Source: Anabaena lutea FACHB-196 (GTDB lineage Bacteria > Cyanobacteriota > Cyanobacteriia > Cyanobacteriales > Nostocaceae). From it: a DNA stretch of 64,000 nucleotides. The DNA lies in NCBI RefSeq assembly GCF_014698305.1, contig NZ_JACJST010000014.1, positions 62,001-126,000 of the forward strand, in the 5' to 3' direction. Below, piece after piece: positions 1-64,000 of this stretch; positions within the stretch are counted from its first letter, which is position 1; the number at the start of each line of letters is the position of its first letter. The position numbers were made by a program, and so were the translations under genes. The notes below the pieces were generated by a model that saw only the letters and a program-made list of their open reading frames with translations, did no database searches and had not been told where the DNA came from.

Positions 1-369
1 AGACACTCTTACGCAGAAAGCGTTTCTGGTTGGAAATTCCACCTGAAACCTGTGCAACTAAAAGAGAGATGCAGTCAGGGTTTTATAGCCCTCTCCCCGT
101 ATCCGTCTTTAAGTTGCATAATCCCTAGCCTTAGAAAGACGCTCTTATGCTCCAGAAGGGGAGACACGGGGATGCTATTTGAATGATTATTAGCTTACCG
201 TTTCACTTGAAAATTGATACAAATAATGGACAGACGTGTAGACGCTCTTGCGCGGAAGGAGATTCATTTGTAGCTTTAATTAAATTAAGTGAATTGATGT
301 CAAAGGTTCTTTTTGGAAAAATTGCCACGGATAAATGTCAATTATAAACAGTAATTATTCGCAAAAAAA
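1..369. other. Non-coding region upstream of bioD with short degenerate repeats
   Basis: I see no gene here. A 14-base motif of the form AGACRCTCTTRYGC occurs three times, at 1-14, 137-150 and 240-253, each followed by purine-rich sequence. Such short dispersed repeats are common between genes in Nostocales. The region must also hold the bioD promoter, but I cannot point to convincing -35/-10 boxes. Confidence 0.5.
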
Positions 370-1050
370 TTGTTAAACACACTACTTATTACAGGAACTG
401 ATACTGAGGCTGGTAAAACTGTTTTGACAACAGCCCTAGCAGCTTATTTTCAGAAATATTACCCCCACCGCAGCTTGGGGATCATGAAACCGATTCAATC
501 GGGGGAGGGAGACAGAGAACTATATCAAAGTCTGTTTACACTAGAACAGTCTCCAGAAGAAATTACTCCTTTGTATTTTAAAGCACCTTTAGCCCCACCC
601 ATCGCGGCGGCTAAGGAAAATCGCTTTGTTGATTTAGGAACGGTTTGGAAGGCTTTGCTAGATTTACAAAAGCGGCGGGATTTTGTGTTGGTTGAAGCTT
701 TAGGTGGTTTAGGTTCACCGGTTACTGATGAATTGACAGTAGCTGATTTAGCGGGTGAATGGCGATTACCAACGCTGTTGGTTGTACCTGTGAGATTGGG
801 AGCGATCGCACAAGCTGTGGCTAATGTAGCATTAGCTAGAGAAAAAAAGATTAATTTACAAGGCATTGTCCTTAATTGTACACAATCCCGAACTGAAGCA
901 GAAATTGCTGACTTAACACCACCCGATTTAATTCGCTCATTTACATATATACCTGTTTTGGGTTGTTTACCCTATTTAGAGAATCCCACTGATTTGGATC
1001 AACTCGCTCAAATTGCATCTAATTTAGATTGGGAAACTTTGGGGTTGTAG
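370..1050 (+). CDS. Dethiobiotin synthetase BioD
   Basis: This 226-residue protein should close the ureido ring of dethiobiotin from 7,8-diaminopelargonate, CO2 and ATP, the penultimate step of biotin synthesis in the cytoplasm. The N-terminus carries the expected P-loop GTDTEAGKT (residues 9-17), followed by the substrate-binding MKPIQSG segment near residue 40 and a VEALGG segment matching the family's VEGAGG motif. Length is normal for BioD. The start is a TTG at 370; no ATG lies between it and the P-loop, and no clear ribosome binding site is visible. No other biotin gene is nearby. It reads toward the amidohydrolase gene 45 bp downstream, so the two may be cotranscribed. Confidence 0.9.
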
Positions 1051-1095
1051 AAAGATATTTCCCAATCACTAATCACCCATTACCAATTAGCAATT

Positions 1096-2313
1096 ATGGT
1101 TTCTACCTTTCCTAATTCATCCACTGTAAATTTAACGAATGTGCGGTTAGAAATTCGCTCATTACAACCGCAATTGGTAGAATGGCGAAGACGCATACAT
1201 CAAAAGCCAGAGTTAGGTTTTCAAGAAAAACTCACGGCTGAATTTATTTCCCAAAAGCTGCAAAGTTGGGGAATTGAACATCAAACCGAGATTGCGGAAA
1301 CAGGCATTGTTGCGATTATCAAAGGTGAAAAATCTGGGACTGGTAAAGTTTTAGCGATTCGTGCTGATATGGATGCTTTACCAATTCTAGAAGCGAATGA
1401 AGTTCCCTATTGTTCCCAGCATGATGGGGTGATGCACGCTTGTGGACATGACGGACATACAGCGATCGCTCTAGGAACAGCATACTACCTCCACCACCAT
1501 CGTCAAGACTTCTCAGGAACCGTAAAAATTATCTTCCAACCCGCAGAAGAAGGGCCAGGTGGTGCAAAACCGATGATAGAAGCAGGGGTACTCAAAAATC
1601 CTGATGTTGATGCCATTATCGGTTTACATCTATGGAATAATTTACCCTTGGGGACAGTGGGAGTCCGTGCAGGTGCATTAATGGCAGCTGTCGAATTATT
1701 TCGTTGCACCATTTTCGGCAAAGGTGGACATGGTGCAATACCTCAACAAACCATTGATTCTATTGTAGTAGCTGCCCAAATAGTCAACGCCTTGCAAGCG
1801 ATTGTCTCACGCAATGTTAACCCCATTGATTCAGCGGTAGTGACAATTGGGGAACTTCATGCCGGTACGGCTGTAAATGTGATTGCAGATACTGCCAGAA
1901 TGGGTGGTACTGTCAGATATTTTAATCCTGATTTAGCAGACTTTTTTAAACACAGAATTGAGCAGATTATTTTAGGAATTTGCCAAAGTCATAGCGCAAG
2001 TTATGAATTTGATTATATCCATCTTTATCCACCTGTAATTAATCATCCACAAATAGCAGAATTAGTCCGTTCTGTAGCCGCAGAAGTCATAGAAACTCCT
2101 CTTGGTATTGTTCCCGAATGCCAAACTATGGGTGGTGAAGATATGTCATTTTTCCTCCAAGAAGTTCCTGGTTGTTATTTCTTTTTAGGTTCTGCAAATG
2201 CAGAGAAAAAATTAAATTATCCTCATCATCATCCCCGGTTTGATTTTGATGAAACAGCTTTAGTCATGGGTGTGGAGATGTTTGTCAGATGTGTGGAAAG
2301 GTTTTTTAGTTAA
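1096..2313 (+). CDS. M20 family amidohydrolase (N-acyl-amino-acid / hippurate hydrolase type)
   Basis: The 405-residue protein belongs to the M20D metallopeptidase group that hydrolyses N-acylated amino acids or related amides. Visible landmarks are ADMDALP (residues 90-96), the metal-binding HACGHDGH segment (C116, H118), the catalytic Glu pair in PAEEGPGG (E151-E152), a dimerisation-domain GHGAIP segment and a C-terminal GGEDMSFF motif. Length is typical and it should be cytosolic. The exact substrate (indole-acetyl-amino acids, hippurate, N-acetyl amino acids) cannot be read from sequence. A terminator-like hairpin follows 94 bp after the stop, inside a dispersed repeat. Confidence 0.88.
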   Translation: MVSTFPNSSTVNLTNVRLEIRSLQPQLVEWRRRIHQKPELGFQEKLTAEFISQKLQSWGIEHQTEIAETGIVAIIKGEKSGTGKVLAIRADMDALPILEANEVPYCSQHDGVMHACGHDGHTAIALGTAYYLHHHRQDFSGTVKIIFQPAEEGPGGAKPMIEAGVLKNPDVDAIIGLHLWNNLPLGTVGVRAGALMAAVELFRCTIFGKGGHGAIPQQTIDSIVVAAQIVNALQAIVSRNVNPIDSAVVTIGELHAGTAVNVIADTARMGGTVRYFNPDLADFFKHRIEQIILGICQSHSASYEFDYIHLYPPVINHPQIAELVRSVAAEVIETPLGIVPECQTMGGEDMSFFLQEVPGCYFFLGSANAEKKLNYPHHHPRFDFDETALVMGVEMFVRCVERFFS

Positions 2314-2467
2314 TTACAAAAAAAGGGAACAGGGAACAGGGAACAGATAAGAAACTTTAGTTGCTGAGTTTAAAGCTCATTCAAAAAACAGTGTCATTAT
2401 TTCAATCTCATGTTTTTAAACATGAGTTTTTTCTGTTAAGAGTTGCCCGTTAAGAGTTCCCTCTGAA
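2314..2467 (-). repeat. Dispersed repeat C, copy 1
   Basis: This 154-bp stretch is the reverse complement of a segment at 28248-28428. Both copies share GGGAACA-type tandem heptamers at one end, a central CTCATG/CATGAG hairpin and an AACTCTTAACGGGCAACTC segment at the other end. Here the element lies directly after the amidohydrolase stop codon and contributes the terminator hairpin at 2407-2432. This copy lacks a 20-bp palindromic insert present in the other copy. Confidence 0.8.
2407..2432 (+). terminator. Rho-independent-type terminator within repeat C
   Basis: A perfect 9-bp stem, CTCATGTTT (2407-2415) with AAACATGAG (2418-2426), has a two-base loop and is followed by six T residues (2427-2432). 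It lies 94 bp downstream of the amidohydrolase stop and is oriented to end that transcript. Confidence 0.7.
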
Positions 2468-2727
2468 TATTAATATTTGTATTTTATTTACTTTTTGCTG
2501 AACATGATATAGCAACGGACAAGGCGTTTAGGACATCAACCAATGCTAAAACTTAGACAATAAAAGGCTTCTAGCACTGTCACCTGCTATATCACCCGCT
2601 ACACGGAGTTAGCAGCTAACAGAAATATCTGCTATTTTCTGACATAAATAATTTTGTAAGTCCTAATTATCTGCGCCTAAGCATTCCCAAGGTGTTATCT
2701 GCCGCAAACACCACACAAAGGAAATTT

Positions 2728-2988
2728 ATGCGCTATCGTCCCTATGGAAGAAAAGACAAATATTCTCTTATCGCTGCTGTTAAATTTGTCAGCTTTACGT
2801 TTTTTTTTGGAACTTTAATCTGTGGTGGTTTCTATACAGGTTCTTTCATGATCTCTTATGTTACATCCAGCTTAAACACTATTCACCCTACCTCAATTCC
2901 TGGTATTAAACAAGACAAATGTCTGTCTACTGGGAAAGTTTGGCGTGATGATAAATGTTGGGATTATCAACATAATCCTACATTTTGA
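2728..2988 (+). CDS. Small single-span membrane protein, unknown function
   Basis: I do not recognise this 86-residue protein. It starts with basic residues (MRYRPYGRKDK), followed by one hydrophobic segment at about residues 14-40 that should span the membrane, and then a hydrophilic tail with two cysteines and several aromatic residues (KCWDYQ). I chose the ATG at 2728 because AAAGGAAA lies just upstream; an in-frame GTG at 2692 would add 12 residues. A strong terminator follows 8 bp after the stop, so it is probably an independent unit. Its positively charged N-terminus suggests an N-in orientation with the Cys-containing tail outside, which is inference only. Confidence 0.6.
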   Translation: MRYRPYGRKDKYSLIAAVKFVSFTFFFGTLICGGFYTGSFMISYVTSSLNTIHPTSIPGIKQDKCLSTGKVWRDDKCWDYQHNPTF

Positions 2989-2996
2989 TTACTATG

Positions 2997-3025
2997 CCTC
3001 TCTTTTTGTCGGAGAGAGGTTTTTT
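2997..3025 (+). terminator. Rho-independent terminator
   Basis: CCTCTCT (2997-3003) and AGAGAGG (3013-3019) form a 7-bp stem with a 9-base loop, followed by T residues at 3020-3025. It lies immediately after the small membrane-protein gene. Confidence 0.85.
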
Positions 3026-3099
3026 GGTAAATAAAAGGTTATGAATATTTAAATATCATCTCAGAACGTCAGGGATATAGAAATAATATTTGATTCTAA

Positions 3100-3468
3100 G
3101 AGGTTGTTTGAAAACTTTTTCGTGTTGGATCTGACACCCGCTGATCCCCCTAAATCCCCCTTTCTAAGGGGGACTTTGAAGAATTTAGCCCCCCTTTCTA
3201 AGGGGGGTAGGGGGGATCCTGACAAGGGTAGGTTTTTAATATTATCTGTTAAGGCAGGACTAGGAAGACAAGGAGGGAAAGTAGACAAGGAAGATTTTCT
3301 CCGCACAATGGTCTTTTTGTTACCAATAAAATATGATTTTGTACGTGTTTCCTCCCTTGTCCACTGTCCTTCCTTGTCCCCCAAGTCTTGCCCTCACGAC
3401 AATGTAAAATACCTACCCTTGTGAGTAGGGGGGATCTCGATTAATTCTGATACTTTTCAAACATCCTC
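3100..3468 (+). mobile_element. MITE-like repeat A, copy 1 (interrupted by element B)
   Basis: Terminal inverted repeats GAGGTTGTTTGAAAA and TTTTCAAACATCCTC bound this element, and TAA occurs on both sides (3097-3099 and 3469-3471) as a possible 3-bp target duplication. After subtracting the inserted element B and its 11-bp duplication (218 bp), the core is 151 bp, matching copies at 44369-44534 and 54294-54445. The interior is rich in C- and G-runs and self-complementary. It encodes no protein; reading frames across it are chance. Confidence 0.85.
3219..3425 (+). mobile_element. MITE-like palindromic element B, copy 1
   Basis: This 207-bp element starts CTGACAAGGGTAGG and ends CCTACCCTTGTGAG, so its ends are inverted repeats. 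The exact 11-bp sequence TAGGGGGGATC stands on both sides (3208-3218 and 3426-3436), as expected for target duplication on insertion. It has landed inside repeat A. Copies at 31639-31858 and 39870-40076 are nearly identical. Its two halves are imperfectly complementary over most of their length, so the RNA would fold into one long hairpin. No protein-coding potential is apparent. Confidence 0.9.
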
Positions 3469-3471
3469 TAA

Positions 3472-3488
3472 GGTGGGCAATGCCCACC
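3472..3488. terminator. GC-rich palindrome GGTGGGCAATGCCCACC
   Basis: A perfect 8-bp inverted repeat with a one-base centre sits 47 bp beyond the stop of the minus-strand M48-like gene. The same palindrome recurs at 28435 and 55841, again between convergent gene ends, so it probably serves as a bidirectional terminator or RNA-stabilising hairpin. Confidence 0.5.
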
Positions 3489-3535
3489 CTACGGGACTTA
3501 AAATTTTTTAGATATCATTGATGATTGCAATCTGA

Positions 3536-4432
3536 TTACCAGGAAGATAAAAAATTCCAACCCTCTTGTTGTGGATTATCTTCTTCGGGCGCTTTTGATT
3601 TTAAATCGTCCTGAATCAATTTATCATATTCACCAGAATCAACCCATTTTAATAATTCCCCAGTTCGCATCACTATCCAAGAAAGTCTATGTTCTGTATA
3701 GCTCAATATCTTTGTCACATTATCCAAGCTATCAAAGCTATGAGTTCCAAATTCACGGGACTGAATGATAAAATCTTCAATGACATCATCCGTCAAGTAT
3801 TCATTGGGTAAACCGGCAAGTTTCATCAGTGCAGTTGTGGCGATATTAATATCTTGACACGCTAATAAACCAGCGCGATCAGCAGTTAACTTGGCCATCA
3901 TCACCCAATTATATAAAGCTAGTTCGACTCCACTGGCAACTAAGCCACCAATCCCCAATGTAGTGCTACTCAATAAATTTTTTAAAATTGGCATCACAAT
4001 TGCCATTTGATAATATATCATATGTTGACTCTTAATCCGAGCAACTTCGTATCCTAAAACATAAAGTAATTCATCCGCATTTAACCATTCCATTGCCTCT
4101 AAATTAATGCCAATCAAGGGTTTTTCTACGCCAATAACGTAAGTTTGAATGTAACCTGTACCTCGAAACAGATACAAGTCAGGCAATGAAGAAACATCAA
4201 GAATTTGGCAAGTTTCTACCAATGCTGCATATAATTTAGGAAAATTACGATTTGTGACTCTAATTTCACTGCCAAGGCTTTGTAATCTCAGTAAACGATC
4301 AATACTATATTCGTTAATTTTTTTGAGTAGGGGAGAAATTCCCGGCATTTTTTGTAAAGAAGCTAAAGCTTGCCGGTCAAAGGGGTGTTCGTAGGTTTCT
4401 GAATTAAGTCCAGTTAAAATTTTTCTGGTCAA
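3536..4432 (-). CDS. M48-like protein with lost zinc site (probable pseudo-peptidase)
   Basis: The 298-residue protein has the overall pattern of M48-type peptidases: an N-terminal helical part, a segment ADELLYVLGYEVARIKSQH where the HExxH helix should be, a hydrophobic region at about 139-175, and LTADRAGLLACQD. Canonical HELGH reads Y128-E-V-A-R132 here, and the third ligand Glu that normally precedes LTADRAG/LSADRAG is K181. All three zinc ligands therefore appear missing, and I infer it is not an active protease. The start is a TTG at 4432, since an in-frame TGA lies five codons upstream and the next Met is residue 29. It stands alone, pointing toward the repeat region. Confidence 0.65.
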   Translation of the reverse strand: MTRKILTGLNSETYEHPFDRQALASLQKMPGISPLLKKINEYSIDRLLRLQSLGSEIRVTNRNFPKLYAALVETCQILDVSSLPDLYLFRGTGYIQTYVIGVEKPLIGINLEAMEWLNADELLYVLGYEVARIKSQHMIYYQMAIVMPILKNLLSSTTLGIGGLVASGVELALYNWVMMAKLTADRAGLLACQDINIATTALMKLAGLPNEYLTDDVIEDFIIQSREFGTHSFDSLDNVTKILSYTEHRLSWIVMRTGELLKWVDSGEYDKLIQDDLKSKAPEEDNPQQEGWNFLSSW

Positions 4433-4444
4433 GGGATATTTGCC

Positions 4445-4621
4445 TCATTTGGTTATGTGGGCGAGTACCAAACTTATTAAACTATCTAAAATGCGATCGC
4501 GTGACAATGGCATCATTTCTTTACCATATAGTATTTCCTGCACCATCACACAAGTTAGTAAACTGAGTATTCCTATGAGACTAGCCTTAAAAACAATTAT
4601 CATGACTCTATGACCAATCAT
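4445..4621 (-). CDS. Candidate small membrane ORF (58 aa)
   Basis: An ATG at 4621 opens a 58-codon frame ending with TGA at 4445-4447. The product begins MIGHRVMIIVFK and has a hydrophobic segment at about residues 7-27, followed by a charged tail. It is in the same reading frame as the M48-like gene, whose TTG start lies 12 bp after this TGA. It could be a small protein translated with that gene, the remnant of a longer N-terminus, or chance. I see no clear ribosome binding site. Confidence 0.25.
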   Translation of the reverse strand: MIGHRVMIIVFKASLIGILSLLTCVMVQEILYGKEMMPLSRDRILDSLISLVLAHITK

Positions 4622-4755
4622 TCTTTAATGGTACAGAGCAAGGGAATTTATTTATCCGTGGGGTCAATCCAAAATTCAAAATCCTGTTAGAGGATGACGA
4701 ACCCGCATTTTGATCAAATACCTATTTAATTACTCAAAGGCTTTGAAATATAACT

Positions 4756-5763
4756 ATGAAACGTCTAGTCATTTGTTGTGATGGAACTTGGCAACAGTTA
4801 ACGAGTTCTTACCCAAGCAATGTGGTTAAGCTGGCTCAATCTGTGAAACCGATTGCCAGTGACGGGGTTGCACAAATCGTTTTCTATGACGCAGGCATTG
4901 GCACCGAAACGCTCAAAATTTTAGGCGGAGCTACCGGATTAGGAATCGATAGAAATATAGAAGATGGCTACCGATTTCTTAGCCTCAACTATGTTCCTGG
5001 TGACGAAATTTATCTATTCGGTTTCAGTCGCGGTGCTTACACAGTTAGGAGTCTAGCGGGGATGATCTATTGCTCCGGTCTCCTAGAGCGTCCCCATGTC
5101 ACAAAAGCACATGAAGCTTACGAGCTTTATCGTAACCGGGGTATTAAACCCAAAGATAGAGTAGCAACAAAATACCGTGAAATTTATGGCGATCGCGTCC
5201 CTATCACCTTGCTTGGTTGTTTTGACACCGTTGGCGCTCTTGGTATTCCTGGGATACCCGCTTTCCGAAGGTTTAGCAACCAGCTAAATCAGCGGTACAG
5301 ATTCCATGACACCACGTTAAACAAATTTATTGGTAATGCATTGCACGCAGTGGCCATCGACGAAATCCGCGAAATCTTTGATGTCACTCCCATGAAAAAA
5401 CATCCTGAGGCTGAAAACCAGCGGGTAATTCAAAAGTGGTTTCCAGGAGAACACGGTTGTGTTGGTGGTGGAACGGAAGAACACAGTGGATTATCAGATA
5501 CTGCCTTACAGTGGATGATTGATTCCATCGAGAATCTAGGATTGGGGCTTGACCTCGATCCAAGTGTGATTCCCACAGGTATTAACCCCAATTATGAATG
5601 TGACTTTAAGAACAATGTTGGATTCTTTAAATTAGCAGGAATCAAGCTTCGTGAGGTCAGCGATGTGATTGAAGATATTCATGAAAGCGCAATCAACCGT
5701 CTGCAAAAGCGCAAGGACTATCGACCCAAGAATCTACAAAAGATTATCTCCAAACTAGATTAA
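4756..5763 (+). CDS. DUF2235 alpha/beta-hydrolase (Tle1-like phospholipase fold)
   Basis: This 335-residue protein opens with KRLVICCDGTWQ, the signature of DUF2235, a family that includes Tle1-type phospholipases. The nucleophile elbow is GFSRG (residues 89-93, Ser91), with D157 in CFDTVGALG and H233 in WFPGEHGCVGGG completing a likely Ser-Asp-His triad. There is no signal peptide. It lies 81 bp upstream of a fatty-acid dioxygenase gene on the same strand, followed by a hydroperoxide-lyase-like gene. I infer that it releases the fatty-acid substrate for these enzymes; its lipid substrate is not shown by sequence. No VgrG, PAAR or immunity gene is nearby, so a type VI effector role is unlikely. 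Confidence 0.8.
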   Translation: MKRLVICCDGTWQQLTSSYPSNVVKLAQSVKPIASDGVAQIVFYDAGIGTETLKILGGATGLGIDRNIEDGYRFLSLNYVPGDEIYLFGFSRGAYTVRSLAGMIYCSGLLERPHVTKAHEAYELYRNRGIKPKDRVATKYREIYGDRVPITLLGCFDTVGALGIPGIPAFRRFSNQLNQRYRFHDTTLNKFIGNALHAVAIDEIREIFDVTPMKKHPEAENQRVIQKWFPGEHGCVGGGTEEHSGLSDTALQWMIDSIENLGLGLDLDPSVIPTGINPNYECDFKNNVGFFKLAGIKLREVSDVIEDIHESAINRLQKRKDYRPKNLQKIISKLD

Positions 5764-5844
5764 GTTGAATGAACTTAGGTTAAGTAAATCAGAGAATTCA
5801 GTGTAAATTGAATACGTCAGTTTTAAAAAAAGGTAAAAATAATT

Positions 5845-7473
5845 ATGACTGCAACAAGAGACACATCTAAAGACGGGTTGAATAACAAGCTTCAGACATT
5901 TGTTTTAACCAACTTTAAAGGCATTTGGCAACTTGTTCAAAGCAATGAATTTCTAAAACGTAAAGTTAACAAAGCTCTAATCAATAGTCTCATCTACAAA
6001 ATTCCTACTCGTCCTAATCCCTACAGTACGATGACCTTAGATGAGCATATTCCTGGTACTAACATTCCTAAAAAAACCGATGCTTATACTTCCTGGGAAT
6101 CGCTCAATGATCGCACTTATACAGGAAGACATCTACCACCCGATCCAAAGTTAAACTCTGAAGGTAATTTACCTAAAGTTGAAGACTTGGCTGTTTTGTT
6201 CCGTAAAAGAGATGGTAAAACAATTTATTCTAACAAATCAACTATGCTGTTTCCCTATTGGGTGCAGTGGTTTACTGATAGTTTTCTCCGTCTTGATCAC
6301 CACAACAAATTAAAAAATACTTCCAACCATGAAATTGATTTGTGTAATGTTTATGGTTTAACCAGAAAACAAACACATCTTTTAAGAAGTTTTCAAGGAG
6401 GTAAATTTAAAACTCAAAAACTTAAACGCCAAGATGGTGTGGAAGAAGATTATCCCTTATTTTATTATGCTGATGCAGAACAAGGTATAGTTGACCCTCA
6501 ATTTGAGGGACTTTATGAACCAATCAATGATGAGAAAAGACAGCCCCCAGATAAAAAACAATATATGTTTGCGATGGGAGTAGAACGAGCCAATGTGCAA
6601 ATTGGCTACGTCATGCTCAATACTCTATGTATCCGGGAACATAATCGTCTTTGTGATGTATTAGCCAGCAATTATCCAGATTGGGATGATGAACGCCTCT
6701 TCCAAACTTCGAGAAATATTCTCATGGCGATGATTCTTAAAATCATTATGGAAGAGTACATTAATCACATCACTCCTTATCACTTTAAGTTGTTTGCTGA
6801 TCCTGAAGCTTTTACTAAAGAAAGTTGGTATCGTACCAATTGGATGGCAATTGAGTTTGACTTTGTTTATCGCTGGCATAGTGCAATTCCAGAAACCTTT
6901 AACTACAACGGCAAACCAACCCATATTGCTACCACTCTCTGGAACAATAAGCTGTTTATTGACAAAGGTTTAGGGGCATTAATGGAAGAAACTTGTTCCC
7001 AACCAGGGACAAAAATTGGTTTATTCAACACCCCTGATATATTGGTTGAGTTAACAGAGTTACCCTCAATCAAACTAGGACGACAACTGCAATTAGCAAG
7101 CTACAACGATTATCGCCAAATGTGTGGTTTCCCCAGAGTGACTAGATTTGAGCAAATTACCAGCGATGAATTTGCTCAAAAGAAACTCAAAGAATTATAT
7201 GGTCATGTTGATAAGATTGAGTTCTTTGTGGGACTTTACGCCGAGGATGGGCGAAAAAATTCAACTATCCCTTCCCTCGTAGCCCGCTTAATTGGGATTG
7301 ATGCCTTTTCTCAGGCGCTAACTAATCCGATACTATCACCCAATATTTTCAATAAAGAGACTTTCTCTCCTGTGGGTTGGGATATTATTCAAAATACCAA
7401 GACCGTCTCAGATTTAGTTAATCGTAACGTTCCTCCATCAGCCAAAAAGTACAAAGTTACTTTTGACCTTTAA
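5845..7473 (+). CDS. Cyclooxygenase-like heme fatty-acid dioxygenase (probable linoleate 10S-dioxygenase)
   Basis: The 542-residue protein belongs to the animal-type heme peroxidase/cyclooxygenase superfamily. The motif YRWH (342-345) matches the region of cyclooxygenase with the catalytic Tyr385 and proximal His388, so Y342 and H345 are the likely catalytic Tyr and heme ligand. NHEIDLCNVYGL (161-172) and REHNRLC (264-270) are family landmarks. At the distal side QWFTDSF aligns by eye with cyclooxygenase QHFTHQF, placing D145 where His207 would be. In Nostoc punctiforme a cyclooxygenase relative next to a catalase-related gene is a linoleate/oleate 10S-dioxygenase; the same pairing occurs here. 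It is not the plant alpha-dioxygenase type by neighbourhood, although the fold is shared. Confidence 0.85.
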   Translation: MTATRDTSKDGLNNKLQTFVLTNFKGIWQLVQSNEFLKRKVNKALINSLIYKIPTRPNPYSTMTLDEHIPGTNIPKKTDAYTSWESLNDRTYTGRHLPPDPKLNSEGNLPKVEDLAVLFRKRDGKTIYSNKSTMLFPYWVQWFTDSFLRLDHHNKLKNTSNHEIDLCNVYGLTRKQTHLLRSFQGGKFKTQKLKRQDGVEEDYPLFYYADAEQGIVDPQFEGLYEPINDEKRQPPDKKQYMFAMGVERANVQIGYVMLNTLCIREHNRLCDVLASNYPDWDDERLFQTSRNILMAMILKIIMEEYINHITPYHFKLFADPEAFTKESWYRTNWMAIEFDFVYRWHSAIPETFNYNGKPTHIATTLWNNKLFIDKGLGALMEETCSQPGTKIGLFNTPDILVELTELPSIKLGRQLQLASYNDYRQMCGFPRVTRFEQITSDEFAQKKLKELYGHVDKIEFFVGLYAEDGRKNSTIPSLVARLIGIDAFSQALTNPILSPNIFNKETFSPVGWDIIQNTKTVSDLVNRNVPPSAKKYKVTFDL

Positions 7474-7495
7474 GAAGATATTCCCGGCTTTTAAT

Positions 7496-7523
7496 GCGAT
7501 CGCTTGTTTGCAAGAGCGATCGC
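7496..7523. promoter_or_regulatory. Inverted HIP1 repeat between dioxygenase and lyase genes
   Basis: Two GCGATCGC octamers face each other as GCGATCGCTTG and CAAGAGCGATCGC, making a stem-loop 22 bp after the dioxygenase stop and 7 bp before the next ATG. It would place a hairpin in the intergenic mRNA and could hide or space the ribosome binding site. It lacks a T-tract, so it is not a simple terminator. Confidence 0.5.
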
Positions 7524-7530
7524 CACAATT

Positions 7531-8733
7531 ATGACATCTACTGGTGAAAACATGAAACTATTTACTGAATACCCAGAAAAAGACGAACTCAAATATTACG
7601 ATCTCATGAGAGAGCTAGTCAAAAAGAACATGGACAACCTCTACGGAGGTGAAAAGAAAAAAATTGCCAAGAGAGATACTCACTCAAAAACCCACGCGGC
7701 TGTTCAAGGTACTCTAGAAATCTTTGACTTTGATGAAGCAGCAATTAAGCAAGAATTGAGCAAACACGCCTCATTAACTGAAGCTCAACTGCAAGCAATT
7801 TCCCTAAAACAAGGTTTATTTGCCCAACCGAAACAATATCCAGTTTGGCTACGATTTGCAAGTGGTGCGTTCTCAGTCAAGGGTGATTATGAAGGCGATA
7901 CGCGCTCTATGGCCGTCAAAGTAATAGGGGTAGAAGGAGAACGACTACCACAAAGTCACGAGTTAAAAACCCAAGATATTATTGTCCACAATACCGAACT
8001 CTTTTTTGTAAGAACCATTAAAGACTTCTACGGCTTTTTCTTGGCGATTTATCGAGCAGGACTGTTTCCACTTTTTAAGCTGTTAGTGCTTTTATGGCTA
8101 AACTTACATCCCTACGAATTCAATCTTTTAAAAACTAGTTTCAAACGGTTTCCCAAGACTTTGCTGATAGAACGCTATTGGAGTGCTTCGGCGTATTCCA
8201 TAGGACTCAAATCTGATTTTGATCCATCCCAACCAGGTCGAGTTCCTGTGGAATATCCAGTTGTGATTAAATATGCATTTACTCCAGTTTCCAGTCAACC
8301 ACCTCATCAACAACTTCCTCTAGAGTCCAGACCAGAAAGTGAACTAAGAAAAGCCAAAGCTTTAGGTTCAGAGGATAACTACTACCGAGAGGATATCATT
8401 CAAGCTTTAGCAAAGCCTGATGCTGAGTATACTTGGGATTTTCAAATCCAATTTCAAACTAAACCAGAAATGTCTATTGACGATACCACCATTCCTTGGA
8501 ATGAAGAAGAATCACCCTTCTTTACAGTTGGTCGTCTGACAGTTAAGCATCAGAAAGTTGATTCTCCCCTAGAAAATGACTTTGGGGAAAATCTCAGTTT
8601 TTCTCCAGGAAATGGTCTAGCAGTGCATCGTCCTATCGGTGCGATTAATCGGTTACGCAGCATTGTTTATCCTATTGTTGCTGAGTCCCGTCATAGTAAA
8701 CGAGGAGTCAAATACCAAGAACCCACTGTCTGA
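7531..8733 (+). CDS. Catalase-related heme protein (probable fatty-acid hydroperoxide lyase)
   Basis: The 400-residue protein has the catalase fold in reduced form. Distal-side residues are THAAVQG (T54-H55) and VHNTELFF (N154); the proximal R-x3-Y is RSIVY (R376, Y380). Thr beside the distal His is the arrangement seen in coral allene oxide synthase, in contrast to Val in true catalases. Its position directly after the 10S-dioxygenase-like gene matches the Nostoc punctiforme pair in which the catalase-related partner cleaves 10S-hydroperoxide to 10-oxo-decenoic acid and C8 alcohols such as 1-octen-3-ol. I chose ATG 7531; ATG 7552 is an alternative, and a TTG at 7504 would lie within the HIP1 hairpin. 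Allene oxide synthase activity cannot be excluded. Confidence 0.8.
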   Translation: MTSTGENMKLFTEYPEKDELKYYDLMRELVKKNMDNLYGGEKKKIAKRDTHSKTHAAVQGTLEIFDFDEAAIKQELSKHASLTEAQLQAISLKQGLFAQPKQYPVWLRFASGAFSVKGDYEGDTRSMAVKVIGVEGERLPQSHELKTQDIIVHNTELFFVRTIKDFYGFFLAIYRAGLFPLFKLLVLLWLNLHPYEFNLLKTSFKRFPKTLLIERYWSASAYSIGLKSDFDPSQPGRVPVEYPVVIKYAFTPVSSQPPHQQLPLESRPESELRKAKALGSEDNYYREDIIQALAKPDAEYTWDFQIQFQTKPEMSIDDTTIPWNEEESPFFTVGRLTVKHQKVDSPLENDFGENLSFSPGNGLAVHRPIGAINRLRSIVYPIVAESRHSKRGVKYQEPTV

Positions 8734-8853
8734 TTTTTCTCAGCAATTCAAGAACCGAAGAAATAGCAATTTTATCTAAAATTGTACAGAATGATGAAAT
8801 CCATGAATTCAGTAGTTAAGTGATTGAATATAGTGGTTTTCATATCTCTGTAG

Positions 8854-8872
8854 GGGCGGGGTTTCCCCGCCC
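8854..8872. terminator. GC-rich hairpin between convergent genes
   Basis: GGGCGGGG (8854-8861), TTT and CCCCGCCC (8865-8872) form a perfect 8-bp stem. It lies 120 bp after the catalase-related gene and 20 bp before the end of the minus-strand ABC exporter gene, so it could end both transcripts. Confidence 0.6.
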
Positions 8873-8892
8873 TCAAACTGGCTCGAACTGGC

Positions 8893-11538
8893 TTAAATAT
8901 TCGCCTGCTGTCGTTGATAAAGTGACCAATACAAACCCTTTTGTTTTAATAACTCCGCGTGTGTACCCTGTTCCGCAATTACACCTTTTTCCATTACTAA
9001 TATTAAATCAGCACGTTTTAACGGTGCGAAACGGTGAGCAATTAAAAACACAGTGCGGTTAGCAGAAACTTTTTGCAGGTTTTGTAATACTTGCTGTTCG
9101 GTTTCACTATCTAAAGCGCTAGTAGCTTCATCTAAAATCAAAATTGGCGCAGCAGAAAGAAACAACCGCGCTAAGGCTATACGTTGTCTTTGTCCACCAG
9201 ATAAAGCAGTACCTCTTTCACCAACATTATTTTCGTAACCATAAGGTAATTGACTGATGAAATCATGGGCTACGGCTAATCTCGCAGCTTCTACAACTTG
9301 TTCAGCAGTAATATCTGGATTTCCTAAACTGATGTTTTCCAAGATAGAACCATTAAATAAAAAGTCTTCTTGGAGAACTACGCCGATTTGTTGTCGCAAA
9401 GATGCTAAATCAGCACTTTTGATATCAAACCCATCAATGAGGATGCGTCCTGATTCAATTTGATAAAGGCGTTGCAAAATTTTGGAAAGGGTACTTTTTC
9501 CAGAACCGCTACGTCCGACAATTCCCACAAATTGTCCAGGTTCGACATTAAAAGAAATTCCTTTTAATACAGGTTCTGTATTGGGATTGTAGCGGAAAAA
9601 TACTTGCTCAAAACTAACTTCACCTTTAAGTGGTGGTAACACTAAACCTGTTCCCGCTTCGGTTTCTGGGGCGGCGTTGAGAATATCGCCAATGCGGTCT
9701 ACAGATAGTAGCACTTGTTGGAGATTTTGCCACAATTGCACTAGGCGTAAAAGTGGTCCTGTAACTCTCCCTGATAACATTTGAAAGGCGATTAATTGAC
9801 CAACTGTGAGTTGATGATCAATTACTAATTTTGCCCCAAACCAAAGTATTAGCAATGTAGAAAAATTAGTGAGAAAGTCACCAATATTACTGCTAATATT
9901 AGATGTTGTGGAAGCTTTAAAACTGGTGCGAATAAAGCGAGCAAATAAGCCTTCCCAACGTTCTCTAGCTACTGGTTCTGCGGCGTGGGCTTTGACTGAA
10001 TGTATACCTGTGACTGTCTCTACTAAAAATGATTGACTGTCAGCACTGCGGTTGAAAGTTTCATTTAACCAATTCCGCAAAATCGGTGTCGCGACAATTG
10101 TCAAAGTCGCAAATAAAGGTAATACCGCTAACGCCACAAAGGTAAGGGGAATGTTGTAATAAAACATCAATCCCAAGTACACAACCGCAAAGATGCTATC
10201 AAGGATAACTGTTAAAGCTGTACCTGTCAGAAATTGGCGAATTTGTTCTAATTCCTGAACTCTAGCAATTGTATCTCCCACTCTCCTCGACTCAAAATAA
10301 GCCAAGGGTAAACGCATCAAATGGCGAAAAAGTTGAGCCGATAAACTCAAATCTAAACGCCGTGCGGTGTGGGTAAAGATGAATAGCCGCAGCATACCCA
10401 GGATAGATTCAAAGATAGCAACCAACAAAAGTGCGATCGCCATTACGTCAAGAGTGGCTAGACTCTCCTGTACCATCACTTTATCAATGATGACTTGGGT
10501 AATTAACGGTGTCGTTAACCCCAACAATTGCAAAGTAAAGGAAGCCAGCAATACTTCACCTAACAAAACTCGATATTTCCAAACTGCGGGAGTGAACCAA
10601 GAAAGGTTAAATTTTTCTTGTTTGGAAACCAGTTCTGCTTGCCATAATTTACCATCCCAACAGGATTCTACTACTGATTGGGTTAAATATTCACATTCAA
10701 AATTGAGAGGATTGGCAATAATTAAACAATTACCTTTCATCCCATAAGCTACAACCCAACTACTGATAGATTCAGATTTCCACTGCAACAAAGCCGGAAA
10801 TGATAACTGTCGCAATTCATTCCAACTTACCTGCACCCGACGCAAAACTAACCCTACTTTCTCTGCTGCTTCTACAATATTTTTGGGGCGTTGTCCTCGG
10901 AGTTGACGTTGCACCCATTCCAGTTGTACAGCATTATTTAAATGTTGCGCCACCATTGTTAAACAAGCCGCACCAGTATTCCCACTCGCGACAAAAGGAT
11001 AGTTAGAAATTACAGGTGTGGGAGATTGAGAGGTGGGGAGATTGAGAGGTGGGGAGATTGGGAGATTGGGAGATGAAGAAAAAGTTTCTTTATTTGCTGA
11101 ACCCGCCCAAAATTCATCTATTTGAGAAGTGGAAAACTTTGTCCACAGTGCTGAATTCCAACACACAATTACCACTTCCTTACTAGCAGCTACAGCTTTA
11201 CAATCAGCGAATATCTTTTGACAATCGCCAAACCAATCTCCTTTCTGTAAAATTGCTACAGGTTGGCTGATATCTTCGGTGCGTAAGCGGACTTTACCAG
11301 TAAGGATAAAAAACTGATAACCGCCTAATTCTTGTGACCAAATTTTTTCCCCAAGTTTGTACTCACGGATTTCTGACTGATTTTTTAATTGGGTTTGTTG
11401 TACATCTGTAAGCCAGGATAGTGGTGGTTGATTCCAGGGTAAAGAATCTAGCACATTTGCTTGTAAAGAGTTATTATCCAGAATTTTTAGCTCACTTGTA
11501 ATTTTACTGTCAGATTTTGAATTTTCGACCCTAGCCAT
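8893..11538 (-). CDS. Peptidase-domain ABC exporter with inactive C39-like domain
   Basis: This 881-residue protein combines an N-terminal cyclic-nucleotide-binding-like domain (about 35-140), a C39 peptidase-like domain (about 178-305), a six-helix exporter domain (about 325-600) and a nucleotide-binding domain with GRSGSGKST, LSGGQRQRIALAR, ILILDEATSALD and the AHR switch. In the C39 domain the usual D-C-G-x-A-C-L reads N187-T188-G-A-A-C-L, so the catalytic Cys is Thr. The usual His and ADP segments are also altered (SSWVVAYG, ANPL). It is therefore a likely substrate-docking domain as in HlyB. The linker at about 155-175 is encoded by a tandem DNA repeat. The start codon lies inside the upstream isomerase gene (52-bp overlap). 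No HlyD-type adaptor is in the window. Confidence 0.88.
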   Translation of the reverse strand: MARVENSKSDSKITSELKILDNNSLQANVLDSLPWNQPPLSWLTDVQQTQLKNQSEIREYKLGEKIWSQELGGYQFFILTGKVRLRTEDISQPVAILQKGDWFGDCQKIFADCKAVAASKEVVIVCWNSALWTKFSTSQIDEFWAGSANKETFSSSPNLPISPPLNLPTSQSPTPVISNYPFVASGNTGAACLTMVAQHLNNAVQLEWVQRQLRGQRPKNIVEAAEKVGLVLRRVQVSWNELRQLSFPALLQWKSESISSWVVAYGMKGNCLIIANPLNFECEYLTQSVVESCWDGKLWQAELVSKQEKFNLSWFTPAVWKYRVLLGEVLLASFTLQLLGLTTPLITQVIIDKVMVQESLATLDVMAIALLLVAIFESILGMLRLFIFTHTARRLDLSLSAQLFRHLMRLPLAYFESRRVGDTIARVQELEQIRQFLTGTALTVILDSIFAVVYLGLMFYYNIPLTFVALAVLPLFATLTIVATPILRNWLNETFNRSADSQSFLVETVTGIHSVKAHAAEPVARERWEGLFARFIRTSFKASTTSNISSNIGDFLTNFSTLLILWFGAKLVIDHQLTVGQLIAFQMLSGRVTGPLLRLVQLWQNLQQVLLSVDRIGDILNAAPETEAGTGLVLPPLKGEVSFEQVFFRYNPNTEPVLKGISFNVEPGQFVGIVGRSGSGKSTLSKILQRLYQIESGRILIDGFDIKSADLASLRQQIGVVLQEDFLFNGSILENISLGNPDITAEQVVEAARLAVAHDFISQLPYGYENNVGERGTALSGGQRQRIALARLFLSAAPILILDEATSALDSETEQQVLQNLQKVSANRTVFLIAHRFAPLKRADLILVMEKGVIAEQGTHAELLKQKGLYWSLYQRQQANI
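11018..11077. repeat. Tandem GGGAGATTG-type repeat inside the ABC exporter gene
   Basis: Units of the form GGGGAGATTGAGAGGT are repeated twice, followed by two GGGAGATT units. On the minus strand they code for a Ser/Pro/Leu-rich linker (SSPNLPISPP and following) between the two N-terminal domains of the exporter. The same kind of G-rich repeat occurs between genes elsewhere, for example near 31600. Confidence 0.75.
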
Positions 11539-12245
11539 TTATCAAATAACTCATTTTCGAGTGATTTTTTTAGTTGAGTATCTTCTAAAGATGCGGGCAG
11601 AAATTGTTCTACTCGAAACAAACTAAAACGTCCTTCAAGTTCTATCACTCCTGTCATTTGTCCAGGATTTGCAGCATCTATAGCTGCCCGTAAAACATCG
11701 GGTAAACTCCCCCGACTAATTGGTCCCATCATGCCGTTGAAAATTCGCTCATCTGCTAATGAATACTCTTTTGCTAATTGTTCAAAACTACTTCCTTCTT
11801 CAATTTGAGTTTGTAGTTCTTCAGCTAGTTCTCGGCTATCAACCATAATCCGAGAGAGTACCACACGATCTAAATAAATCTTGTGTTCAATAAAGTGTTC
11901 TGGCAGTTTTTCTTCTGCAACTAAAGCTTTCAGTTTTTCTAATTGAAAACTAAAAATAACTGATTCATGAAATGTGGTGTAATCAGTGCCATTATTTCTT
12001 AACCAGTCTTGAAAATTTTGAGGATCAGTTAGTTGATTTTTCAGTCGAAAATCAATAATTTTTTGTTCAATTAATGCCGGACTGATATCAATATCTGTTC
12101 TGGTCTGTAGTTCTTGTTCGATGACGTATTGACGGATTACATCACTAATAAACTGATTCAGTTTACCAGAGACTTGTAAGTACTTGATTACTTGAGAAAG
12201 ATCAATCTGCTCGTCATTAACAGTAAAAAATGATGAAGATTTCAT
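11487..12245 (-). CDS. Parvulin-type peptidyl-prolyl isomerase (SurA/PpiC-like)
   Basis: The 252-residue protein has a helical N-terminal half with QEL and EQKIID segments typical of SurA-like chaperone domains. A parvulin domain follows at about residues 130-230, with LSRIMVDSRELAEEL, EGSSFEQLAKEYS, GMMGPISRGSLPDVLRAA and GRFSLFRVEQF. There is no signal peptide, so it should act in the cytoplasm. It overlaps the ABC exporter gene by 52 bp, implying tight translational coupling. In cyanobacteria such isomerases are often next to HlyB-type exporters, so it probably prepares or delivers the exported polypeptide; the substrate gene is not visible here. Confidence 0.85.
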   Translation of the reverse strand: MKSSSFFTVNDEQIDLSQVIKYLQVSGKLNQFISDVIRQYVIEQELQTRTDIDISPALIEQKIIDFRLKNQLTDPQNFQDWLRNNGTDYTTFHESVIFSFQLEKLKALVAEEKLPEHFIEHKIYLDRVVLSRIMVDSRELAEELQTQIEEGSSFEQLAKEYSLADERIFNGMMGPISRGSLPDVLRAAIDAANPGQMTGVIELEGRFSLFRVEQFLPASLEDTQLKKSLENELFDKWLGSKIQNLTVKLQVS

Positions 12246-12512
12246 GAAATAAATATGAGGAAACCACTAAGAATCTATACAACTTTTCTATTGAATAATA
12301 GATAAAACCGTAGGAAATTACGGTTCATAATGATAAAGATTCTGTGAATTAGATAGGTAAAAAATAAATAATCATAAAATTAACCCAACTTACCGAGAAT
12401 TCTCTCAATAGTAAAGGTAATGATCGACATAATATTTAGTATGTTTTGAGGCAGTAAATATAAAAAAAACAGCAAATATGCTGTAAATGTTTTACTAGGT
12501 TTTAGTAACAAT

Positions 12513-13271
12513 TCAAACAAATATATTTTTCCAAATCAAGGCGAGGCTAATAGCAGAAACCGCACCGATAAATGTGTTGATGATGTTTACGACTTCATTA
12601 GTAAGCCAAGTATATTTAGATTGCAATGTTGCACCAATGACACTTTCTAAGTTTGTAGCAATAAATGCCGCTAAGACACACCAAGCGATTCCTAAGATAT
12701 CAATTAAATTAACACCCCAAGCCACAAGTGCGATCGCAACTGAGCCGACTACACCCGCTAAAGTTCCTTCTAAGCTTACCGCTCCTTCTGTACCTCTAGC
12801 TACAGGTTGCAGCGTCGTAATCAAAAAGGTACTTTTACCATAAGCTTTACCCACTTCACTCGCTGTTGTGTCCGATAGCTTAGTGCTGAAACTCGCTACA
12901 TAGCCCAAACATAGTAAAAACTTCAAATCAGGTACAAGCAACACTCCCACAGCACACAGCGCCGCAATTAACGCCGAACCCCAAACATTTTCCGGGCCTC
13001 TAGCACCAGAACGTTTTTCCGCAATTCCTGCTGCTTCCTTTTGCGCCATACCAATACGCGTCACCCCAGAACCGACAATAAAATAAAACACTACCACTAG
13101 ATATCCTGTCCAACCTAGCGTTCCCCAAATAATTACACCCAATAACCAAGCATGGAAGATACCCGCCGGAGTGAGCAATTTCTTGGGAATAATCGCCACT
13201 ATCCCCAACAAAATCGCATTTAAACCTACACCTACTAGCCAGGGATTTAAAGACTCAATTAAAGATAACAT
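12513..13271 (-). CDS. DUF92/TIGR00297 family membrane protein (probable phytyl-phosphate kinase)
   Basis: The 252-residue protein has about six to seven hydrophobic segments and the family pattern PKKLLTPAGIFHAWLLG, KRSGARGPENVWGSA, KLSDTTASEVGKAYG and VSLEGTLAGVVGS. DUF92 includes plant VTE6, which phosphorylates phytyl phosphate to phytyl diphosphate for tocopherol and phylloquinone synthesis, and a cyanobacterial relative. I chose the ATG at 13271 because the product then begins MLSLIESLNPWL directly before the first membrane helix; an ATG at 13331 would add 20 hydrophilic residues. It is monocistronic. The kinase assignment rests on family membership only. Confidence 0.75.
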   Translation of the reverse strand: MLSLIESLNPWLVGVGLNAILLGIVAIIPKKLLTPAGIFHAWLLGVIIWGTLGWTGYLVVVFYFIVGSGVTRIGMAQKEAAGIAEKRSGARGPENVWGSALIAALCAVGVLLVPDLKFLLCLGYVASFSTKLSDTTASEVGKAYGKSTFLITTLQPVARGTEGAVSLEGTLAGVVGSVAIALVAWGVNLIDILGIAWCVLAAFIATNLESVIGATLQSKYTWLTNEVVNIINTFIGAVSAISLALIWKNIFV

Positions 13272-13428
13272 TGGTGATAAATTGTGAGTGTTTTTAGGGT
13301 TTTTATGGTAACAAGATGATTTTATACTCATTTACCACAGATTTATCGTAATTTTACCTCTCCATTGTTATTTGTCAAATCACTTAATTTACATATAAAA
13401 TATTTATAATCAGTAATTCTCAAAAGCC

Positions 13429-14049
13429 ATGACCCAAGCCTTAGCCAAAGTTGTTACCTTCGAGGAATTTGTCGATTGGCTACCTGAAAATTCCGGGGTA
13501 CGTTATGAACTACATAATGGGAATATTGTTGAAATGGCACAACCAGTAGGTGATCATGAAGAAGTTAAAGGGTTTCTGGGTGTGGAAATTCCTTTTGAAA
13601 TCAAACGTCTTGGATTACCCTATGGTATCCCCAATCAAGTTATAGTTAGACCTGAAGGCAAAGATTCTGGTTATTTTCCAGATGTGTTGGTATTAAACCG
13701 GGCAAATTTAGCCAATGAACCATTATGGAAAAAACAATCAACTATCAGTTTAGGTGCATCCATACCTTTGGTAATTGAAATTGTATCAACTAACTGGCGG
13801 GATGATTATTATATAAAATATGCTGATTATGAAGAGATGGGAATTTCTGAATATTGGATTGTAGATTATGCGTCCTTGGGTGGACGTAATTTTATTGGTA
13901 ATCCTAAACAACCGACAATTTGTGTTTGTAATTTGGTTGAAGGAGAATATCAGATTAGTAAGTTTCGAGAAAATGACAGGATTATTTCTCAAACTTTTCC
14001 AGAATTGAATTTAACTGCAAATCAGATTTTTCAAGCTGGAATAGTTTAG
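13429..14049 (+). CDS. Uma2 family (DUF820) restriction-endonuclease-like protein
   Basis: The 206-residue protein has the PD-(D/E)xK-like layout of Uma2 proteins: TFEEFVDWLPE, RYELHNGNIVEM (E of the first acidic position), YFPDVLVL (Asp) and IPLVIEIVSTNWRDDY (ExV with a downstream Lys/Arg), then EYWIVDY near the C-terminus. Uma2 genes are present in dozens of copies in filamentous cyanobacteria and their role is unresolved. It is an isolated gene next to toxin-antitoxin and transposase-like remnants, so this is a small accessory patch. Confidence 0.85.
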   Translation: MTQALAKVVTFEEFVDWLPENSGVRYELHNGNIVEMAQPVGDHEEVKGFLGVEIPFEIKRLGLPYGIPNQVIVRPEGKDSGYFPDVLVLNRANLANEPLWKKQSTISLGASIPLVIEIVSTNWRDDYYIKYADYEEMGISEYWIVDYASLGGRNFIGNPKQPTICVCNLVEGEYQISKFRENDRIISQTFPELNLTANQIFQAGIV

Positions 14050-14068
14050 ATTTGCAGTTAATATAAAG

Positions 14069-14317
14069 TTATTCAGATTCTTTTTTACTTTGCTGTTTTA
14101 TTGCTTGTTGTACAACTTCAATGTTTAATTCTAGTGCTTCCGCAATTTGTTGTACACTTAAACCCATTTTCAAAAGACGAGGTATTGTTTCTAACTTAGT
14201 TTTTAGTTGAGTTTCTTCCTGAACTTCTTGATAAAATCGAGTTTGTCGCCATTCTGTTAATCCAAACATCGCTTCTAACTCCTGACGGCTATAGGTTGAA
14301 AACTTATAAATGAGCAT
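14069..14317 (-). pseudogene. C-terminal remnant of an Rpn/PD-(D/E)xK putative transposase
   Basis: The 82-residue frame contains LIYKFSTYSRQELEAMFGL followed by a charged helical segment and LLKMGLSVQQIAEALEL. This resembles the C-terminal tail of cyanobacterial Rpn-type recombination-promoting nucleases. The nuclease domain that should precede it is absent from the sequence upstream (14318-14455), so I read it as a truncated remnant. It may still be translated from the ATG at 14317. Confidence 0.5.
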
Positions 14318-14455
14318 CCTTTCTACTAAATTTGGTTAGAAGCAGAGTGTGAACTTCTGTAAGTTTACAATGTCTCACTGCTGAAACTTCTCACTACCTC
14401 ACTATTGTTAAATTAACTGATTTCTTAGTTCTTGAGGTGAAAGCACTAAAATTGG

Positions 14456-14821
14456 TCATCCCTCAAATCCACTCGTATCACGAGTAACAATTGCTTCTAA
14501 GTTCCAATTAATTGCAGATGCTACTTGCACCGCATCTTCAAAGTCAGCTAATTTTAATTCTATTGCTTGCTCAAGCACTCCGCGATCTACTGCACAAACC
14601 TCCATTAATGCCAACAATTTAGTGACTGCTGTAATTGCAACTTCAGCACTTTTAGTCTGTCGCCCAACCAAGTAATGCACATCTGTCACCGTTGTTGCTG
14701 ACATAAAACCTTCAATTTGTCCTGATTCAACTGCTTCCAGCAAAAATGCAGCCTCCGTTACAAAAGGTTCACGTGCTAACAAGGCATCTAATAAAACATT
14801 AGTATCAAATAGAACTTTCAT
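14456..14821 (-). CDS. PIN-domain toxin (VapC-like)
   Basis: The 121-residue protein has the acidic pattern of PIN ribonucleases: FDTNVLLD (D6), a central glutamate-containing helix, FEDAVQVASA and VTRDTSGF. It should cleave RNA when free of its antitoxin. Its ATG overlaps the stop of the upstream gene as TAATG (14819-14823), which couples translation of the pair. The length is near the family norm. The stop follows the conserved RDTSGF motif closely, so the C-terminus is short but complete. Confidence 0.85.
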   Translation of the reverse strand: MKVLFDTNVLLDALLAREPFVTEAAFLLEAVESGQIEGFMSATTVTDVHYLVGRQTKSAEVAITAVTKLLALMEVCAVDRGVLEQAIELKLADFEDAVQVASAINWNLEAIVTRDTSGFEG

Positions 14822-15048
14822 TATAGATATTTTTGCACCAACCTTTCATTTAGCAAAGCTTTCACCTCTTCATCTGTAGGTGGTGGTGTGTCTGTTTTGG
14901 CAATACCAATTAAACTTGCGGCTAAACCTTTTGGTTTTGCTGCTGAATATGTTTTTGGTGGGAGCGAGCGAGTTAAGGCATTGATTAATTGTCTACGTTC
15001 TTCAACAGATAATTTCAGTGCTTGATCTTGAAGTTCATGTAACGTCAT
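14821..15048 (-). CDS. Antitoxin partner of the PIN-domain toxin
   Basis: The 75-residue protein begins MTLHELQDQALKLSVEERRQLINALTRSL, a helical N-terminus typical of antitoxins paired with PIN toxins in cyanobacteria. It has a Pro/Lys-rich middle and a C-terminal acidic helix (DEEVKALLNER) that would wrap the toxin. Gene order antitoxin-toxin and the one-base TAATG overlap are those of a VapBC-type module. I see no obvious operator palindrome upstream. Confidence 0.8.
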   Translation of the reverse strand: MTLHELQDQALKLSVEERRQLINALTRSLPPKTYSAAKPKGLAASLIGIAKTDTPPPTDEEVKALLNERLVQKYL

Positions 15049-15201
15049 AATAATTATCTCTAAATATATAGCACTATGTCTGCTGCATCCTATGTATTTA
15101 TTATAGGTAATAAAGTGGGTTTTTTATGAAAATGCGATAGCGAAGCGCACCGTAGGAATCACTTGACAATCAAGACAGTAGCTACAAGATTAGCGATCGC
15201 A

Positions 15202-16143
15202 CTATTTTGGCTGCTCACCAGTTGTAAGCTTCGTGAATGTTAATACGCAAATTGATTTCATTAAGAAGGCCACACTTCTAAAATCCCTCTGATTCAAAGG
15301 ATGTCCTTTCTTCTTAGAACTTTTCTGGGAAAAATGCGATAAGTTACCACGAATTTGCACAATGAGTTCAATTAGCCCATCAACTGTGAAGTCTTTTTTT
15401 TCCATTTTCAGAAATTCTTTTAATTCTTCCCAGTTTTCAGAATTCTCATTTTGAAAAATCTGCATCGTCTCTTCAACGGCACTTCTAATATGCTCTGATG
15501 ACTTAAATAAATTTTCTACTTCCCTATTTTTTGTTTTACCTTGCCCATACAAGTCATCCAGATAAAAGTAAAAGTTGATGAAAGAAGTTGTATATCTTCT
15601 AGAGGTAAATTCATTACATCCTTCACGATAAAATGACATTGGCAAAACTAGATTGCGGTGAATGTGGCGGTTTTTTATTAAAGAATATAACATTTCTGGT
15701 TCCATTTCTATATAGCATTTATTTTCATAAGAATCTTGCTGAAAGTGATTTAGTGAAAGATCTAAATCATGTTCTTCTTCTGGTGTTTCTGCTACCCAAG
15801 CTCTCCTTGGATTTTCCCAATATATTTTCCCGATTCCGAACCAAAAACTACCAAGAGCTTCAATGTGCTGTGCAAGATCAATTAGTAAAAAGTATAAAGA
15901 TGAATCTCGCAACTCTATCTGAGTGATTTGACTCTCTATATCTGAGCTAATCGCAGGTAAAAAGCCTTGGTAATTATTCACTCTCATAGCAATATTTAAT
16001 GCTTCTACTACTTTATCTTGATTAAGTATTACGTCGAGGATAAAGTGATCAACCTCTAGTTTATATGGATGATGGTAAATAGAATCAGCTTCAACTTTGA
16101 CTGTTATCTGGTACAGCATTAGAAATAGTTGGATATTAGCCAT
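15202..16143 (-). CDS. Hypothetical protein with an R-x4-H (HEPN-like) motif
   Basis: I do not recognise this 313-residue protein. It begins MANIQLFLMLYQITVKVEAD and contains a helical region (LYFLLIDLAQHIEALGSFWFGIGK), an aromatic-rich middle with RRYTTSFINFYFYLDDLY, and near the C-terminus IRGNLSHFS (R265, H270). The R-x4-H spacing is that of HEPN ribonucleases and abortive-infection proteins, where it often sits in a late helix as here. I chose ATG 16143; an upstream in-frame start at 16260 would add 39 residues and overlap the next gene. It lies beside Uma2 and PIN modules. A HEPN assignment is only suggestive. Confidence 0.5.
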   Translation of the reverse strand: MANIQLFLMLYQITVKVEADSIYHHPYKLEVDHFILDVILNQDKVVEALNIAMRVNNYQGFLPAISSDIESQITQIELRDSSLYFLLIDLAQHIEALGSFWFGIGKIYWENPRRAWVAETPEEEHDLDLSLNHFQQDSYENKCYIEMEPEMLYSLIKNRHIHRNLVLPMSFYREGCNEFTSRRYTTSFINFYFYLDDLYGQGKTKNREVENLFKSSEHIRSAVEETMQIFQNENSENWEELKEFLKMEKKDFTVDGLIELIVQIRGNLSHFSQKSSKKKGHPLNQRDFRSVAFLMKSICVLTFTKLTTGEQPK

Positions 16144-16252
16144 TACGGTGATTTTAGCACAGAGTATAAGTAAACTATATAACACTGTCGATCTAACACC
16201 CAATTTGGCATAATATTCACATCCTACTTTTATTATCCAACCCACCTCCACT

Positions 16253-16684
16253 ATGAACAAAACCTTATTTCACCTCGCTTTCCCCGTCACCAATATCCCC
16301 GAAACCAAAGCCTTTTATGTTGACGGCTTAGGCTGCATACCCGGACGAGAAAACCCCCACGCTTTGATTCTCAACCTTTACGGTCATCAACTAGTAGCAC
16401 ATACAACAAAAGAACCTCTAACACCCCAGAAAAATATTTATCCTCGGCATTTTGGACTAATTTTTACCTATGAACAAGATTGGCAAGAATTACTAGAAAA
16501 AGCACAAATCAAACAGCTAAATTTTAGAGAAGAACCGAAAAGCCGCTTTGTTGGTTCTCCCCTCGAACATCACACTTTCTTTTTAGAAGATCCTTTTTAT
16601 AACTTAATGGAATTTAAGTATTATCGACATTCAGAAGCGATTTTTGAGAATTCTGAACATACCCAGATTGGGGATAGGGTGTAA
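16253..16684 (+). CDS. VOC (glyoxalase-like) family protein
   Basis: The 143-residue protein starts LFHLAFPVTNIPETKAFYVDGLGC, the first beta-alpha-beta unit of a vicinal-oxygen-chelate domain, and contains RHFGLIF (His ligand position), HHTFFLEDPFYNLMEFKYY with a C-terminal metal-ligand Glu in MEFKYY. It could be a metal-dependent dioxygenase, isomerase or lyase; the substrate is unknown. Its last 24 codons run past the usual MEFKYY-xx-EAIF end and overlap the 3' end of the convergent lipase gene by 71 bp. Confidence 0.8.
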   Translation: MNKTLFHLAFPVTNIPETKAFYVDGLGCIPGRENPHALILNLYGHQLVAHTTKEPLTPQKNIYPRHFGLIFTYEQDWQELLEKAQIKQLNFREEPKSRFVGSPLEHHTFFLEDPFYNLMEFKYYRHSEAIFENSEHTQIGDRV

Positions 16685-17282
16685 TCGGTTCTACCAAAGC
16701 ATCTGCTACTATTGCCAAAGTCCGAGAATCTGTCAACATCCAAGGGTGAAGTGCAACTGGTAAAGTAAATTCCTTACCTACAGGCATTTGTGAACTCCGA
16801 GGCGGTACAATCATCAAATCATAAGGTGTCCAGATAGATGTAAAATTCAACTGTTGCAACATCTCAACATCAGAATTCAAATCCTGAAGCAAAGGACTGT
16901 TGGGACGCATTTGCACACAACCGGGAAGCCAAGAACCATAAGCTAAAACAGTTCCTTGATGAGGTGATGAAATGGTGATAAACCGCTTCACATTATTGAT
17001 TCCCCCCAATCTTTGAATATAATAACGGCTGACAATTCCACCCATGCTAAATCCCACCACATCTAATGGTTGTTCTGGTTCAAAGGTTGCTGCAACATAA
17101 TCAGCTACTTGCTGTGCTAATTTATCCAAAACTCCAGCACCATTATTAGGTGATAAATCTAGGGTATGTACAGACCAATCCCGTTGTCTGAGGTAACGCG
17201 CCATTTTATTGAAAACTGCGCCGGTGTCATTAAGACCATGTACTAATAAAACGGGATGGCGTTGTAGCTGTTCAGTATTCAT
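16614..17282 (-). CDS. Lipase/esterase-like alpha/beta hydrolase
   Basis: The 222-residue protein shows RHPVLLVHGLNDTG (oxyanion-hole region), a nucleophile elbow VGFSMGGIVSRYYIQRLGG with the catalytic Ser in GFSMG, and ISSPHQGT, all typical of triacylglycerol-lipase-like esterases and PGAP1-like lipases. No signal peptide is present. Its last 24 codons overlap the VOC gene tail to tail. The start ATG at 17282 is the first residue of a compact N-terminus, MNTEQLQRHP. Confidence 0.85.
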   Translation of the reverse strand: MNTEQLQRHPVLLVHGLNDTGAVFNKMARYLRQRDWSVHTLDLSPNNGAGVLDKLAQQVADYVAATFEPEQPLDVVGFSMGGIVSRYYIQRLGGINNVKRFITISSPHQGTVLAYGSWLPGCVQMRPNSPLLQDLNSDVEMLQQLNFTSIWTPYDLMIVPPRSSQMPVGKEFTLPVALHPWMLTDSRTLAIVADALVEPITPYPQSGYVQNSQKSLLNVDNT

Positions 17283-17594
17283 GGATGTTCTGATGTCTCA
17301 ACTCTGTAGAAAATCTAACCGAGTATCATTTTCAGCAGCAACTAGGCTATGACAGTTTTTGTAGCTCACTAGTTATTGTAAATTTTTGTTAAGTGAAGTC
17401 TCAGAATCTTGCTCCTAGGGACAGTAAAATTTAATAATTAGTTCGCAGTCTTCAGCGATTGTCAGTAGTTGTCATGAGTAAAAACCCCTAGTGGTTATGA
17501 GCAGAAACAACTAGCTCAACAAAATGTAACACTATGCTGTAATAATTAATAATTACGGTGATATTGGAAGATATTAAAAACGGGAGAAATTGTC
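17283..17594. other. Intergenic region between divergent lipase and Ala/Pro-rich protein genes
   Basis: This 312-bp gap should contain promoters for both neighbours. It is AT-rich with no gene or strong hairpin that I can see. CGGGAGAA at 17581-17588 is a plausible ribosome binding site for the gene at 17595. Confidence 0.4.
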
Positions 17595-17999
17595 ATGTTT
17601 GGGTTTATCAAAAATTTAATCGGTGGAATTCTGGGCTTTATCACTGGACTGTTTCGCAAAAAAGATAACAGTTACTACTTAGAACTAAAAGAAGAAGCAA
17701 CTGAAACCAAACCAGCACCAGTTAAGCCAGTAGCAGCAACTGTAACAACATCCGCACCAGCAGCGACAGAAAAACCTGCTAAAGAAAAACCTGCTAAAGC
17801 AAAATCAGCTAAAGCAACCAAAACAGAACCCGCGAAAGCACCAGCCCCCAAAGCAGAACCTGCTAAACCAGCAGTACCAACTGAAACTACCTTTGCACCT
17901 AAGTATCTAGTTCCTTCAGCTTCTAATGTTCGTCGTCGTCCAGGAGCAAATATGAATGTCTTCTTAGATATGGCCAGTCAGGTAAAAACTCCTGGGTAA
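17595..17999 (+). CDS. Ala/Pro/Lys-rich protein with amphipathic N-terminus, unknown function
   Basis: The 134-residue protein starts with MFGFIKNLIGGILGFITGLF, a hydrophobic or amphipathic segment likely to bind membrane. A low-complexity stretch of Ala, Pro, Lys and Thr follows (about residues 38-105, with repeated KPAKEKPAKAKSAKA-like units), then a conserved-looking end, FAPKYLVPSASNVRRRPGANMN. I know of no function. The repeated Lys-Ala units could bind an acidic surface. A possible ribosome binding site GGGAGAA precedes the start. Confidence 0.7.
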   Translation: MFGFIKNLIGGILGFITGLFRKKDNSYYLELKEEATETKPAPVKPVAATVTTSAPAATEKPAKEKPAKAKSAKATKTEPAKAPAPKAEPAKPAVPTETTFAPKYLVPSASNVRRRPGANMNVFLDMASQVKTPG

Positions 18000-18073
18000 A
18001 TTAATCGAGCATTAGAAATCTCCGGAAAAGAATGTAGAGATGTTACATACAACGTCTCTACTTAATTTATTAT

Positions 18074-19153
18074 TTATTGTTTCACCCCATGTTTTAGAAA
18101 AATAATTCCACTATATAACTGAAATGCTGAATCCCAATTGCTCTTTTCTCTCTGAAATAGGTCAACGTGAGAGGGAATTTGATTCAGCACATCTGTTTGA
18201 TCTAAAACTTTTTCCGCAAAAGGCTTAAAATCTGACCAAGCCTTGACTGATGGTATTTGCTGCTCAAGCCAATTTATTAAACCATTCCAATTAATTCTCA
18301 CTGTATTTTGACTGGGTTGAGGAGTAATTTCTAAACCTTGCTGAAATTCATAACCTTGGTCATAAATTCTTAAAATACTCCGTCTTCCTGGCAAGTGTAA
18401 ATCACAAAATTGGGCATAATCTTGAGTTTGGATTTTGCGTTCTAGTTGACGACGAGCGTTAACATCTACAACTTGTTCAAAAATTGGCAATAGTCCTACA
18501 ACCCTGGCTGTAACTTCTGACCAATCAAAGCTGAGAGAACCAATTTGATTTTCTGTATTGCGACAAACGACGGTAGGTTTGGGTTGGGATTCTGAGAAAT
18601 ATTTAACTTGAAATACTTGAATTTGTTGAATTTGTGGGATTCTCAACCAGAAGCAAGGAATTCCAGCTTGTTGTAGTTGTGTTCCATAAAATTCAAGTTC
18701 GCCCACTTTTCCGGTGCGGTAGATTCTCCAACTGCGACTTGGTAGTATTAGTCTGGCTGTGTAGGAATCTACCTGCATAATTTGGGCAAATTTTAGGGCG
18801 GCTTTAACTTTTAGTTCGTTACTAATTGGTTCTAAAACTAATATTCCTGGTTCGGTGTTAGTGGGTTTTTCTGTAGCTTGAGAAATAGCTCTTTGTTTTT
18901 CTTCTTGCTTAATTTCTTCTAATCGCTGTAAACCTTGCCGTGCTTGTGACAAAATTTTGTTATGGGTAGTTAGCCGTAGTAGTTGTCGATAAATTTTTTC
19001 GGCTCGGTGACGTTCTCCAGAAACTTCATGTAAGCGTCCTAAATAGAATTGTACCCAAGGATTTTCTGGCGATTCTTTGAGTAAATGTTTAATTAATTTA
19101 GCGGCTGTATTATAGTCTTTGCGTTCAAAGGCGGCGATAACTTCTTCCAGCAT
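18074..19153 (-). CDS. Tetratricopeptide-repeat protein, unknown function
   Basis: The 359-residue protein begins MLEEVIAAFERKDYNTAAKLIKHLLKESPENPWVQFYLGRL and contains about two TPR units in residues 1-75, followed by a charged linker. A long C-terminal domain with RLILPSRSWRIYRTGKVGELEFYG and HLPGRRSILRIYDQGYEF follows. I chose ATG 19153 because it begins the first TPR helix; an in-frame ATG at 19204 lies in repeat-like sequence. The C-terminal domain is not one I can name. It lies 85 bp after rsmE on the same strand and may be cotranscribed with it. Confidence 0.75.
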   Translation of the reverse strand: MLEEVIAAFERKDYNTAAKLIKHLLKESPENPWVQFYLGRLHEVSGERHRAEKIYRQLLRLTTHNKILSQARQGLQRLEEIKQEEKQRAISQATEKPTNTEPGILVLEPISNELKVKAALKFAQIMQVDSYTARLILPSRSWRIYRTGKVGELEFYGTQLQQAGIPCFWLRIPQIQQIQVFQVKYFSESQPKPTVVCRNTENQIGSLSFDWSEVTARVVGLLPIFEQVVDVNARRQLERKIQTQDYAQFCDLHLPGRRSILRIYDQGYEFQQGLEITPQPSQNTVRINWNGLINWLEQQIPSVKAWSDFKPFAEKVLDQTDVLNQIPSHVDLFQREKSNWDSAFQLYSGIIFLKHGVKQ

Positions 19154-19238
19154 GACTTTTAATGAACTTGAATGAATGTCTCGCGCGAAGACGCAAAGAC
19201 GCAAAAGCAGCGTTATTGTTGTGCGTGAGATATATCAT

Positions 19239-19946
19239 TTATACTTCACAAGTAGCAGCAATCAAGGATAATGCAACAACTGGCGCTGTGACTGCGCGGA
19301 GAATACGACGGCCTAGAGAAATGGGTTGAAATCCTTGATCTATCGCTAGTTCTAATTCTTTTTCTGTCCATCCTCCCTCTGGACCAATAGCGATAATTAT
19401 TTCAGAAGAGGTATGAGAAATCACATTTTTGAGATGTGGATAATCTCCACGTGCTTCACAAATATAACGGTGATTTATTTTATATTCATTGATGGCATTG
19501 CTAAAAGCTAGAGGTTCTAAAATCGTGGCGACAAAAGCCCGTTCTGATTGTTCAGCGGCTTCTGCGGCAATGCGCCGCCAGCGTTCTAATTTTTGGGGAC
19601 TGGGATTGAGTAAAGTGCGATCGCTCAAAATCGGTACAATACAAGTTACTCCTAACTCTGTACAACACCTGACAACATCATCAAAGCCATTTCCTTTCGG
19701 TAAAGCCAGCATTAAAGTTATCGATACAGGTAACTCTGTTTTCACTTCCAGTAATTCTAAAACCTGTCCTTGTTCTCCTGTTAACTGCGCTAACCACCAT
19801 TTCCCGATTCCATCCATAGCAATAAATTTATCCCCATCACGCAAGCGCAATACCCGCAATAAATAGTGTTGTTGTTGGGGTGTTAATAAAAGTTGGCTTT
19901 CTTGAAGTTGGGAAGGATGAATAGTAATGCGTTGGAGTTGAGACAT
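19239..19946 (-). CDS. 16S rRNA (uracil1498-N3)-methyltransferase RsmE
   Basis: This 235-residue SPOUT-class enzyme should methylate U1498 of 16S rRNA using S-adenosylmethionine. It has an N-terminal PUA-like part (QQHYLLRVLRLRDGDKF), then LALPKGNGFDDVVRCCTELGV, ERWRRIAAEAAEQSERA, and the trefoil-knot cofactor site IAIGPEGGWTEKELELA with SLGRRILRAVTAPVVAL at the end. Length and order of motifs are normal. Confidence 0.95.
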   Translation of the reverse strand: MSQLQRITIHPSQLQESQLLLTPQQQHYLLRVLRLRDGDKFIAMDGIGKWWLAQLTGEQGQVLELLEVKTELPVSITLMLALPKGNGFDDVVRCCTELGVTCIVPILSDRTLLNPSPQKLERWRRIAAEAAEQSERAFVATILEPLAFSNAINEYKINHRYICEARGDYPHLKNVISHTSSEIIIAIGPEGGWTEKELELAIDQGFQPISLGRRILRAVTAPVVALSLIAATCEV

Positions 19947-20021
19947 GATGATTTTAGATTGGGGATTTTAAATTTGGGATTGGATCTAAAATCAATCTTC
20001 CGTTGATTAACCTTTCTTAAA

Positions 20022-20723
20022 TCAACACTGCTTAATAAATGGCTTTTCAGCCCAAGATTTAAGACGATAGCCCATACCATGCATGGTTTCAATAAAATCT
20101 TCAGGTGCGCCTGCTGCTTTGAGTTTCTGTCGTACACTTCTGAGATGAACTTTTACAGTATGTTCATCAGGAGATGTTTCCGTTCTCCAAATATGTTCAA
20201 TAATCAGACTGCGACTCAGGACTCGTCTACCATTTCGCAGCAGCAATTCCATTAAACTGTATTCTTTGGGTGTGAAATGGACAGGATTACCATCGTAACT
20301 TACCTCATAAGTACTGGGGTTTAGTTGCAGATGTCCCCATTCTAGAATCGGAGGGGAAACTGTGTTCCCTCGGCGCAACAAAGCGCGAATCCGAGCAAAT
20401 AATTCGCCCAAGTCAACAGGTTTAATGATGTAGTCGTCTGCGCCGGCATCTAAGCCAGTGATTTTGTCGCTGATTGTATCACAGGCGGTGATCATCAGGA
20501 CAGGCATTTTATAGCCATGCGATCGCAACCGATGGCACAGAGTAATACCATCAATTTCCGGTAACATCAGATCCAACAGCAGCAGGTCATAGTTTAGAGC
20601 TTTGGTACAATCCCAACCTGCTTCTCCATCTGTGGCAATATCAACAACATAAAGCTGGTCTGTGAGTGCCTCTGCCAGGGTTTCTGCCAAACGAATATCG
20701 TCTTCAACTAAAAGAATTCTCAT
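20022..20723 (-). CDS. OmpR-family response regulator
   Basis: The 233-residue protein has a receiver domain (residues 1-120) with the acidic pocket ED (7-8), phospho-acceptor D51 in LLLLDLMLPE and a conserved Lys in DDYIIKPVD. A winged-helix DNA-binding domain follows (about 128-225; FTPKEYSLMELLLRN, EHTVKVHLRSVRQKL, GMGYRL). I chose ATG 20723 (MRILLVEDD); an ATG at 20747 would add eight residues. It is transcribed divergently from pecBACEF with 343 bp between start codons, so it is a candidate regulator of that operon. No histidine kinase gene adjoins it; the nearest is at 26009. Confidence 0.92.
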   Translation of the reverse strand: MRILLVEDDIRLAETLAEALTDQLYVVDIATDGEAGWDCTKALNYDLLLLDLMLPEIDGITLCHRLRSHGYKMPVLMITACDTISDKITGLDAGADDYIIKPVDLGELFARIRALLRRGNTVSPPILEWGHLQLNPSTYEVSYDGNPVHFTPKEYSLMELLLRNGRRVLSRSLIIEHIWRTETSPDEHTVKVHLRSVRQKLKAAGAPEDFIETMHGMGYRLKSWAEKPFIKQC

Positions 20724-21066
20724 AGCTAGTAGATGACTAGAGAGCAAATCTTAGTCATACCTTACAGGAAAAGAACAAGGTTTATTAGCGGTTAAATGGG
20801 CGTATTTTAGCCATAAAATCGGCAAAACACTGAATTTTTTCCCTGAGAGAAACAAAATACTTCTTCTAAATCTGCAATACTTCTTTACAAATCCAATTGC
20901 GAATTGTAACGATTTCGGTTTTTATACTAATCTTTCCGATTTATTTACAATTTTCTTACCTATTTATTTACACCTGACCCATTAACCTTCTAAATCAAGG
21001 CGGGTAAAGGTAAATCCTTCCTTACCAAAACCCTGTCAAAACCTAAAAATTTAGGAGAAATTGAAG
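20724..21066. promoter_or_regulatory. Divergent promoter region of the response regulator and pec operon
   Basis: The 343-bp gap contains three similar TTTAC motifs (TTTACAAAT at 20884, TTTACAATT at 20944, TTTACACCT at 20968), the last two 24 bp apart, which could be operator half-sites. A ribosome binding site AGGAG lies at 21053-21057, nine bases before the pecB ATG. I cannot place -35/-10 elements with confidence. Confidence 0.45.
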
Positions 21067-21585
21067 ATGCTTGATGCTTTTTCTAGAGTAGTTGAACAAA
21101 GCGATCGCCAAGGTGCATATTTGAGCGATGATCAAATTAACGCTCTCTCTGCAATAGTTGGAGACAGCAACAAACGGTTAGATGTAGTAAATCGTTTAAC
21201 CAGCAATGCTTCAGCAATTACAGCCAATGCTTATCGGGCATTAGTAGCTGAACAACCCAATGTATTCGGACCTGGCGGTGCTTGTTTCCACCACCGTAAC
21301 CAAGCAGCTTGTATTCGTGACTTAGGCTTCATTTTGCGTTATGTCACCTACTCTGTATTGACAGGAGATGCCAGCACAATGGATGATCGTTGCTTAAATG
21401 GTTTGCGCGAAACCTACCAAGCATTAGGAACACCAGGCAATACCGTAGCTTCCGGCATTGGTAAAATGAAAGATGCAGCGATCGCAATTGCTAACGACAG
21501 CAATGGCATTACCCGTGGTGATTGCAGCAACTTAATATCTGAACTAGCTAGTTACTTTGATCGTGCAGCAGCAGCCGTTGCTTAA
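21067..21585 (+). CDS. Phycoerythrocyanin beta subunit PecB
   Basis: The 172-residue protein is a phycobiliprotein beta chain that pairs with PecA in phycobilisome rods. C82 in AACIRDLGF and C153 in [10 protein letters not shown] correspond to the bilin-binding beta-84 and beta-155 positions and should carry phycocyanobilin. The stretch [16 protein letters not shown], where phycocyanin beta has a GGN..TTRR pattern, is diagnostic of PecB; the methylated Asn72 position is Ala. I use ATG 21067, nine bases after AGGAG, and not the in-frame TTG at 21061. It is the first gene of pecBACEF. Confidence 0.97.
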
Positions 21586-21648
21586 TAACATCAAGTTTTA
21601 AATTCATTTTGCTTGAGTCGATACATATTTTAGGGAGAAATTTTAGCC

Positions 21649-22137
21649 ATGAAAACCCCTCTAACCGAGGCAATTGCTGCTGCTGATTCTCGTGGTGCTT
21701 ACCTAAGCAACACCGAAATGCAAGCTATCTTTGGTCGTTTCAGCCGCGCTCAAGCTGGACTAGAAGCTGCTAAAGCCTTTAACCAAAACGGTCAAAAATG
21801 GGCAGAAGCTGCTGCTAATCACGTTTATAAGAAATTCCCCTACACCACTCAAATGCAGGGTCCTCAATACGCTTCCACCCCAGAAGGTAAATCTAAGTGT
21901 GTTCGTGACATCAGCCATTATCTCCGCACCATCAGCTATTGCTGTGTGGTTGGTGGCACAGGCCCACTAGATGAGTATGTAGTTGCAGGTGTAAAAGAAT
22001 TTAATGCTGCTTTGGGTTTATCTCCCAGTTGGTATGTAGCAGCATTGGAATTCGTCCGCGACAACAACGGCCTATCAGGTGATGTAGCTGGAGAAGCCAA
22101 TATTTACCTCAACTATGCCATCAACGCATTGAGCTAA
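21649..22137 (+). CDS. Phycoerythrocyanin alpha subunit PecA
   Basis: The 162-residue alpha chain has a single bilin-binding Cys at C84 ([12 protein letters not shown]), which in phycoerythrocyanin carries the violet-green-absorbing phycoviolobilin. The N-terminus [20 protein letters not shown] and the end NYAINALS are typical of the family. AGGGAGAA lies upstream of the ATG. A 63-bp gap separates it from pecB. The phycoviolobilin should be attached and isomerised by the PecE/PecF pair encoded downstream. Confidence 0.97.
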
Positions 22138-22152
22138 AAATTATTAACCGAT

Positions 22153-22209
22153 GCAAGGGGAAAGGGGAAAATTGATGATTTGTCCTTTTCCCCTTTTTCT
22201 TTTTCCCCT
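22153..22209 (+). terminator. Attenuator-like hairpin between pecA and pecC
   Basis: AAGGGGAAAGGGGAAAA is followed after a short spacer by CCTTTTCCCCTTTTT and CTTTTTCCCC, giving a long A/G against T/C stem. Leaky terminators in this position are known from phycobiliprotein operons, where they make subunit mRNA more abundant than linker and lyase mRNA. Confidence 0.6.
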
Positions 22210-22238
22210 GCCCGAAGTTGTTTAACGGAGTTGAAACC

Positions 22239-23072
22239 ATGACCCTTTCAATGGAAGAGCGGTTAGGCATCAGTGCGGTTGTAGACCAGAAATTGGAACT
22301 GCGCCCTAACTGGAGTGAAGACAGATTGCAACAAGTATTTCAAGCCGCTTACGAACACATTTTTGGACGTGAGCGGGTTTATGTTGGCGGAATTTTTGCT
22401 AATCAGGAATCCATGCTTCGTAATGGTCAAATTAGTGTGCGCCAATTTGTGCAAACATTAGCAAAATCCGAATTTTACAAAGAGCGATTTTTTTATAACA
22501 ACTCTCAAATTCGCTTCATTGAACTAAACTACAAACATCTCTTGGGACGCGCTCCCTACGATCAGTCAGAAATCGCTTATCATACCGATATCTATGCTTC
22601 TAGTGGCTACGATGCGGAAATAGATTCTTACATTGATAGCCCAGAGTATAATAACGCCTTTGGTGATAACACAGTTCCCTACTTCCGGGGGTTCAAGTCA
22701 ATTCCTGGCATGAAACAAGTAGGATTCAACCGCTTGTTTACACTGTATCGAGGTAATGGTAATAGCGATAATGCCGGCTCAAAAAGCCCCCGGTTACGGC
22801 AACAACTGGCAATGAATCTGCCAAATACTATCATTCCTCCCACCACATCTATCCGATTTGCATCTGCTCTTGGTGTGGGACAATTAAATAGTTCTCCTGC
22901 TCGCGGAGATAATCGGATGTATGTCATCGAAGTCATCGCCGGTGGTGTTGGAACAAAAGTGGCAGTCCGTCGCAGCCGACAGTCTTACACCGTGCCGTTT
23001 GATCAACTTTCCCAGAAGTATCAGGAAATTCACAAACGGGGCGGCAAAATTATCAGCATAAATCCTGTGTAA
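22239..23072 (+). CDS. Phycoerythrocyanin-associated rod linker PecC
   Basis: The 277-residue protein has a PBS-linker domain (about 20-165; [59 protein letters not shown] pattern) and a C-terminal CpcD-like domain (about 225-277; [20 protein letters not shown] and the closing [12 protein letters not shown]). It should sit in the central channel of phycoerythrocyanin hexamers and attach them to the rod tip. I use ATG 22239 with GGAG 10 bases upstream; an in-frame start at 22218 lies in the spacer. A glycine-to-linker Asn/Ser stretch separates the domains as in other rod linkers. Confidence 0.95.
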
Positions 23073-23081
23073 CTAATTACT

Positions 23082-23109
23082 AATTCGTAATTCGTAATTC
23101 GTAATTCGT
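23082..23109. repeat. Tandem heptamer repeat (AATTCGT x4)
   Basis: Four exact copies of AATTCGT lie between pecC and pecE. This is the short tandem repeat class common in Nostocales; the same heptamer, in the other orientation, occurs at 41034-41123. Confidence 0.85.
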
Positions 23110-23221
23110 CAAATTACCAATGGGATGAACAGGGTAAATTAATCATCTTCAAATTCATCCTGTTCATCCTTTAATCCTGTAAATACTGTATCCCTTACGG
23201 GAGGCGTTAGCCAAATCTGAC

Positions 23222-24007
23222 ATGGTTGTTACTACTTCTTCTACTGAACCCATTCTCTCACCTGAAACAGCTATAGCTGCTCTAGATGCAGAGGATAATC
23301 AAATTAGATATTATGCTGCTTGGTGGTTAGGAAAACATCAAATTCAATCAGCCTGTGCAGCACTTTGTCACCAACTCCAAGATGTCCGCTATCGCACAGT
23401 TCAGGGAGGCTATCCCTTACGCCGCCAGGTTGCTCGCGCTTTAGGACAACTCAAAAATATTCAAGCAGTACCCGCATTACTAGATGCACTAAACTGTGAT
23501 GAAGATGAGCAATTTCGGGAAGTTGTTATTGAGGCTTTAGGAAAAATTGGCGATTCTACTGCTGCTTCTCCCCTATTAAAACTTTTACAATCTGGTAAAT
23601 CCCAACCCTACGAAGCTCTAATTGAAGCCTTGGGAGAATTGCGGGTAATAGAAGCACGTCCTTTAGTTGAGCCATTTTTACAGCATTCCTCAGAACGAGT
23701 CCAATGTGCTGCGGCGCGTTATCTCTATCTCATCACCCAAAAACCGCAATATATAGAACGTATCATTGAAAATCTTAACCATGACAATCCCTATTTGCGC
23801 TGGGCTGCTGCCTTTGATTTAGGGGCAATTGGTCACATACAAGCGGCTGAAGCAATCGTACAAGCAAAAGTTGGTAATAGTCTCAAACTGTTAAACCTGA
23901 AACGGATTTTAGAAACAGTATTAGAAAGCGATAAATCAGAATTAGAAAAACAACAAGCCACTCAAACCCTATTTAAAATAATTGATGAACTCTTAATGCA
24001 GCTTTAA
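23222..24007 (+). CDS. Phycoerythrocyanobilin lyase-isomerase subunit PecE
   Basis: The 261-residue HEAT-like repeat protein is the larger subunit of the PecE/PecF heterodimer that attaches phycocyanobilin to Cys84 of PecA while isomerising it to phycoviolobilin. The segment YYAAWWLGKHQ (residues 30-40) is the conserved E-subunit motif, followed by PLRRQVARALGQL, EVVIEALGKIGD and RWAAAFDLGAIG repeats. The order after pecC and before pecF supports pecE over cpcE. A 149-bp gap with tandem heptamers separates it from pecC. Confidence 0.95.
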   Translation: MVVTTSSTEPILSPETAIAALDAEDNQIRYYAAWWLGKHQIQSACAALCHQLQDVRYRTVQGGYPLRRQVARALGQLKNIQAVPALLDALNCDEDEQFREVVIEALGKIGDSTAASPLLKLLQSGKSQPYEALIEALGELRVIEARPLVEPFLQHSSERVQCAAARYLYLITQKPQYIERIIENLNHDNPYLRWAAAFDLGAIGHIQAAEAIVQAKVGNSLKLLNLKRILETVLESDKSELEKQQATQTLFKIIDELLMQL

Positions 24008-24111
24008 TAACATCCACAGACACTCTTGTTTCTCTCTTTCTTTGCGCCTCTGCGCCTCTGCGTGAGAAAAAAATTAGTTAGTTTACCTGAAAATTTTTGT
24101 AACTACCAATT

Positions 24112-24567
24112 ATGATAAATGTGCAAACAGACATAACATTAGACCAACTTGTATTCCTAAGTGTGGAATCTTTGATAGAGGCTTATCACATTTGCCCAAA
24201 TCAGAATATACAGGCACGAATTATCAGCATTCTTGCCGAGCTTGGTGATGATATCGCCTTAGATTTGCTGGTAGATGTTGTGGGAGTAGAAGTTGCTAAT
24301 CACTGCCAAGGAAATGTGCGTCGAGTGGCAGCTAGGGGCTTAGAACAGATGGTTATTTCCACTACCGACCCAGAAAAAAGACAAAGGGCAATTGATAAGC
24401 TTTCTTGGGCATTATTAAACGCTGAAGATTGGGCGCTCCGTTATGCGGCTGCGGTTTCTCTGGGAGGAATTGCTACAGTTGAAATCAATACTATTCTTTA
24501 CCACGCTATGATGCAAGAATCAGACCAGGTAGTTAAAGAACGGATTCGGATGATTTTGAATGTGTAA
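24112..24567 (+). CDS. Phycoerythrocyanobilin lyase-isomerase subunit PecF
   Basis: The 151-residue HEAT-like protein carries NHCQGN (residues 63-68), the motif associated with the isomerase activity that distinguishes PecF from CpcF. Other landmarks are EAYHICPNQNIQARIISIL, DIALDLLVDVVG and DWALRYAAAVSLGGI. As I recall, Anabaena PecF is slightly longer, so the N-terminus may be short here; an in-frame TAA three codons before the ATG rules out a longer frame. It is separated from pecE by 104 bp that include GCGCCTCTGC-type repeats, and ends one base before the convergent DUF4926 gene. Confidence 0.92.
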   Translation: MINVQTDITLDQLVFLSVESLIEAYHICPNQNIQARIISILAELGDDIALDLLVDVVGVEVANHCQGNVRRVAARGLEQMVISTTDPEKRQRAIDKLSWALLNAEDWALRYAAAVSLGGIATVEINTILYHAMMQESDQVVKERIRMILNV

Positions 24568-24568
24568 A

Positions 24569-24814
24569 CTACGCAATATTAGCCATTAACCTGACGGCGG
24601 GTCTATCGGCACGAGTTGGCAAGCGAAAACAACTCATTGGTAATGTTACAATCGCCACAGTATTGCCAAGCATATCGAAAAACTCAACGCTGTAGCCTGT
24701 TTCTAGTCCGGGAATATCATGTTGTTCAACTACTGTGCCAATATCTCCAGCATATACATTTTCTTCGGGAAGATCATGCAATAATATTACATCTGAGTAA
24801 AGAGTGAAATTCAT
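24569..24814 (-). CDS. DUF4926 family small protein
   Basis: The 81-residue protein reads FTLYSDVILLHDLPEENVYAGDIGTVVEQHD, then GYSVEFFD and NTVAIVTLPMSCFRL, the beta-rich pattern of DUF4926. The family is common in cyanobacteria and often sits beside small nuclease or toxin-like genes. Here it follows the AlbA_2-like gene by 24 bp on the same strand and probably shares its transcript. The biochemical role is unknown. Confidence 0.75.
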   Translation of the reverse strand: MNFTLYSDVILLHDLPEENVYAGDIGTVVEQHDIPGLETGYSVEFFDMLGNTVAIVTLPMSCFRLPTRADRPAVRLMANIA

Positions 24815-24838
24815 TAATTTACGAGATTTGCGATCGCA

Positions 24839-25804
24839 CTAAGACGGTAATTTTTCTATTGGATAAGGTAAAGTCTTTGTTAACACGACTGGACGATTAG
24901 CACCAGTTGGCAGGAGATAAATTGATATACGAATATCACAATTTTTTGCATCTTCCGGCAAAGAAGGTCTTTGTGCTGTTGCTTGAAGTGAAATTTTACC
25001 AGAACCATCAATTATAATTTCGTGTGCTGTACTTTCAATTGTTAAAGAGCCAGGTTTAGTCATTCTTCCAATACTTATACCACCAGCAGGATTTAAACTA
25101 ATCCAATTAGACTCAAATGTTGGAATTCCAGAAATTTCAAACTCTACCCGACATAGATGAAATGGAATGATCACACGCTCCCTACTTTTAGGAACAATGT
25201 ACAACTCTGAATTTAACCGTAATTCATCGGGATAAGGATTTCCCAAGACATCTTTTCCAGCAATTGTTGCTGTCAGTTCGATGTGTCCAAGAATTTCAAT
25301 TTCCGGTAAAAGTTCGAGTGGAGCAAGTAATCGAATAAGATCAGAACGACGTGCGGATCTTATTGACGTATTTTCACGCCAAGGAACTTCAAGTTCAACA
25401 GAACCCCCTCCTGGAGAGCCATAAGCTTGATTTTTCACAACAAAAGGAGCGCGATCAGTTTCAAATAGCAAAGCTACAACCGTTTTATTATCAACAGGAA
25501 TGTTCAATGGAATCATTCTTGGAGCAAGCTCATTAAAAAATGACTCTACAGTAGGATACCAACTGGCGATATCAGCAGCATTAGCTCCAATAACACAATC
25601 AACACCTTTTTCTTCATCAACACCTATTAGCCAAAGTATATTCTCTCCTCGTGCAGCATTAGCATGACCCGCAATTCGACGAGCAGCCTTATATTCTTGT
25701 ATCCATTCTCGCTTTAGCTCAACCAAAAAATCTTCGTTAGGTTGACCACTTTTAACACAATCAATAACTCTCAATGCCCAACTTTCAATTTGTCTCGAAT
25801 TCAT
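24839..25804 (-). CDS. Protein with AlbA_2/Schlafen-like N-terminal domain
   Basis: The 321-residue protein starts MNSRQIESWALRVIDCVKSGQ and contains FLVELKREWIQEYKAARRIAGHANAARGE then NILWLIGVDEEKGV (about residues 30-75). This fits the AlbA_2 (Schlafen-type) nucleic-acid-binding domain pattern of ELK ... AARR ... hydrophobic strand with G-x-D-E. The C-terminal half is beta-rich with no motif I recognise. I use ATG 25804; a TTG at 25819 is the alternative. Such proteins occur in regulatory and defence settings, but nothing here fixes a role. Confidence 0.5.
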   Translation of the reverse strand: MNSRQIESWALRVIDCVKSGQPNEDFLVELKREWIQEYKAARRIAGHANAARGENILWLIGVDEEKGVDCVIGANAADIASWYPTVESFFNELAPRMIPLNIPVDNKTVVALLFETDRAPFVVKNQAYGSPGGGSVELEVPWRENTSIRSARRSDLIRLLAPLELLPEIEILGHIELTATIAGKDVLGNPYPDELRLNSELYIVPKSRERVIIPFHLCRVEFEISGIPTFESNWISLNPAGGISIGRMTKPGSLTIESTAHEIIIDGSGKISLQATAQRPSLPEDAKNCDIRISIYLLPTGANRPVVLTKTLPYPIEKLPS

Positions 25805-26008
25805 CTCACTCTCCAACAATACTCCATTAACAATTCAAAAAAATCTAATGCAAAATCAACCAATAAATTATAAATTATTTTACCTTATCAATAATATGAA
25901 AATAATCCATATTTGAAGACTATATTTCTAAATATTATCATAGAATACTTTTAAAATATCCTCTAACAATTCTCCAGCCGAGTTATCCTAGTTCTAAACC
26001 CCTTTCCC

Positions 26009-28237
26009 ATGCTCAATCCATTAGGTGTTGCAATTGGATTATTTATCATCACCCTGTTCACAACTTACTACCTTCTGCAACGACAAATAACTCAACGACA
26101 ACAAGCAGAAAATATCCTCCGACAGCAAACAGAAAGAGAACGTCTAGTTAGTCAAATAGCTAACCACATTCGCAAATCTCTGAATTTAGACGAAGTGCTA
26201 GTCACCACAGTTGCAGAGGTAAAACAGTTTCTCCAAGCTGACAGAGTGCTGATTTATCGGCTTTGGGAAGACGGAACCGGTAGCGCAATTACCGAAACCG
26301 TATCACCTGATTATCCTTGTATTTTGGGAGAAACATTTCCACCAGAAGTCTTTCCTAAAGAATATCATCAAGCCTACACTCAAGGAAAAACTAGCACTAT
26401 TACCGATATTAATAACGGTGATATTGAGCAGTGTTTGGCAGAATTTGTCAAACAGTTTGGTGTCAAAGCTAAATTGGTAGTTCCGATATTGCAGGAAGTT
26501 CGGGAAATTCTCCCCCATTCTCAACCTTATCTTTGGGGTTTGTTGATTGCTCACCAATGTAGTCATACCCGTGAATGGCAACCTTGGGAAGTTGAATTGA
26601 TGGTACAATTAGCCAATCAAGTTGCGATCGCAATTCAACAGTCAGAACTCTACGAACAATTACAAGAACTGAATATTGAACTAGAAAACCGAGTCCAACA
26701 ACGCACACAAGAACTGGCTAAGACCAATAATTCTTTACGAGCAGAAATTGTTGAACGCAAACGGACTGAAGTTGCTTTAAATCACACCAATCAAACCCTT
26801 CAATCTCTGATTGCTGCTTCACCCCGTGCTATTTTTACTTTAGATTTAAACAACAATGTCAAAATCTGGAATCCAGCAGCCGAAAGGATGTTTGGTTGGA
26901 CTGAAATAGAAGTATTAGATCAGCCTAATCCTATCATGTCTGAAGATTTGGAAGAATATAGAAAAATTAAACAAAATGTAGCTGAAGGTATCACACCGCC
27001 TAGCTTGGAAGTAAGTCGATATAAAAAAGACGGTTCATTAATTGATATTGTTTTCTCAGCCGCTCCCCTCCGCAACAGTATGGGAATAATTAGTGGTATA
27101 GTGGCAGTTGTCGCAGACATTACTGAACGGAAAAGAATTGGACAGGCTTTGCGACGCAGTGAAGAAAGATTTCGCTCACTAATCGAAAATGCTCTTGATG
27201 TGATTACAATTCTAGATACAGATGGAACTATTCATTATATTAGTCCATCGGTAGAAAAAGTTTTAGGTTATCAATCTGCTAATTTGATTAATCAAAATTT
27301 TTTTGCATCTATTCATCCTGATGATTTTGTGACAACTTGTTATCACATTACTAATGCAATTAAAAATCCAGATGTTCCCCTACCTGTAGAATTTCGCTAC
27401 TGTCACCAAGATGGTTCTTGGCGAACTTTAGAAGCCATTAGTCAGAAATTTGTCGATGATTCTGAACTGACGCGCATTGTTGTCAATTCTCGTGATATTA
27501 CCGAACGCAAACGATTAGAAGAAGTGCGGATAGCATTGGAGCGAGAAAAGGAATTAAGCGCCATGAAAATTCGGTTTTTCTCCATGGCATCCCATGAATT
27601 TCGGACACCATTAAGCGTTACTTTAGCTGCTGCCCAATTACTAGAAAATTCTCCCCATGCTTGGCAAGATGACCAAAAAAGAACTCGCAATTTACACCGC
27701 ATTCAAGATTCTGTAAAAAATATGGTGCAGCTTCTCGATGATATTTTAACTATCAATCGGGCAGAAACTGGTAACTTGGAATTTAACCCCAAATGGCTAG
27801 ATTTAGAACAATTTTGTCGTCAGTTTGTGGAAGAAATCCGTCTTAGTGATGCCTCTCAACATACACTCACTTTTATTTGTGAAGGCAACTGGGAACAGGC
27901 ATATTTAGATGAAAAGTTATTGCGCTCAATATTAGGAAATCTGTTATCAAATGCCATTAAATATTCACCAGAAAATACTCAAGTTGATTTTTATCTCATC
28001 TTTGAGGAAAGGGAAGTAATAATTAAAATTTGTGATCAAGGAATTGGCATTCCCACAAATGACCAAAATGAATTATTTGAACCATTTCATCGAGGTAAAA
28101 ATGTCCGTAATATTCCCGGTACAGGATTAGGTTTAGTGGTTGTGAAAAAATGCGTAGATTTACACGGAGGTAGTTTGAAAATTGTCAGTGAGTCCGGTAA
28201 TGGTACAACTGTTACTGTGATATTGCCTCTGATATAA
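26009..28237 (+). CDS. GAF-PAS-PAS sensor histidine kinase
   Basis: The 742-residue protein has an N-terminal membrane helix (residues 5-23) and a phytochrome-related GAF domain (about 45-215; EYHQAYTQGK, CLAEFVKQFGVKAKLVVPI, LWGLLIAHQC). A coiled coil (215-260) and two PAS domains with ITERKR ends (about 262-375 and 385-505) follow. The HisKA domain has phospho-acceptor H529 in MASHEFRTPLS and the HATPase domain has NAIKYSPENT, DQGIGI and GTGLGLVV. The GAF has a Cys at the canonical bilin position, but Leu follows instead of His. It could be paired with the orphan OmpR regulator at 20022 across the pec operon; this is inference. Confidence 0.9.
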   Translation: MLNPLGVAIGLFIITLFTTYYLLQRQITQRQQAENILRQQTERERLVSQIANHIRKSLNLDEVLVTTVAEVKQFLQADRVLIYRLWEDGTGSAITETVSPDYPCILGETFPPEVFPKEYHQAYTQGKTSTITDINNGDIEQCLAEFVKQFGVKAKLVVPILQEVREILPHSQPYLWGLLIAHQCSHTREWQPWEVELMVQLANQVAIAIQQSELYEQLQELNIELENRVQQRTQELAKTNNSLRAEIVERKRTEVALNHTNQTLQSLIAASPRAIFTLDLNNNVKIWNPAAERMFGWTEIEVLDQPNPIMSEDLEEYRKIKQNVAEGITPPSLEVSRYKKDGSLIDIVFSAAPLRNSMGIISGIVAVVADITERKRIGQALRRSEERFRSLIENALDVITILDTDGTIHYISPSVEKVLGYQSANLINQNFFASIHPDDFVTTCYHITNAIKNPDVPLPVEFRYCHQDGSWRTLEAISQKFVDDSELTRIVVNSRDITERKRLEEVRIALEREKELSAMKIRFFSMASHEFRTPLSVTLAAAQLLENSPHAWQDDQKRTRNLHRIQDSVKNMVQLLDDILTINRAETGNLEFNPKWLDLEQFCRQFVEEIRLSDASQHTLTFICEGNWEQAYLDEKLLRSILGNLLSNAIKYSPENTQVDFYLIFEEREVIIKICDQGIGIPTNDQNELFEPFHRGKNVRNIPGTGLGLVVVKKCVDLHGGSLKIVSESGNGTTVTVILPLI

Positions 28238-28247
28238 ATAATCTGCG

Positions 28248-28428
28248 TTCAGAGGGAACTCTTAACGGGCAACTCTTAACAGAAAAAACTCATGTTTAAA
28301 AACATGAGATTGAAATAATGACCGGAGGCGGAGCGGCTCCGCACTGTTTTTTTGACTGAGCTTTAAACTCATAACTAAAGTTTCTTATCTATTCCCTATT
28401 CCCTATTCCCTGTTCCCTTTTTTTGTAA
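28248..28428 (+). repeat. Dispersed repeat C, copy 2, with a 20-bp palindromic insert
   Basis: This segment matches the reverse complement of 2314-2467 over its length, including the CTCATGTTTAAAAACATGAG hairpin and TTCCC-type heptamers. Relative to copy 1 it has about 20 extra bases at 28322-28341 around the palindrome GCGGAGC-G-GCTCCGC. Its hairpin has the T-tract on the minus strand, so here it serves as a terminator for the sulfite reductase gene. Confidence 0.8.
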
Positions 28429-28434
28429 ATATAA

Positions 28435-28451
28435 GGTGGGCATTGCCCACC
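28435..28451. terminator. GC-rich palindrome GGTGGGCATTGCCCACC
   Basis: A perfect 8-bp inverted repeat with a one-base centre lies 7 bp beyond the sulfite reductase stop and downstream of the convergent kinase gene. The same sequence type is found at 3472 and 55841. Confidence 0.5.
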
Positions 28452-28458
28452 CTACTGA

Positions 28459-30372
28459 CTACAGACCTTGGAAATACTTATCTAAAGCCTCATGTACCAA
28501 ATCAGTCATAGGCCGATCTTGTTTTTCAGCCGTTTCTTTCAGATGTAAATAAACATCATCCCGTAAGCTGACCCGATGACGTGATTTACCGCTACTGGTA
28601 GGAGTTCCAGGTGTATAGGTATTTGAAAATTCGCGGATAGCATCAAAACCGATTCTGTCGCAAAAATCACCAAAACCTTCTTTACCTTTCCGTGACTTCT
28701 TAAAAAAGACAAAAATCGGCTCTAAGAAGCTTTCTATATCATTGTCGTGCAGCTTTTCAATGATAGGTTGCGCCAAGCGTGTTTGATCTGGTGAACCACC
28801 TAACCAAACTTGGTAAGATTCTGGTGCGCTACCCACAAAACCTAATTCTGCCATATAAGGACGAGCGCAACCGTTAGGGCAACCAGTCATCCTGACCACA
28901 AAATGGTCTTTTTGTAAACCCAGCTTATCTAATAAAGCGCGGATTCTTTCTAAAATTCCGGGAATTGCTCTTTCTGATTCTGTAATGGCTAAACCGCAGG
29001 TAGGTAAGGCCGGACAAGCCATAGCATACCGTGTTAAGGGTTCAATTTTACCAGGGTCAGAGACAACGCCGCGAATGTCTAAAATTTCTTGAATTGCTTC
29101 TTTGTTCTCTGGTGCAATGTCGTAAAAAATGACGTTGTGGTTGCCTGTGAGACGAATTGGTAAGTTAAATCTTTCCACAATTTCCCGCAAAGCGGTTTTG
29201 AGTTGGAAGGAACCTTCGTCTTTTACCCGACCATTATCGATGGAAATCCCTAAAAATAGCTTACCGTCACCTTGTTCATTCCAACCCAGAAAGTCTTGAT
29301 ATTTGAATTTGGGTAGGGTTTTGAAAGGTTCGACTGCTTTACCAAAGTATTCTTCGACTTGAGTACGGAATTTGTCCACACCCCAGTCATTGATTAAATA
29401 TTTTAATCTAGCGTGACGACGGTCAGTGCGATCGCCATAATCTCTTTGAGTGGCAACAATGGCTTTGACGATATCATAAACATCATCTTTGGCTACATAG
29501 CATATAGGATCGGCTACTCTAGCAAAGGTTTCTTCCTTATTGTGGGTTCTTCCCAAACCACCACCCGCAAAAACATTAAAACCTTGGAGTTCACCTTTTT
29601 TATTGGTAATCACTACCAAAGTCAAATCTTGGGAATACAAATCAACGGAATTATCACCTGGAACCGTGACGCAAACTTTAAATTTGCGGGGCATATAGTG
29701 AGTACCATAGATTGGTTCCTCATTGTCATGAACAATTGTGCCATTACCATTCCGATGTCTAGCAGCTTTGACATCTGGGTGTTCTTCGGCACTAATGGCC
29801 TTTTCCCCATCTAGCCAAATTTCATAATAAGCCCCGGTTTGGGGGGAGAGCAAATCAGCGATATTTTGGGCATATTCCCAAGCATACTGATATTCTGGGC
29901 GATTTTTAAATGGGGCTGGGGGAGCCATGACGTTGCGGTTGATGTCACCACAAGCACCCAAGGTTGAACCTAGATTTTTGACAATTGTAGCGATCGCATT
30001 CTTGAGATTCTTTTTGAGAATACCATGTAGCTGAAAACCTTGGCGGGTAGTAGCTCTTAACGTATGATTACCATATTCATCCGCCAGCTTATCTAAAGCC
30101 AAATAAAGCTCAGGAGGTACATACCCACCCGGATTTTTTGTCCTCAGCATCATTTGGTAATCTTTTTCTTGTCCCTTAGCACGGTTATCACGGTTATCCT
30201 GTTGATAAGATCCGTGAAACTTCAGAATTTGTATGGCATCTTCACTAAAATGAGTTGTATCCTGAAGTATCTCAGTGGCTACAGGTTCACGCAAAAAGTT
30301 ACTATTTTCTTTGATACCTTCTACTTTGGAAGGCTTGCGGTTTGTGAGAGAGGAAGCAGCAGAGTTAACCAT
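28459..30372 (-). CDS. Ferredoxin-dependent sulfite reductase with RHH-like tail
   Basis: The 637-residue enzyme should reduce sulfite to sulfide with six electrons from ferredoxin, using siroheme and a [4Fe-4S] cluster. It shows two nitrite/sulfite reductase repeats ([24 protein letters not shown]) and the cluster ligands in CPALPTC and CPNGC of [19 protein letters not shown]. The last ~43 residues, [20 protein letters not shown] then [15 protein letters not shown], look like a ribbon-helix-helix DNA-binding unit. I use ATG 30372; a TTG at 30393 would add seven residues. A perfect 14-bp palindrome lies 80 bp upstream. Confidence 0.93.
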
Positions 30373-30451
30373 TTCAGTAGTTATGTTTGTCAATAATGCA
30401 TCAGTTTGAGCCGAATTAGCAATTTTACAGTACCTGTTCAGCTATTAAAAC

Positions 30452-30465
30452 ACCGAAATTTCGGT
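30452..30465. promoter_or_regulatory. Candidate operator ACCGAAATTTCGGT upstream of sulfite reductase
   Basis: This is a perfect 14-bp palindrome about 80 bp before the sulfite reductase ATG, in a 362-bp gene-free stretch (30373-30734). It is a plausible binding site for a dimeric regulator. I cannot name the factor. Confidence 0.4.
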
Positions 30466-30734
30466 CGTAATTATGAAGAATAATTTTATCTTAACACGGT
30501 AAAATGCTGGCTTTATCAGTGATTAAACACTGCATAAAACCAGCATTGGCAGTAAATAGGTGCAATTAACCACGACATAGTTTTGTTCTAGCTTGTTGAC
30601 ATATTCATATATCGGTCATTAATGTCAACAGCGGCGATCAAATGGAATTGCACCAGCTTACTGAAATTATTGTATTAGTCTCATCTGCCAATTTTCTTCC
30701 TCCGTCAGACAAAGTTAGCAATCCAGGTAACTTT

Positions 30735-31271
30735 CTACTTAAAGCTATAACCAATACCACCATTGATGCTAACAGCGGAAGCATCACTATTTTGGTAAGC
30801 ACCCAGTCCAACTTTGGCGTTTGTGTAGATCAGGAAGTTTTTTCCTACTTCTGATTCCACACCAGCACCTACAACGACAGAATCTCTGTTACCCAAAGGT
30901 GTAGGTTTGCCATCTTTTTCTACAAAAGAATAACCACCAGTAATAAAGGCATTTGTTTTATTAGCAATAGGAACGTCTACAGAAACTTCGGGGATGATAG
31001 CAGTTGTTTCATCGCTCCAGAGGACATTACCACGGGCTGAGAATGGAGTATTGCCCAACTTCACCCGGCCTGTGATATTACCACCCAAGGTAGCAGCATC
31101 GCCGCTTTTTCCGCCATTGGTAACACCAGCAGCCACACCCGCACCAACATAACTAGCATCAGTACCCTTTTGTGTTTCGGCAGATGCTTTACCAGCGGTG
31201 AAAAATACAGGAGTAATTACTAAGGTAGATAAGGCAGAAATAGCGACTAAAGACTTGAGTAAGCTTTTCAT
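30735..31271 (-). CDS. Small outer-membrane beta-barrel protein
   Basis: The 178-residue protein has a signal peptide (MKSLLKSLVAISALSTLVITPVFF would be the hydrophobic part, with cleavage after KASA near residue 30). Alternating strands separated by short turns follow (GAGVAAGVTNGG, GGNITGRVKLG, FITGGYSFVEKDGK, VVVGAGVESEVG, SINGGIGYSFK). The final aromatic-containing strand is the usual barrel-assembly signal. About eight strands are expected, so it is probably a small OmpA/OmpW-size barrel in the outer membrane. The function is unknown. It is monocistronic. Confidence 0.75.
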   Translation of the reverse strand: MKSLLKSLVAISALSTLVITPVFFTAGKASAETQKGTDASYVGAGVAAGVTNGGKSGDAATLGGNITGRVKLGNTPFSARGNVLWSDETTAIIPEVSVDVPIANKTNAFITGGYSFVEKDGKPTPLGNRDSVVVGAGVESEVGKNFLIYTNAKVGLGAYQNSDASAVSINGGIGYSFK

Positions 31272-31638
31272 AATTTTCACCAAATTTTAGAAGTTTTACT
31301 GTTAAATTACAGGTCGAATATCTGACAAAAATGTTCCAGATAATTTTTATATTTGCTGAAATCCTGGTTGCCATTGATGCAATCTATTGAGGATTAAGTG
31401 AGTCAGCAAATTTTTGCCCCCGTAGTTATAATTGCACAGCGATATCCTCTAATTCCAGATTTTAAATTTAAGTTTTGAAAATTTTGATTGAAATTGAATT
31501 ATGGTAAAGTCTGCAAAAACATAATCGGGTTTGATGGGTGTATGTGTTGGTGATGCCCTGGGTGTGCCTGTAGAGTTCCCCGAAGAGGACGCGAGGATGG
31601 GGTGATGGGGTGACGCGGAGATGGGGAGATGGGGGGAT
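31272..31638. other. Intergenic stretch with G-rich tandem repeats
   Basis: I see no gene. The first 230 bases should contain the promoter of the minus-strand outer-membrane protein gene. From about 31590 the sequence becomes irregular tandem GGGGATGGGGTGATG-type repeats, which continue after element B (31859-31990). The second repeat block is the insertion target of that element. Confidence 0.6.
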
Positions 31639-31858
31639 CTGACAAGGGTAGGTTTTTAATATTATCTGTTAAGGCAGGACTAGGAAGACAAGGAGGGAAA
31701 GTAGACAAGGAAGATTTTCTCCGCACAATGGTCTTTTGACGGACTGTTCTTGTTACCAAGAGAATATGATTTTGTACGGTTTTCCTCCCTTGTCCACTGT
31801 CCTTCCTTGTCCACCAAGTCTAGCCCTCACGACAATGTAAAATACCTACCCTTGTGAG
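31639..31858 (+). mobile_element. MITE-like palindromic element B, copy 2
   Basis: This 220-bp copy has the ends CTGACAAGGG and CCCTTGTGAG and is flanked on both sides by the exact 11-bp sequence GATGGGGGGAT (31628-31638 and 31859-31869). It is nearly identical to copy 1 apart from about 13 extra bases near its centre (around 31737-31749). It sits in G-rich tandem repeats. Confidence 0.9.
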
Positions 31859-32033
31859 GATGGGGGGATGGGGAGATGCGGTGAGAAAGAGAGATTGTCT
31901 TCTGACAGTCAACTCTTTCCCCCTATCCCCGTGTCTTCTTTTCCCATATCTCCGCGTCCCCGTGTCTCAGTGTCTCCGTGTCCTCTTGTCCCTGCCCCCT
32001 GCACCCTACCCCAGAGAGCGATTTACATCCACC

Positions 32034-33038
32034 TTAAAGCAGCGACAGAGAGTAAACCTGACCATCAATCAACAGTCGAGTGATGCCTTTGGCTTGTAGA
32101 TGAGTACTAGCCTTATGTAGCATTCTACTGTCAGGAACTTTAATCACGCGATCGCGCTTGGTAGAAAAGCGCTTGGCTACTCGGTGATTATCAAATACTG
32201 GCAGTGTTTTTTGTTGAGTTTCAATGGTGGGAATGGGACCCAGGTCGCCAAAATCCTTAAGTGGTCTGGTAATTAATTCTGCCGAGCGGTCAATTACCAA
32301 GTAACAAGTTTTTGGCAAATGCGCCACTGACAATGGTAAAACTTGAACTGGTGCTTCCCCTGGTCGGCGTTTGGCCACTAAGGGTTGTACTTCCTCAAAG
32401 TCTTCATCCTCAAAGTCCTCCTCATCGTCGTACAAATCTTCATCTAAATCGTCCAAATCATCAGACTCATCTAGCAAGTCCTCGTCGAAGATATCATCTA
32501 TGGCGGTTACTACTGGATGTTCATTGTCTAGAACTAGTCGAGTGGGTAGACTGGGAATTTCTAGGGGCTTGGGTTCTGACAACTTGTGTCTGACGATTTC
32601 TATTTCCTTGACTACTGGTTTAGGTTTTTCCACCGCTGAGGAGCGTGTTTTTACCCTTCTAATAGCCGGAATTGGTGGAGTTTCCAAATCGGACTGAGAT
32701 ACTTCTTCTATTGCTGGCTGTTGTGGTTCAACCTTGGGAAACTCCAAACTAGGGCTGTGGCTGCTGAATGGTTCTGTTTCTAGCTGTGGTTGACTCAATA
32801 GAGGTAACTGCTCATAGCTTACCTGCGCTCTGCCTTCAGGGGTTCTAGCAGCGCGTTTTAAAGAAACGAGGTATTCGTACTCTTCTTCTGGTAAAGTACT
32901 CTTGAGCAGTCGGCTAATTGTTGAGTTGCTGACACCATAGCGATCTGCCAGAGTCGAGGTTGTTTGGGCAGTCTCTCTATATAACTTGAGAATTTCTTGT
33001 TTGTCGGAATCTGTTAATTTTCTCACGGTAGACACCAA
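32034..33038 (-). CDS. HTH protein with long acidic linker, unknown function
   Basis: The 334-residue protein begins with a helix-turn-helix of the transposase/IS3-OrfA kind (residues 5-45; DKQEILKLYRE, LADRYGVSNSTISRLLKS). A Pro/Glu-rich stretch and an extremely acidic segment at about 180-220 (EDLLDESDDLDDLDEDLYDDEEDFEDED) follow, then a C-terminal folded domain ending in TRLLIDGQVYSLSLL. It may be a domesticated transposase-derived DNA-binding protein or a nucleoid-associated factor. The stop lies among repeats. The gene follows the membrane-protein gene by 6 bp, so the two form an operon. Confidence 0.75.
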   Translation of the reverse strand: MVSTVRKLTDSDKQEILKLYRETAQTTSTLADRYGVSNSTISRLLKSTLPEEEYEYLVSLKRAARTPEGRAQVSYEQLPLLSQPQLETEPFSSHSPSLEFPKVEPQQPAIEEVSQSDLETPPIPAIRRVKTRSSAVEKPKPVVKEIEIVRHKLSEPKPLEIPSLPTRLVLDNEHPVVTAIDDIFDEDLLDESDDLDDLDEDLYDDEEDFEDEDFEEVQPLVAKRRPGEAPVQVLPLSVAHLPKTCYLVIDRSAELITRPLKDFGDLGPIPTIETQQKTLPVFDNHRVAKRFSTKRDRVIKVPDSRMLHKASTHLQAKGITRLLIDGQVYSLSLL

Positions 33039-33044
33039 AATTTG

Positions 33045-33923
33045 TTAAGTTCGTTTGCGTCCACTGGTACGTCGCTTGAGGCTCAATGATGCTTCGTATT
33101 CTAAAGCAGCGCCCATACCAAATAAAACTCCACTAAAGACCCAAAATACTTCTAGTATGTCTCCACTTTGGTAATCGGGAAGATAATTAGTGGCGTATTT
33201 AAACCACATATCTGCAATGTATAGCGAAAATGCTGCCGCTGCAATCATTCTCCAGGAGAGAGAAACTTTTCCTCCCCAAAAAGCCAGCAGCATAATCGTG
33301 GCGATAATTAACAGCAGCAAATCACTAACTACATAAAACCAATTGAGAACAAAGGCTAGTTGCTGAACAATTGCATCTAGTTCTACTGAGGGAGCTTTTG
33401 TTTGCTGAGAAATCCACCAGGCGACAAAACTGCCTATCCCTGCAACTGACGCGACAATTAGCCACTGCCATTGTTCTAGATGAATTCGCCGGGAGAACAA
33501 AGCTAAAGCCATACCTATGCCCAGAAACAGATAACTCAGTACAAAAAACACATCCCCTAGAGATACTTCCGGGTCTTGTCCTAAGATTACTTCTACATAA
33601 CCGAAAAATATTCCTCCGATGCAATAAGCAACCATACCTAGCCCAATTAAGAGCCATACCTTGCGACTACTGACAATTTGGCTACTCTGCCAGTTTCTTA
33701 AGCATAAAACACCTGCACCCAAGTAAGCGGCAGCTTCAAAAATATTTGTCCCCACTACATACCAATCTTCACGAATTTCTGTGCCATTTTGTCCGGGGAT
33801 TTTGGCACTAAACAACAAAAAGAATAGCAGCGCTAGTAAAGCCCAGCCCATGCTAATCAAGATGATGTTTTGAGTAGTAAAAATGGACTTAGAACGGTAT
33901 GAATTGTTGTAAGAGTTACTCAT
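33045..33923 (-). CDS. Multi-pass membrane protein, unknown function
   Basis: The 292-residue protein has about eight to nine hydrophobic segments between residues 22 and 275, with a hydrophilic basic tail (SLKRRTSGRKRT). Landmarks are GYVEVILGQDPEVSLGDVFF and IADMWFKYATNYLPDYQSGDILEVFW. The layout resembles the membrane-sensor modules found at the N-terminus of some signalling proteins, but no output domain is attached. The HTH gene 6 bp downstream could supply the output side; this is inference. ATG 33923 is preferred over a TTG nine bases upstream. Confidence 0.7.
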   Translation of the reverse strand: MSNSYNNSYRSKSIFTTQNIILISMGWALLALLFFLLFSAKIPGQNGTEIREDWYVVGTNIFEAAAYLGAGVLCLRNWQSSQIVSSRKVWLLIGLGMVAYCIGGIFFGYVEVILGQDPEVSLGDVFFVLSYLFLGIGMALALFSRRIHLEQWQWLIVASVAGIGSFVAWWISQQTKAPSVELDAIVQQLAFVLNWFYVVSDLLLLIIATIMLLAFWGGKVSLSWRMIAAAAFSLYIADMWFKYATNYLPDYQSGDILEVFWVFSGVLFGMGAALEYEASLSLKRRTSGRKRT

Positions 33924-34064
33924 AGGTCTCAACTAGGTAAATGCACTGTAGCAGTATTTTTGGCGCAATTGATTATGTGGTCAGGAGTTGACCTATCAGG
34001 CATCACACAATTTAACACCGAAGGCAAGTGCTAATGGACGGTTCGTAATCAAATAATATCCATG

Positions 34065-34724
34065 CTACTGCCAAAGTTTACTTAGTGGAGATTGACTTAA
34101 CCAACCGATAAACACCAATTGCTCTTCTTCTGGCATATCCTGTAACCGATCCTTTAATTGACGGGCAAAATTAGTATCACCAAAATATGTTTTTCCTAGT
34201 CGATGGAGTTCTTCCAGGAGAATAATCACATGAGTTTCTTGCCAAACAGGCAATTTGGTCATTTGTGAAGGCTCAACATTTAGTAATGATTTGACTGACT
34301 CTGAGGAAGATATTTGGGGAAATTGCTTTTGCTGTAATATCCCTGTTATGTCTTTTTCAAATAAACCGGCTTGCCGATTACCTAATAAATCCTCAATGTC
34401 TAGATAAACGGCTTGTAGCAATAAAATACTAGCTAAAGTCAAAATTTCCGTGTTGCTATGGCTACCTGTGTCATTATCTAGCTGTTCTAAGCGGATTTTC
34501 CCCCAGACACTATAGCGCTCTGGTTCTTCAAGCAACACACAAGCTTTGCCACGATTGTCGGTGAGAGATCTCCATAAAGCTTTAGCTTCGATCTCTTGAC
34601 TAGCTTTGAAGACACTGATCAGGCGAAAGGTTTGCCCCTGATAATGGAGGATCGGCACCTGCTGATCCCGCGTTGGGTGCTGAATACTTGATATTTCAAC
34701 ATCCTGGCGTTTGAGAATAAACAT
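34065..34724 (-). CDS. Conserved-looking cytosolic protein, unknown function
   Basis: I do not recognise this 219-residue protein. It has a beta-rich N-terminal half (VPILHYQGQTFRLISVFKA, KACVLLEEPERYSVWGKI) and a helical C-terminal half (LASILLLQAVYLDIEDLLGNRQ, ETHVIILLEELHRLGKTYFG, EEQLVFIGWLSQSPLSKLW). No signal peptide or membrane span is seen. It is a single gene between the HTH/membrane pair and the tRNA. Confidence 0.65.
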   Translation of the reverse strand: MFILKRQDVEISSIQHPTRDQQVPILHYQGQTFRLISVFKASQEIEAKALWRSLTDNRGKACVLLEEPERYSVWGKIRLEQLDNDTGSHSNTEILTLASILLLQAVYLDIEDLLGNRQAGLFEKDITGILQQKQFPQISSSESVKSLLNVEPSQMTKLPVWQETHVIILLEELHRLGKTYFGDTNFARQLKDRLQDMPEEEQLVFIGWLSQSPLSKLWQ

Positions 34725-35008
34725 GGCACTAGCAAATAACTCCTCACAGGGGCTGTTTTGATAAGGGATCTGTCATGGACTTGGGCAAGATTGCCAAAAG
34801 TATAATTATTTAGTTTATTTTGGGGGAGAATTAGGCATTTGCCAAACGCTTTACCAGCATACGCCCTATAGGGCATCAGCTTTCATAGGCAAATTCCCCC
34901 TTGACATCACAATATATCCGAATATCCCATCTATTTCGTTTTTAGTGTACATCGACTCACTAGTGACTTGGATTTTAGTCTTGATATTCTGAAATTTTCA
35001 ATTTTATC
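34725..35008. other. Intergenic region upstream of the tRNA promoter
   Basis: No gene is visible in the gap between 34724 and the tRNA promoter at 35009. A short palindromic CGCCCTATAGGGC-like sequence occurs near 34862. The rest is AT-rich promoter-like DNA. Confidence 0.4.
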
Positions 35009-35038
35009 TTGCTTATGACTAGAAAGAATCGATATAAT
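35009..35038 (+). promoter_or_regulatory. Sigma70-type promoter of tRNA-Arg
   Basis: TTGCTT (35009-35014) and TATAAT (35033-35038) are separated by 18 bp and lie 39 bp before the tRNA 5' end, a good match to the consensus. Confidence 0.65.
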
Positions 35039-35077
35039 GGTGTATGATGACTTTTTGAGAAGCCAGACATCAGTCTT

Positions 35078-35150
35078 GGGCGCGTAGCTCAGTGGATAGA
35101 GCAATTGCCTTCTAAGCAATCGGTCGCAGGTTCGAACCCTGCCGCGCTCG
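35078..35150 (+). tRNA. tRNA-Arg (anticodon UCU)
   Basis: A complete 73-nt cloverleaf is present. The acceptor arm GGGCGCG pairs with CGCGCTC (one G-U), the D stem is GCTC/GAGC, the anticodon stem ATTGC/GCAAT encloses loop CTTCTAA with anticodon TCT at 35111-35113, and the T arm contains GGTTCGAACCC-type sequence. The 3' CCA is not encoded. It reads AGA codons. Confidence 0.96.
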
Positions 35151-35167
35151 TTTTAACTCAATATAAA

Positions 35168-35221
35168 CCCTCAAGGTCATAAGTAATAATATACTGAATT
35201 TGCTAATTGAGGGTTATTTTT
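35168..35221 (+). terminator. Terminator-like hairpin after tRNA-Arg
   Basis: CCCTCAA (35168-35174) pairs with TTGAGGG (35207-35213), followed by a T-rich stretch (TTATTTTTG). It lies 17 bp after the tRNA. Confidence 0.6.
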
Positions 35222-35405
35222 GATGCATCTCATCACATAAGTGCGGATCTGTCCGGGAATTCTTTTGGTGTATGCTTTAGATATTTTCATCCTAATAAGT
35301 ATAAAAGCGTATTATTGTATTGAGATATTATCCCTAGTCGTTAACCTGAAAGAAGATACCAATTTACGATATTCTATTAATTCGATTTGAATTACCCGTG
35401 AACTT

Positions 35406-36005
35406 GTGATTAAAAACGATATTTGGATTACTGAAATGGCTCAAAAAGGGCTGATTTCGCCTTTTGAACCAAGCTTAGTCCGAAAAGTGCAAAAAGACAC
35501 ATCTGTAGCAGTTCAACCTGTAATCAGCTATGGTTTATCTTCCTATGGCTATGATATCCGCCTTTCATCAGCTGAGTTTCGGATTTTTCGCCACATTCCC
35601 GGAACTGTCGTAGATCCCAAAAACTTTAATCCTCAAAATCTAGAACCAACAGCACTACACACAGATGCCAGTGGTAGCTATTTTATCTTACCTGCTCATT
35701 CCTATGGACTGGGAGTTGCTTTAGAAAAACTGGCGGTTCCAGAAAATATCACAGTAATTTGTATTGGTAAATCTACTTATGCTCGTTGCGGTATAATAGC
35801 AAATCTAACTCCTGCGGAAGCTGCATGGCGAGGTCATCTCACTTTGGAATTTTCCAATTCTTCCAGTGCTGACTGTCGCATCTACGCTGATGAAGGTGTC
35901 GTACAATTACTATTTTTAGAAGGCGAACCCTGCGCTATTAGTTACGAAGCTCGTCAGGGTAAATATCAGGATCAAATGGAAACTGTGACTCTTGCTCGCG
36001 TATAG
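35406..36005 (+). CDS. dCTP deaminase Dcd
   Basis: The 199-residue protein should deaminate dCTP to dUTP, feeding thymidylate synthesis. Landmarks are the N-terminus MIKNDIWI, SSYGYDIRLS, VICIGKSTYARCGI and EAAWRGHLTLEFSNSS with the catalytic Glu, and the closing YQDQ. The start is a GTG at 35406. The nearby thymidylate-synthase-like gene at 36917 fits the same pathway. Length is normal for the family. Confidence 0.93.
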   Translation: MIKNDIWITEMAQKGLISPFEPSLVRKVQKDTSVAVQPVISYGLSSYGYDIRLSSAEFRIFRHIPGTVVDPKNFNPQNLEPTALHTDASGSYFILPAHSYGLGVALEKLAVPENITVICIGKSTYARCGIIANLTPAEAAWRGHLTLEFSNSSSADCRIYADEGVVQLLFLEGEPCAISYEARQGKYQDQMETVTLARV

Positions 36006-36114
36006 TCCAAGTACTTGTGACAAAGCTGTTTTCTTCATAAAACAACTTGATAATTATGTTTTGAGAATGGCAATAGCTATCGCTTAATTTTTACAAGTGT
36101 CCAATTAGATAATC

Positions 36115-36459
36115 ATGTCAGAAGAACCAATCTCAGATCCATTTTTGATTCAACTATTAGAAGGGTATAATTTAACAGAGGTGGCTGAGATTGAAAAATA
36201 TATGACCGAGTGGGATGCTGCTACTTATAGCAGTGTTGCTCAGAGTATATTAGACCATGCAGCTAGAAAAGATATTGACCCTTTAAAGTATTTACGCAAA
36301 GCTCATAACTTTAATAAAAAAGGAGCTATCAGAGTTCCAAAAACTGGATATCGTGGAGATAGTTCAGCAGTATATCGGAAAGGTAATGAATATCTGATTG
36401 TCAGACCAGACAAATATGGTAGCGAAAAGATAGTTACTTATGGAGTTAACGATGACTGA
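36115..36459 (+). CDS. Hypothetical protein, first gene of an overlapping pair
   Basis: I do not recognise this 114-residue protein. It has a helical N-terminal half (LLEGYNLTEVAEIEKYMTEW, AQSILDHAARKDIDPLKYLRKA) and a basic, beta-like C-terminal half (KKGAIRVPKTGYRGDSSAVY, EYLIVRPDKYGSEKIVTYG). The layout, with a small basic C-terminal domain and a partner gene overlapping by 8 bp, resembles toxin-immunity or toxin-antitoxin pairs, but no catalytic motif is evident. It starts 109 bp after dcd. Confidence 0.6.
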   Translation: MSEEPISDPFLIQLLEGYNLTEVAEIEKYMTEWDAATYSSVAQSILDHAARKDIDPLKYLRKAHNFNKKGAIRVPKTGYRGDSSAVYRKGNEYLIVRPDKYGSEKIVTYGVNDD

Positions 36460-36844
36460 AGCAATTTTAAATGAGCAGGAATTGATTAAGAGAAATATTG
36501 CTCAATTATTGTCACAGTTGACAAATATCTATCAAAACACCCGCAGCGAGAGAAAAGAAATTGCTACTCAGTTTCCACCAGAAAATGAAGAGTTTTCACT
36601 GCTAGAAGAAATTGAACTTTTAACGGTAAATTTAAGAGGTTATGCCAGTCAAATTGCAGCTACAGGTGACATAGTTAACAAGGAGCAGGTAATTTCTCAA
36701 TTACAAGCAATGCGAGTTTTTAGTATTACCCAAATTGGGAAATTTTACTTTAACAATAATGGTAAGTATGAACAGATGAAGGATTATATTAGAACTTTGG
36801 ATTACTTGAGATTGTTATTGTTAGAATATTTGCAGTCTGTTTAA
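36452..36844 (+). CDS. Hypothetical helical protein, second gene of an overlapping pair
   Basis: The 130-residue product begins MTEAILNEQELIKRNIAQLL at ATG 36452, eight bases before the preceding gene ends (shared ATGACTGA). It is acidic and appears all-helical (LLEEIELLTVNLRGYASQIAA, YIRTLDYLRLLLLEYL). An acidic helical partner is what one would expect of an immunity protein or antitoxin, but this is only a structural impression. A further in-frame ATG at 36440 lies inside the first gene. Confidence 0.6.
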   Translation: MTEAILNEQELIKRNIAQLLSQLTNIYQNTRSERKEIATQFPPENEEFSLLEEIELLTVNLRGYASQIAATGDIVNKEQVISQLQAMRVFSITQIGKFYFNNNGKYEQMKDYIRTLDYLRLLLLEYLQSV

Positions 36845-36916
36845 AAGCTAAAGATCAAATTCTATAACTATTATCAATTCAATCGCTATAGTATTTTTGA
36901 TTGCAACCGGACAAAT

Positions 36917-38455
36917 TTAGACATTTGATAAGTATAAAGTTGTCTTAATTGTCAAAGGTTTATCTTGCTCATAAATCAATTCTTGCTTGCTTGACAGTGC
37001 CATTTCAGCTTTTTGCAACTCCCCACCCAAATAAATCGCGTGTTCAACTTGCAAACCTGGACAATCTGCTACTATTTGTAGAGAAAGTTGACTTGCTGAT
37101 TTACCTGAATAACAATTAACTACTTCTCCAGAACCAGGAGTTGTATGTTCCACAATAATAATGCCATCCTGGATATAAATAACAAAACTACCCGCAGGAT
37201 CAGCGTAATCTCGTTGTTGACAAATTTTGGCGTATTGGGATGTAATTACATTTTCAGTATTTTCAAAACAGTCATCATAAATATGGGCGCTTTGACTAAT
37301 GGTAATTAATGAACCCATTTTTAAAGCATGATTAGATTTTTGAGTAATAGAATTATAAATATATTTTTGTAACTCCCGTAATCCCATAGCATTTGCAGGC
37401 CACGCGGAGAACATATCATTACTGCGGAAAGTTGCTGTTAAAGATAGTTCATTATCAACTATTCTTACCCAAATATGATTTAGGCAAGGTGGACTATCAT
37501 TAGCATCATGACTAGCATCCCATAAAGACATTACTGCTCTTGCGGAATCAATATCAGCTACTAGTTTATCAATTACTTGTTGAATTTGATCGCGTCCGAA
37601 CCAAGAACGTAAACGTTGCCCATAAGTATATTTCACGCCTTCTCGATTCGGTGCATCATCTAAAATTTGCGAAATATATTCTGATAAAAAACTTCTATCA
37701 ATTGGTAAATAATTGGGTTCAGGAAAATAAAAATCATCAGGTTCATTGGTGACAACTGCCATTAAATCTATTAATTCTTGCCATTTGCCATCATAACCAG
37801 TTGGTCTAATTGTTCCAGTTGTCTTAATGCGATGAATGATTTTTACCCAAGTTTCGGCTATGGTTTTACCTTCAATTCTATGTCCATAGCGTGTTCCTGG
37901 TAAAACTGTGGGTTCAACGGTAGCCATAGGAAATTCTAAAGGAACTCCCCAAGGATCAATTATTTCTTTTTGGGCGTAATGCTTAATTTGTGCAACTGCT
38001 TCAGTAATTGATTTGGCTTCTTGAACTTCTATAGAAAGTCTGAGTTTTTCTAAAGCATTTATATCAATATCAATATCAATATAACCAGGAATCGGAGAAA
38101 GAATTATCCAAGATTTACGCCCTGTATCGCTAATGCTTTCTTCAACACCATTATGAAAAAAGTCGAGCAAGCATTGACAAGCACCTGCATTTTTATCTTC
38201 TTTGGTAGCGTTGAGAATTACTAAATGACGAACATGGGGATTTAATAACAAATTGCGTATTAGTAAATTTATACCCCTAGTGGGTGAATATAACTGACCA
38301 ATTACAGCGTACTCTGATGGTTGTAGGTGTTTTGCGATCGCTTGCTTCACCGTCCATCCTGTAATCACTGCCGTTTGCCCATAACCGTAAATCAACTGGT
38401 TGGGCTTGTGCTGTGCCGCGTAACGAAATTCAGTTGCGTGACTCGTTCCTGTCAT
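36917..38455 (-). CDS. Thymidylate-synthase-like protein with N-terminal DUF4346-like domain
   Basis: The 512-residue protein has two parts. Residues 1-200 include LIYGYGQTAVITGWTVKQAI, YAVIGQLYSPTRGINLLIRN and HVRHLVILNATKEDKNAG, resembling the DUF4346 domain known from archaeal MtrA-type proteins. Residues ~205-512 resemble thymidylate synthase: SPPCLNHIW with a Cys at residue 324 where the catalytic Cys stands, FRSNDMFSAWPANAMGL (R-S-x-D substrate contact) and SQSAHIYDDCFENTE (H-x-Y). The usual bacterial RxxPxx and C-terminal motifs are not obvious, suggesting an archaeal-type or dUMP/dCMP hydroxymethylase-like relative. It converges on the overlapping gene pair next to dcd. Confidence 0.65.
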   Translation of the reverse strand: MTGTSHATEFRYAAQHKPNQLIYGYGQTAVITGWTVKQAIAKHLQPSEYAVIGQLYSPTRGINLLIRNLLLNPHVRHLVILNATKEDKNAGACQCLLDFFHNGVEESISDTGRKSWIILSPIPGYIDIDIDINALEKLRLSIEVQEAKSITEAVAQIKHYAQKEIIDPWGVPLEFPMATVEPTVLPGTRYGHRIEGKTIAETWVKIIHRIKTTGTIRPTGYDGKWQELIDLMAVVTNEPDDFYFPEPNYLPIDRSFLSEYISQILDDAPNREGVKYTYGQRLRSWFGRDQIQQVIDKLVADIDSARAVMSLWDASHDANDSPPCLNHIWVRIVDNELSLTATFRSNDMFSAWPANAMGLRELQKYIYNSITQKSNHALKMGSLITISQSAHIYDDCFENTENVITSQYAKICQQRDYADPAGSFVIYIQDGIIIVEHTTPGSGEVVNCYSGKSASQLSLQIVADCPGLQVEHAIYLGGELQKAEMALSSKQELIYEQDKPLTIKTTLYLSNV

Positions 38456-38684
38456 GGTTTGTTAAAAGTCAAATTTTAATAATTTAGCATCAATACTAGG
38501 ATCACAAATTTTTATTCAACACCTCAGCGTACCTCCGCGCTTCCCTCCGCGTACCTTGGCGTTAAAAAAATCACCCTCTTTCCAAAATTATCCAGTTCAA
38601 TTACCCTAATCATGGCGCGATCGCGTTACGATCTTCTCACAATCTTTTTGGAAAAGTTCTATTTTCACATTTTCCAGCTAAAAT

Positions 38685-38698
38685 AGTATATCTGTTCT
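38685..38698 (+). promoter_or_regulatory. LexA (SOS) box upstream of recA
   Basis: AGTATATCTGTTCT matches the cyanobacterial LexA motif RGTACNNNDGTWCB at all but one position (T for C at position 5). It is 52 bp before the recA ATG, a usual distance for a repressor site. Confidence 0.6.
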
Positions 38699-38749
38699 AC
38701 TGAAACTCCCAACGCAACAATCCATAAATCCATATATTTAGAGGCTCTA

Positions 38750-39826
38750 ATGGCAATCAACACTGAGAATGCAGGCAAGCAAAAAGCGCTGAATATGGTA
38801 CTCAACCAGATTGAGCGCAGTTTTGGTAAAGGAGCAATCATGCGCCTGGGTGATGCTACCCGAATGCGTGTAGAGACTATTTCCACAGGGGCGCTCACCT
38901 TAGATTTAGCATTGGGTGGCGGTTTACCCAAAGGGCGAGTGATAGAGATATATGGACCGGAAAGTTCTGGTAAAACCACATTAGCCCTACACGCCCTGGC
39001 CGAAGTGCAGAAAAATGGCGGTATCGCTGCCTTTGTTGATGCTGAACACGCCCTTGATCCTACTTACGCTGCTGCATTAGGTGTAGATATAGAAAACTTG
39101 TTTGTTTCTCAACCGGACACTGGCGAATCAGCTTTAGAAATAGTCGATCAGTTGGTGCGCTCTGCCGCAGTTGATATTGTAGTTATAGACTCCGTAGCCG
39201 CACTAGTACCCCGCGCTGAAATTGAAGGGGATATGGGTGATATCCACGTTGGTCTACAAGCCCGGTTAATGAGCCAAGCTCTACGTAAAATCACTGGCAA
39301 TATTGGTAAATCTGGTTGCACAGTCATTTTTATCAACCAGTTGCGACAAAAAATTGGTGTTACATACGGTAGCCCAGAAACGACAACGGGTGGTAATGCA
39401 TTGAAGTTTTACGCGTCAGTACGTCTCGATATTCGCCGGATTCAAACCTTGAAAAAAGGTACAGATGAATTCGGTAATCGGGTCAAAGTCAAAGTCGCAA
39501 AAAATAAAGTAGCACCACCTTTTAGAATTGCCGAATTTGACATCATTTTTGGTAAAGGAGTTTCTACCCTGGGTTGTTTAGTTGATTTAGCAGAAGAAAC
39601 AGGCATTCTCCTACGTAAAGGTGCTTGGTACAGCTACAACGGTGAAAACATTTCTCAAGGTCGAGATAACGCCATCAAATATCTAGAAGAGAAGCCAGAA
39701 TTTGCCAGCAAAATTGAAGAGCAAGTTCGTGAAAAATTAGACAAGGGGGCTGTGGTTTCTGCTAACTCTGTAGCTAAGGTCAGCGAAGAAGACGAAGAGG
39801 AAGAAATCGAATTAGAGGAAGAGTAA
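38750..39826 (+). CDS. Recombinase RecA
   Basis: The 358-residue protein drives homologous strand exchange and LexA cleavage. It shows [19 protein letters not shown], Walker [10 protein letters not shown], the Walker B strand [12 protein letters not shown], loop region [18 protein letters not shown], and [36 protein letters not shown]. The C-terminal tail is extremely acidic ([14 protein letters not shown]), as in other cyanobacterial RecA. A LexA-like box lies upstream. Length and start ([14 protein letters not shown]) are typical. Confidence 0.98.
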
Positions 39827-39869
39827 ACAAGAAAAGCGGGGACACGGAGAAAGAGGGACACGGGGACAC

Positions 39870-40076
39870 TTCACAAGGGTAGGTATTTTACATTGTCGTG
39901 AGGGCAAGACTTGGGGGACAAGGAAGGACAGTGGACAAGGGAGGAAACCAGTACAAAATTATATTCTCTTGGTAACAAAAAGACCATTGTGCGGAGAAAA
40001 TCTTCCTTGTCTACTTTCCCTCCTTGTCTTCCTAGTCCTGCCTTAACAGATAATATTAAAAACCTACCCTTGTCAG
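39870..40076 (-). mobile_element. MITE-like palindromic element B, copy 3
   Basis: This 207-bp copy is inverted relative to the other two. Its ends are TTCACAAGGG and CCCTTGTCAG, and it is flanked by the exact 11-bp sequence CACGGGGACAC (39859-39869 and 40077-40087). It follows recA by 43 bp and sits in GGGGACAC-type tandem repeats. It is nearly identical to copy 1 over the whole length. Confidence 0.9.
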
Positions 40077-40209
40077 CACGGGGACACGGGGATAATCTCA
40101 CCGCGTCCTCTTCTTCCCCTCACCGCGTCTCCCACTCTGGAGTGTCCTCTTCGGTCAGTCCAAAATATTTGGACTTTGCTGATATTGGGTTTATATCAAT
40201 AAAAATCTA

Positions 40210-40743
40210 CTAAAATTCTACTACTTCAAACTCAAAAGTTGCAATTAAACGTTCCTCGACATATACCTCTATTTTATGTTTACCAAGAGGATCACCAGGA
40301 GCAATCTTCCAAAAATTTTTAATCACACCATTTACAGGTGTTTCTGTGCGCTTGGTAATGGCTGTAGTTCCATCAGATGATATGGAAAAATTCTCAGATT
40401 CCTGTGTAGTCCAAGTTTCCGGTGCTTTGGGTAAACGTAGAACTTCGCGCCATTTCACTTTACCTCGATAGTTCTGAAGTTTAATCTGCCAACCATAGGC
40501 ATCACCTTTCTTTAAGGGTACTTTAGTAGTGGGAAAAAAATTAACTTTACCCTCACCATCAACTATCCTTACCCCAAACTCTGATTTAGTAACAGTAATC
40601 TTTTGACGATTAATTGACTGAGAATATTCTAGGGGTGCTTCCGCTAAAACAGTACTAGTATTATTTAAATCCGCAGTTATAGCGCCCAATATCAACCAAA
40701 AAGAAGTTAGAAAAAGCCTAGCAGCCCAAATTCTCATCTGCAT
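40210..40743 (-). CDS. Secreted protein of unknown function
   Basis: The 177-residue protein has a signal peptide (MQMRIWAARLFLTSFWLILGA; cleavage probably after VLAEA near residue 36). The mature part looks beta-sandwich-like: QKITVTKSEFGVRIVDGEGKVNFFPTTKVPLKKG, then YGWQIKL, WREVLRLPKAPETWTTQ and KHKIEVYVEERLIATFEFEV. I know of no function. It may use ATG 40743 or ATG 40737. It stands alone between element B and a strong hairpin. Confidence 0.65.
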   Translation of the reverse strand: MQMRIWAARLFLTSFWLILGAITADLNNTSTVLAEAPLEYSQSINRQKITVTKSEFGVRIVDGEGKVNFFPTTKVPLKKGDAYGWQIKLQNYRGKVKWREVLRLPKAPETWTTQESENFSISSDGTTAITKRTETPVNGVIKNFWKIAPGDPLGKHKIEVYVEERLIATFEFEVVEF

Positions 40744-40877
40744 TATCTTCCTGTTAGATATTAGTATTTAATTCCCTTAATGTTAGCTATGTTCCGGGTT
40801 GAGATCCAAAAATCATCAATCAGTGAAAATAAGTATAAATATAGCCTAGAATATAATTCACTAAAATGCTGAAAATA

Positions 40878-40912
40878 GAAAAGAGGATACAAATATATTG
40901 CATCCTCTTTTC
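40878..40912. terminator. Strong hairpin GAAAAGAGGAT / ATCCTCTTTTC
   Basis: An 11-bp perfect stem (40878-40888 with 40902-40912) encloses a 13-base loop. It lies downstream of the minus-strand gene that ends at 41126 and upstream of the secreted-protein gene. With A-rich sequence on one side and T-rich on the other it can act as a terminator in either direction. Confidence 0.65.
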
Positions 40913-41033
40913 AAACTGTATTGCTGAGAACAGTTCCGCTTTTTAATCGAGTTCCGTGGGTTTAAGTTTCATGGCAGGGTTTAAATCCCTGTTGCAAAAC
41001 TTAATTACGTTGGTGTAGCCGGCTGGAAGCACT

Positions 41034-41123
41034 ATTACGAATTACGAATTACGTTCGCGTAGCGTTTCCGAAGGAAATATTACGAATTACGAATTACGAA
41101 TTACGAATTACGAATTACGAATT
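41034..41123. repeat. Tandem heptamer repeat (ATTACGA)n, interrupted
   Basis: Two blocks of ATTACGA heptamers (41034-41053 and about 41079-41123) flank a 25-bp segment beginning GTTCGCGTAGCG. The unit is the reverse complement, in rotation, of the AATTCGT unit at 23082. Confidence 0.85.
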
Positions 41124-41125
41124 AT

Positions 41126-41464
41126 TTAATCTTCGTCAAGTGCAGGAAAAAATTCTTCAAACCGCCACAAGGTATCTTTATTTTCAATGAACCAAATACG
41201 AGTTTCTGGTGTTAACTGACTCCAGACAACTTCAGGGGGAAGATGTGGAGAATCATACTGATATTCCTGACCAAGTATTCTGAGATTATCTAATACATTA
41301 CCAGGAATACCAAGCTCCTGCCAGTTAACTGTGAAGTTTCTACCAATAACTCCCGCAGTGGGATCAAAAACTAATTGTGCAGTTCTGATTAAATCAGCAA
41401 AGTGTTGCGGTTTGAGTCCGATGATATCTTGAATTTCGAGTGATTTCTTAGGCTCTGGAGGCAT
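41126..41464 (-). CDS. Conserved-looking small protein, unknown function
   Basis: The 112-residue protein starts MPPEPKKSLEIQDIIGLKPQHF and has a helical, acidic character with GVIGRNFTVNWQELGIPGNV, YQYDSPHLPPEVVWSQLTPETRIWF and a C-terminal acidic end. I do not recognise it. ATG 41464 is preferred; an in-frame ATG at 41524 would add 20 hydrophobic residues. It is 128 bp after the Lin0512 gene on the same strand. Confidence 0.6.
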   Translation of the reverse strand: MPPEPKKSLEIQDIIGLKPQHFADLIRTAQLVFDPTAGVIGRNFTVNWQELGIPGNVLDNLRILGQEYQYDSPHLPPEVVWSQLTPETRIWFIENKDTLWRFEEFFPALDED

Positions 41465-41592
41465 TGTAACTGAAGTGATGAAGATAGTTGGTTGATGGAA
41501 CTTACTGCCAGAGATGATGCCCACAAATCTAGTTTAGCGCAGAAAATAAAGGCCAGCGTTACTGACCTGATAATTAGGAAATTGTGAAGTAA

Positions 41593-41958
41593 TTATGCTA
41601 CTTCCACTAAAACTGTAACCGCTGCAACTGCTATTAACATTTCGTCATTTTTATCGTTGAGAGAAGGTATTGCTAAACCATCAACTACCATTCCTCCAGT
41701 TTCTACGGTGAGAGATTTACGACCAAAAGGAAGAACAGCTAATACCTCTGCTTCTCGGACTTGTTCGGGGTAGGGTACTGCTACCTTGACTTCCACAATC
41801 ATGTCATTTGGGTCTTTTAACCCGGCTATTTCCATAATACCAAGTAAGGCATTGTGAGCGATCGCATTTCTGACCGCCCTCGCTGCGGCTACAGTCGGTT
41901 CCTGTCCGTGCTGGTCTATGCCCATTCCCATTTCGATGATAAAGCGTTTTAGTGCCAT
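41593..41958 (-). CDS. Lin0512 family protein
   Basis: The 121-residue protein has the pattern of the Lin0512/TIGR02058 family: MALKRFIIEMGMGIDQHGQEPTVAAARAVRNAIAHN, then LLGIMEIAGL, MIVEVKVAVPYPEQV and ETGGMVVDGLAIPSLNDKNDEMLIAVAAV. The family's function is not known; its fold resembles short ring-forming enzymes. ATG 41958 starts at the conserved MALKRFI; an earlier ATG at 41982 would add eight residues. Confidence 0.75.
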   Translation of the reverse strand: MALKRFIIEMGMGIDQHGQEPTVAAARAVRNAIAHNALLGIMEIAGLKDPNDMIVEVKVAVPYPEQVREAEVLAVLPFGRKSLTVETGGMVVDGLAIPSLNDKNDEMLIAVAAVTVLVEVA

Positions 41959-42288
41959 TGGTAGATACTCTGAATTCTGCACCTTTTACTTTATCTCTGT
42001 AGTGGTATTCTGTATAAGTCGCTGGGGTATAAATCTCCCACACGGCTTTTCCAGCTTAAAAGACCGCATGGCGTAATACCAGATTAATATGAAGCTGCAT
42101 AGAATAATTTAACGTGGATGCACGCAGATAAACGCGGATAAAGACAGATAAATCAATGGATTTCAGAATTATGTGCAACCTCACATAAAATTGGTATCAG
42201 CCATATTTTAATTTTCAGTATTTAAACCAAAAATTAAGTATAAAGGGGGTTTGGCTCCTTCTTTTTAACTCTTTCTATATATTCTCTA
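41959..42288. other. Intergenic region between divergent genes
   Basis: I see no gene. It contains GATGCACGCAGATAAACGCGGAT-like sequence near 42117-42140, a common cyanobacterial short repeat, and should hold promoters for both neighbours. Confidence 0.4.
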
Positions 42289-43314
42289 ATGAACATCAAC
42301 CGTCGTCAATTTATCACCACATTGGGAGTAACTACTTTAGCAACCCAAATGCCCCCAGTTATTGCCAAAAATGCACTTTCACCAAACATAATTATCAAAC
42401 CGCCATGTTTACAAATTGGCGATACTTTAGGATTAATTTCCCCGGCGGGTATTGTTGAAGCTAAAGATATAGAAGACGCAAAACAAACTTTTATAAATTT
42501 AGGACTGAAAGTAAAAACAGGTTTACATATTTTAGATCGAGATGGATATTTAGCAGGAAAAGATGCAGACCGCGCCCAAGATATTAATACAATGTTTGCC
42601 GATAAATCGGTAAAAGCCATTATTGCCATGCGTGGCGGTTGGGGCTGTAATCGAATTTTACCTTTACTTAATTATCCTCTAATCCGTTCTCATCCCAAAA
42701 TTATTATGGGATATAGTGATATTACTTCTTTATTATTAGCTATTAATGCCCGCAGTCGATTAATTACTTTTCATGGTGCAGTTGCTACATCAACTTGGAA
42801 TCAATTTACAGTTGATTATTTTAAACGGATATTATTTAATGCCGAAATTGTAATCATGGAAAATAACCAAAATAGCGCCGGGAAAATAGAAGTAATTGCA
42901 CCGGGAAAAGCTAGGGGTAAAATTGTTGGTGGTAACTTGTCCGTCATAGCAGCAATGGTGGGTTCAGCTTATTTACCATCTTGGCGGAAAAGTATTTTAT
43001 TTCTCGAAGATATTGGCGAAGATATTTATCGCATAGACCGAATGCTGACGCAATTAAAAAATGCAGGTATTTTACAGCAAATTACGGGCTTTATTTTTGC
43101 ACAATGTACTAATTGTCAATTGGGAGATGAACCATCATTTACATTAATGCAAATATTAAAACAGCACATTCAGCCTTTAGATATTCCCGCTTGGTATGGT
43201 TCGATGATTGGTCATATTCAAGATAAATTTACAGTACCAATCGGTGTAGAAGTAGAAATAGATGCTGAGAATGGAACAATCAAAATGTTAGAAGCGGCTG
43301 TAATACCAATTTAA
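42289..43314 (+). CDS. LD-carboxypeptidase (peptidase S66), Tat-exported
   Basis: The 341-residue protein should remove the terminal D-Ala from murein tetrapeptides in the periplasm. The N-terminus INRRQFITTLGVTTLATQ is a twin-arginine signal. The nucleophile region is MGYSDITSLLL (S143), preceded by IIAMRGGWGCNRILPLL and followed by LEDIGEDIYRIDRMLTQL and GHIQDKFTVPIG with the catalytic His. The length is normal. It stands alone. Confidence 0.9.
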   Translation: MNINRRQFITTLGVTTLATQMPPVIAKNALSPNIIIKPPCLQIGDTLGLISPAGIVEAKDIEDAKQTFINLGLKVKTGLHILDRDGYLAGKDADRAQDINTMFADKSVKAIIAMRGGWGCNRILPLLNYPLIRSHPKIIMGYSDITSLLLAINARSRLITFHGAVATSTWNQFTVDYFKRILFNAEIVIMENNQNSAGKIEVIAPGKARGKIVGGNLSVIAAMVGSAYLPSWRKSILFLEDIGEDIYRIDRMLTQLKNAGILQQITGFIFAQCTNCQLGDEPSFTLMQILKQHIQPLDIPAWYGSMIGHIQDKFTVPIGVEVEIDAENGTIKMLEAAVIPI

Positions 43315-43444
43315 TGTGAAGTTGCACCACAGGAGTTAGCACCCACAACTTCCGACGTACTGCTTTAACCCAGATGAGTAGCGCGGGTATACCGTTTAGA
43401 GTGATTCAGGATCATGTGAAATTACATTGTTTTGTAGTATTTTC

Positions 43445-44281
43445 TTAACTCAGATGTAGTCCACCATCAACAGGTAGTGCTACTCCAGTAATAAATGCTG
43501 CTTTAGGAGAGCATAAAAATGCTACTACTTCACCTATCTCTATCGGTGATGCCCAACGTTGCATTGGTGTATTTTTGATTGTATTTTTTATAGTATCACT
43601 CTCTACTCCACCCCATTTAGAGGTGGCAAAATTCCAGGCTTCGGTCTTAATATAACCAGGAATAACTACATTGACTGTAATTCGTCGTGGTGCTAATGTC
43701 TTGGCGTAGTATCTTGTTAAAAACTCCACAACCGCCTTAGCTTGTCCTGGCATTGCATATGGCAACTGTGGCTTTTGGCTACTATTACATCCAGGAGAAG
43801 ATATTGCTACTATATAACCGTTTTCATCCTCCATGTAATTAAGTGCTTTTTCCACACATCTAATGAAGCACTTAGGATAAACATTCTGATAATAGTCATA
43901 CTGCTCAAAGCTAGTAAAGCTACCATTCCCCAATAACTGAGTGTGAAGATTGCCAGCTAAATTTGCCTCTTTTGATTCAGCAGATGTTGTCACCCCAACA
44001 TAGAGTCCAGCATTATGAACAAAGGCTGTTAGCTTGCCTTCAAAATTATCTTCCACAGATTGGAATATTCTTTCAATAGTAGACTCTTGAGCTACATCAC
44101 CTTTAACAATGTCAACTTTTATCTCATAGGTAGATTCAAGAGTAGCTTTTGCAGTTAATGCAGCCTCTTCATTAGCATTAAAGCCAAGTATAAGGTTATG
44201 TCCGTTCTTGGCTAGTTGCTGCGATATACCCCAACCAATTCCGCGAGTTCCACCTGTAACGATTGCTAATTTTGATAACAT
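43445..44281 (-). CDS. Divergent short-chain dehydrogenase with FabI-like Y-x6-K
   Basis: The 278-residue protein has a standard NAD(P) motif TGGTRGIG (9-16) and HNAG (89-92). The catalytic Ser162 and Tyr175 are 13 residues apart as usual, but Lys comes at 182, giving Y-x6-K (YAMPGQAK) in place of Y-x3-K. That spacing and the following AKAVVEFLTRYYA resemble enoyl-ACP reductase FabI, while the C-terminus (PVDGGLHLS) is classical SDR. It may reduce an enoyl or imine-type substrate. A MITE (repeat A) lies 88 bp upstream of its start. Confidence 0.8.
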   Translation of the reverse strand: MLSKLAIVTGGTRGIGWGISQQLAKNGHNLILGFNANEEAALTAKATLESTYEIKVDIVKGDVAQESTIERIFQSVEDNFEGKLTAFVHNAGLYVGVTTSAESKEANLAGNLHTQLLGNGSFTSFEQYDYYQNVYPKCFIRCVEKALNYMEDENGYIVAISSPGCNSSQKPQLPYAMPGQAKAVVEFLTRYYAKTLAPRRITVNVVIPGYIKTEAWNFATSKWGGVESDTIKNTIKNTPMQRWASPIEIGEVVAFLCSPKAAFITGVALPVDGGLHLS

Positions 44282-44368
44282 ATTTTCCCTCTTTATTAAA
44301 GTACAGCAGTTCTATATGAGTTGTGATTTGTAGATAATAGTAGATTAAATGAATAGAATACACTTTGA

Positions 44369-44534
44369 GAGGATGTTTGAAAAGTATCAGAATTAATCGA
44401 GATCCCCCCAACCCCCCTTTCTAAGGGGGGCTAAATTCTTCAAAGTCCCCCTTAGAAAGGGGAATTTAGGGGGATCTGCGGGTGTCAGATCCAACACGAA
44501 AAAGTTTTCAAACAACCTCTTTTCAAACAACCTC
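44369..44534 (-). mobile_element. MITE-like repeat A, copy 2
   Basis: This copy is inverted relative to the other two. The right end TTTCAAACAACCTC is duplicated in tandem (ends at 44519 and 44534). Excluding that 15-bp duplication, it is 151 bp. TGA occurs on both sides (44366-44368 and 44535-44537), consistent with a 3-bp TNA target duplication. It lies upstream of the SDR gene and may affect its promoter. Confidence 0.85.
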
Positions 44535-44715
44535 TGATGATCTTTTTTATTAGATTTGATTTCAGATACTTTAGTCTCCTCAATGTGGGTTTTAAGTCTT
44601 TAACCGAACAGAATATAGCATTTCCTAGTCTAATGAAGTACAAAATTATCTACGTCCATCTGCGTTTAATTGTTACTGCTTGTACCTCATGACAATGGGA
44701 ATTGCTATATAACAA

Positions 44716-46413
44716 TTATCGCCACCCTAACCAACGTAAGCAAGGAACAATAAGGTAGTAACTCAACCCTAAGCACAAACTGATTAAAACACCCATTAAA
44801 CCAAAAAAAACTATGGGTAGGAATAATTCAACCCAGCTAGGTTGACTGGAAAAATGGAAGATAGGCGCTGGAACCCCTAAATTAATCAAGGCTGCGAGGA
44901 TGTTGGCACTGCCAAAGGAAGCTAGAAAAGCGTAAGCTAGGTAATGGGAGCGAAGACCTAAACCCAAGGTGAGTAAGGAAACTGAGACCAAAATCCAGGC
45001 TACCAAACCCTCAGCGCTATTATGTGGTTTGATAAATTGCCAAATTATCCAGCCCGCACTATAACCAATTAAACCCATAAGTGATGCTACTAAAAATCGT
45101 CGCTTTTGACCAAAACTCCCAGATAGGGTGAGTCCCCAAGCGGTTCCAAAACCAGCTATGGCAAATACTAAAATTTCTGGGGCTGAAGCAGGTTGATAAT
45201 TTTGTGAGAGTTCAACTAGTTGACGGGAGATGAATTCCACAACCCCTGCGCCTAATTTTGTCTGATAAGCCAAAATAAAACCGACGATTGTACCTAACAT
45301 AGCGCCGATACTGCCCAAAATCATCGCCCAAATTGTTCCTAGACAAGCTAGTAAGAATTTAAATATCGTCCTAATGGTGAATGCTGTAGTATTACTTACA
45401 GTTTGGGTAAATTTGGTAACTGTTTGGCGGACAGATTTTCCCAGTCGGGTAAAGAATCCTGGTTGTGATCCAGCGGGGACAATTTTCAGTAACCGTTTTT
45501 GAATAATACCTGCATGGGCGGGACGCGATCGCACTTCCTTCTGTACCATTTCATCTAATAAGTCGGCCAGACGGGGGTTAATATTGCATCGATTGCGCCA
45601 GCGTAACTCCCCAGTCATGGGATCTTCTAAATCCTGGGGATATCTTCCTGTAAGTAATTCAATTATCGTCCTTCCCAAGGCATAAAAATCCGCAGCAGGC
45701 CCAACATTACCGCCAATCACTTGTTCTGGTGGACTGTAACCAGAAGAAAATAACCGCGTAGAAGGGATGTGCGATCGCAATATCGCCCCACTAAATTGTT
45801 TAGCCCCGCCAAAATCAATCAACACCAATTGTTCCGCCTGAAGAGGTGCAGTTGGCGAAGGTTGACGCAGCATTAAATTAGAAGGTTTGATGTCCCGGTG
45901 AATAATTTGGCGTTTGTGCAGTTCCTGCAAAATCTTTACCGCTTGGGCGAACCAATTTAGCACCAAATCCTCTGGACATCCTTGAGGATAATTTTTGCGG
46001 ATTTCTTCTAAATTTTGCCCATCAATTTTTTCCATCACCAGACAAGCCAACTGGTGCGGTTTAGGACTAGTCAAATTGATTTGAAAATACCCGTCAGCAT
46101 CAACTTTGGGGACACCAGGATGACGGAAATTACTTAAAACTTCCGCTTCTTGGATAAACAATTCCAGCGCCTTGGGGGAATCTTCCACCAAGACTTTCAG
46201 CACTTTTTCTGTCTGGGTCTTTTCATCCCAAACAGTGTAAATTTGAGCAAATCCACCCGATCCTAGGGGTTCGAGTGAGTGATAACGGTCTAACAACTGT
46301 AGCGGTGCGCCACAACTGTTACAAAATTTGTTTCCCCAAGGTTGGGGGTAAGGACGTTGACAATGAGGATTTATGCAGTGAACCGCACTCTGATTTATCT
46401 GGGACAAAACCAC
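44716..46413 (-). CDS. Membrane Ser/Thr protein kinase with N-terminal zinc ribbon
   Basis: The 565-residue protein has a four-Cys zinc-ribbon-like N-terminus (CINPHC and CNSCG, residues 13-36). A kinase domain follows (about 42-305) with GSGGFAQIY, the catalytic IIHRDIKPSN, LIDFGGAK and an APE-like SPPEQVIGG. The C-terminal half has about six hydrophobic segments (about 345-560). It should phosphorylate cytosolic proteins from the membrane. The start is GTG 46413. This architecture is widespread in filamentous cyanobacteria. No phosphatase gene is adjacent. Confidence 0.9.
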   Translation of the reverse strand: MVLSQINQSAVHCINPHCQRPYPQPWGNKFCNSCGAPLQLLDRYHSLEPLGSGGFAQIYTVWDEKTQTEKVLKVLVEDSPKALELFIQEAEVLSNFRHPGVPKVDADGYFQINLTSPKPHQLACLVMEKIDGQNLEEIRKNYPQGCPEDLVLNWFAQAVKILQELHKRQIIHRDIKPSNLMLRQPSPTAPLQAEQLVLIDFGGAKQFSGAILRSHIPSTRLFSSGYSPPEQVIGGNVGPAADFYALGRTIIELLTGRYPQDLEDPMTGELRWRNRCNINPRLADLLDEMVQKEVRSRPAHAGIIQKRLLKIVPAGSQPGFFTRLGKSVRQTVTKFTQTVSNTTAFTIRTIFKFLLACLGTIWAMILGSIGAMLGTIVGFILAYQTKLGAGVVEFISRQLVELSQNYQPASAPEILVFAIAGFGTAWGLTLSGSFGQKRRFLVASLMGLIGYSAGWIIWQFIKPHNSAEGLVAWILVSVSLLTLGLGLRSHYLAYAFLASFGSANILAALINLGVPAPIFHFSSQPSWVELFLPIVFFGLMGVLISLCLGLSYYLIVPCLRWLGWR

Positions 46414-46495
46414 GAAAATACAAAGGCTGGATCGATTTTAGCGCTTCTTTAGGGTTAGGGAAGGAAAAATATCAGAGTTACGATAAAAATCAGTC

Positions 46496-47011
46496 TCAAC
46501 CTTGAAAGTTTTCTTCCCCCACACATTGTCTGATAAATTTATTGATAGTGTAGATATCATGTCGAATATCTTGGGCTTTGATATAGTCGGTGTGAATTGG
46601 AATAGTTTTTAGAGATTTCAAAATTAGGACAAGACGGCCAACTTGACCCAAGCGATCGTAATATTGTTCAATATCAGCACGCTGAATATCTGCAAATGAG
46701 TACTTTATAACTGTGCTACTGCCTAAACTTTTGTATTCTATAACTACCTGACTCATGCTTTTGTCGAAACTACAAGTCACTTCAGGAGTTGAGACTTCAG
46801 AACTGGCCACAGCAATTAAAAAAATCAGAAATGTACCGTAAATTAAATGTGCATTTTGTTGAGTTAGGGAACCTGGTATAAAAAATACTTTATACAGATA
46901 AGCACAGAGTTGATAAACTAAAAAGGCAATTAATAAACCTGCTAAAAACCAGTCCTTAGTAGGTTGGTGTTTCATTACCAATTTTTCGTCAGTTAATATC
47001 AAAATTTTCAT
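46496..47011 (-). CDS. Two-span membrane protein, unknown function
   Basis: The 171-residue protein starts MKILILTDEKLVMKHQPTKDWFLAG with AGGTGATC ahead of the ATG at 47011. Two membrane helices (about 23-50 and 58-75) are followed by a soluble beta-rich C-terminal part (VTCSFDKSMSQVVIEYKSLGS, LVLILKSLKTIPIHTDY) that looks like a PH-like or bPH domain. An upstream ATG at 47113 would overlap the divergent gene and is less likely. It ends 82 bp before the kinase start. Confidence 0.65.
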   Translation of the reverse strand: MKILILTDEKLVMKHQPTKDWFLAGLLIAFLVYQLCAYLYKVFFIPGSLTQQNAHLIYGTFLIFLIAVASSEVSTPEVTCSFDKSMSQVVIEYKSLGSSTVIKYSFADIQRADIEQYYDRLGQVGRLVLILKSLKTIPIHTDYIKAQDIRHDIYTINKFIRQCVGEENFQG

Positions 47012-47114
47012 GATCACCTCTTCATATAAACTTTGAGGTATGACTACATAAGTGCTTCCCGATTTTACTGAAGATTCATTATTATCCGCATTCATTTTAT
47101 ACAATTTAAACATC

Positions 47115-47804
47115 GTGAATCAAAATATCACCACGGACAGAATTTCTATTATTATTCCCACACTTAATGAAGCCAGTAATATCACAGAAACATTAGCTAG
47201 TATTCAACCCAGCACTAATGTAGAAATCATCGTAGTTGATGGCGGTTCAAAGGATAATACACAGAAAATAGTTCAATCATTAGGTATAACAGTTATCTCC
47301 TCTCCTCCCGGTCGGGCTGTACAAATGAATACTGGTGCAGCAATTGCTAGTGGAGAAATTGTTTTGTTTCTCCATGCAGATACTCGTTTACCCAATGGTT
47401 TTGATGTGATGATTCGCACTACATTACAAAAGCCAAAAGTTGTAGCTGGTGCTTTTGCTTTACGGATAGATGCACCGCATGGGGGACTGCGTTTGGTAGA
47501 ATGGGGAGTGAAATGGCGATCGCACTTTTGGCAACTACCCTACGGCGACCAAGCTATTTTTTTAACTAAAGCCACATTTAAGCAAATTGGTAATTTTCCT
47601 GACTTGCCGATTATGGAAGACTTTGAACTTATCCGACGGCTAAAACGCTTGGGTAAAATTGCTATTGTTTCCGTGCCTGTAATCACATCTCCACGTAAAT
47701 GGCTAAAAAAGGGAATTCTTACAATTACTATACTTAATCAAATCATCATTCTTACATATTTACTTGGTGTTTCACCACAGCGAATTCGCAGTTGGTATCG
47801 GTAA
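47115..47804 (+). CDS. TIGR04283-type family 2 glycosyltransferase
   Basis: The 229-residue protein is a GT-A glycosyltransferase with ISIIIPTLNEASNI, IIVVDGGSKDNT, GRAVQMNTGA, LFLHADTRLP (DxD-like), GAFALRIDAP, LPYGDQAIFL and MEDFELIRRLKRLG. These features match the rSAM/selenodomain-associated group TIGR04283, often found in arsenosugar clusters. I use GTG 47115, because an ATG at 47052 would place the start inside the upstream region of the divergent gene. The next genes encode a TVP38 protein and a MerA-like oxidoreductase. Confidence 0.85.
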   Translation: MNQNITTDRISIIIPTLNEASNITETLASIQPSTNVEIIVVDGGSKDNTQKIVQSLGITVISSPPGRAVQMNTGAAIASGEIVLFLHADTRLPNGFDVMIRTTLQKPKVVAGAFALRIDAPHGGLRLVEWGVKWRSHFWQLPYGDQAIFLTKATFKQIGNFPDLPIMEDFELIRRLKRLGKIAIVSVPVITSPRKWLKKGILTITILNQIIILTYLLGVSPQRIRSWYR

Positions 47805-47920
47805 GAAAAATTTAGGTAAATTGTAGGTATTTCGCACTAAGATAGTAATTATTAATCGTTAAAAATTTCATAATTACGATTAAATTTCACATTATTAAAT
47901 ACATCAAAATTTTGGGAATT

Positions 47921-48583
47921 ATGAATATTCAACTTTTATTACAAGAATCTATTCATTCATCTGATTTTAATCTTACAGAAATTATAAAAAATGCATTATA
48001 TTGGATTGATAGCCTGGGTACAATAGGAGCAATAGCTTTTATTATCATCTATATTATTGCTACTATTGCTTTTTTACCAGCTGCAATTCTCACTTTAGGT
48101 GCTGGTGTTGTTTTTGGTGTATTTTGGGGTTCTGTTTATGTGTTTATTGGTGCAACTCTCGGTGCTATAGCAGCATTTTTAATAGGACGTTATGTAGCTA
48201 GAAATTGGGTGGACAAAAAGATTGCAGATAACAAACAATTTACTGCTATTGACAAAGCCGTGAGTAAGAAAGGCTTAAAAATTGTCTTTTTAACACGACT
48301 TTCGCCGCTATTTCCTTTCAATTTATTAAATTACGCCTTGGGAATTACAGGAGTTTCTTTCAAAGACTATTTTTTCGGTTCTGTCGGCATGATTCCGGGA
48401 ACAATTATGTATGTTTACATTGGTTCATTCGCTGGAAACATCGCACTGATTGGCACAGAAGCCCAACCTACAAATATGACTCTCACATGGGTGATTAAAA
48501 TTTTGAGTTTTATAGCCACATTGGCTGTCACCATTTATGTTACCAGTGTAGCCAAGAAAGCTTTAGAGGAAGAAGTTTTATAG
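47921..48583 (+). CDS. TVP38/TMEM64 (VTT-domain) membrane protein
   Basis: The 220-residue protein has about five hydrophobic segments with the VTT/SNARE-associated core FLPAAILTLGAGVVFG, GATLGAIAAFLIGRY and TRLSPLFPFNLLNYALGITGVSFKDYFFGS. Family members are scramblases or small-molecule transporters of the DedA superfamily. ATG 47921 is preferred over one nine bases earlier. It lies between the glycosyltransferase and MerA-like genes, the usual setting for TVP38 in such clusters. Confidence 0.85.
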   Translation: MNIQLLLQESIHSSDFNLTEIIKNALYWIDSLGTIGAIAFIIIYIIATIAFLPAAILTLGAGVVFGVFWGSVYVFIGATLGAIAAFLIGRYVARNWVDKKIADNKQFTAIDKAVSKKGLKIVFLTRLSPLFPFNLLNYALGITGVSFKDYFFGSVGMIPGTIMYVYIGSFAGNIALIGTEAQPTNMTLTWVIKILSFIATLAVTIYVTSVAKKALEEEVL

Positions 48584-48743
48584 ATTTTATAGATTTTATA
48601 AATCTTATTAGTTTATATGGGAATTGTTAAATACAAAACTGACAAAATATTGCTGAGGGTATATTCATGGTAAAGATAACAGATTAAGTGAAGACTAGAA
48701 TCAAAAACATAGTTTATACTTCACCCTTTAGAGGTAATACATA

Positions 48744-50291
48744 ATGTCTACTACAGAATTTGAGAGAGTTACAGTTTTGCCAATGGATGAGTATAATCAA
48801 AATTTGGTTGCTAATGTTCATCCATCAAATTGGGTTAATCCTCAACCCGCTGATGACTATGATTTGGTAGTAATTGGTGCAGGTACAGCAGGATTAGTTG
48901 TGGCTGCGGGTGCTGCGGGTTTAGATTTGGGTTTAAAAATAGCATTAATTGAAAAGAATCTCATGGGTGGAGATTGCTTAAATGTGGGTTGTATACCATC
49001 TAAATCTTTAATTCGGTCTTCTCGTACAGTTGGGGAAATGTGGAAATCTAAGGATTTAGGTATTAATATTCCCCAACATATTGAGATTGATTTTGCTACA
49101 GTTATGGGAAGAATGCGGCGAATTAGGTCTAGTATTAGTCATCATGATTCAGCAGATCGGTTTAAAAATTTAGGTGTTGATGTCTTTTTCGGTGATGGTA
49201 GGTTTGCGAGTAACAATACCGTGGAGGTTGGTGGCAAAACTCTTAAGTTTAAAAAGGCTGTGATTGCTACTGGTGCAAGAGCAGTTAAACCTGCAATTAC
49301 TGGCATAGAAGCAGCGGGTTATCTAACTAATGAAACGGTTTTTTCCCTAATTCAAAAACCAGAAAAGTTAGCGGTAATTGGTGGCGGACCGATTGGTTGC
49401 GAATTGGCGCAGACTTTCCGTCGATTGGGTTGTGAAGTGACATTATTTCATAGTGGTTCTCACATTTTAAATAAAGAAGATGGAGAAGCAGCAGCAATTT
49501 TGCAACAGGTTTTGATGGCTGAAGGTATTCGCTTAGTGCTGAATTGTAAGATAGAAGAAGTGGTGACAGTTACAGAAGGAAAACGGCTTTATTTTTCTGT
49601 GAATGGACATCGAGATTCTGTCACAGTCAATGAAATTTTAGTAGGTGCTGGACGTGCGCCAAATGTGGAAGGTTTGAATTTAGAAAAAGTGGGTGTGGAG
49701 TATGACAAACACCAAGGTGTGAAGGTAAATGATTATTTGCAAACTACAAATTCTAAAATTTATGCGGCTGGCGATATCTGCATGGATTGGAAGTTTACCC
49801 ATGCAGCAGATGCTGCGGCGCGAATTGTGATTAAAAATACCCTATTTTCTCCTTTTGGTGTGGGACGCGCTCAACTCAGTAAGCTGGTGATGCCTTGGGT
49901 AACATATACTGACCCGGAAATTGCCCATGTGGGGATGTATGCAGATGAGGCTCAAAAAATGGGTATTGAGATCACGACTATTAAGATTCCTTTTAGTAGT
50001 GTAGATCGTGCGATCGCAGATAGTGAAGAATCAGGATTTCTGAAAATCCATTACAAAACCGGTTCAGATCAAATTCTCGGTGCAACTATTGTCGCTAGTC
50101 ATGCGGGGGAAATGATTTCGGAAATAACCACCGCCATGGTCAATAAAATCGGTCTTAGCAAACTCAGTAGTGTGATTCATCCTTACCCAACTCAAGCCGA
50201 AGCGATTAAAAAAGCAGCGGATACTTATCGACGCACACTACTGACACCAAATAGTAAAAAAATCTTAGGATTTTTACCCAGATTTTCTTGA
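48744..50291 (+). CDS. MerA-like FAD-dependent disulfide oxidoreductase
   Basis: The 515-residue protein has an FAD site GAGTAG (45-50), a redox disulfide CLNVGC (C78, C83), a second nucleotide site GGGPIGCELAQ, an ATG segment IATGARAV and a dimerisation domain ending in a HPYPTQAE motif. It lacks the N-terminal metal-binding domain of mercuric reductase and has no C-terminal Cys pair, so it is unlikely to reduce mercury. A thiol or quinone oxidoreductase role is more likely. It follows the TVP38 gene by 160 bp. Confidence 0.85.
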   Translation: MSTTEFERVTVLPMDEYNQNLVANVHPSNWVNPQPADDYDLVVIGAGTAGLVVAAGAAGLDLGLKIALIEKNLMGGDCLNVGCIPSKSLIRSSRTVGEMWKSKDLGINIPQHIEIDFATVMGRMRRIRSSISHHDSADRFKNLGVDVFFGDGRFASNNTVEVGGKTLKFKKAVIATGARAVKPAITGIEAAGYLTNETVFSLIQKPEKLAVIGGGPIGCELAQTFRRLGCEVTLFHSGSHILNKEDGEAAAILQQVLMAEGIRLVLNCKIEEVVTVTEGKRLYFSVNGHRDSVTVNEILVGAGRAPNVEGLNLEKVGVEYDKHQGVKVNDYLQTTNSKIYAAGDICMDWKFTHAADAAARIVIKNTLFSPFGVGRAQLSKLVMPWVTYTDPEIAHVGMYADEAQKMGIEITTIKIPFSSVDRAIADSEESGFLKIHYKTGSDQILGATIVASHAGEMISEITTAMVNKIGLSKLSSVIHPYPTQAEAIKKAADTYRRTLLTPNSKKILGFLPRFS

Positions 50292-50408
50292 TTGGGCGAT
50301 TTTTACCCAAATTGCCAATATTTATCGTAAATTCTAGGGTTTAAGACCCCTATATCTACACGTAGTCTCAGTTGAGTTGGGGTAAGTTTCCCCGACTCCA
50401 ACTGTCTT

Positions 50409-50451
50409 CAATTTTCAATTTTCAATTTTCAATTTTCAATTTTTAATTTTT
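50409..50451. repeat. Tandem heptamer repeat (CAATTTT)n
   Basis: Five copies of CAATTTT are followed by TAATTTTT, directly after the MerA-like gene's spacer and just before the end of the convergent hypothetical gene at 50450. Confidence 0.8.
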
Positions 50452-50707
50452 AAAGTTCTGAAGCCGTATCAGGAGCAATAATTTCTCCAGTACCCAATTT
50501 TAAAATCATGTCCTGGTCGGTAATCAGTTCATTGAGTTCTTTAACTTTTAAATTCATTTTCTCACAAGCTTGGCGTAGTTCTTGAGCAAATCTTTTTAGA
50601 TTATCGCCATAGCCACATTGATAAGCCGCAGTTTCTATTCCCAGATTGGCATTGGCTCTAGCACAATCTACGAGTTCTGTACCATGCAATGGTGTTAAGG
50701 ATACCAT
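50450..50707 (-). CDS. Small conserved-looking protein, unknown function
   Basis: The 85-residue protein begins MVSLTPLHGTELVDCARANANLGIETAAYQCGYGDNL and continues with a helical, basic/acidic segment FAQELRQACEKMNLKVKELNELI. I do not recognise it beyond its cyanobacterial look. No signal or membrane segment is present. Tandem heptamers abut its 3' end. Confidence 0.6.
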   Translation of the reverse strand: MVSLTPLHGTELVDCARANANLGIETAAYQCGYGDNLKRFAQELRQACEKMNLKVKELNELITDQDMILKLGTGEIIAPDTASEL

Positions 50708-50865
50708 AAACGTAGTTATTACATATAACTATTTACATTGATACCCTAACAGGCATTGAAGATCGATTCATCCCTCTAATTAAATAGATCTTTCAAGAGA
50801 TGGGGATAAAAATAGAAATTAGGAATTTTCCCCTTCTCCTCTATATTATGTCCATATGATGAAAA

Positions 50866-51723
50866 TCATCCGTTGACTATTTCTCCACCGTTTGGATGTA
50901 ACACTTGACCAGACATATAAGAAGCGTCATCAGCAGCTAAAAATACAAAACTTGGTGCTATTTCTTCGGGTTGTCCGGCTCTTTGCATTGGGACTTGCTT
51001 GCCAAATTCTGCTACTTTTTCTGCGGGGAAGGTTGAGGGAATTAAAGGTGTCCAAATCGGACCCGGTGCTACAGCATTGACACGAATTCCCTTAGATACT
51101 AAATTCGCTGATAGGGAACGTGTAAACGCCACAATTGCACCTTTGGTAGAGGAATAATCTATTAGATTTGCATTGCCTTTGTAAGCAGTTACCGAAGTTG
51201 TATTAATGATAGAACTGCCTGTTTGTAAATGCTTCATTGCCGCTTTAGTTAGGTAAAACATCGAGAAAATATTAGTCTGAAAAGTTCGTTCTAACTGCTC
51301 TTTAGTGATATCTTCAATGCTGTTTTGAGGGTGTTGTTCAGCAGCATTATTGACAAGAATATCAAGTTTACCAAACTCATCTACGGTTTGTTGTACAGCC
51401 TGCTGGCAAAAACTTTCATCAGTAATATCACCTGCAATTGCTACTACCTTACGTCCATGTTTTTCGACTAAATTTTTTGTTTCCTTAGCGTCTTCATGTT
51501 CTTTTAGATAAACTATCGCTACATCTGCACCTTCTTTAGCAAAGGCAATAGCAACAGCACGACCAATACCACTGTCCCCACCGGTAATTAAAGCAATTTT
51601 ATTTTCTAATTTTCCACTACCCCGATATCCTTCATCCTCAGCTTTAGGTTTGGGTTTCATTTCTGATTCAATACCAGGAGCTTTCTGTGTTTGTGGCGGT
51701 TGTAATTTCTTTTCTTTTGGCAT
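50866..51723 (-). CDS. SDR oxidoreductase (general-stress glucose/ribitol dehydrogenase type)
   Basis: The 285-residue protein has a Lys/Pro-rich N-terminal extension (about residues 1-40) ahead of the NAD(P) motif ITGGDSGIGRAVA, then NNAAEQHP, TTSVTAYKG and catalytic YSSTKGA, and ends HPNGGEIVNG. The extension and GDSGIGR motif are typical of the stress-induced YdaD/YhdF-type dehydrogenases found in bacteria. The substrate is uncertain. It is monocistronic. Confidence 0.9.
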   Translation of the reverse strand: MPKEKKLQPPQTQKAPGIESEMKPKPKAEDEGYRGSGKLENKIALITGGDSGIGRAVAIAFAKEGADVAIVYLKEHEDAKETKNLVEKHGRKVVAIAGDITDESFCQQAVQQTVDEFGKLDILVNNAAEQHPQNSIEDITKEQLERTFQTNIFSMFYLTKAAMKHLQTGSSIINTTSVTAYKGNANLIDYSSTKGAIVAFTRSLSANLVSKGIRVNAVAPGPIWTPLIPSTFPAEKVAEFGKQVPMQRAGQPEEIAPSFVFLAADDASYMSGQVLHPNGGEIVNG

Positions 51724-52511
51724 AATTATTTAACCCTAATTTGGCTGTTGAGAACTCACATACTAAGGGACTTCCAAATAAAAAAATCCCCAATGTGTAG
51801 GGTGGGTTACGCTACGCTCTAGCGTTCGCACAGCGTGTGCTTTGCACTTAGCCTGTCCCGCATAGCTATACCCAGCATTATCCCCTAAATTTATGGTGGG
51901 TTACGGACTACCGTCCTAACCTACGATTTTTGGGTAATTTATTTTTTGGTGTTTCCTAATCAGTAAAAATAAACCTTGGATCGAAAAATCAACCCAAGGT
52001 CTACGTTTTGCTTTCACTTCCACTCCTTTGCAAATTCAGACTTTTTGACCTCAGATATTTGCCAAAGGCATTAATTTGTGGAAATTGTGCATGAATGCAT
52101 GAATATTTAATCTCTAACCTCACACCTACACACTCGATTTTCATCAAATTCCTGAAAACAAGTACACAACTTTAGAGAAATGGCATATTTACTCTAAAAT
52201 CTACTCTTAATTTATTTGAACAAATAGAAAAAGTTATCGTTCGCCAGCAATAATTAAATACTAATTTTTCTCACTCTTAAGGTGTAGGTTATCTAAAAAA
52301 TAAATCATGTATTTTGTATAAGTAATTAGGCGGAATTGAAAAGGTGAATTTGAGAGTAAAAACCTCTGTTTTGGTAAGATTTTGGTAATAGTTTAAATAG
52401 CTGATGAAATACCTGACAGCCCAGAGCCTAATCTGGGCTTGTTTGATTAATTTACAAAAAGATACACTCCAGATTAGCATCTCAACTCTTCCTTAGGATA
52501 TACCTGAGATA
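51724..52511. other. Long intergenic region with short palindromic repeats
   Basis: This 788-bp gap has no convincing gene. It holds GTAGGGTGGGTTACG-type repeats around 51797-51860 and 51893-51925, and a stem ACCTTGG/CCAAGGT at 51973-52000. AT-rich DNA follows that should contain the promoter of the ATP-grasp gene. A 63-codon frame at 52289-52480 has no supporting features. Confidence 0.55.
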
Positions 52512-54143
52512 ATGAGTCAGAATTGGGATCTAGTCAGGGTATGGGTTATGGTAACAATAAATATTTCTGAGTTAGAGCAGGTTGATAAGTTTCGCAATTT
52601 ACAATTAACTTTACGCGATCGCTGGAAAACAAGCGAGCTATTTGACAACAGCGAAGCGGATATCTTAATTATCCCCTCTTTAAGCATCGACCAACGGGAA
52701 CTACAAAAGGTAGAAGGTTGTGAACATTATGAAGAAAGATTGCTATTTTCTTTAATCCGCTTACGAAACCCTCGCACGCGGTTAATTTATATTACCTCTA
52801 TTCCCCTACATCCCAGTATTATCGATTACTATCTACAACTTCTGCCAGGAATCCCATTTTCCCATGCTCGTAATCGCTTATTACTACTTTCGACTTATGA
52901 TTCTTCCCTTAAACCTCTAAGTCAAAAGATTTTAGAACGTCCTCGCTTAATAGAACGAATTCGCCAAGCTTTACGTTTAGATAAAGCTTTTATGACTTGT
53001 TACAATTCCACATTTTGGGAAGCTGAATTATCACTACAATTAGGTGTACCCCTTTATGCGGCTGCACCAGATTTGCAGATTTGGGGGACAAAAAGTGGAG
53101 GAAGGCAAATTTTTGGACAAAGCGATGTTCCTCATCCAGATGGTAGCGAATTAATTGGCAATTTCCCAGATTTAGCCATAGCAGCGGCTGATTTATGGGA
53201 ACGTCAACCGACATTAAAACGGATGGTAGTGAAGCTAAATGAGGGGATTTCTGGGGAAGGAAATGCACTATTGGATCTCCGCCCATTGATAGATGTTGCA
53301 CCCGGTCAAGGTTCTCATGGTGAAAGAGTAGCAGCAATTAGCGATCGCTTCTCAACTATGCGCTTCCAAGCCCCACAAGAAACTTGGGCAAATTTCTCTC
53401 AACGTATCCCAGAGTTAGGTGCAATAGTTGAAGCATTTGTAGAAGGAGAAATCAAGCGTTCTCCCAGTGTGCAAGGACGCATTACACCAGCTGGAGAAGT
53501 AGAAATCCTCTCCACCCATGACCAAATTCTCGGTGGCCCAGACGGACAAATTTATCTGGGTTGTCGCTTTCCCGCAGATGCCAGCTATCGATTACAATTG
53601 CAAGAATTAGGCTTAAAAGTTGGCAAACAACTGGCACAAAAAGGCGCATTAGAAAGATTTGGTGTTGATTTTGTCACAGTTGATCAAGGTAATGGTAAGT
53701 GGGATATTCAAGCAATTGAAATTAACCTCCGCAAAGGTGGAACTACTCACCCTTTTATGACTTTGAAATTATTAACTAATGGCAACTATGACCTATCCAC
53801 TGGCTTATTTTATAGCCAGCAAGGACGAGCTAAATATTACATTGCTACAGACAACTTACAAAAAGACCGTTATCGGGGATTATTACCTAACGATTTAATG
53901 GATATCATCGCCCATCACAGATTACATTTTGATAGCGGAACCGAGACAGGTACAGTATTTCATCTTATGGGTTGCCTTTCCCAATTCGGCAAGTTGGGAT
54001 TAACCAGTATTGGTGATTCTCCCCAACAAGCGGAAGATATATATAACAAAGTTATCGAAGTTCTCGATCAAGAAACTAGCGGCGACAATAATAGTTATAG
54101 CCTGTTTTCAGATTTTGCTTTTCCCATTGCTGGGGATGTCTAA
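52512..54143 (+). CDS. PGM1-related ATP-grasp peptide ligase-like protein
   Basis: The 543-residue protein has an N-terminal domain (about 20-180; ITSIPLHPSIIDYYLQLLPG, SHARNRLLLLS) and an ATP-grasp domain (about 190-430). In the latter, VVKLNEGISGEGNALL is the ATP-binding loop, GAIVEAFVEGEIKRSPSV a central strand, and RFGVDFVTVDQ with AIEINLRKGGTTHP the Mg-binding E-x-N. This resembles PGM1-type ligases that form amide bonds with carboxylate acceptors. The start may be ATG 52512 or ATG 52548 (MVTINISELE). It lies upstream of dapL on the same strand but a repeat-filled gap separates them. Confidence 0.75.
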   Translation: MSQNWDLVRVWVMVTINISELEQVDKFRNLQLTLRDRWKTSELFDNSEADILIIPSLSIDQRELQKVEGCEHYEERLLFSLIRLRNPRTRLIYITSIPLHPSIIDYYLQLLPGIPFSHARNRLLLLSTYDSSLKPLSQKILERPRLIERIRQALRLDKAFMTCYNSTFWEAELSLQLGVPLYAAAPDLQIWGTKSGGRQIFGQSDVPHPDGSELIGNFPDLAIAAADLWERQPTLKRMVVKLNEGISGEGNALLDLRPLIDVAPGQGSHGERVAAISDRFSTMRFQAPQETWANFSQRIPELGAIVEAFVEGEIKRSPSVQGRITPAGEVEILSTHDQILGGPDGQIYLGCRFPADASYRLQLQELGLKVGKQLAQKGALERFGVDFVTVDQGNGKWDIQAIEINLRKGGTTHPFMTLKLLTNGNYDLSTGLFYSQQGRAKYYIATDNLQKDRYRGLLPNDLMDIIAHHRLHFDSGTETGTVFHLMGCLSQFGKLGLTSIGDSPQQAEDIYNKVIEVLDQETSGDNNSYSLFSDFAFPIAGDV

Positions 54144-54221
54144 GTAATACCAATTCAAAATTCAACATATTCCCAAGGGGTAGATGTTGGTAAGGTTTAA
54201 TATCGTGTTTGGTTAAAAACC

Positions 54222-54491
54222 AGGACTTACGCAAAATATCTCTCAAACCCTCTTTTCTTTGTGTCCTTTGCGTCTTTCCTTACGGTTCCGTAAGAGGATG
54301 TCTGAAAACTTTTTCGTGTGGGATCTAACACTTGTAGATCCTCCTAAATCCTCCTTAAAAAAGAGGACTTTGAGTAATTTATCCCCCCTGGGAAAGGGGG
54401 GTGAGGGGGGATCTTGATCAATTCTGATACTTCTCAGACATCCTCTAAGGGATACGCAGTTCGTTTTTCCCGTTAGTCTTGCGTAAGTCCT
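54222..54491 (+). mobile_element. Inverted-repeat element D interrupted by repeat A
   Basis: AGGACTTACGCAA (54222-54234) and TTGCGTAAGTCCT (54479-54491) are exact inverted repeats. AAAAAC occurs outside both ends, a possible target duplication. Removing repeat A copy 3 and its TAA duplication leaves about 115 bp, a small non-coding element whose terminal sequence is common in cyanobacterial genomes. Confidence 0.7.
54294..54445 (+). mobile_element. MITE-like repeat A, copy 3
   Basis: This 152-bp copy has ends GAGGATGTCTGAAAA and TTCTCAGACATCCTC and is flanked by TAA on both sides (54291-54293 and 54446-54448). It is inserted in element D. Relative to copies 1 and 2 it is more diverged inside, so it may be older. 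Confidence 0.85.
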
Positions 54492-54590
54492 AAAAACTTA
54501 CAATTAAGACTGATGGTTTAAGTTTTTTTGATAAGTAATTAAGTGAACATGATATAAGCTGATAAAAGTGCATTTTTTTCAATATCTAAT

Positions 54591-55826
54591 ATGGCAACTA
54601 TTAACGACAACTACCTGAAGCTAAAAGCCGGTTATCTATTTCCCGAAATTGGTCGCCGGGTAAATGCTTTTGCACAAGCCAATCCTGATGCTAAAATCAT
54701 CCGGTTGGGGATTGGTGATGTTACCGAACCTTTGCCAGAAGCTTGCCGCACAGCTATGATTAAAGCTGTAGAAGATATGGGCGATCGCACAACTTTCAAA
54801 GGCTATGGCCCAGAACAAGGTTATGCTTGGTTACGGGAGAAAATTGCCGCTCATGATTTCCAAGCCAGGGGAGCAGCAATAGAAGCTGATGAAATCTTCA
54901 TTTCCGACGGTTCCAAGTGCGATAACGGCAATATTCTCGATATTTTTGGTCATGATAACACCATAGCCGTAACTGACCCAGTTTACCCTGTGTACGTCGA
55001 TACTAACGTCATGGCGGGAAACACCGGGAACGCCAACGATAAAGGCGAATTTGACGGTTTAGTTTATCTCCCTGTCACCGCTGAAAACAACTTTACCGCA
55101 CAAATTCCTTCCCAAAAAGTTGACTTAATTTATCTCTGCTTCCCCAACAACCCCACAGGCGCAACTGCCACCAAAGAACACCTAAAAGCTTGGGTAGATT
55201 ACGCAAAAGCCAACGGTTCAATCATCTTTTTTGACGCTGCTTACGAAGCTTATATCACCGATTCTTCCCTTCCCCACTCGATTTACGAGATTGAAGGTGC
55301 AAGAGATTGTGCGATCGAGTTTCGTTCCTTTTCTAAAAATGCCGGCTTTACCGGTACACGTTGCGCTTTAAGCGTCGTTCCCAAAACACTCACAGCTAAA
55401 GCCGCTGATGGTTCCAATGTAGAACTGTGGAAGTTGTGGAACCGCCGCCAGTCTACCAAATTTAATGGCGTTTCTTACATTGTCCAACGGGGTGCGGAAG
55501 CGGTTTATTCTGAAGAAGGACAAGCGCAAATTAAAGCTTTGGTAAGCTTCTATTTAGAAAATGCCAAAATCATTCGGGAGCAATTAACAGCCGCTGGTTT
55601 ATCAGTTTATGGTGGCGTAAATGCACCTTACGTTTGGGTGAAAACTCCTCATGGTTTATCCAGTTGGGAATTTTTCGATAAGCTGCTAGAAACTGTAAAT
55701 GTTGTGGGAACTCCTGGTTCTGGTTTTGGTGCTGCGGGTGAAGGTTATTTCCGCATTTCTGCATTTAATAGTCGGGAAAATGTGGAAGAAGCAATGAAAC
55801 GCATTACTGAAAAGTTTAAGGTTTAG
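54591..55826 (+). CDS. LL-diaminopimelate aminotransferase DapL
   Basis: The 411-residue PLP enzyme converts tetrahydrodipicolinate directly to LL-diaminopimelate in lysine and peptidoglycan synthesis, the route used by cyanobacteria and plants. Landmarks are [37 protein letters not shown], and the PLP-lysine segment [14 protein letters not shown]. The C-terminal [17 protein letters not shown] is also diagnostic. The length is normal. It is preceded by the nested repeats A and D. Confidence 0.96.
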
Positions 55827-55840
55827 GTTTAGTAAGTTTT

Positions 55841-55857
55841 GGTGGGCAATGCCCACC
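55841..55857. terminator. GC-rich palindrome GGTGGGCAATGCCCACC
   Basis: A perfect 8-bp inverted repeat with a one-base centre lies exactly in the 35-bp gap between the convergent ends of dapL and the next minus-strand gene. It is the third copy of this palindrome in the window. Confidence 0.6.
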
Positions 55858-55861
55858 CTGC

Positions 55862-57253
55862 TTAAACCAGTGCAGTTCCCTTCATGAAATCTGCTTTAGG
55901 AATCTCTAATAACTCTAAAATAGTTGGAGCAATAGAACACAGAGAAATTTTACCCTCATGAATCGAATGCTTACAGCTTGGCTTACGAATCCATAAAATA
56001 CCATCTGGGTGATGCATTCCGCTTTTTATATCTTCTATTTGGTAAAAAATATCAAAGAATGGGATTGATTTTTTGCTGTTGGCAATATTCAAAATTGCAT
56101 TTTGTGGTATTTCTTCAAAAATTCCACAGCCACCGAAAATATCGTTACCATTGCGTCTTAATCGCATTATCTGACGCTGATTTATTTGTAAATTTATCAG
56201 TTTTTGTTCTGCTTCAGTTGCATCTTGTTCATTTTCAAACCTGACATGAAATTCTTCAGCCATGACTGGAGAGCAAATATAATTACTCTTCACACCTGCA
56301 AAATCTAAGAGACTTTCAAACTTACGCGGCCTACAAAGACGTTTTCCTCCAGTTTCCTCATAGGTAAAACAAGGTTGTTGACTTAAAGCTGTAGATAAAA
56401 TAAAAGTAGTCTTATCATCTGATAAATTCAGAAATTTACCTATCAGTTTATCCATTTCTTGATAGCCATACAAAATTGCATTTTCATATTCAATCTGTTC
56501 TTTTACTGATGGTTTGATTTGAAATTTATCTGGCTCCATATTCCGCCAGTACATATGTTGAAAATGGGCTGTACTATTAATAAAAAAAGTAGAAAACCGC
56601 GGACGAATTTTGTGATAGTAGGAGCGAAATAAATCAAACTGAAGCTTGTCTGCGATAGTTGCACGTTGCCAACGGTATTTTCCTGTGATTTTCTCACGAA
56701 TTAATTGTTGGATAATAGCACTAATTGTATCTAGTGAAAGTCCATGATTCTTCATAAAGTCCAGAAACCTCAGATAATCTCCAGTATTAAGGGGAACAGA
56801 ATCATTTGTGTGTTCCTGGACTTGTTTTTGAACAAATCGGAAATATAGCAATAATTCTTCAGAATTTGGAGTAATTTTTGTACTCCAAAAATCGGGCATG
56901 ATATAACCATTTAATGAGGGATTGTAGCTAATGTTCATACTGCCACAAATCCAAACTTTTAATCCTGCATCTGAAAGAATATCCCAAATCGATTTTGACT
57001 TGAGTTTATATCCCTCATCCAGAAGAAATACTTGATGTTCACTATAAGGGACACCAGAATGTACTGTCACCCATTGAATCCAAGGTTCTAAATATGGTGG
57101 TTCTTCTTCTGCATCGGTTATATAAACTTCTGATTCTTCATAGAGTCTCTGGAAGTTAGGTAACTTTCCTTCTTGAATAAATCTTTCAATTAATGAAGGG
57201 CAAAGCTCATTAAATTCCAGTAATATAACAGATTTATCTGAATTCATAGTCAA
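55862..57253 (-). CDS. Alkaline-phosphatase-superfamily protein of exopolysaccharide locus
   Basis: The 463-residue protein resembles the type I phosphodiesterase/alkaline phosphatase fold: SVILLEFNELCPSLIERFIQEGKLPNF, AEEEPPYLEPWIQWVTVHSG, LDEGYKLKSKSIWDILSDAGLKVW and MHHPDGILWIR. The first metal-binding Asp of the family appears as Asn/Glu (LEFNEL), so classical catalysis may be altered. It is the first gene from the window side of a minus-strand glycan locus and is followed after 114 bp by a GT2 gene. It may modify the glycan with or remove phosphate-type groups; this is inference. Confidence 0.65.
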   Translation of the reverse strand: MTMNSDKSVILLEFNELCPSLIERFIQEGKLPNFQRLYEESEVYITDAEEEPPYLEPWIQWVTVHSGVPYSEHQVFLLDEGYKLKSKSIWDILSDAGLKVWICGSMNISYNPSLNGYIMPDFWSTKITPNSEELLLYFRFVQKQVQEHTNDSVPLNTGDYLRFLDFMKNHGLSLDTISAIIQQLIREKITGKYRWQRATIADKLQFDLFRSYYHKIRPRFSTFFINSTAHFQHMYWRNMEPDKFQIKPSVKEQIEYENAILYGYQEMDKLIGKFLNLSDDKTTFILSTALSQQPCFTYEETGGKRLCRPRKFESLLDFAGVKSNYICSPVMAEEFHVRFENEQDATEAEQKLINLQINQRQIMRLRRNGNDIFGGCGIFEEIPQNAILNIANSKKSIPFFDIFYQIEDIKSGMHHPDGILWIRKPSCKHSIHEGKISLCSIAPTILELLEIPKADFMKGTALV

Positions 57254-57367
57254 TCCTAAATAAACTAATCATGACGAATTGCTCAGAGTTTACATGAAAA
57301 AATAAATACATATTTTTTCCTATTTGGAAAAACATAAATATCTAAAGTTGATATGTTTTTCTATAAT

Positions 57368-58510
57368 TTACCAACCACTAATTTTTAAAATGTTATGACG
57401 AAAATTTTGGTAAGCATATCCTGCAAAATGTGCAATCAGCATTGTTGTTAACGATACTACACAAAAAAACCAACAACTCAAAGTGGAAGGTAATTGATGT
57501 TCGACACCCCGCCAAATTTCTTTACTAAAATTTTTACTAAATTTGCTAGTTACTCGTAATCCTTCTAGTATTATTGACAACAAACCTACTAGAATTAAAG
57601 CTTTAAAAAAAGGTTGTAAAAATTGTACAAAAAAACTAATTATTCCCATGATAATAGTTCCAGAAATTACCACAAATGGTAATTTACCTCGAATTGGTGA
57701 ATATTTAGGATGCTTTACATCTGTCAGATATCGACCTCTTCCATACTTAAAATATTGAATTAACAGAGATTTCCATGTATTTCTGGGATAATACCAGACT
57801 TTAATTTTAGAACTCACATAAACTGCTCCGTAAGTTTTACCCATTAAGTTCTGCTGCACTCCAGTATCTTGACTCGGTATTTGATTCATATCAACAAACA
57901 ACTTCTGCAACCTCAGATTCAATTCAGCATCTTCATTCGTTGTTGCGTCAGTGCTGTATCCGGATACTGTTTGCAGCGTTTTTCTCCAGAAACATCCAAG
58001 GAAAAGTGTGTCAGCATAGCCATCATAATCAGGATTACGATGCTTTGCACTTCCCCCTCCTAAAAAACTTTTTGATGCTAGTGCTACTCCTGCTTGAAAA
58101 GGTGTTTTAGCAGCAAAACGAGTTGCTCCACCAATATTGAGTGCTTGCGATTCCAGGAGTAGTTCCACACATCTTTCAATGTAATCAGAGGCATAATCTG
58201 AGTGAGCGTCTGCTCTGAGGAAAATATCACCTGTACAATGTAGCAAAATTAAATTGAGACCCGCAGATTGAACTTTTTGAGGATTATGCAAAAGTCGCAC
58301 TCGTGAATCTTCAGTTGAGAGATGTTGAATGATATCCTGAGTACCATCAGTGCTACCACCATCTGCAATCATAACTTCAACCAAATTTGGATAAAGTGTT
58401 GCTAGAAATGAGTACACAAGTTTTTCTATATAATGTGCTTCATTATAAACAGGAATAGCAATAGAAACAGAGGGTGAAATTACTTGTTTTACTGATGTTC
58501 TCGATTCCAT
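57368..58510 (-). CDS. Family 2 glycosyltransferase with C-terminal membrane segments
   Basis: The 380-residue protein has the GT-A core SVSIAIPVYNEAHYIEKL, IADGGSTDGTQDI, ADAHSDYAS and TNEDAELNLRLQKL, followed by a C-terminal part with about three membrane helices (about 278-300, 305-325, 345-370). It should build or extend a polysaccharide at the inner membrane. I use ATG 58510 with AAGGGG upstream; a TTG at 58531 would add seven residues. It belongs to the glycan locus with the following GT4 gene, 58 bp away. Confidence 0.9.
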   Translation of the reverse strand: MESRTSVKQVISPSVSIAIPVYNEAHYIEKLVYSFLATLYPNLVEVMIADGGSTDGTQDIIQHLSTEDSRVRLLHNPQKVQSAGLNLILLHCTGDIFLRADAHSDYASDYIERCVELLLESQALNIGGATRFAAKTPFQAGVALASKSFLGGGSAKHRNPDYDGYADTLFLGCFWRKTLQTVSGYSTDATTNEDAELNLRLQKLFVDMNQIPSQDTGVQQNLMGKTYGAVYVSSKIKVWYYPRNTWKSLLIQYFKYGRGRYLTDVKHPKYSPIRGKLPFVVISGTIIMGIISFFVQFLQPFFKALILVGLLSIILEGLRVTSKFSKNFSKEIWRGVEHQLPSTLSCWFFCVVSLTTMLIAHFAGYAYQNFRHNILKISGW

Positions 58511-58568
58511 ATGTTTATACCCCTTATTCAAATGTTGTTAAAAGTAAAAATTGCATATTTATTGAAAC

Positions 58569-59711
58569 TTACAAACCTGTGAGAATTTGCTCACTAATAT
58601 CTTTGTAGAGTTTCAGCAATACCTTTGATTCTTGTTCCCAATTGTATGTTTCTATTATTGCTTGTCTAGCATTGTCACCCATCTGTTTTGCTTCATGGGG
58701 ATGATTAATTACCCATTGGATTGCAGTAGCAATTGCTTGAGGATTTTGAGGATCAACACAAATGCCGCATTGGTTACTTTCAATGATTTTTTTCCACAAA
58801 GGAAAATTAGAAGCAATCACAGGAATGCCAGCACACATATACTCGAACATCTTCACTGGAAGTGAATCTAATAAACTAACTGTTGGATGTAACAAAACCA
58901 AACCTGCCATTGATTTTGCTAAAGTTTGAGCTACTTCCTTTCTACCAAGCCACCCTAATTCTTTGACATTTGCCCATCCAGTCATACTCACTGCTTTTTT
59001 TTGTTGATCGGGATATGCAAACTTACCACCCAGCAGCAAACAATTATCCGTTTTCCCAATAGCTTCTATCATTTCAAAAATCCCTCGCGTTTCTGTAATC
59101 GAGCCTACATAACAGACAACGGCTTCCTTTTGCTCCCAACTGGTGTTTGTTAAGGATAATTCATCGAGGAGCGGATAATTATTAACATTGACCGCAAAAC
59201 ACCCTAGTTTTAAAAAACGATCACAGATGAATGGCGTTGCTGCCACAATAGCAGTGAAGCGTTTCGCTGCAAAATTTTCTAATTTTTCAACAGGCCAACT
59301 AATCATCCTCCGCCAAATTTTAGGAATCCAGTATTTGCTCAAAATATCTCTTGGCACATCTTCATGAATATCGTATATAACTTTTTTACCTTGATTGAGT
59401 AATAGAAGTCCAAGTGGAATTAATTCCGGATCGTGGAAATGATAAATATCTGCTTGAATTGCCAAAGCCTGTTGATAAACGTGCCAAACCGTTTTAGTCA
59501 TACGTAATAAACGGTTTTGCTTTATTTTTGGAACAGAATGAAGGTGAATTTCTTCTATAACTTCATTTGGTGCATCATTAGCCACTAGATGTGTTTCGTA
59601 ACCTGCACCAACTAAAGTAGAACATTCTTTAACATAAATACGTGTATCTTGGTAAGGATGAACTGATGTGAGATGGCAAACTCTAATTGGCTTTTTTTGT
59701 TTTTCCAACAT
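58569..59711 (-). CDS. Family 4 glycosyltransferase
   Basis: The 380-residue protein has a GT-B layout: VCHLTSVHPYQDTRIYVKEC, YHFHDPELIPLGLLLL, IYDIHEDVPRDI, then the nucleotide-sugar domain with VVCYVGSITETRGIFEMIEAI and MFEYMCAGIPVIASNFPLWKKII. The conserved E-x7-E-like pattern falls in the FEYMCAGIPVIAS segment. It likely adds a sugar to the exopolysaccharide repeat unit. It is in the same minus-strand locus as the GT2, polymerase and AsnB genes. Confidence 0.9.
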   Translation of the reverse strand: MLEKQKKPIRVCHLTSVHPYQDTRIYVKECSTLVGAGYETHLVANDAPNEVIEEIHLHSVPKIKQNRLLRMTKTVWHVYQQALAIQADIYHFHDPELIPLGLLLLNQGKKVIYDIHEDVPRDILSKYWIPKIWRRMISWPVEKLENFAAKRFTAIVAATPFICDRFLKLGCFAVNVNNYPLLDELSLTNTSWEQKEAVVCYVGSITETRGIFEMIEAIGKTDNCLLLGGKFAYPDQQKKAVSMTGWANVKELGWLGRKEVAQTLAKSMAGLVLLHPTVSLLDSLPVKMFEYMCAGIPVIASNFPLWKKIIESNQCGICVDPQNPQAIATAIQWVINHPHEAKQMGDNARQAIIETYNWEQESKVLLKLYKDISEQILTGL

Positions 59712-59819
59712 TTTTATAGGAAGTTAATACATTATTTAAATTGGAGAATTACCCTAAATTTCCTTCCAGCTTATAGCTCTAATGTCTAGCCTGTTAGTTT
59801 TTATTTCAAGATTTATTAG

Positions 59820-61076
59820 TCATAAATTTACAGTGCTTTTGCATAATCTCTTTAATGCTATTCCGAAATTAACAAATATAGCATATAAACCTAAAGGGTG
59901 TCTAAATATTAAAATTTGGATAACATTAAAAATTAAAAGGCTATTAAAAAAAATGCACTCATAATCATTGACAGATTTCCATGAATTTAAAAATTGTTTT
60001 ACGCAGAAAATGACTAAACCCAAATAAGCAAAAAAAGTGAGAAATCCAAAATCTTGAAATGCGGCTAAAAAATTGTGTATGTATGTACCCCTTCCACTAT
60101 CTAGAGTTCGTTCTGAGTAATTACCAAAAATAGGGTTGTTGATTATATCTTTAATACCTGATGCATAGAAATCCATTCTCAAATCTAAAGAACCATCTGA
60201 GCCTGTCTCTACTGCTGAAAGATTTCTATTCGACAATAAATTGTATTCTATCATCATATTATTGAAACTATCGGCAAACGTAGAAAATAAAATTAGCGAT
60301 GAAATTATGATAAATAATAAAATAAACTTTTTATTCCTCAATGTCACTAATAAGCAATAAAGCATATATGTACTAACTATAATAAAAGAAAAAAATGATG
60401 CTCTTGAACTATTGAAGAATAGAATAATAATAGATGAAACCAATATTGAAAAGACCACTATTAACCGTACTAATTGATTAGTATATTTTGCATTTCTCGA
60501 AAGAAAGCTAAATTTTGGCAATCCTTTTAAAGTTGATATTCTGGCAGTTATTGCTATTGATACAAGCGCAAATGTATCACCAATATATTGATAAACGCCA
60601 GCGAATTTGGGATTATTTACACCATAAATAGATTGAAAATATATAGGGTCTATTTTAGAAATTATAAAATAGCTAATGATTGTCCATATGATGAAAAGCA
60701 AGCTCGAAAAATATGGTTTTTGAGAAATTTGTACAAAGTTTATACTGAATGCAAGTGCCATAAAACAATATGATAAAGCAACTATATCGCTATCTGAACC
60801 TGGAGTAGCAAAGTAACTATAACTAATTACTAAATTCATAAGAGTCCAAGAAAAAAAGGCAAATAAAAAGAATGAAAAAATGGGAAATAACTTAGATTTT
60901 GATTTAACTCTTAAAAAAAACAAAAATATTAGAATATTGGAGGCAAGAAGAGAAATTAAATAATAAATATTTCTTAATAGAAGGATACTTTCATCTTCGT
61001 AGTAAAAATAAAAGGGGAGAAATATTATTATAAATAATAATACTAAGATGCTGAACAAGGAGTAAAAAATCTTCAT
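59820..61076 (-). CDS. O-antigen ligase/polymerase (Wzy-like) membrane protein
   Basis: The 418-residue protein has about ten to eleven hydrophobic segments and a large loop before the last helices (about residues 270-330; SLDLRMDFYASGIKDIINNPIFGNYSE), where Wzy/WaaL proteins place their catalytic loop. The AT-rich composition is stronger than in neighbouring genes, which is common for polymerases and may reflect transfer. It probably polymerises or ligates repeat units made by the neighbouring glycosyltransferases. Confidence 0.8.
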   Translation of the reverse strand: MKIFYSLFSILVLLFIIIFLPFYFYYEDESILLLRNIYYLISLLASNILIFLFFLRVKSKSKLFPIFSFFLFAFFSWTLMNLVISYSYFATPGSDSDIVALSYCFMALAFSINFVQISQKPYFSSLLFIIWTIISYFIISKIDPIYFQSIYGVNNPKFAGVYQYIGDTFALVSIAITARISTLKGLPKFSFLSRNAKYTNQLVRLIVVFSILVSSIIILFFNSSRASFFSFIIVSTYMLYCLLVTLRNKKFILLFIIISSLILFSTFADSFNNMMIEYNLLSNRNLSAVETGSDGSLDLRMDFYASGIKDIINNPIFGNYSERTLDSGRGTYIHNFLAAFQDFGFLTFFAYLGLVIFCVKQFLNSWKSVNDYECIFFNSLLIFNVIQILIFRHPLGLYAIFVNFGIALKRLCKSTVNL

Positions 61077-61221
61077 CTATTTTCAGAAAAAATAAATTTA
61101 TTCACTTGAAAAGTTCAAATCTAGAAAGCATATTCAAATATTTTCTTTAGAAAATAAATGAAGCTTGTATGTACTAACCGAATAAAATAGTCATATAAAG
61201 TTATATTTTTTATCTATAACT

Positions 61222-63141
61222 CTATCCAAAATTTACAGCATATTTTTCAGCCCATCGAATCAAATTCAGCCAGCGCCATATACGGAAATTAAAAGGCTTG
61301 CGTCCTTCAATAACTGCTCGCCACTCCCTCTCTACGACATCAATTTTGAGTACAGGAATCGACGGTTTGCTATGTAGTACTTCTTCTACCCAAGGACTTA
61401 AAGCAGTTAACCAACTAAACTCAGGAGTAGCAAAACCAATCTTATCCCGGCGATTCAGAATTGTATCTGGAACAATGCCACGCATCGCCCTTCTAAATAC
61501 AGCCTTACTAGTGCCATCAGGAGCAATAATATATTCTTCAGGTAAAGAGAACATAAAATTAACTAAAGTTGGCGTTAAAAAAGGAACGCGGCTTTCAATG
61601 GAAAAAGCCATAGAGTTACGATCCTCATAGCGTAATAGTGAAATCAAACTATTTTCAAGATCGTGTTTAAGTCGCTCCCAGAATACTTCTCGCTTGTAAT
61701 TTTGTGTTGTGGAAGCAAGCATTACCCCCTGTTCAGTAAACCAAGTACTATTCAACCAAGATGGAGTAAAGCTTTTTCCCACTAAATCTCTAGCTGCACC
61801 TTGGAGATTTTCAGGTAATAAAAATCCTCCTCCAATTAGCAGTAGCTTCAGACTACTAATATTAGGCAAACTAGATGCTTTTTGTAGAAACTGAGTTGCT
61901 TTACCCAATTGTCCTTGACGAATCAATGAGGCTAATCGCGCACCTAAATAACCAGAATAACCTCCTAACATTTCATCCGCTCCCTGTCCATCGAGCATGA
62001 CTTTAATTCCTGCCTCCTGAGCCAATCGAAATACTCGATTTTGGGCGTAAATACTAGTACTACCAAAGGGTTCATCTTGAACCTGGATCAGGTGATTTAA
62101 ATCTTCTACTAATTGAGTCGGAGTCGGTTGAGTTGTGTGCATAATTGAGTTAGCAGCCTTGCTGACGATCTTCATCCACTGCTCTTCGCTCACTTTGGGG
62201 TCATCTGCTAAGTAACTGAAGGTGTGTATTTCTAAATCTGGCTCTAAGTAGCGCATTGCCATGACAATGCTGGATGAGTCAATTCCTCCTGAAAGGGCTG
62301 CTCCCACTGCTACATCACTACGTAGGTGAAGTTTGACACTATTAAGAAATAGTTCCCGCAATTGTTCTGCCGCTTCTTCAAAGGAAATTTCTAAGCGTTG
62401 GTTGAGATTAACTTGCCAATAACGCACTGGATCAAATTTGTAGGGAGCGTCTAGAGAAAATTCTAGATAATGAGCGGCAGGCAATTGCCGAATATCAGCT
62501 AAAAGGGTTTCTCCTCCTTGATCTGTTAGTCCAAGACACAGATAATCGTAGAGTCTTTGAGGATTGATTCGATGATTTAAACCTGGAAATTCTAGAAGAG
62601 CTTTGATTTCAGAAGCAAAGGCAAACCCATTATGCCAATGAGTATAGTAAAGGGGCTTGATACCAAAGAAGTCTCTAGCAATAAATATCGAACGTTTCTG
62701 GGTATCCAGAATTGCAAAGGCGAACATTCCCACCAGCCTATTTAGTGCTTGATTTCCCCAATGAGCGTAAGCGGTGAGCAGAACTTCCGTGTCTGAATGA
62801 GAATGAAATGTGTGACCTAATGCCTTAAGTTCTGCTTGTAATTCTAAATAGTTATATATTTCCCCATTAAAAACAATCGCATAACGTCCGTCCGGCGTTA
62901 CCATCGGTTGCCAACCAGCTTCGCTGAGGTCGAGAATGGAAAGACGACGGTGAACCAAGCCAACCAAACAGTTTTGCAATTCATCAGGATTGCGGGAAAG
63001 CTGTACGGGTGATTCTCCTGACCAACCTAAAAATCCAAAATCATCAGGACCACGAGTATATAAAGAACTACTCACACTTTTTAAGAGTTGTGAATCAATC
63101 TTTGAGCGGTCTAATTTTAATATTCCAGCAATTCCACACAT
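61222..63141 (-). CDS. Glutamine-hydrolysing asparagine synthase-type enzyme (AsnB)
   Basis: The 639-residue protein has the N-terminal Ntn amidotransferase domain with catalytic Cys2 (MCGIAGIL), VGLVHRRLSILDLS and NGEIYNYLELQ, and a C-terminal ATP-pyrophosphatase domain with the PP-loop SGGIDSS, AQEAGIKVMLDGQGADEMLGGY and RYEDRNSMAFSIESRVPFL. Such AsnB copies within polysaccharide loci often transfer ammonia to sugar carboxylates or to other acids. It may act on a uronic acid of the glycan or produce asparagine; the locus favours the former. It is separated from the polymerase gene by 145 bp. Confidence 0.92.
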   Translation of the reverse strand: MCGIAGILKLDRSKIDSQLLKSVSSSLYTRGPDDFGFLGWSGESPVQLSRNPDELQNCLVGLVHRRLSILDLSEAGWQPMVTPDGRYAIVFNGEIYNYLELQAELKALGHTFHSHSDTEVLLTAYAHWGNQALNRLVGMFAFAILDTQKRSIFIARDFFGIKPLYYTHWHNGFAFASEIKALLEFPGLNHRINPQRLYDYLCLGLTDQGGETLLADIRQLPAAHYLEFSLDAPYKFDPVRYWQVNLNQRLEISFEEAAEQLRELFLNSVKLHLRSDVAVGAALSGGIDSSSIVMAMRYLEPDLEIHTFSYLADDPKVSEEQWMKIVSKAANSIMHTTQPTPTQLVEDLNHLIQVQDEPFGSTSIYAQNRVFRLAQEAGIKVMLDGQGADEMLGGYSGYLGARLASLIRQGQLGKATQFLQKASSLPNISSLKLLLIGGGFLLPENLQGAARDLVGKSFTPSWLNSTWFTEQGVMLASTTQNYKREVFWERLKHDLENSLISLLRYEDRNSMAFSIESRVPFLTPTLVNFMFSLPEEYIIAPDGTSKAVFRRAMRGIVPDTILNRRDKIGFATPEFSWLTALSPWVEEVLHSKPSIPVLKIDVVEREWRAVIEGRKPFNFRIWRWLNLIRWAEKYAVNFG

Positions 63142-63185
63142 AATTTATTAGTTGTTACAAATTTATTTGATGAATTATAAATACT

Positions 63186-64000
63186 TTAGGCGGAAACCAA
63201 TTGTTTATAAATCTCGACTTCGCGTTTGTCAATTAGACGATCATTGTGCCATAAAAGTGTAAAGTCTCCATTAAAAAAACGACAGTGCTGTTTATATTTC
63301 GCCATTTTCTGAAAAGTTGTCTCATCATCGAGATTAAGGTTCATAAAAAAATCATCAGTGATGGTACATTCCATAATAATTAGAGGACGTTCCCTAAGTT
63401 TTAAAGGCTGACGAGTATTAATGTTGAAAGTAGAAAATTCGTAGCAGACACCGCAGCGAAATCCTGCTACATCAGCAAAGGATAAAGTTGAGTCGTAGTC
63501 CAGTCCAGCATTTTCCCAGTTATTGAAAGTGTTTGGGGTTTTCCAGCGTAAGAAATGTTGCCGTCCTCCCCAATATTCTTGTTGAATACCTTCTTCAGCA
63601 CAAACTTGCTTTAAGATTTCAAATTCTCTTTTGGTTTGTGCAGGATCTTTATATGTATTGTAGCTAGTATGTAAGCCAATTTCGTGACCACGTTGGTGAA
63701 TCTTGCGGAGTAAACCACGAATTAAGGGATGATCCATACTGTAATCCCCATCAATTGTACCAGAACTATGGTCAGTAATAAAGTAGAAAGCACTTTTGAG
63801 ATTGTGCTTTTCGCTGATGTCCATAATCATGTCAAAGGTGTTACAGGGATCTGAATTAGAATTCCCTGCCTTAACCTGATTCCATTGCCAGATGGTATTC
63901 AAGGCTTGCCCTGGATTACGACGCTTAATTAAGTCTCCTCCACACCGTCTAACTAAACTTGAAATGCCGGCAAATACATACTTGAACGGCTGATCCACAT
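63186..64000 (-). CDS. Polysaccharide-deacetylase-like protein, N-terminus cut by window end
   Basis: At least 271 residues of the C-terminal part are present and the frame is still open at the window edge. KSAFYFITDHS and RGHEIGLHTSYNTYKDPAQTKREF match the NodB-like deacetylase fold with an H-x4-H metal segment. LRWKTPNTFNNWENAGLDYDSTLSFADVAGFRCG is typical of the cyanobacterial exopolysaccharide deacetylases, as is the closing LLWHNDRLID. It should remove acetyl groups from the glycan. It belongs to the locus with AsnB 44 bp downstream. Confidence 0.85.
   Translation of the reverse strand, partial: VDQPFKYVFAGISSLVRRCGGDLIKRRNPGQALNTIWQWNQVKAGNSNSDPCNTFDMIMDISEKHNLKSAFYFITDHSSGTIDGDYSMDHPLIRGLLRKIHQRGHEIGLHTSYNTYKDPAQTKREFEILKQVCAEEGIQQEYWGGRQHFLRWKTPNTFNNWENAGLDYDSTLSFADVAGFRCGVCYEFSTFNINTRQPLKLRERPLIIMECTITDDFFMNLNLDDETTFQKMAKYKQHCRFFNGDFTLLWHNDRLIDKREVEIYKQLVSA

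Follow-up and report, generated by a model that had tools for sequence, protein, structure and literature searches.

The synthesis of dTMP is essential, and the literature that we searched describes two types of enzyme for it, ThyA and ThyX. A gene of the cyanobacterium Anabaena lutea FACHB-196, which encodes a protein with the catalytic motifs of ThyA between two other domains, raises the question of whether it provides this strain with dTMP and what the additional domains contribute. The window, that is the whole stretch of 64,000 nucleotides analysed here, covers positions 62,001 to 126,000 of the forward strand of contig NZ_JACJST010000014.1 (assembly GCF_014698305.1), and the features needed in the following are located in it as listed.

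35406..36005, plus strand: dcd, dCTP deaminase (TIGR02274), convergent neighbour of the fusion gene
36115-36459 and 36440-36844: two overlapping small ORFs in the interval between dcd and the fusion gene, no family over the cut-off (Pfam, NCBIfam)
36917..38455, minus strand: coding sequence of the putative three-domain thymidylate synthase (TS), 512 aa, hereafter called the fusion
36962..37201, minus strand: DUF4346 domain (PF14251), residues 419-498, C-terminal, from Pfam
37220..37897, minus strand: TS core, residues 187-412, from TIGR03283, PF00303 and comparison of the model with the PDB (Z 19-23)
37277..37285, minus strand: H391-I-Y393, aligned with E. coli His207 and Tyr209 (profile alignment)
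37391..37393, minus strand: Asn355, aligned with E. coli Asn177 (profile alignment)
37415..37426, minus strand: R344-S345-N346-D347, aligned with E. coli R166, S167, C168 and D169 (profile alignment)
37484..37486, minus strand: codon TGC of Cys324, proposed nucleophile, aligned with E. coli Cys146 (profile alignment)
37973..38422, minus strand: MtrA-like N-terminal domain, residues 12-161, from NF002128 and PF04208, both under the cut-off, and from the predicted model

The reading frame starts with ATG and ends with TAA, and its codons were checked. Relatives of the protein are encoded at 176 places in public genomes (tblastn), and since an open frame of 494-518 aa is kept at all of the best 80 of these 176 loci, a chance or broken ORF could be ruled out; in 11 of the 80 the stop precedes the tblastn end by a few codons, and five are without an ATG near the start. 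The dcd product scores 112.7 bits with TIGR02274 (cut-off 92.8), and a dcd match, partial in some cases, was present in the fetched flank of the fusion gene at 29 of the 80 related loci and always on the opposite strand. This linkage was counted at fusion loci only, 53 of which have full 6-kb flanks, with dcd in 16 of them; the linked loci come from Gloeocapsopsis, Hydrococcus, Aliterella and Phormidium and also from Nostocales. On the other side of the fusion gene lies a gene that we take from its sequence to be recA (38750-39826, plus strand). The small ORFs 36115-36459 and 36440-36844 lie near the fusion gene at three and five of the 80 loci, respectively. An inverted repeat pair of about 210 bases (31639-31857 and 39871-40076; 111 nt at 95% and 99 nt at 100%) encloses an 8-kb stretch with dcd, the fusion gene and recA, and the repeat may be a dispersed element.

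Pfam and NCBIfam scans gave an MtrA-like N-terminus, a methanogen-type TS core and a C-terminal DUF4346 domain, in this order. The matches over the cut-off are those to PF14251 at residues 419-498 (83.3 bits, cut-off 29.6, E 2.2e-23) and to PF00303 (58.4 bits, cut-off 24.3, E 8.1e-16), which covers positions 90-226 of 266 of that family. Under the cut-off are TIGR03283 at residues 194-397 (E 3.3e-42; 144.3 bits, 146.9 in a second scan, cut-off 174.55), PF04208 (MtrA; 14.7 bits, cut-off 25, E 0.025) and, far under it, NF002128 (53.6 bits over two stretches, E 1.9e-14, cut-off 568). In the Pfam scan the protein had no match to PF02511 (ThyX) and none of its domains had a match to dihydrofolate reductase (DHFR). 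The first-pass annotation of this locus was exact in coordinates, strand and length, it rightly named dcd as the neighbour, and the motifs PPC (with Cys324), RSND (344-347) and HIY (391-393) are present as it had said; the DUF4346-like domain, which it had placed at the N-terminus, belongs to the opposite end. All three domains are present in 81/81 genome rows and 70/80 viral rows of our conservation alignment, which comprises 80 relatives from genomes and 80 from viruses besides the window protein (161 rows, down to about 45% identity with the window protein); of the ten remaining viral rows eight run off a contig end and two are interrupted frames. This three-domain architecture is undescribed in the literature that we searched, namely open-licence full texts, in which the term 'DUF4346' was not found either.

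For a closer look at the core, a profile of 53 relatives was aligned with E. coli ThyA. In this alignment, which starts at fusion residue 274, Cys324 falls on the catalytic Cys146, a correspondence on which the first-pass reading had depended, and Tyr278 falls on Y94. Cysteine occupies the position of Cys324 in 160/160 rows with a residue there, and likewise R344, S345, D347, N355, H391, Y393 and Y278 do not vary among the 160 or 161 rows with a residue; for the corresponding R166, S167, D169, N177, H207, Y209 and Y94 of ThyA we assume the roles usually given to them. E227, invariant in 161/161 rows, may be the equivalent of E. coli E58, judging from its context. R126 and R127 of ThyA, which we take to be the phosphate-binding arginines supplied by the partner subunit, correspond to Ala305 (Ala, Ser or Asn in 161/161 rows, never Arg) and Arg306 (Arg in 57, Ser in 103 and Asn in 1 of 161 rows). 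The alignment stops at ThyA residue 216 of 264, where DUF4346 comes next in the fusion.

An AlphaFold2 model built from the diverse 53-sequence alignment (mean pLDDT 89.6, pTM 0.82) replaced a first one built from close relatives only (pLDDT 74.5, pTM 0.47). Its residues 187-412 are predicted to adopt the TS fold, with a Z of 20.3, an rmsd of 2.5 and 203 aligned residues for the TS of L. casei (3ik1) and Z 19.0-20.3, rmsd 2.2-2.7 and 195-205 aligned residues for the TS chains among the 50 PDB matches listed. Above TS by Z among these matches are the phage dCMP hydroxylase AfhB (9iqu; Z 22.9, rmsd 2.4, 204 aligned) at the top and next the CMP hydroxymethylase MilA (5jnh; Z 20.7, rmsd 2.1, 206 aligned), and similarity of the predicted fold does not tell the activities of TS, dCMP hydroxylase and CMP hydroxymethylase apart. 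The TS domain fills the lists of both fold searches (PDB and a predicted viral library), which barely cover the flanking domains, and no named three-domain entry was among the 50 listed matches in the viral library. By its catalytic residues and its predicted fold the protein belongs to the ThyA superfamily, and it should work as a thymidylate synthase.

The flanking domains have a common counterpart in NF002128 (PRK00964.1-6, named tetrahydromethanopterin S-methyltransferase subunit A), which has no TS domain. In a test with 20 genomes, eight of them with the fusion, its positions 144-214 (or a wider stretch) matched the N-terminus and its positions 285-370 the C-terminus, in order, in 7/8 fusion genomes, only the N-terminal part passing in the eighth (G099); none of 14 control genomes had a match over the cut-off, and four matches under it came from M. 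jannaschii, M. acetivorans, S. acidocaldarius and Synechococcus elongatus. Since the two flanks match NF002128 (390 positions) in the order in which they occur in the fusion, a TS core may have been inserted there into a protein made of an MtrA-like part and DUF4346, which is known here from the family model only and which we infer to be archaeal from the name of that model. DUF4346 also seems to sit on a pterin-type enzyme, because the C-terminus (396-497) of the DHPS-like TIGR00284, presumably an archaeal protein, matches fusion residues 392-501 (E 4.7e-7); a literature search on this archaeal protein gave nothing useful. This likeness points to a possible pterin or one-carbon role of the flanks. 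The extra pterin-handling domain that had been suggested for the fusion is plausible, PF14251 being named PterinBD-DUF4346 in the library used. Several flank residues are invariant in every row with a residue, namely Y56, G61, N68, N72 and D87 (157 rows) and R139 (160) on the N-terminal side and D419 and G422 (158 rows) and H472 and Y475 (155 rows) on the C-terminal side. Against PDB sequences the DUF4346 part had one match (E 1.3), which we took as chance, as we did with the best match of the N-terminal part, the engineered repeat protein 4rzp (E 0.00048). Beyond the fusion, DUF4346 occurs on a short frame of its own in all 113 PF14251-positive genomes out of 244 of the phylum, whether the fusion is present or not, and in 20/20 genomes of the NF002128 test; these frames are 124-275 aa long, mostly about 130-145 (e.g. 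G000:C25:24168-24485).

The presence of thyX, which the first-pass annotation had named as a point to check, could be addressed in the genome of strain FACHB-196 (G000; 99.9% complete), where PF02511 had no match anywhere, a thymidine kinase (Tdk) was not found and the fusion is the only gene with PF00303. In a class sample of 242 cyanobacterial genomes PF00303 occurs in 28, of which 27 have the fusion, on one open frame in 26 and in pieces in G322, while the remaining one, G259 (8% contamination), carries ThyX together with an ordinary ThyA-like frame of 359 aa. ThyX was found in 208 of the 242 genomes, in 203 over the cut-off and in five under it, and not once together with the fusion (27 vs 208 genomes; Fisher p 1.1e-29, not corrected for ancestry). 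Nineteen of the 27 fusion genomes were listed without a ThyX match and eight follow by subtraction, two of which (G322 and G332) were also negative in a search with TIGR02170. The two enzymes swap within three genera, g7 (fusion in G125 and G167 vs ThyX in G068), g20 (G039 and G099 vs G203 and G195) and g19 (G014 and G080 vs G076). ThyX was likewise found in none of 12 named fusion genomes, among them those of the Epithemia and Rhopalodia (diatom) endosymbionts, about 3 Mb in size, and of Crocosphaera watsonii WH 8501; one of the 12 (L101), judged by the length of its contig, is G072 of the class sample, so that 11 add to the count. None of the 34 ThyX-less genomes of the sample (27 with the fusion, seven with neither enzyme) has Tdk over the cut-off, with one weak match in G253. 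The seven genomes with neither enzyme are 62-87% complete in four and 93-95% complete in three cases (G250, G266, G288, G303, G308, G382 and G414), and absence of both is therefore possible in draft genomes. A published COG count for 31 cyanobacteria, with 23 ThyX and 8 ThyA as given in PMC5954106, is consistent with the exclusion; a fusion is not mentioned in the available part of that paper.

Some fusion-less genomes of g49 (e.g. G085 and G241), g63 (G193) and g50 (G089) have a ThyX to which PF02511 responds weakly and TIGR02170 below its cut-off or not at all, and they possibly possess a divergent ThyX or yet another enzyme; for G085 and G241 ThyX is unsure because TIGR02170 gave nothing. 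In G076 (C1:1709036-1710646) and in other ThyX frames of about 450-700 aa the ThyX match is split in two within the frame, as if inteins were present.

Relatives of the fusion are also encoded in 95 of 106 candidate stretches from IMG/VR, of which 80 were retained; a second viral scan returned mostly the same contigs as the first. We scanned ten neighbouring proteins on six uncultivated viral contigs and found a terminase large subunit beside the fusion on L207 (188 kb), a RecJ-like exonuclease, a DNA methyltransferase and a protein with a baseplate hub as third-ranked match on L150, NrdA and NrdB on L168 and a ribonucleotide reductase match on L221. For one protein on L207 and one on L210 no family was matched, and that on L230 belongs to an unknown family, so that L210 and L230 are without a viral sign of their own. 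Among isolate phage records 331 had a match and among plasmid records 38, in no case with a single place covering 80% of the query. Planktothrix phage contigs carry a Pfam thymidylate synthase, the architecture of which is not told in the available part of PMC10343443.

Alignment A1 contains 23 of the 26 intact sample fusions; the near-copies L039, L042 and L052, which have a PF14251 match inside a frame of 500-576 aa, were left out, and the ordinary ThyA of G259 (L032) and the G322 fragment (L058) also stand outside. A quick tree of 53 rows needs six changes between virus and cyanobacterium, four of them forced by starred branches, so that the exchange has been a repeated one; several viral branches are long. 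Phage L150 adjoins Sphaerospermopsis, and the viral L148 lies inside the clade of the window gene. For the fusion gene of Sphaerospermopsis (L097), identity with the window protein is 92-93% in three and 75-80% in two of the five blocks that precede residue 286, and it is 53-65% beyond that residue; in this later part L097 reaches 96, 86 and 74% against phage L150 and 96, 76 and 66% against the cyanobacterial L110. Phage L150 has the same mosaic as L097, and this phage copy and the Nostocales genes L097, L099, L101 and L108 carry different alleles before and after about residue 286, a pattern suggestive of recombination close to the conserved YTYGQRLRSW motif.

Taken together, genomics and homology suggest that the fusion is very probably the sole dTMP synthase of its carriers, a ThyA-superfamily enzyme with a methanogen-type core between an MtrA-like and a DUF4346 domain, and in these cyanobacteria it appears to stand in for ThyX. 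The archaeal-type dTMP synthase proposed in the first-pass annotation is thereby supported, given the TIGR03283 core (under the cut-off), the lack of ThyX and Tdk and the replacement of ThyX. Against this reading speak the replacement of R126 by Ala305 with Arg306 kept in 57/161 rows, the TIGR03283 score under the cut-off, the seven of 242 genomes with neither enzyme, the five of 208 ThyX matches under the cut-off with the unsure ThyX of G085 and G241, the nearest folds being those of a hydroxylase and a hydroxymethylase, and a strong DHFR match missing in 20 of the 27 carriers.

The activity, the substrate, the pterin and the role of the flanking domains are what we infer from genomics and homology, and they lead to the following model. 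Cys324 would attack C6 of dUMP, with Arg344, Ser345 and Asn355 holding the nucleotide as their counterparts do in ThyA, and a reduced pterin, in cyanobacteria most likely CH2-H4folate, would donate its methylene group to C5. The MtrA-like and DUF4346 domains would bind the pterin or close over it, replacing the C-terminal part of ThyA that remains unaligned with the core. Reduction would then give dTMP, and the pterin would leave either as H2folate, which is the ThyA way and needs DHFR, or as H4folate.

DHFR bears on this last step, as ThyA and FolA are normally a coupled unit (PMC9931769). Strain FACHB-196 has a strong DHFR (G000:C34, E 1.7e-43), and a strong PF00186 match (E <= 1.3e-31) occurs in 7 of 27 fusion genomes vs 19 of 207 ThyX-only genomes (p 0.018), with a weak one (25.8 bits vs cut-off 25) in the fusion genome G039. 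DHFR is thus mildly enriched among fusion genomes, as would be expected of a ThyA-type enzyme, and the 20 of 27 carriers without a strong match find no explanation in a plain ThyA-type reaction. Either an unknown reductase serves in them, or the enzyme leaves the pterin reduced. In the narrower form of the sole-synthase reading that takes the first of these ways, the chemistry is that of ordinary ThyA, the flanks have no more than a scaffolding or regulatory part, the product is H2folate, and the carriers without DHFR use an unrecognised dihydrofolate reductase. We regard this as a serious candidate with somewhat less than an even chance of being right: the enrichment of DHFR and its strong match in strain FACHB-196 argue for it, and the lack of a DHFR has already had to be accepted for ThyX bacteria, Prochlorococcus among them (PMC1971073), but passive flanks agree poorly with their ten invariant residues named above and with the presence of the three domains in every genome row and in 70 of the 80 viral ones. 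The second way would amount to a third route to dTMP, in which a TS with a cysteine nucleophile holds the pterin by its MtrA-like and DUF4346 domains, releases it as H4folate, takes its hydride from another donor and so replaces ThyX free of DHFR and exchanged between phages and cyanobacteria; this bolder proposal we consider rather unlikely. The reported non-susceptibility of cyanobacteria to trimethoprim (PMC4531292) fits an unknown reductase and a reduced pterin alike.

An enzyme for modified nucleotides, i.e. a hydroxymethylase or hydroxylase of dUMP (or dCMP), would agree with AfhB and MilA as the nearest folds and with a gene that is common on phage contigs. The fusion is, however, the only candidate dTMP synthase found in its genomes and excludes ThyX, and since an enzyme with an accessory role in nucleotide modification would not take the place of ThyX, the pyrimidine hydroxymethylase offered as an alternative in the first-pass annotation is very unlikely. 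Asn355, not Asp, stands at what we take to be the base-selecting position, which also argues against it and is still compatible with a dUMP hydroxymethylase. A literature search for a flavin dCMP hydroxylase found no paper.

The corrinoid-handling domain suggested earlier would find support in the likeness of the N-terminus to NF002128 and PF04208. In the predicted model this domain (residues 12-161) alternates strands and helices, and its profile found MtrA chains among the PDB sequences weakly, with E 0.014-0.43. MtrA is a cobalamin protein with His84 as cobalt ligand (PMC4915002), and in this weak alignment His84 falls on fusion residue 88, which is Lys88 in the window protein, Lys in 112 of 157 rows, Arg or another residue in the rest and never His; no row of the 157 has a His at residues 82-92. 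A TS in which the MtrA-like domain carries a methylcobamide and passes its methyl group to dUMP is therefore scarcely credible, and a B12 role of the fusion is disfavoured, because the corrinoid histidine of MtrA is absent.

Compared with known systems the putative dTMP synthase is closest in its core to the methanogen-type TS (TIGR03283), with which it shares the whole core (3-198 of 201 positions) and the short C-terminus; that model of 201 positions describes a single domain, whereas the fusion has two more and scores below the cut-off. A virus protein (vir249; host Methanobacteriales) aligns with fusion residues 191-393 at 28% identity. Bacterial ThyA (PF00303) has the Cys, RS.D, Asn, H.Y and Tyr positions and the fold in common with the fusion, but its R126/R127 are not kept and DUF4346 takes the place of its C-terminal part. 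TIGR00284, similar in the C-terminal part, is without a TS core. The protozoan DHFR-TS (matches 3clb and 3i3r) also joins TS with a folate-handling domain, but there the partner is DHFR, to which no domain of the fusion had a match. ThyX (PF02511), a flavin enzyme (PMC9931769), would, on the reading preferred here, serve the same purpose in the cell and swaps with the fusion, yet is unrelated in fold and sequence. Archaeal TS enzymes are described as little characterised in PMC9931769.

In summary, the carriers of the fusion form a patchy set that includes bloom-forming, nitrogen-fixing and endosymbiotic cyanobacteria, and they raise the question of how 20 of 27 of them cope without a strong DHFR match. 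As a bacterial protein the fusion would offer a genetically accessible handle both on methanogen-type TS and on the function of DUF4346.
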